Of a stretch of 11,123 bases of DNA, positions 1 through 11,123 are shown piece after piece. Location: the NCBI GenBank assembly GCA_003132865.1, contig PKYZ01000232.1, positions 12,624 to 23,746 on the forward strand. Direction: 5' to 3'. Source of the DNA: Bryobacterales bacterium (GTDB lineage Bacteria; Acidobacteriota; Terriglobia; Bryobacterales; Bryobacteraceae). A program made the translations under genes and the position numbers. Each line of letters starts with the position of its first letter. Positions within the stretch are counted from its first letter, which is position 1. Under the pieces are notes generated by a model. The model was given only the letters and a program-made list of their open reading frames with translations, was not told the DNA's origin and did not search any database.

Positions 1-613
1 CGCCCTGCAAACCGCGCACGGCGGCCGCTCCCAACTCCTTAACCCCGTCCGGTTCTTCGGCGTAACCTTCATAGGTGCGGCCCCAGCGAATGTCGCGCGG
101 CACGGTGACGCATGGCGCGAAACCCCAGTTGATGCCTGTGGCGCGCACTTCGGCCGCCGTAATTCGCTCGATCTTCTCGATCAGTGCCGGATTGCGCGTC
201 GAGCCCAGCCCGATGTTATGGGGAAACACAACCGCGCCCAGAACGTTGTTGTGCCCGTGCACGGCGTCCACGCCGTAGAGCAGCGGTATGGACAGCCGCG
301 TCTCCAGCGCGCGCTTCTGATAGCGGTCGATCAGGTTGGTCCAGGCCTCCAGGCTGTTGCCTTCCTTGGGGTCCGAATCGCCCCCGCTCAACACCGATCC
401 CAGATAGTATTTCGCGATATCCGCATCGGATTTGAGGAAGGTTTGGTCGGGCTGCGTCATCTGCCCGACCTTCTCGTCGAGCGTCATCTTCTCGAGCAGC
501 GCGTTCACTTGGCGGTCAAACGACGAGAGCTTCTTGGGTCCCGATGCGGAGGTGGCAATCAGGCATCCCAGCCCGGCAAGGCATAATATTGCGGCAAAAC
601 GGATTTTGACCAT
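1..613 (-). CDS. Glycoside hydrolase family 3 beta-glucosidase, N-terminal part (3' end beyond window)
   Basis: Secreted or periplasmic GH3 enzyme that would release glucose from beta-glucosides. I translated it by hand from the reverse strand; 204 codons lie in the window and the frame stays open to the left edge. Residues 1 to about 24 form a Sec signal peptide (basic MVKIR, then a hydrophobic core, then ATSAS). The mature part begins with the GH3 opening pattern around [14 protein letters not shown], followed by [24 protein letters not shown] and [16 protein letters not shown], all typical of the ExoP/barley-ExoI-like GH3 branch. The catalytic nucleophile Asp (SDW motif) and the C-terminal domain would lie outside the window. 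The ATG at 613 has no Shine-Dalgarno sequence, but an extended -10-like TGCTATGAT lies just before it, so the mRNA may be leaderless. The family call is secure; substrate is inferred. Confidence 0.9.
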
Positions 614-621
614 AAGAGGGG

Positions 622-630
622 ATCATAGCA
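622..630 (-). promoter_or_regulatory. Extended -10 promoter element of the GH3 gene
   Basis: On the minus strand TGCTATGAT reads as an extended -10 (TGn plus TATGAT, 5 of 6 matches to TATAAT). Only 8 nt separate it from the ATG at 613, which places the transcript start at or very near the start codon. A -35-like TTGAAT lies upstream but 20 nt away, too far to be convincing. Confidence 0.45.
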
Positions 631-703
631 CCGCGCTCGGCATCATTATTCAAACGGTTGCATTCAAGAAGTATGCCCGCAATACGGGAAACGGCTGAAC
701 AGT

Positions 704-721
704 ATCAAGTGAATCAAGTGA
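704..721. repeat. Tandem 9-bp direct repeat between the GH3 and beta-barrel genes
   Basis: ATCAAGTGA occurs twice head to tail with no spacer, about 90 bp upstream of the GH3 start. It could be a binding site for a regulator of the GH3 gene, or chance. The rest of 614-797 shows no convincing terminator for the gene cluster ending at 798 and no credible small gene. Confidence 0.4.
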
Positions 722-797
722 TGATTCTTCGAATGCGCGTGGGGACGCTGACGCAGTTAGGCGTTCTGAGGAGAACCCGACGCAGAGCGTTCGCCGC

Positions 798-1421
798 TTA
801 AAAGGAGAACCCTACCAAGAACTCGACTTGGTTTTGTTTCGATCTCGGGATGAAGGCGCTAGCCGGATTATCCGACGCCCACCTCGTATAGCGGAGGGTT
901 GGCGCGAGCCGCAGTCTACGGGCTCGGATTTCTACACCTACCCCAGCCGTAGCTCCGTGATTCGAAACTGCAGTATCGTTTCGATTTCCACTGGCTCGAA
1001 ACGATGGACCGAGTTCCAACAGCGGCGTGACGCGAAGTGGCGAAAACGCGGCATTCGGAAACCGGAGCTTCACAAGAACGGGGAAATTCCAACTAAGAAC
1101 AGTATTGCCGAGGCTGTTACTCGGTTGAACGCTCAATGTCACGGCTTTGAAGTTCAACGGACGATAGACGCCGTCGGCTTCGACAGAGAGATTCCAAGGC
1201 AGCCGGACCTCCACCATGACGCCCACAAGGTAATCACCTGCGTGAGAAGAATATTCGGTATACACTGTTGCCGGCATCGAGTTGACGATTGTTTGGTTTG
1301 GGAAACCGCTGGTCGCACTTACGCCGGCGACGATTCCACCTGAAAGGGTTTGTGCCATCGCGTGAGGCCATGCTGAGCCGATGATCGTAGCGGTTAGCAT
1401 ACGTGTCGAAAGGGTTACCAT
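798..1421 (-). CDS. Small outer-membrane beta-barrel protein
   Basis: A 207-residue exported protein. Residues 1-23 are a Sec signal peptide ending AMA before Gln24. The rest alternates polar and hydrophobic residues in short stretches with Gly/Asn turns, as in 8-stranded barrels (OmpA, OmpW or PorT-like), and the chain ends in ...VGFSF. A terminal Phe is the usual recognition signal for the BAM insertion machinery. The start at 1421 is supported by the best Shine-Dalgarno of this gene group, AGGTGAG at 1434-1428, 6 nt before the ATG. It begins 18 nt after the preceding membrane-protein gene and is probably its co-transcribed partner. Function is unknown; the barrel call comes from pattern, not from a named family match. 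Confidence 0.75.
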   Translation of the reverse strand: MVTLSTRMLTATIIGSAWPHAMAQTLSGGIVAGVSATSGFPNQTIVNSMPATVYTEYSSHAGDYLVGVMVEVRLPWNLSVEADGVYRPLNFKAVTLSVQPSNSLGNTVLSWNFPVLVKLRFPNAAFSPLRVTPLLELGPSFRASGNRNDTAVSNHGATAGVGVEIRARRLRLAPTLRYTRWASDNPASAFIPRSKQNQVEFLVGFSF

Positions 1422-1439
1422 GTGTGACTCACCTGCATG

Positions 1440-2270
1440 TCATTTGCGTAACTTGTGGCCCGGAGATCGCGTCGGAGCGGCTTGGTTCAAGCGGCTGCGC
1501 GGGCCGCCGGCGACAGTCAACGCGCATCCGCTCATGGTCAGAGCGACAAATGCGCTATTCCACTCGTCCCCATTATGCGGATCGGCGGCCACCCTGGGCG
1601 CATGCAGCAGCACTACCCAAAGAAAGAACATGATCCCCAGAAGGGTCCCCGCCAGGCGCATGTGCTTCGCGATGGCGATCGATACCGCGGCGGCGATAAA
1701 GCCGGCGGCGGTAAAGTATACCCAGAACCAATGCCACGGAATCCAGGCCGGGATCAGTCCGGCAATGAACCCGGGCACCAGAAAATGGTCGATGCCAAAG
1801 ATTGCCATGGAGATGGCAATGAAAAAGCGACCCGGCGGAGCGAGTTTGTCCGCGGCGGCGTTCCATCCTGCAAGGCTCGCATGCTCCAGCGGCAAGGCGG
1901 CCGCCAGCACCAGAGACCCACCGCACATCGCGAGAGTCTCAAATGCACTGGTCCGCTCGCCCACATCGTGCAAGATCGCCACGATACTGGGCGCGCGGCG
2001 AACCAGCACGCACAGGAAGAACGCGAGGCCCAATAGAATGGCAGCCGGGCGCGCTTTCTTTTCGATGGCAATGCTCACGCCCGCGTAGACGAGTGCGGCG
2101 GCCGTAAAATATGCCCAAAACGTGTGGGCTGGAATCCACTCAGGCACGAACTCGAGTCCCACGATGAAGCCGGTATAAACGACGTGCTGGATGCCAAAAG
2201 CCACCATCGAGACAGCAAAGAAGAATCGGCCGGAGGGCGCAATCGCACGCATTGAGGGGTTAGTCGCCAT
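1440..2270 (-). CDS. Membrane protein with two DoxX-like repeats (second of the pair)
   Basis: Predicted inner-membrane protein of 276 residues made of two homologous halves, each with about four membrane helices. Both halves open with GRFF.A.SM..FGI.H, continue with a P.WIP.H.FW.YFTAA motif, then a second helix pair including R.A..LLG. The pattern resembles DoxX/SURF4-like small membrane proteins; no enzymatic role can be claimed. I prefer the ATG at 2270, which sits inside the last codons of the upstream gene (ATGGCGACTAA overlaps its stop by 11 bp), the usual arrangement for translational coupling. A GTG at 2291 would add seven residues and an ATG at 2252 would remove six. The C-terminal tail after the last helix is polar and basic. 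Confidence 0.75.
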   Translation of the reverse strand: MATNPSMRAIAPSGRFFFAVSMVAFGIQHVVYTGFIVGLEFVPEWIPAHTFWAYFTAAALVYAGVSIAIEKKARPAAILLGLAFFLCVLVRRAPSIVAILHDVGERTSAFETLAMCGGSLVLAAALPLEHASLAGWNAAADKLAPPGRFFIAISMAIFGIDHFLVPGFIAGLIPAWIPWHWFWVYFTAAGFIAAAVSIAIAKHMRLAGTLLGIMFFLWVVLLHAPRVAADPHNGDEWNSAFVALTMSGCALTVAGGPRSRLNQAAPTRSPGHKLRK

Positions 2271-3096
2271 CCGCCAGGATGAAAGCGCCACCGGCGATGC
2301 CGATATCTTTCAACCAGCTTCCAGTCAGTTGCATGGGTTGGGCGATGAACACCGGGACCCAGGTCAGCAGGTCGAATAATACAATCATCAATCCCAACAG
2401 CAGCGCTGCCTCGCGGGCTCTCCAATTGGTTGCGATGCACACGGCCAAAGCCAAAAAAGCGGCGCCCGTGAGGCACACCCAAAACAAATGCCCGGGAATT
2501 GGGAAGGAAATTTTCGGGGACATCGGCGGGATGCCGGGGGCAAAGGCAGGATAGACGAAGTGCAGCACGCCGAACGCGGCGATGCAGAATGCAAAGATGA
2601 GGCGTCCGAGCGTCAGAATGTGGTCCCTGCCGGACGTCCGCCATCGCTCCGATTGGGTCCCGGCAAAGATGAACGCTGCGCCACTCAAGCCCAGATCCTT
2701 AGGGGCATTGATCAACCGGCTGGGGAGATCGCCAAACATGGCACGTTCCGCCCACGCATCGCCTGGCTTGTGAAAGATCAGGAAGACGTGAATCAGGGCG
2801 CAGAACAGGAGAATCTCTATGCCCAGTAAAGTCGCGGCCAGTTGTGCGTGCTTCCGCAGGATGATCGCCACACCGGCAGCCATGATCGTAATGGCGGTGA
2901 AATATGTCCAGAACATGTGCCACGGAATCCATGGAGGTATGATGCTGGCCACAAATTCGCTATAAACGAAATGCAGAACGGGGTAGACCAACATGGGAAG
3001 CGCGAGCAAGAACCGGCCTTGTTTAGCGATTCCATCGAGGGGCACTTCAACCAATGTTAGACAAGCGCGCGCCGAAGGACAATAACCACTTGCCAC
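2260..3096 (-). CDS. Membrane protein with two DoxX-like repeats (first of the pair)
   Basis: A 278-residue predicted inner-membrane protein built from two copies of the same roughly 130-residue unit as the next gene. Copy one (from about residue 27) has GRFLLALPM, HFVY, PPWIPWHMFWTYFT and AATLLG. Copy two (from about residue 159) has GRLIFAF, FGVLHFVYP, a Pro-rich insertion, PGHLFWVCLTGA and AALLLG. The GTG start at 3096 lies 7 nt after the stop of the MocR-type gene with no strong ribosome site, so translation may depend on that gene. A later in-frame TTG (near 3060) is possible, since homology begins only at residue 27. DoxX-like is the closest fold I recognise; role unknown. Confidence 0.75.
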   Translation of the reverse strand: MASGYCPSARACLTLVEVPLDGIAKQGRFLLALPMLVYPVLHFVYSEFVASIIPPWIPWHMFWTYFTAITIMAAGVAIILRKHAQLAATLLGIEILLFCALIHVFLIFHKPGDAWAERAMFGDLPSRLINAPKDLGLSGAAFIFAGTQSERWRTSGRDHILTLGRLIFAFCIAAFGVLHFVYPAFAPGIPPMSPKISFPIPGHLFWVCLTGAAFLALAVCIATNWRAREAALLLGLMIVLFDLLTWVPVFIAQPMQLTGSWLKDIGIAGGAFILADGD

Positions 3097-3103
3097 GATT
3101 CGC

Positions 3104-4615
3104 CTATGACCACTTCGCTTCGCACGCCAGCACGTCCCTCAGCCGGCGAACAGCTTGTGGCATTTCCGCCGCCGTCGTACTTCCAAAGCCCAGAATGAAC
3201 CCCTGCCGGGCAGCCTTGCCCAGATATAAAGGAGACAGCGGCCACAGCCACAGGTTGTCCGCGGCGGCGCGCGCCGAAATCTCCCGATCCGGCATTCCCG
3301 GTGGCAGTGTGACGGCCAGATGCATGCCGGCTTCTCCGCCGAGAATCTCCAGCCGGGAGCCGAACTCGCTTCGAATGGCGCCGGCCAGGGCGCTCCTTCG
3401 CTCGCTATAGAGCAGCCGCGTCTTGCGGATGTGCCGTGCGAAATGTCCTTGATCGATGAAATCCGCGAGTACCGCTTGATATAAATGCGGCGGGCAAAGA
3501 TCCATCGCCCGCCGGGCCGCTGCGAAACGCTCGACGAGATCGGGCGGAATGACCATGTATCCCAGGCGCAGCGATGGGAAGAGAGTCTTGCTGAACGTGC
3601 CGATGTAAATCACGCGCCCGCCACGATCGAGTCCCTGCAAGGATGCGATAGGCATGCTTTCATAGCGGTATTCACTATCGTAGTCGTCCTCCACGATCCA
3701 GGAACCCGAATGGTGCGCCCAATCGAGCAATTGGAGGCGGCGCGAGGGGCTCATGGTTACGCCCAAGGGATATTGATGAGAGGGCGTGACGTACGCCGCG
3801 CGCGCCTTGCGGCATAGTTTGATCCCGGCGGCTACATCCATTCCTTCCGCGTCGACCGGAACAGGTATGAGCCGGCAGCCGGCCAGCGTGAGGGCATACC
3901 GCATCAACTCGTATCCGGGTTCTTCGATCCACACGGGGCTCCCCGGATCCAGCAGCACGCGGGCGGAAAGATCCAGCGCCTGTTGGGAGCCGCTGACCAC
4001 CATGATCTGCCGCGCTTCACAGTCGACCGCGCGGGCGGTCCGCAAGTAAGTGGCGATCGTTTCGCGAAAGTCTTTGGAACCCATCGGGTCGCCGTAGTTG
4101 AGCGAGCTGGCGCGCACCTTTCGCGTATGACGCGCGACCAGATTCGACCATACCTGGAAGGGAAAGCGGTCAAACGCCAACTGGCCCACGCTGAACGCGC
4201 CCGAACCATACGCCCATGGCGCACTTTGGCGGCCGAGGAGAAGTGCGCAACGGCGCGAGACCGTGGTGGGGCAGGCGGTTTCGCCTGCCTTCCTGTCAGC
4301 GTCGTCTGTCCCGCCGCCGCGGCACTCGCACGACATCCACTGTTCCGGCAAGGATCTGGACACGAACGTTCCAGCGCCCACGCGGCTCTCGAAGTAACCT
4401 TCGGCCAAGAGCTGGTCGTAGGCCGTGAGGACCGGAGTTCGGGAGATGCCCAGTTCCGACGCCAGGATTCGGGTGGACGGAATTTGCTGGCCAGGCTGCA
4501 AGTTGCGCCCGATGATGGTGGCGCGGTAGGCGTCGTAGATCTGCCGGTGTAGAGGCTTCGCGGCTTTACGGTCCACGGCGATCACGGGCGAGAATCCGCC
4601 GGGTTTCTTCTTCAT
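3104..4615 (-). CDS. MocR/GabR-family regulator: GntR-type winged helix fused to fold-type I aminotransferase domain
   Basis: Transcription factor of 503 residues that should bind PLP. The N-terminal GntR-type winged helix spans about residues 15-88 (PLHRQIYDAYR, IPSTRILASELGISR, Y..L.AEGY, G.GTFV). A low-complexity linker leads into an aminotransferase-like domain at about 140-500, with VSGSQQALDL, EEPGY, TPSHQYPLG, the PLP-ring Asp region EDDYDSEYRY (310-318) and the Schiff-base lysine in YIGTFSKTLFPSLRLGY (Lys343). The open frame extends to 4801, but those 62 residues lack family similarity and enter the divergent promoter, so I choose the ATG at 4615. A TATGAT hexamer lies 6 nt upstream of it. 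MocR proteins usually control a PLP, GABA or taurine gene on the opposite strand; here the divergent gene is a GAF-ANTAR protein and the likely co-transcribed genes encode membrane proteins. The ligand cannot be told. Confidence 0.9.
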   Translation of the reverse strand: MKKKPGGFSPVIAVDRKAAKPLHRQIYDAYRATIIGRNLQPGQQIPSTRILASELGISRTPVLTAYDQLLAEGYFESRVGAGTFVSRSLPEQWMSCECRGGGTDDADRKAGETACPTTVSRRCALLLGRQSAPWAYGSGAFSVGQLAFDRFPFQVWSNLVARHTRKVRASSLNYGDPMGSKDFRETIATYLRTARAVDCEARQIMVVSGSQQALDLSARVLLDPGSPVWIEEPGYELMRYALTLAGCRLIPVPVDAEGMDVAAGIKLCRKARAAYVTPSHQYPLGVTMSPSRRLQLLDWAHHSGSWIVEDDYDSEYRYESMPIASLQGLDRGGRVIYIGTFSKTLFPSLRLGYMVIPPDLVERFAAARRAMDLCPPHLYQAVLADFIDQGHFARHIRKTRLLYSERRSALAGAIRSEFGSRLEILGGEAGMHLAVTLPPGMPDREISARAAADNLWLWPLSPLYLGKAARQGFILGFGSTTAAEMPQAVRRLRDVLACEAKWS

Positions 4616-4764
4616 CACTTCATCATAGTGGTAATAATGAAAACGGTCTGGCTGGTGGCTGCCTCCGGCCACTTTCATTTCAGGCAAGCAGTCAAGGTGG
4701 CACCATGCCCTCCATAAGAATTTTGGATTGGACCAACGGACCTCCCACTCTTTAAACTGGATAT
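4616..4764. promoter_or_regulatory. Divergent promoter region between the MocR-type and GAF-ANTAR genes
   Basis: This 149-bp gap must start transcription both ways. Minus strand: TATGAT (4627-4622) is 6 nt before the MocR ATG. Plus strand: TAAACT (4753-4758) is 6 nt before the GAF-ANTAR ATG, with a weak TTGGAC (4728-4733) as possible -35. Neither start has a Shine-Dalgarno sequence. A perfect GTGGC/GCCAC inverted repeat with an 8-nt spacer (4655-4672) and a GGACC direct repeat (4730-4742) are candidate binding sites for the MocR-type protein, which usually represses its own gene. Operator assignment is a guess. Confidence 0.5.
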
Positions 4765-6051
4765 ATGCGAACCGCCACGCCAGCCGTTCCCGAGGGTGCA
4801 TCCCAAGTTGCGCTCCTACACCATATCAGCAGCATTGTCAGCTCCGACCTGAGCCTGGAAAAAATGCTGCAAGAACTGCTCTCGCTTACGCTCGAAACCA
4901 CGCGTTGCGACGCCTGCCTGGTCTACCTGGTCGACCATGCCACCAACGAAGTGGTGCTGCAGGCCTCGCAACTCCCGCACGCGTCCGAGATCGGCAACAT
5001 TCGCCTCAAAATGGGCGAAGGCATCACGGGTTGGGTGGCGCAACACAAATCCGTGGTGGCGCTGTCGAACAAGGCTTCCGCCGACGCCCGCTTCAAGACC
5101 TTCCAAACGCTGCCGGAGGATACTTTCGACGCCTTCCTTTCCGTGCCGCTGGTGAGCGGCGGCGACCTGATCGGCGTCATCAACGTGCACCACCGCGAGC
5201 CGCACGCGCATGCGCCGGAAGAAGTCGCACTGGTCAGCTTCATTGGCGAGCAGATGGGCGGCGCCATCGCCAAGTCGCGCCTGGAAAAGCGCTCGGAAAC
5301 CGCGGCGAAGCGCATGGAAACGTTGGCGGCGGTGGCCCAGACCATCTCCGCCGAAAACTATCTGGACCGCATCCTGCAAGCCATTTCGGAGATGGTCGCG
5401 GAGACCCTGGATTCGCCCGTCTGTTCCATCATGCTGATCGACGAAGACCGCCGCGAGTTGGTGATTTCGGCGGCGCGCTGTTCTTCGCCCGACTATCTGC
5501 ACAAGATGCCGCTGAAGATCGAGGACTCGCTGATTGGCCGCGTGGTGCGCGAGGGCCGCCCCATCACGGTGCCCAACGTGCTCGCCGAGAAACAGTTCCG
5601 CTACCCGGAACTGGCGCGCAAGACCGGTCTGGCATCGCTGCTGTCCGTGCCCCTGTTCACGCGCGACAAGGTGATCGGCACGATCAATATCTATACGCGC
5701 GAGCAGCGCCATTTTTCCGAAGAAGAGATCGGCTTTGTGAAGGCCGTGGCCGGTCAGGCCGCTATCGCCATCGAAAATGCGCGCCTGATGTCGGAAACGC
5801 TGGAGATGAAGCGGACGCTGGAGGCGCGCAAGCTGGTGGAGCGGGCCAAGGGTATCCTGCAACAGAAGTACAACCTCACCGAAGAAGAAGCTTACCTGCG
5901 CTTGCGCAATGAGAGCCGGCGCTTGCGGCGTCCCATGCGCGACCTGGCCGAAGCGGTGATTCTGGCCGACGATCTGCGGCGTGTGGGGGAGGGGCCACGG
6001 CCGGGCCGGCCGGCTGAGCCGCAGGCGCGCGCGGAGCCCGTAGCCGAGTAG
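4765..6051 (+). CDS. GAF-GAF-ANTAR sensor and RNA-binding antiterminator protein
   Basis: Cytosolic signalling protein of 428 residues. Domains in order: GAF 1 (about 28-172, with MGEGITGWVA and SVPLVSGGDLIGVINVHH), a short helix, GAF 2 (about 195-340, with SLIGRVVREG, SLLSVPLFTRDKVIGTINIY and AGQAAIAIENARL), then a C-terminal ANTAR domain (about 350-405: LVERAKGILQQKYNLTEEEAYLRLRNES, then DLAEAVI). ANTAR domains bind paired RNA hairpins with hexanucleotide loops and stop transcription termination. There is no receiver or kinase domain, so the signal probably enters through the GAF pockets (ligand, redox or haem; not determinable) and exits directly to RNA. The tail after 406 is Pro/Arg/Glu-rich and likely disordered. 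It is transcribed away from the MocR gene. No target RNA motif could be identified by eye in this window. Confidence 0.92.
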   Translation: MRTATPAVPEGASQVALLHHISSIVSSDLSLEKMLQELLSLTLETTRCDACLVYLVDHATNEVVLQASQLPHASEIGNIRLKMGEGITGWVAQHKSVVALSNKASADARFKTFQTLPEDTFDAFLSVPLVSGGDLIGVINVHHREPHAHAPEEVALVSFIGEQMGGAIAKSRLEKRSETAAKRMETLAAVAQTISAENYLDRILQAISEMVAETLDSPVCSIMLIDEDRRELVISAARCSSPDYLHKMPLKIEDSLIGRVVREGRPITVPNVLAEKQFRYPELARKTGLASLLSVPLFTRDKVIGTINIYTREQRHFSEEEIGFVKAVAGQAAIAIENARLMSETLEMKRTLEARKLVERAKGILQQKYNLTEEEAYLRLRNESRRLRRPMRDLAEAVILADDLRRVGEGPRPGRPAEPQARAEPVAE

Positions 6052-6082
6052 TCGTAATCCTGGCATGCTAGACTGGGGTCAG

Positions 6083-6547
6083 ATGCGGACGGCATTGCTC
6101 GTTTTCATCATCGCCGGTTGGCTGCTGGCGTCTCGGCCAGGCGCAGCCGGTCAATTGTCTGCGGCGCGGCCCTCCGACGCGTCTGCCAACGAGCGGCTCG
6201 CGAAGATAGAGGCAACCCTATCGGCTCTACAAATACAGGTATCAGCTCTGCAAGCACAGGTAAGCGAGAACACGAAGACCCAGGTGGACATGCAAAGGCA
6301 GATCTCCGATCTAAACGCCAAGATGAGTCTTGTCCTTTGGGTTGGCGCAGCGGTCGGCGTCTTACTGCTCGGGGCCGCATGGAAATCCCTGGAACGGAAA
6401 GACCAAGTCGCATCGCCGCCGGCGCCGGCACATGCTGCATATACTGGGTTCGGCCAGTGGGAGATGGAAGCCTTGGCGCGCCGCCTTGTTGAAGAGCTTC
6501 GGCGTGACGAAGAGGCCCGGCAGACGCTCAAATCGAAACCGGCCTGA
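6083..6547 (+). CDS. Small exported coiled-coil membrane protein of unknown function
   Basis: 154 residues, not a family I recognise. Residues 1-17 are strongly hydrophobic (signal peptide or anchor). Residues 36-80 form a likely coiled coil (LAKIEATLSALQIQVSALQ, then QVDMQRQISDL). A single membrane helix spans 82-100, followed by a cytosolic segment with an acidic-basic helix near the end (EALARRLVEELRRDEEARQ). If the N-terminal segment is cleaved, the coiled coil is periplasmic and the tail cytosolic. I prefer the ATG at 6083: TAGACT (6069-6074) lies 8 nt upstream and the hydrophobic stretch starts right there. The ATG at 6065 would add six residues. It lies 31 nt after the GAF-ANTAR gene, so either an operon or its own leaderless promoter is possible. 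Confidence 0.65.
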   Translation: MRTALLVFIIAGWLLASRPGAAGQLSAARPSDASANERLAKIEATLSALQIQVSALQAQVSENTKTQVDMQRQISDLNAKMSLVLWVGAAVGVLLLGAAWKSLERKDQVASPPAPAHAAYTGFGQWEMEALARRLVEELRRDEEARQTLKSKPA

Positions 6548-6577
6548 GTTCTCTTGAGTTCGTGCAGCAGCAGCAGC

Positions 6578-6607
6578 TTGCGATCTCTTCATCAATTGCC
6601 CTATACT
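6578..6607 (+). promoter_or_regulatory. Sigma-70-type promoter for the aromatic leader and DAHP synthase
   Basis: TTGCGA (6578-6583, 4 of 6 matches to TTGACA) and TATACT (6602-6607, 5 of 6 matches to TATAAT) are separated by 18 nt. Transcription would start near A6616-A6619, directly at the leader-peptide ATG (6619). Confidence 0.65.
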
Positions 6608-6618
6608 TGCCTTTTACG

Positions 6619-6675
6619 ATGTCTTTTCCCGCCAGCTCGTTTAGTTTCCGATTCTGGTTTAGCCGGAATCGGTAG
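6619..6675 (+). CDS. Phe-rich leader peptide of a transcription attenuator
   Basis: 18-codon open frame ending in TAG, encoding MSFPASSFSFRFWFSRNR. Five of 18 residues are Phe (3, 8, 10, 12, 14) and one is Trp (13), with the cluster F-R-F-W-F near the end. This matches the design of E. coli pheL and related leader peptides, where ribosome stalling at codons for the scarce amino acid decides whether the downstream terminator forms. It lies between a good promoter and an intrinsic terminator, ahead of a DAHP synthase. There is no Shine-Dalgarno sequence; the ATG sits 11 nt after the -10 box, so translation is probably leaderless. Its stop codon overlaps the first base of the switching RNA segment. 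The peptide itself probably has no function. No match to a known leader family has been checked. Confidence 0.8.
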   Translation: MSFPASSFSFRFWFSRNR

Positions 6676-6746
6676 AGTGGCGTTGGATTGAGGCATATCC
6701 GGTTTTCTCGAAACCAACCCACTCGCCGGAGTGGGTTTTTTATTTT
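6630..6746 (+). promoter_or_regulatory. Ribosome-mediated transcription attenuator of DAHP synthase (alternative RNA helices)
   Basis: Helix 1:2 has an outer part, CGCCAGCTC (6630-6638) with GAGTGGCG (6675-6682), 8 bp with G6635 bulged. Its inner part is CCGATTCTGG (6648-6657) with CCGGAATCGG (6663-6672), 10 bp around a 5-nt loop. Antiterminator 2:3 pairs GAGTGGCGTTGG (6675-6686) with CCAACCCACTC (6714-6724), 11 bp with C6681 bulged. Terminator 3:4 is AACCCACTC (6716-6724) with GAGTGGGTT (6729-6737). Segment 2 cannot pair with 1 and 3 at once, nor segment 3 with 2 and 4. A ribosome stalled at Phe codons 8-12 covers segment 1 and frees 2 to form the antiterminator; one that reaches the stop codon at 6673-6675 covers segment 2 and lets the terminator form. 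The pairings are read directly; the mechanism is inferred. Confidence 0.8.
6716..6746 (+). terminator. Intrinsic terminator (attenuator) before DAHP synthase
   Basis: Seven GC-rich pairs, CCCACTC (6718-6724) with GAGTGGG (6729-6735), close a 4-nt GCCG loop; two A-U pairs can extend the stem. A run of six T (6736-6741), then A and four more T, follows at once. It lies 32 nt before the DAHP synthase start, on the same strand and after the leader promoter, so it acts as an attenuator rather than only ending the upstream gene. Confidence 0.9.
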
Positions 6747-6778
6747 GCAGCTTTTTTGCAGATGGGGAGCCAACAGCC

Positions 6779-7819
6779 ATGATCATCTCGATGCGGCCGC
6801 ATGCCACGCGCGAAGAAATCAAGCACGTTTGCGAACGAATTGAAGAGTTCGGATACAAAGTCCATTCCATCGAAGGGGAGGAGCGCGTGGTGATCGGCGT
6901 GGTGGGCATGGGCGACGTGACCGCCTGCCTGGAATCGCTCGAAGCCACTCCCGGAGTCGAACGCGCGGTGCGCATTTCGGCGCCCTACAAGTTCGTCAGC
7001 CGCGAGTTCAAGCCGGAGCACACCGTCCTGCGCGTCAACGGTCTGGAGATCGGCGGCGACGAGTTCATCGTCATAGCCGGGCCCTGCTCGGTGGAATCCG
7101 AGCGGCAGATCATGGAGACCGCCGAAGGCGTGGCCGCCGCCGGCGCCCGCATGTTGCGCGGCGGCGCCTTCAAGCCGCGCACCTCGCCCTACGATTTCCA
7201 GGGCATGGAACTGGAAGGCCTCAAGCTGCTGCGCAAGGCCAAGCAGGCCACCGGGCTGGCCATCGTCACCGAGGTGATGAGCGACAGCGACGTGGGCATG
7301 GTGGCCGAGTACACCGACGTAATGCAAGTGGGCGCGCGCAACATGCAGAACTTCGCGCTGCTGAAATCGCTGGGCGGCTGCGGACGCCCCGTGCTGCTGA
7401 AGCGCGGCATGAGCTCCACCATCAAAGAGCTGCTGATGTCCGCCGAGTACGTGGTGGCCCACGGCAATCCCCATGTGCTGTTGTGCGAGCGCGGTATCCG
7501 CACTTTCGAGACCGCCACCCGCAACACCTGCGACATCTCGTCCATCCCCGTGCTGAACGAGTTGACGCACCTGCCTGTGATCCTGGACCCCAGCCACGCC
7601 ACCGGCAAGCGCAGCCTGGTGCCGGCCCTGGCGCGCGCCGGAGTCGCCATTGGGGCGGACGGGCTGATCGTGGAAGTGCATCCCAATCCGGAAAAGGCCG
7701 TCAGCGACGGCGCGCAATCGCTCAAGCTGGAAGATTTCCGCGCCATGATGCGCCAGCTTCGCCCCTATCTCGACCTGTGGAAGGAAGCCCGGCTCGCCGA
7801 AACCGGCGCGGCTGTGTGA
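6779..7819 (+). CDS. aroF: 3-deoxy-7-phosphoheptulonate (DAHP) synthase, type I-beta with N-terminal ferredoxin-like regulatory domain
   Basis: Condenses phosphoenolpyruvate and erythrose 4-phosphate, the first step of the shikimate pathway. 346 residues, co-linear with the Thermotoga maritima enzyme. Residues 1-70 are the ferredoxin-like/ACT-like domain that gives Phe/Tyr feedback control in that enzyme. The TIM barrel follows with AGPCSVE (100-106), [11 protein letters not shown] (128-138), GARN (185-188), LLKRG (206-210), CERGIRTFE (236-244), DPSHATGKR (270-278) and VEVHP (298-302). The expected metal ligands are all present: Cys103, His273, Glu299 and Asp310. The ATG at 6779 has GGGGAG 9 nt upstream and matches the family start; the frame upstream of it runs back into the terminator T-run and is not coding. 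Expression appears to be set by the Phe-codon attenuator just upstream, adding transcriptional control to likely allosteric control. Confidence 0.96.
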
Positions 7820-7829
7820 TACTGCCTTC

Positions 7830-8753
7830 GTGAACTACAAAAAACGGGCCGCGCTGCTCATCATCCTGATCGCGTCGGTTTGCGCACTGGCGGTTTGGGG
7901 CGTGGCGCGCTTCCGCTACCATTCGCTGCGGACCACCGCCGACTGGCTGCAACGCCTCCCCACGCAGGATGCCGTGGTCTTCTACATCGATTTCGCCGCC
8001 CTGCGCAAGGGCGGAGTGCTCGAAATGCTGGCGGGTTCCAGTGTGGCCGAGGAACCCGAGTACAAGGTCTTCGTGATGAAGACCGAGTTCGACTACACGC
8101 GCGACCTGGATGCCGTGCTGGCCTGCTTCACGCCGCGCGCCAAATACCTGGTGGTCGAGGGGCGCTTCGATTGGAACAGCCTGCAAGGCTACGCGCGCGA
8201 GCAAGGCGGCGCCTGCCGCGACGCCCTCTGCCGCATGAGCGGAAGCACGCCCGAGCGCAAGATCTCGTTCTTCCCCTTGCGGCCGAATCTGATGGGCCTG
8301 GCAGTCGGCCCCGACGATTCGGCCGCCATCGATCTGGAGGCCACCGCCGCGCGGCGCCGCGCGCTGGAGATGCCGGATGCGCCGCTGTGGATCTCGATCC
8401 CGCCCGCCCTGCTGAAGACCGGCAGCGACATGCCACCAGGCACGCGCATGTTCGCGCACACCATGGAGGATGCCGACGATGTCAGCATCGCCATGGCGCC
8501 ATCGGGCAACCGCTTCGAAGCGCGGCTCAACGTGCAGTGCCGGTCCGAGCGGCAGGCCGCCGCGTTGGCCGCGCAGCTCGGAAGCATCACGGCCATGCTG
8601 CGCGAAATGATCGCGCGCGAGCACCAGACGCCCAATCCGCACGACCTTAGCGGCGTGCTGACGTCGGGGACGTTCAACCATCTCGGCACGCGGGTGTTGG
8701 GGAGTTGGCCGTTGGAGAAGGGTTTTGTGGAGGGACTGTTGGGCGGGGGGTGA
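7830..8753 (+). CDS. Membrane-anchored protein of unknown function downstream of DAHP synthase
   Basis: 307 residues, not a family I recognise. A basic start (MNYKKR) and a single hydrophobic helix at about 8-26 anchor it in the membrane with the rest outside the cytosol. The outer part has mixed alpha/beta character: LPTQDAVVFYIDFAALRKGG (43-62), a central region with three Cys (about 125-135 and near 100), and an alanine-rich helical segment near 240-265. The opening resembles proteins with a DAxxxxxxDxxxL module in which two similar halves report on a bound target, but this is only an impression. The GTG start 10 nt after the aroF stop has no ribosome site; an extended -10-like TGTGATACT overlaps the aroF stop, so it could be read through from aroF or have a leaderless transcript. 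No aromatic-pathway function is evident. Confidence 0.75.
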   Translation: MNYKKRAALLIILIASVCALAVWGVARFRYHSLRTTADWLQRLPTQDAVVFYIDFAALRKGGVLEMLAGSSVAEEPEYKVFVMKTEFDYTRDLDAVLACFTPRAKYLVVEGRFDWNSLQGYAREQGGACRDALCRMSGSTPERKISFFPLRPNLMGLAVGPDDSAAIDLEATAARRRALEMPDAPLWISIPPALLKTGSDMPPGTRMFAHTMEDADDVSIAMAPSGNRFEARLNVQCRSERQAAALAAQLGSITAMLREMIAREHQTPNPHDLSGVLTSGTFNHLGTRVLGSWPLEKGFVEGLLGGG

Positions 8754-8804
8754 GGCGCCATGTCCTCCTGCTGCCCTGCTGCACCCAGCCAGCGGGCGAC
8801 AGTC

Positions 8805-8825
8805 CGAGAATCTATGGGAATCTCG
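8805..8825. promoter_or_regulatory. Imperfect inverted repeat upstream of the PAS-LuxR gene
   Basis: CGAGA (8805-8809) and TCTCG (8821-8825) are perfect complements separated by 11 nt; the same stretch also holds a direct GAATCT repeat. This spacing fits a dimeric regulator site about 45 bp upstream of the possible -10 box. It may equally be chance. Confidence 0.25.
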
Positions 8826-8893
8826 TGGCCAATCGTTTGATTAGCGCTCAACTGATGGAAAGCGCGGGATAATGAACAAGTTCTCAAGAAAAC

Positions 8894-9799
8894 ATGGTGC
8901 CCTTAGAACGGTTGTGGGAATATCGGAACCGAACTCTTGTCTTAGCGATTAGCGGCACAGTCATTTTGATAGTCGCCACCCTGGACTGGTGGACCAAGCC
9001 TTACCTTTCGCTGGGTTTTCTCTACTTGTTTCCCATCATGCTGGCGGCGGCGTTTCTGCCCCGGTGGTTAGTCGCGCTGCTTGGATTCGTGTGCGCGGGC
9101 CTGGCCGAGGTATTCAGTTCACTCGACCAGTCATTCGTTCGTTTGGGCTTTGAAACCCTGGCGCTCGCCGGATGTGGATTGTTCGTTGGCGAGTTGATTC
9201 GTAACCGGCGCCTTAGTACGGAAGGGGAGGCGCGGCTGAACGCGTTGGTGGAGACAAGTCCAGCAGCGATCGTGACCGTCGACGAGCGCGGTTTTATCGA
9301 ACTCGCCAATCGGGCGGCTGTTGACCTGATGGCGCCGCGAGAGGGACATTTGATTGGCAATCCAATTGCCGCGTTCCTTCCCGAACTACACCACGCCCTG
9401 CGATGGGAAGAGGCACCCCAGTTTCGAGCATCGATGCAATGCCGTGGGCACCGCGGCAATGGCGATACTTTCACCGCCGACGTTTGGTTCTCCACGTACA
9501 AGGAGGGAGCTACGCCCAAGGTAGCCGCAATCATAGCGGAAGTCACCGAGGAGGCGGAGGCGGCAAGCCCGCATTCACCTTCGGCAGAGCAACCGGAACT
9601 CCCCGTGTTGAATGCCCGGGAGACGGAGGTTCTGCGATTGCTGGTCCAGGGCTTGGCCAACAAGGAAATAGCCGCGCGGATGGAAATCTCTGAAAGCGCG
9701 GTCAAAAACGCGATTCAGCAATTGTTCGGTAAAACCGGCGTCCGTACGCGCAGCCAACTCGTGCGGGTCGCCCTTGAACAGTACCGCAGTTCTCTATAA
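8894..9799 (+). CDS. Membrane-bound PAS-LuxR transcriptional regulator
   Basis: 301 residues. Four hydrophobic helices (about 15-30, 37-55, 58-75 and 83-102) form an N-terminal membrane domain. A PAS domain follows (about 113-218: LNALVETSPAAIVTVDERG, IELANRAAVDLM). A linker leads to a LuxR/NarL-type helix-turn-helix (about 236-296: LNARETEVLRLLVQGLANKEIA, SESAVKNAIQQLFGKTGVR). There is no histidine kinase, ATPase or receiver domain, so this would be a one-component regulator that binds DNA while tethered to the membrane. A GATAAT (8868-8873) about 20 nt upstream may be its -10 box. Its stop is 12 nt from the stop of the convergent response regulator, whose DNA-binding domain is closely similar. 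Signal unknown. Confidence 0.85.
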   Translation: MVPLERLWEYRNRTLVLAISGTVILIVATLDWWTKPYLSLGFLYLFPIMLAAAFLPRWLVALLGFVCAGLAEVFSSLDQSFVRLGFETLALAGCGLFVGELIRNRRLSTEGEARLNALVETSPAAIVTVDERGFIELANRAAVDLMAPREGHLIGNPIAAFLPELHHALRWEEAPQFRASMQCRGHRGNGDTFTADVWFSTYKEGATPKVAAIIAEVTEEAEAASPHSPSAEQPELPVLNARETEVLRLLVQGLANKEIAARMEISESAVKNAIQQLFGKTGVRTRSQLVRVALEQYRSSL

Positions 9800-9811
9800 C
9801 CGCCTTCGAGC

Positions 9812-10594
9812 TTAGCCGCGCGACTGGCGGGCTACCGGAGGTTTCGGAGCGGTGGACTGCACCGGTTCACGGTAACCCTCCGGACCCACGGCCGGCAATG
9901 CGTTCCGCGCCCGCTCTGCCATTTCGCGAGCGGCACACAACGACCCTTCCAGTGCCACGCGAACCAGTTGGCCCCGTTTGCGCACACGAGCCTTTTGGAA
10001 CAACTGCTGCACGATCCCCTTCACGCTGCCTTCCGAAAGACCGATGTTCTCTCCAATCTTCCGATTTGTAAGGCCTCCAAGGATCCCCAGGAGCACCTTT
10101 TCTTCTCTATCGGTCAGGAGATTCCGCGACGTTCGATAATCCGGTTGGGGGTGATCGAACAGTCGATCGGCAAGAAGTTGAATGACCTTTTGGTCAAACC
10201 ACACCGCACCGCTGGCCACCAGCCGGATGGCCTGCACGAGGCGGTCCAGCGCCTCGGTCTTTAGAAAGATCCCCGACGCCCCAAGCTTGATTGCGGCGGA
10301 CAGTTCCCGCGCATCGGCCGCTCCGGCAACGATCAAGAAACGGCCTTTGTAACCGGCACTCCGCGCGGCGGATATGAGATCGTCTCCGCGCTCCGACAGT
10401 AGATCCAAATCTGAGAGGACGATATCGACTGCCGAAGCATTCAGGAGCTCAAGCACCTCAGCGGCGGTGCCGCACTCGCCCGCCAATTCAAAACCTGGCT
10501 GAGTTGCGAGGAACCGGCCCAAGCTCGCCCGAAACAGAACTTGATCGTCGGCCAGGGCCAGGCGAATTCGGTTTTCCGCTTTTTGTTCATCCAT
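9812..10594 (-). CDS. NarL/FixJ-type response regulator (receiver plus LuxR helix-turn-helix)
   Basis: 260 residues. Receiver domain at about 10-125: acidic pair Asp16-Asp17, phosphorylation site Asp62 in DIVLSDLDLL, and conserved Lys112 in GIFLKTEAL. The usual switch Thr/Ser after strand 4 appears to be Ala90 (FLIVAGAAD), which may weaken phosphorylation-driven switching. The LuxR-type DNA-binding domain is at about 158-216 (LTDREEKVLLGILGGLTNRKIG, LSEGSVKGIVQQLFQKARVRKRGQLVRVALE), followed by a 44-residue Pro/Ala/Arg tail. No partner kinase is in the window. The ATG at 10594 has no strong ribosome site. It converges with the PAS-LuxR gene and diverges from the TolC-type gene. The recognition helix is close to that of the PAS-LuxR protein. 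Confidence 0.9.
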   Translation of the reverse strand: MDEQKAENRIRLALADDQVLFRASLGRFLATQPGFELAGECGTAAEVLELLNASAVDIVLSDLDLLSERGDDLISAARSAGYKGRFLIVAGAADARELSAAIKLGASGIFLKTEALDRLVQAIRLVASGAVWFDQKVIQLLADRLFDHPQPDYRTSRNLLTDREEKVLLGILGGLTNRKIGENIGLSEGSVKGIVQQLFQKARVRKRGQLVRVALEGSLCAAREMAERARNALPAVGPEGYREPVQSTAPKPPVARQSRG

Positions 10595-10676
10595 GCCGGT
10601 CTCAGGTCATCTTAATGGCGGATCGTCATTGCCGCCAAGCACTTTACCTGAAAGATACGGGCGCTGTCTCAAAGAA

Positions 10677-10698
10677 TGATCGTTTGATAGGACGATCA
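10677..10698. promoter_or_regulatory. Perfect inverted repeat in the response-regulator/TolC divergent gap
   Basis: TGATCGT (10677-10683) and ACGATCA (10692-10698) are perfect 7-bp arms around an 8-nt spacer. It lies about 83 bp from the response-regulator start and 127 bp from the TolC-type start. A related half-site, GATCGTCA, is at 10621-10628 and TTGACGAT follows at 10701. The most economical reading is an operator for a dimeric regulator, possibly the adjacent response regulator. Also in this gap, AGCGCG/CGCGCT (10783-10797) could form a 6-bp hairpin near the TolC-type start. Confidence 0.4.
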
Positions 10699-10824
10699 GG
10701 TTGACGATATTGCCGTGTCGCGCAACTCATCGGCGAGTGATCTAAAGACCGCCGGCACTGGACGGATGATATGCCGCCGTCGAGCGCGGAGCGCGCTAAA
10801 GTCAAACTCTACCTTCTTAGCTCT

Positions 10825-11123
10825 ATGCTGCGCCGCACGTGCCATCAAATTCTCATTGCGGGACTCCTGCCGGCCTCGGTCTTCGCCCAGACTGGCTTGA
10901 CCGCTTTCACTTGGCAACAGATCAAGGATAAGTTCGAGGCCGCTAACCCGACGTTGAAGGCCGCGCAGCTAAATATCGATGAATCCCGGGCGGCCGAGAT
11001 CACGGCATACCTTCGTCCCAACCCGGACTTCACTCTGGCGGCGGATGGCGTCCAGATCAGCCGGAATTTTGGAGTCTGGCGTCCGTTCCAGGGCGTCGTG
11101 GAAACACCCGGTATCAGCTACCT
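10825..11123 (+). CDS. TolC-family outer-membrane efflux protein, N-terminal part (3' end beyond window)
   Basis: 99 codons lie in the window and the frame is open at the right edge; I translated it by hand. Residues 1-21 form a signal peptide (MLRRTCHQ, hydrophobic core, SVFA before Gln22). The mature part starts with LTAFTWQQIKDKFEAANPTLKAAQLNIDES and continues RAAEITAYLRPNPDFTL, the typical first helical hairpin of CzcC/CusC/TolC-type channels (a helix around ..NP.L.AA, then a P.L strand pattern). Such proteins form the outer-membrane duct of RND, MFS or type I export systems; the pump genes would follow to the right. The ATG at 10825 has no Shine-Dalgarno sequence. It is divergent from the response-regulator gene, which could control it. 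Confidence 0.8.
   Translation, partial: MLRRTCHQILIAGLLPASVFAQTGLTAFTWQQIKDKFEAANPTLKAAQLNIDESRAAEITAYLRPNPDFTLAADGVQISRNFGVWRPFQGVVETPGISY

Follow-up and report, generated by a model that had tools for sequence, protein, structure and literature searches.

The window (the whole stretch of 11,123 nucleotides analyzed here) carries aroF, a gene for a DAHP synthase, together with a compact series of upstream features. The sequence-only reading of this DNA had described a promoter, an 18-codon leader frame, a 1:2 helix, an 11-bp antiterminator and a terminator followed by a U-run, all upstream of the gene, and we recovered every one of these parts at the positions below.

6578..6607, + strand: promoter TTGCGA-N18-TATACT (-35 TTGCGA at 6578-6583, 18-nt spacer, -10 TATACT at 6602-6607)
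6619..6675, + strand: leader ORF MSFPASSFSFRFWFSRNR-stop (ATG at 6619, 18 codons, TAG at 6673-6675; five Phe codons, one Trp and no Tyr)
6630..6638, + strand: segment 1, outer arm CGCCAGCTC, pairing with 6675-6682 (pairing conserved and partly covarying)
6648..6672, + strand: inner part of the 1:2 helix, 6648-6657 with 6663-6672, over Phe and Trp codons
6675..6686, + strand: segment 2 GAGTGGCGTTGG, the 5' arm of the antiterminator, overlapping the last base of the stop codon
6714..6724, + strand: segment 3 CCAACCCACTC, the 3' arm of the antiterminator, common to antiterminator and terminator
6716..6737, + strand: terminator hairpin AACCCACTC-GCCG-GAGTGGGTT (from sequence, folding and covariation)
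6738..6746, + strand: terminator U-run TTTTATTTT (from sequence)
6779..7819, + strand: aroF, type I-beta DAHP synthase with an N-terminal ferredoxin-like regulatory domain (from profile and structure matches)

The protein encoded by aroF scored above the cut-offs of NCBIfam NF006421 and TIGR01361 and matched PF18152 and PF00793, so that both the ferredoxin-like N-terminal domain and the DAHP synthase domain were found, a layout named type I-beta. Its residues 1-332 matched PDB 1rzm, the Thermotoga maritima enzyme. The antiterminator of the window consists of 11 bp (6675-6686 with 6714-6724, with one bulged C), is mutually exclusive with the 1:2 helix, and formed a better duplex than 100 of 100 shuffles (z, -3.5). 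The overlap that had been described between stop codon and switching segment amounts to one common base, 6675. The complete leader RNA, for which folding had been proposed as a check, reached -59.1 kcal/mol and surpassed 200 of 200 dinucleotide shuffles (z, -5.8). ANTAR is an RNA-binding antiterminator domain, and one occurs together with GAF domains in a protein encoded two genes upstream of aroF (4765-6051); this gene was not found upstream of the other aroF loci.

A contig scan of genomes provided 171 relatives, and we retained the best 80, all acidobacterial and many of them Bryobacterales, Solibacteraceae or "gp2." From 40 hand-picked upstream regions with visible parts, the window included (alignment A1), we built a covariance model (R1), which detected the element at 25 of the 41 aroF loci outside its building set with E values of up to 0.0006 (at two of the 25, L031 and L072, the element is cut by the contig end). 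Overall, the element was present at 65 of the 81 aroF loci (the window plus 80 acidobacterial relatives), and a simple scan found a terminator at 64 of the 79 loci with at least 200 nt of upstream sequence. Since homologous elements recur, also at loci unused in building R1, a chance origin is untenable. No element was detected by R1 at the other 16 loci; at two of these, L042 and L065, a leader-like frame is visible by eye. The window's two upstream genes were not found (tblastn, E value of up to 1e-5) upstream of the 68 other loci with at least 1,000 nt of sequence there, 52 of which carry the element. Given that the upstream genes differ while the element recurs, the element goes with aroF.

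Extending the search within Acidobacteriota, R1 matched in 99 of 250 genomes from the class of G001 at E values of up to 0.01 (71 at up to 1e-5) and in 17 of 297 genomes across the phylum, both sets being samples of larger groups and R1 having been trained on this class. Among 48 matches examined (the 30 best of the class and 18 of the phylum), the top 35 precede aroF, some of them at the same places as the contig-scan loci. Three (L125 to L127) stand ahead of a more distant aroF (57%) and have Trp-rich leaders.

The helices of the termination state are supported by covariation, another check that had been proposed. In the 40 elements of A1, two-sided changes occur in pairs of all four helices, as divided by the program. 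A second alignment (A2) was drawn from 97 sources (the window, 62 contig loci, and L094 to L127; loci with no match, 16 in number, and the two cut by a contig end did not enter). Of the 97, all but L049, which scored below the cut, matched (96), giving 88 distinct elements, L125 to L127 among them. In A2, 84.8% of the helix cells were paired, compared with 38 to 49% when the arms were slid, and two-sided changes occurred in 17 of 27 pairs (137 cells versus 55 in shuffles), in an alignment that had been fitted to this structure. The inner 1:2 helix had two-sided changes in 9 of its 10 pairs, with 70% of cells paired. Antiterminator pairing formed no part of the covariance model, and yet 86.7% of its cells were paired versus 33 to 49% when slid. 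Two-sided changes were few there (23 cells versus 11.5 in shuffles), and the number of antiterminator pairs showing them was not above that of shuffles (as high in 103 of 500). In L010, L015 and L022, segments 2, 3 and 4 vary together or nearly so.

Next to this RNA anatomy, the element has a leader ORF rich in codons for the end products of the pathway and an intrinsic terminator with a U-run before the gene. In the 88 distinct elements, the leaders span 12 to 36 residues (median, 20) with 4 to 10 aromatic ones (median, 6). Phe, Tyr and Trp codons made up 31.7% of the leader frame, compared with 7.9% and 6.7% of the other frames and 10.0% in shuffles, figures conditioned by the choice of the frame for its aromatic content and of the start for its nearness to the -10 box, with no re-picking of the frame in shuffles. 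A control that did re-pick the best ten-codon stretch found at least five aromatic codons in 55 of 79 upstream regions, versus 8 of 79 reverse complements and 171 of 1,580 shuffles, a weaker contrast in the same direction. The leader frame contained no in-frame stops, versus 29 and 56 in the other two, although it was picked partly for its openness. Altogether, the 1,751 codons include 273 for Phe, 176 for Tyr and 134 for Trp, and all three kinds are present in 77 of the 88 leaders, while 7 lack Trp and 4, including the window, lack Tyr. Judging from this content, the signal would be mainly Phe plus Trp in the window and Phe, Tyr and Trp together in the family, which fits the first enzyme of a common pathway. 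The earlier idea that Phe alone could control entry to the pathway is thus at odds with the mixed leaders of the family; for the window itself, a signal of Phe with one Trp is plausible.

The leader start lies close behind the promoter. In 71 of 87 elements, a -10-like hexamer (at least four of six bases) ends 8 to 11 nt ahead of the first leader codon, an upper bound because the choice of start favors this position; each of the remaining four-base bins accounts for 1 to 10 of the 87. The spacing is most often 9 nt (44 elements) and amounts to 11 nt in the window. From the usual distance between a -10 box and the transcription start, the transcript of the window is expected to begin near 6614-6616, in agreement with the sequence-only reading, therefore about 3 to 5 nt before the ATG, and across the family the leader messages would mostly have about 1 to 5 untranslated bases. 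A strict Shine-Dalgarno motif was found in none of the 88 leaders and a relaxed one in 10 of 87 elements. Given the AUG close behind the -10 box and no strict Shine-Dalgarno motif, the leader message is probably leaderless. This would be unusual for an attenuator leader, albeit not new: the leader RNA of the Sinorhizobium (S.) meliloti trpL attenuator is described as leaderless, starting at its AUG (PMC7298713), and leaderless initiation is discussed for ilvBNC of Corynebacterium (C.) glutamicum (PMC11857589). The S. meliloti case shares the leaderless message and differs in being a Trp leader on trpE(G) in Alphaproteobacteria (PMC7298713).

In order to follow the switch codon by codon, we folded the nascent RNA with a ribosome footprint that, counted from the first A-site base, covered 15 nt on the 5' side and 12 nt on the 3' side, trying each codon in 87 elements (L120 was dropped for missing columns) and treating the upstream RNA alike in all states. 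Antiterminator pairing averaged 0.85 for ribosomes on aromatic codons, 0.76 for those on the remaining sense codons and 0.39 for those on the stop. Aromatic codons gave more pairing than the stop did in 79 of the 87 elements and no more in 8; the stricter combination of pairing above 0.5 at aromatic codons and below 0.5 at the stop held in 60 and failed in 27. The window, where stall and stop codons are placed as a ribosome-mediated attenuator requires, showed means of 0.98 and 0.20, respectively. There, pairing stayed at 0.91 or above from codon 2 to Phe14 (0.91) and at 0.07 or below from Ser15 (0.05) to Arg18; because it collapses from Ser15 on, a stall is useful no later than at Phe14, the final aromatic codon. 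Stalls at nonaromatic codons free the antiterminator nearly as well, so the specificity rests on codon content. Without a ribosome, antiterminator pairing in the nascent RNA was 0.03 in the window and 0.70 on average in the family, and for this reason the family as a whole cannot be said to terminate by default. When the full-length leader was brought to equilibrium with a stalled ribosome, terminator pairing reached 0.35 in the window and 0.67 on average; since the terminator wins on average at equilibrium despite the stalled ribosome, the antiterminator must form first, by the order of synthesis. In seven gp2-like elements (L021, L037, L059, L061, L063, L070 and L075), the leader frame continues through segment 2 (ending RRGAFL or similar), and the details of switching must differ because, unlike in the window, the stop is not ahead of the antiterminator.

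Together, conservation, covariation, frame-specific codons and stall geometry strongly support the suggestion of a leader attenuator on the type I-beta DAHP synthase gene of an acidobacterium, and the aroF element is very probably a ribosome-mediated transcription attenuator that senses charged aromatic tRNAs, as far as sequence and folding models can tell. Transcription would begin just ahead of the leader AUG, by a few bases, so that a ribosome could load as the RNA emerges. With ample charged tRNA-Phe and tRNA-Trp, the ribosome would reach the stop codon and cover segment 2, leaving segment 3 to the terminator, and transcription would end ahead of aroF. Under a shortage of an aromatic tRNA, the ribosome is predicted to stall at a Phe or Trp codon and break the 1:2 pairing, so that the freed segment 2 could capture segment 3 while part of the terminator is still to be transcribed, allowing readthrough into aroF. 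Ribosome-free RNA of the window favors 1:2 pairing in these calculations, and termination would be the default there, which would not be the case for most of its relatives.

Three other explanations were weighed against an attenuator that senses charged aromatic tRNAs. The hairpin might simply be the terminator of the upstream gene (ORF 6065-6547), with aroF starting on its own farther downstream, and a terminator between genes on the same strand would be ordinary; but a promoter-like site lies between that gene and the hairpin, the -10 box is conserved across the elements, and the other loci share the element, with its conserved antiterminator, and not the upstream genes, which makes this explanation barely credible. 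It is also very improbable that an RNA-binding protein or a metabolite-binding RNA attenuates while the short frame goes untranslated. The terminator and antiterminator by themselves need no translation, but the aromatic enrichment is confined to one frame, with 0 stops versus 29 and 56 (partly by construction), and there was no match to an Rfam family. In the window, no family reached its gathering score, and among the seven matches at E values of up to 10 none came near that score and none was an amino acid gene leader (Rfam leader families include Phe_leader and Trp_leader); ten related loci likewise gave no family except a tRNA. A T-box or other riboswitch was rejected because of the missing covariance match plus the in-frame codon signal.

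The most serious alternative keeps the attenuator as proposed and lets only Phe matter, the Trp codons (and Tyr codons in relatives) being passengers. The window itself, with five Phe codons, one Trp and no Tyr, agrees with it, and so does aroF of C. glutamicum, whose FYF leader is described as responding to Phe and not to Tyr (PMC11802643). Nevertheless, drift around Phe would hardly keep 176 Tyr and 134 Trp codons or leave all three kinds in 77 of 88 leaders, and we consider this alternative unlikely, if far from negligible. For the attenuator sensing aromatic tRNAs together, several relatives in mechanism are known.

The leaders of E. coli pheA, pheST and trp have a ribosome binding site and read one amino acid each. 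The acidobacterial element resembles them in the 1:2, 2:3 and 3:4 pairings, with the codons placed over segment 1 and the stop ahead of segment 2, and differs in being probably leaderless, mixed in its aromatic codons and located on the entry gene of the common pathway. Attenuation of these three is mentioned in PMC11802643, and attenuation of E. coli aroF appears in the literature as a hypothesis cited to 1980. Closer to our case, the aroR-aroF leader of C. glutamicum is likewise an aromatic-codon leader peptide ahead of a DAHP synthase gene, at which stalling is said to raise transcription under Phe limitation (PMC11802643; PMC4046766). By description, it is set apart by having FYF only, with Tyr without effect, compared with the 4 to 10 aromatic residues of the acidobacterial leaders, and it belongs to another phylum, while all three aromatic kinds coexist in most acidobacterial leaders (77 of 88). 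A motif ahead of Acholeplasma aroF, uORFC-13-1, is presented as a proposed attenuator with 24 sequences from Acholeplasma and environmental DNA (PMC8632094). It shares an upstream ORF with at least one Phe codon and a promoter and terminator ahead of aroF, and it is set apart, again by description, by a ribosome binding site in its consensus, unlike the acidobacterial leaders without a strict Shine-Dalgarno motif. No acidobacterial aroF attenuator was found among the papers listed by searches of the open PubMed Central literature. Given the precedents from C. glutamicum, Acholeplasma and E. coli aroF, what can be claimed as new is confined to this phylum, this type of enzyme and a mixed leader. 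Accordingly, the claim that such an attenuator may be undescribed holds for the phylum within this literature and fails for DAHP synthase genes at large; as far as our searches reach, the new features are the occurrence in this phylum, a leader of triple-aromatic content and the fact that it was repeatedly lost, the mechanism being already known.

With respect to loss, a lack of conservation in close relatives had been named as a refutation of the attenuator, and for the most part this refutation did not come about: the element is present at 65 of the 81 loci, although it was not detected at 8 of the 15 grouping closest to the window in the AroF tree. On the tree of 81 AroF proteins, its presence and absence need 7 or 8 changes, and because the element-free loci sit inside element-bearing groups, repeated loss is the simplest reading, with gain also possible. 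We found no support for the element persisting at other places in genomes where aroF lacks it, since only 1 of the 15 genomes searched (the genome of L004 was left out) gave a match, with an E value of 0.018.

At some of these loci, another signal was seen. An inverted repeat, TACACC-N8-RTGGTG, lies about 86 to 98 bases before aroF at L002, L003, L004, L005, L011, L013, L046 and L073, that is, at 8 of 14 attenuator-free aroF loci, and did not turn up within 300 nt at any of the 72 remaining contig-scan loci. Most of the repeat-bearing loci show, by eye, a -10-like box right at the start of aroF, so that aroF itself looks leaderless there, and they fall into at least two separate lineages of the AroF tree. 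The pattern suggests that the attenuator was exchanged for a DNA-binding regulator at these loci. A large regulon for the repeat was not supported (17 exact matches in 10 genomes versus 26 for a reversed control pattern).

Put together, these observations lead us to a tentative proposal, in which we place slightly less belief than doubt: a class-wide attenuator in which one leaderless leader reads three aromatic tRNAs as an OR gate (a shortage of any would open aroF) and which was lost several times, with RNA control seemingly exchanged for DNA-binding control in at least two lineages that have a leaderless-looking aroF and an operator-like inverted repeat. Predicted attenuators in Acidobacteria are almost all without an assigned function (PMC2965389). 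The aroF element would be an acidobacterial attenuator with a clear gene, signal and anatomy, conserved in many genomes of a class. It suggests that a single leader can integrate three end products at the first step of a branched pathway, and its several losses form a natural set of cases in which to study the replacement of RNA control by other control.

Finally, some attenuator-like leaders were seen before other genes. Among the 13 weaker of the 48 genome-search matches, three are followed by trpE-like genes and one by a peroxiredoxin-like gene; no clear leader ahead of an amino acid gene was seen in the remaining nine, two of which (L129 and L132) contain an aromatic-rich frame. The first three (L128, L130 and L133, element at about 1501-1630), from other acidobacterial genomes, have Trp/Tyr-rich frames and terminators, the L130 frame having been read by eye with an uncertain start codon, and the genes that follow had TIGR00564 trpE as best match, above the cut-off in one of the three. 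Before trpE within the class, no aromatic leader with a terminator was found at the 25 loci with upstream sequence (a 26th had none), where two terminator-like hairpins occur without such a leader. The match before the peroxiredoxin-like gene (L134:1501-1650) contains five consecutive Cys codons and a terminator and is a candidate Cys attenuator. For pheA in the class, a Phe-rich leader with a strong terminator was found at 2 of 30 loci. In these few leaders, composition appears to follow the pathway (Phe-rich for pheA, Trp/Tyr-rich for trpE-like genes). The two candidate pheA attenuators, L192 and L209, have the frames MHRTGFSFAFRFFTGGAG and MNQRTGFTFSPYFYFFPCGERA, 100 to 200 bases before the pheA match.
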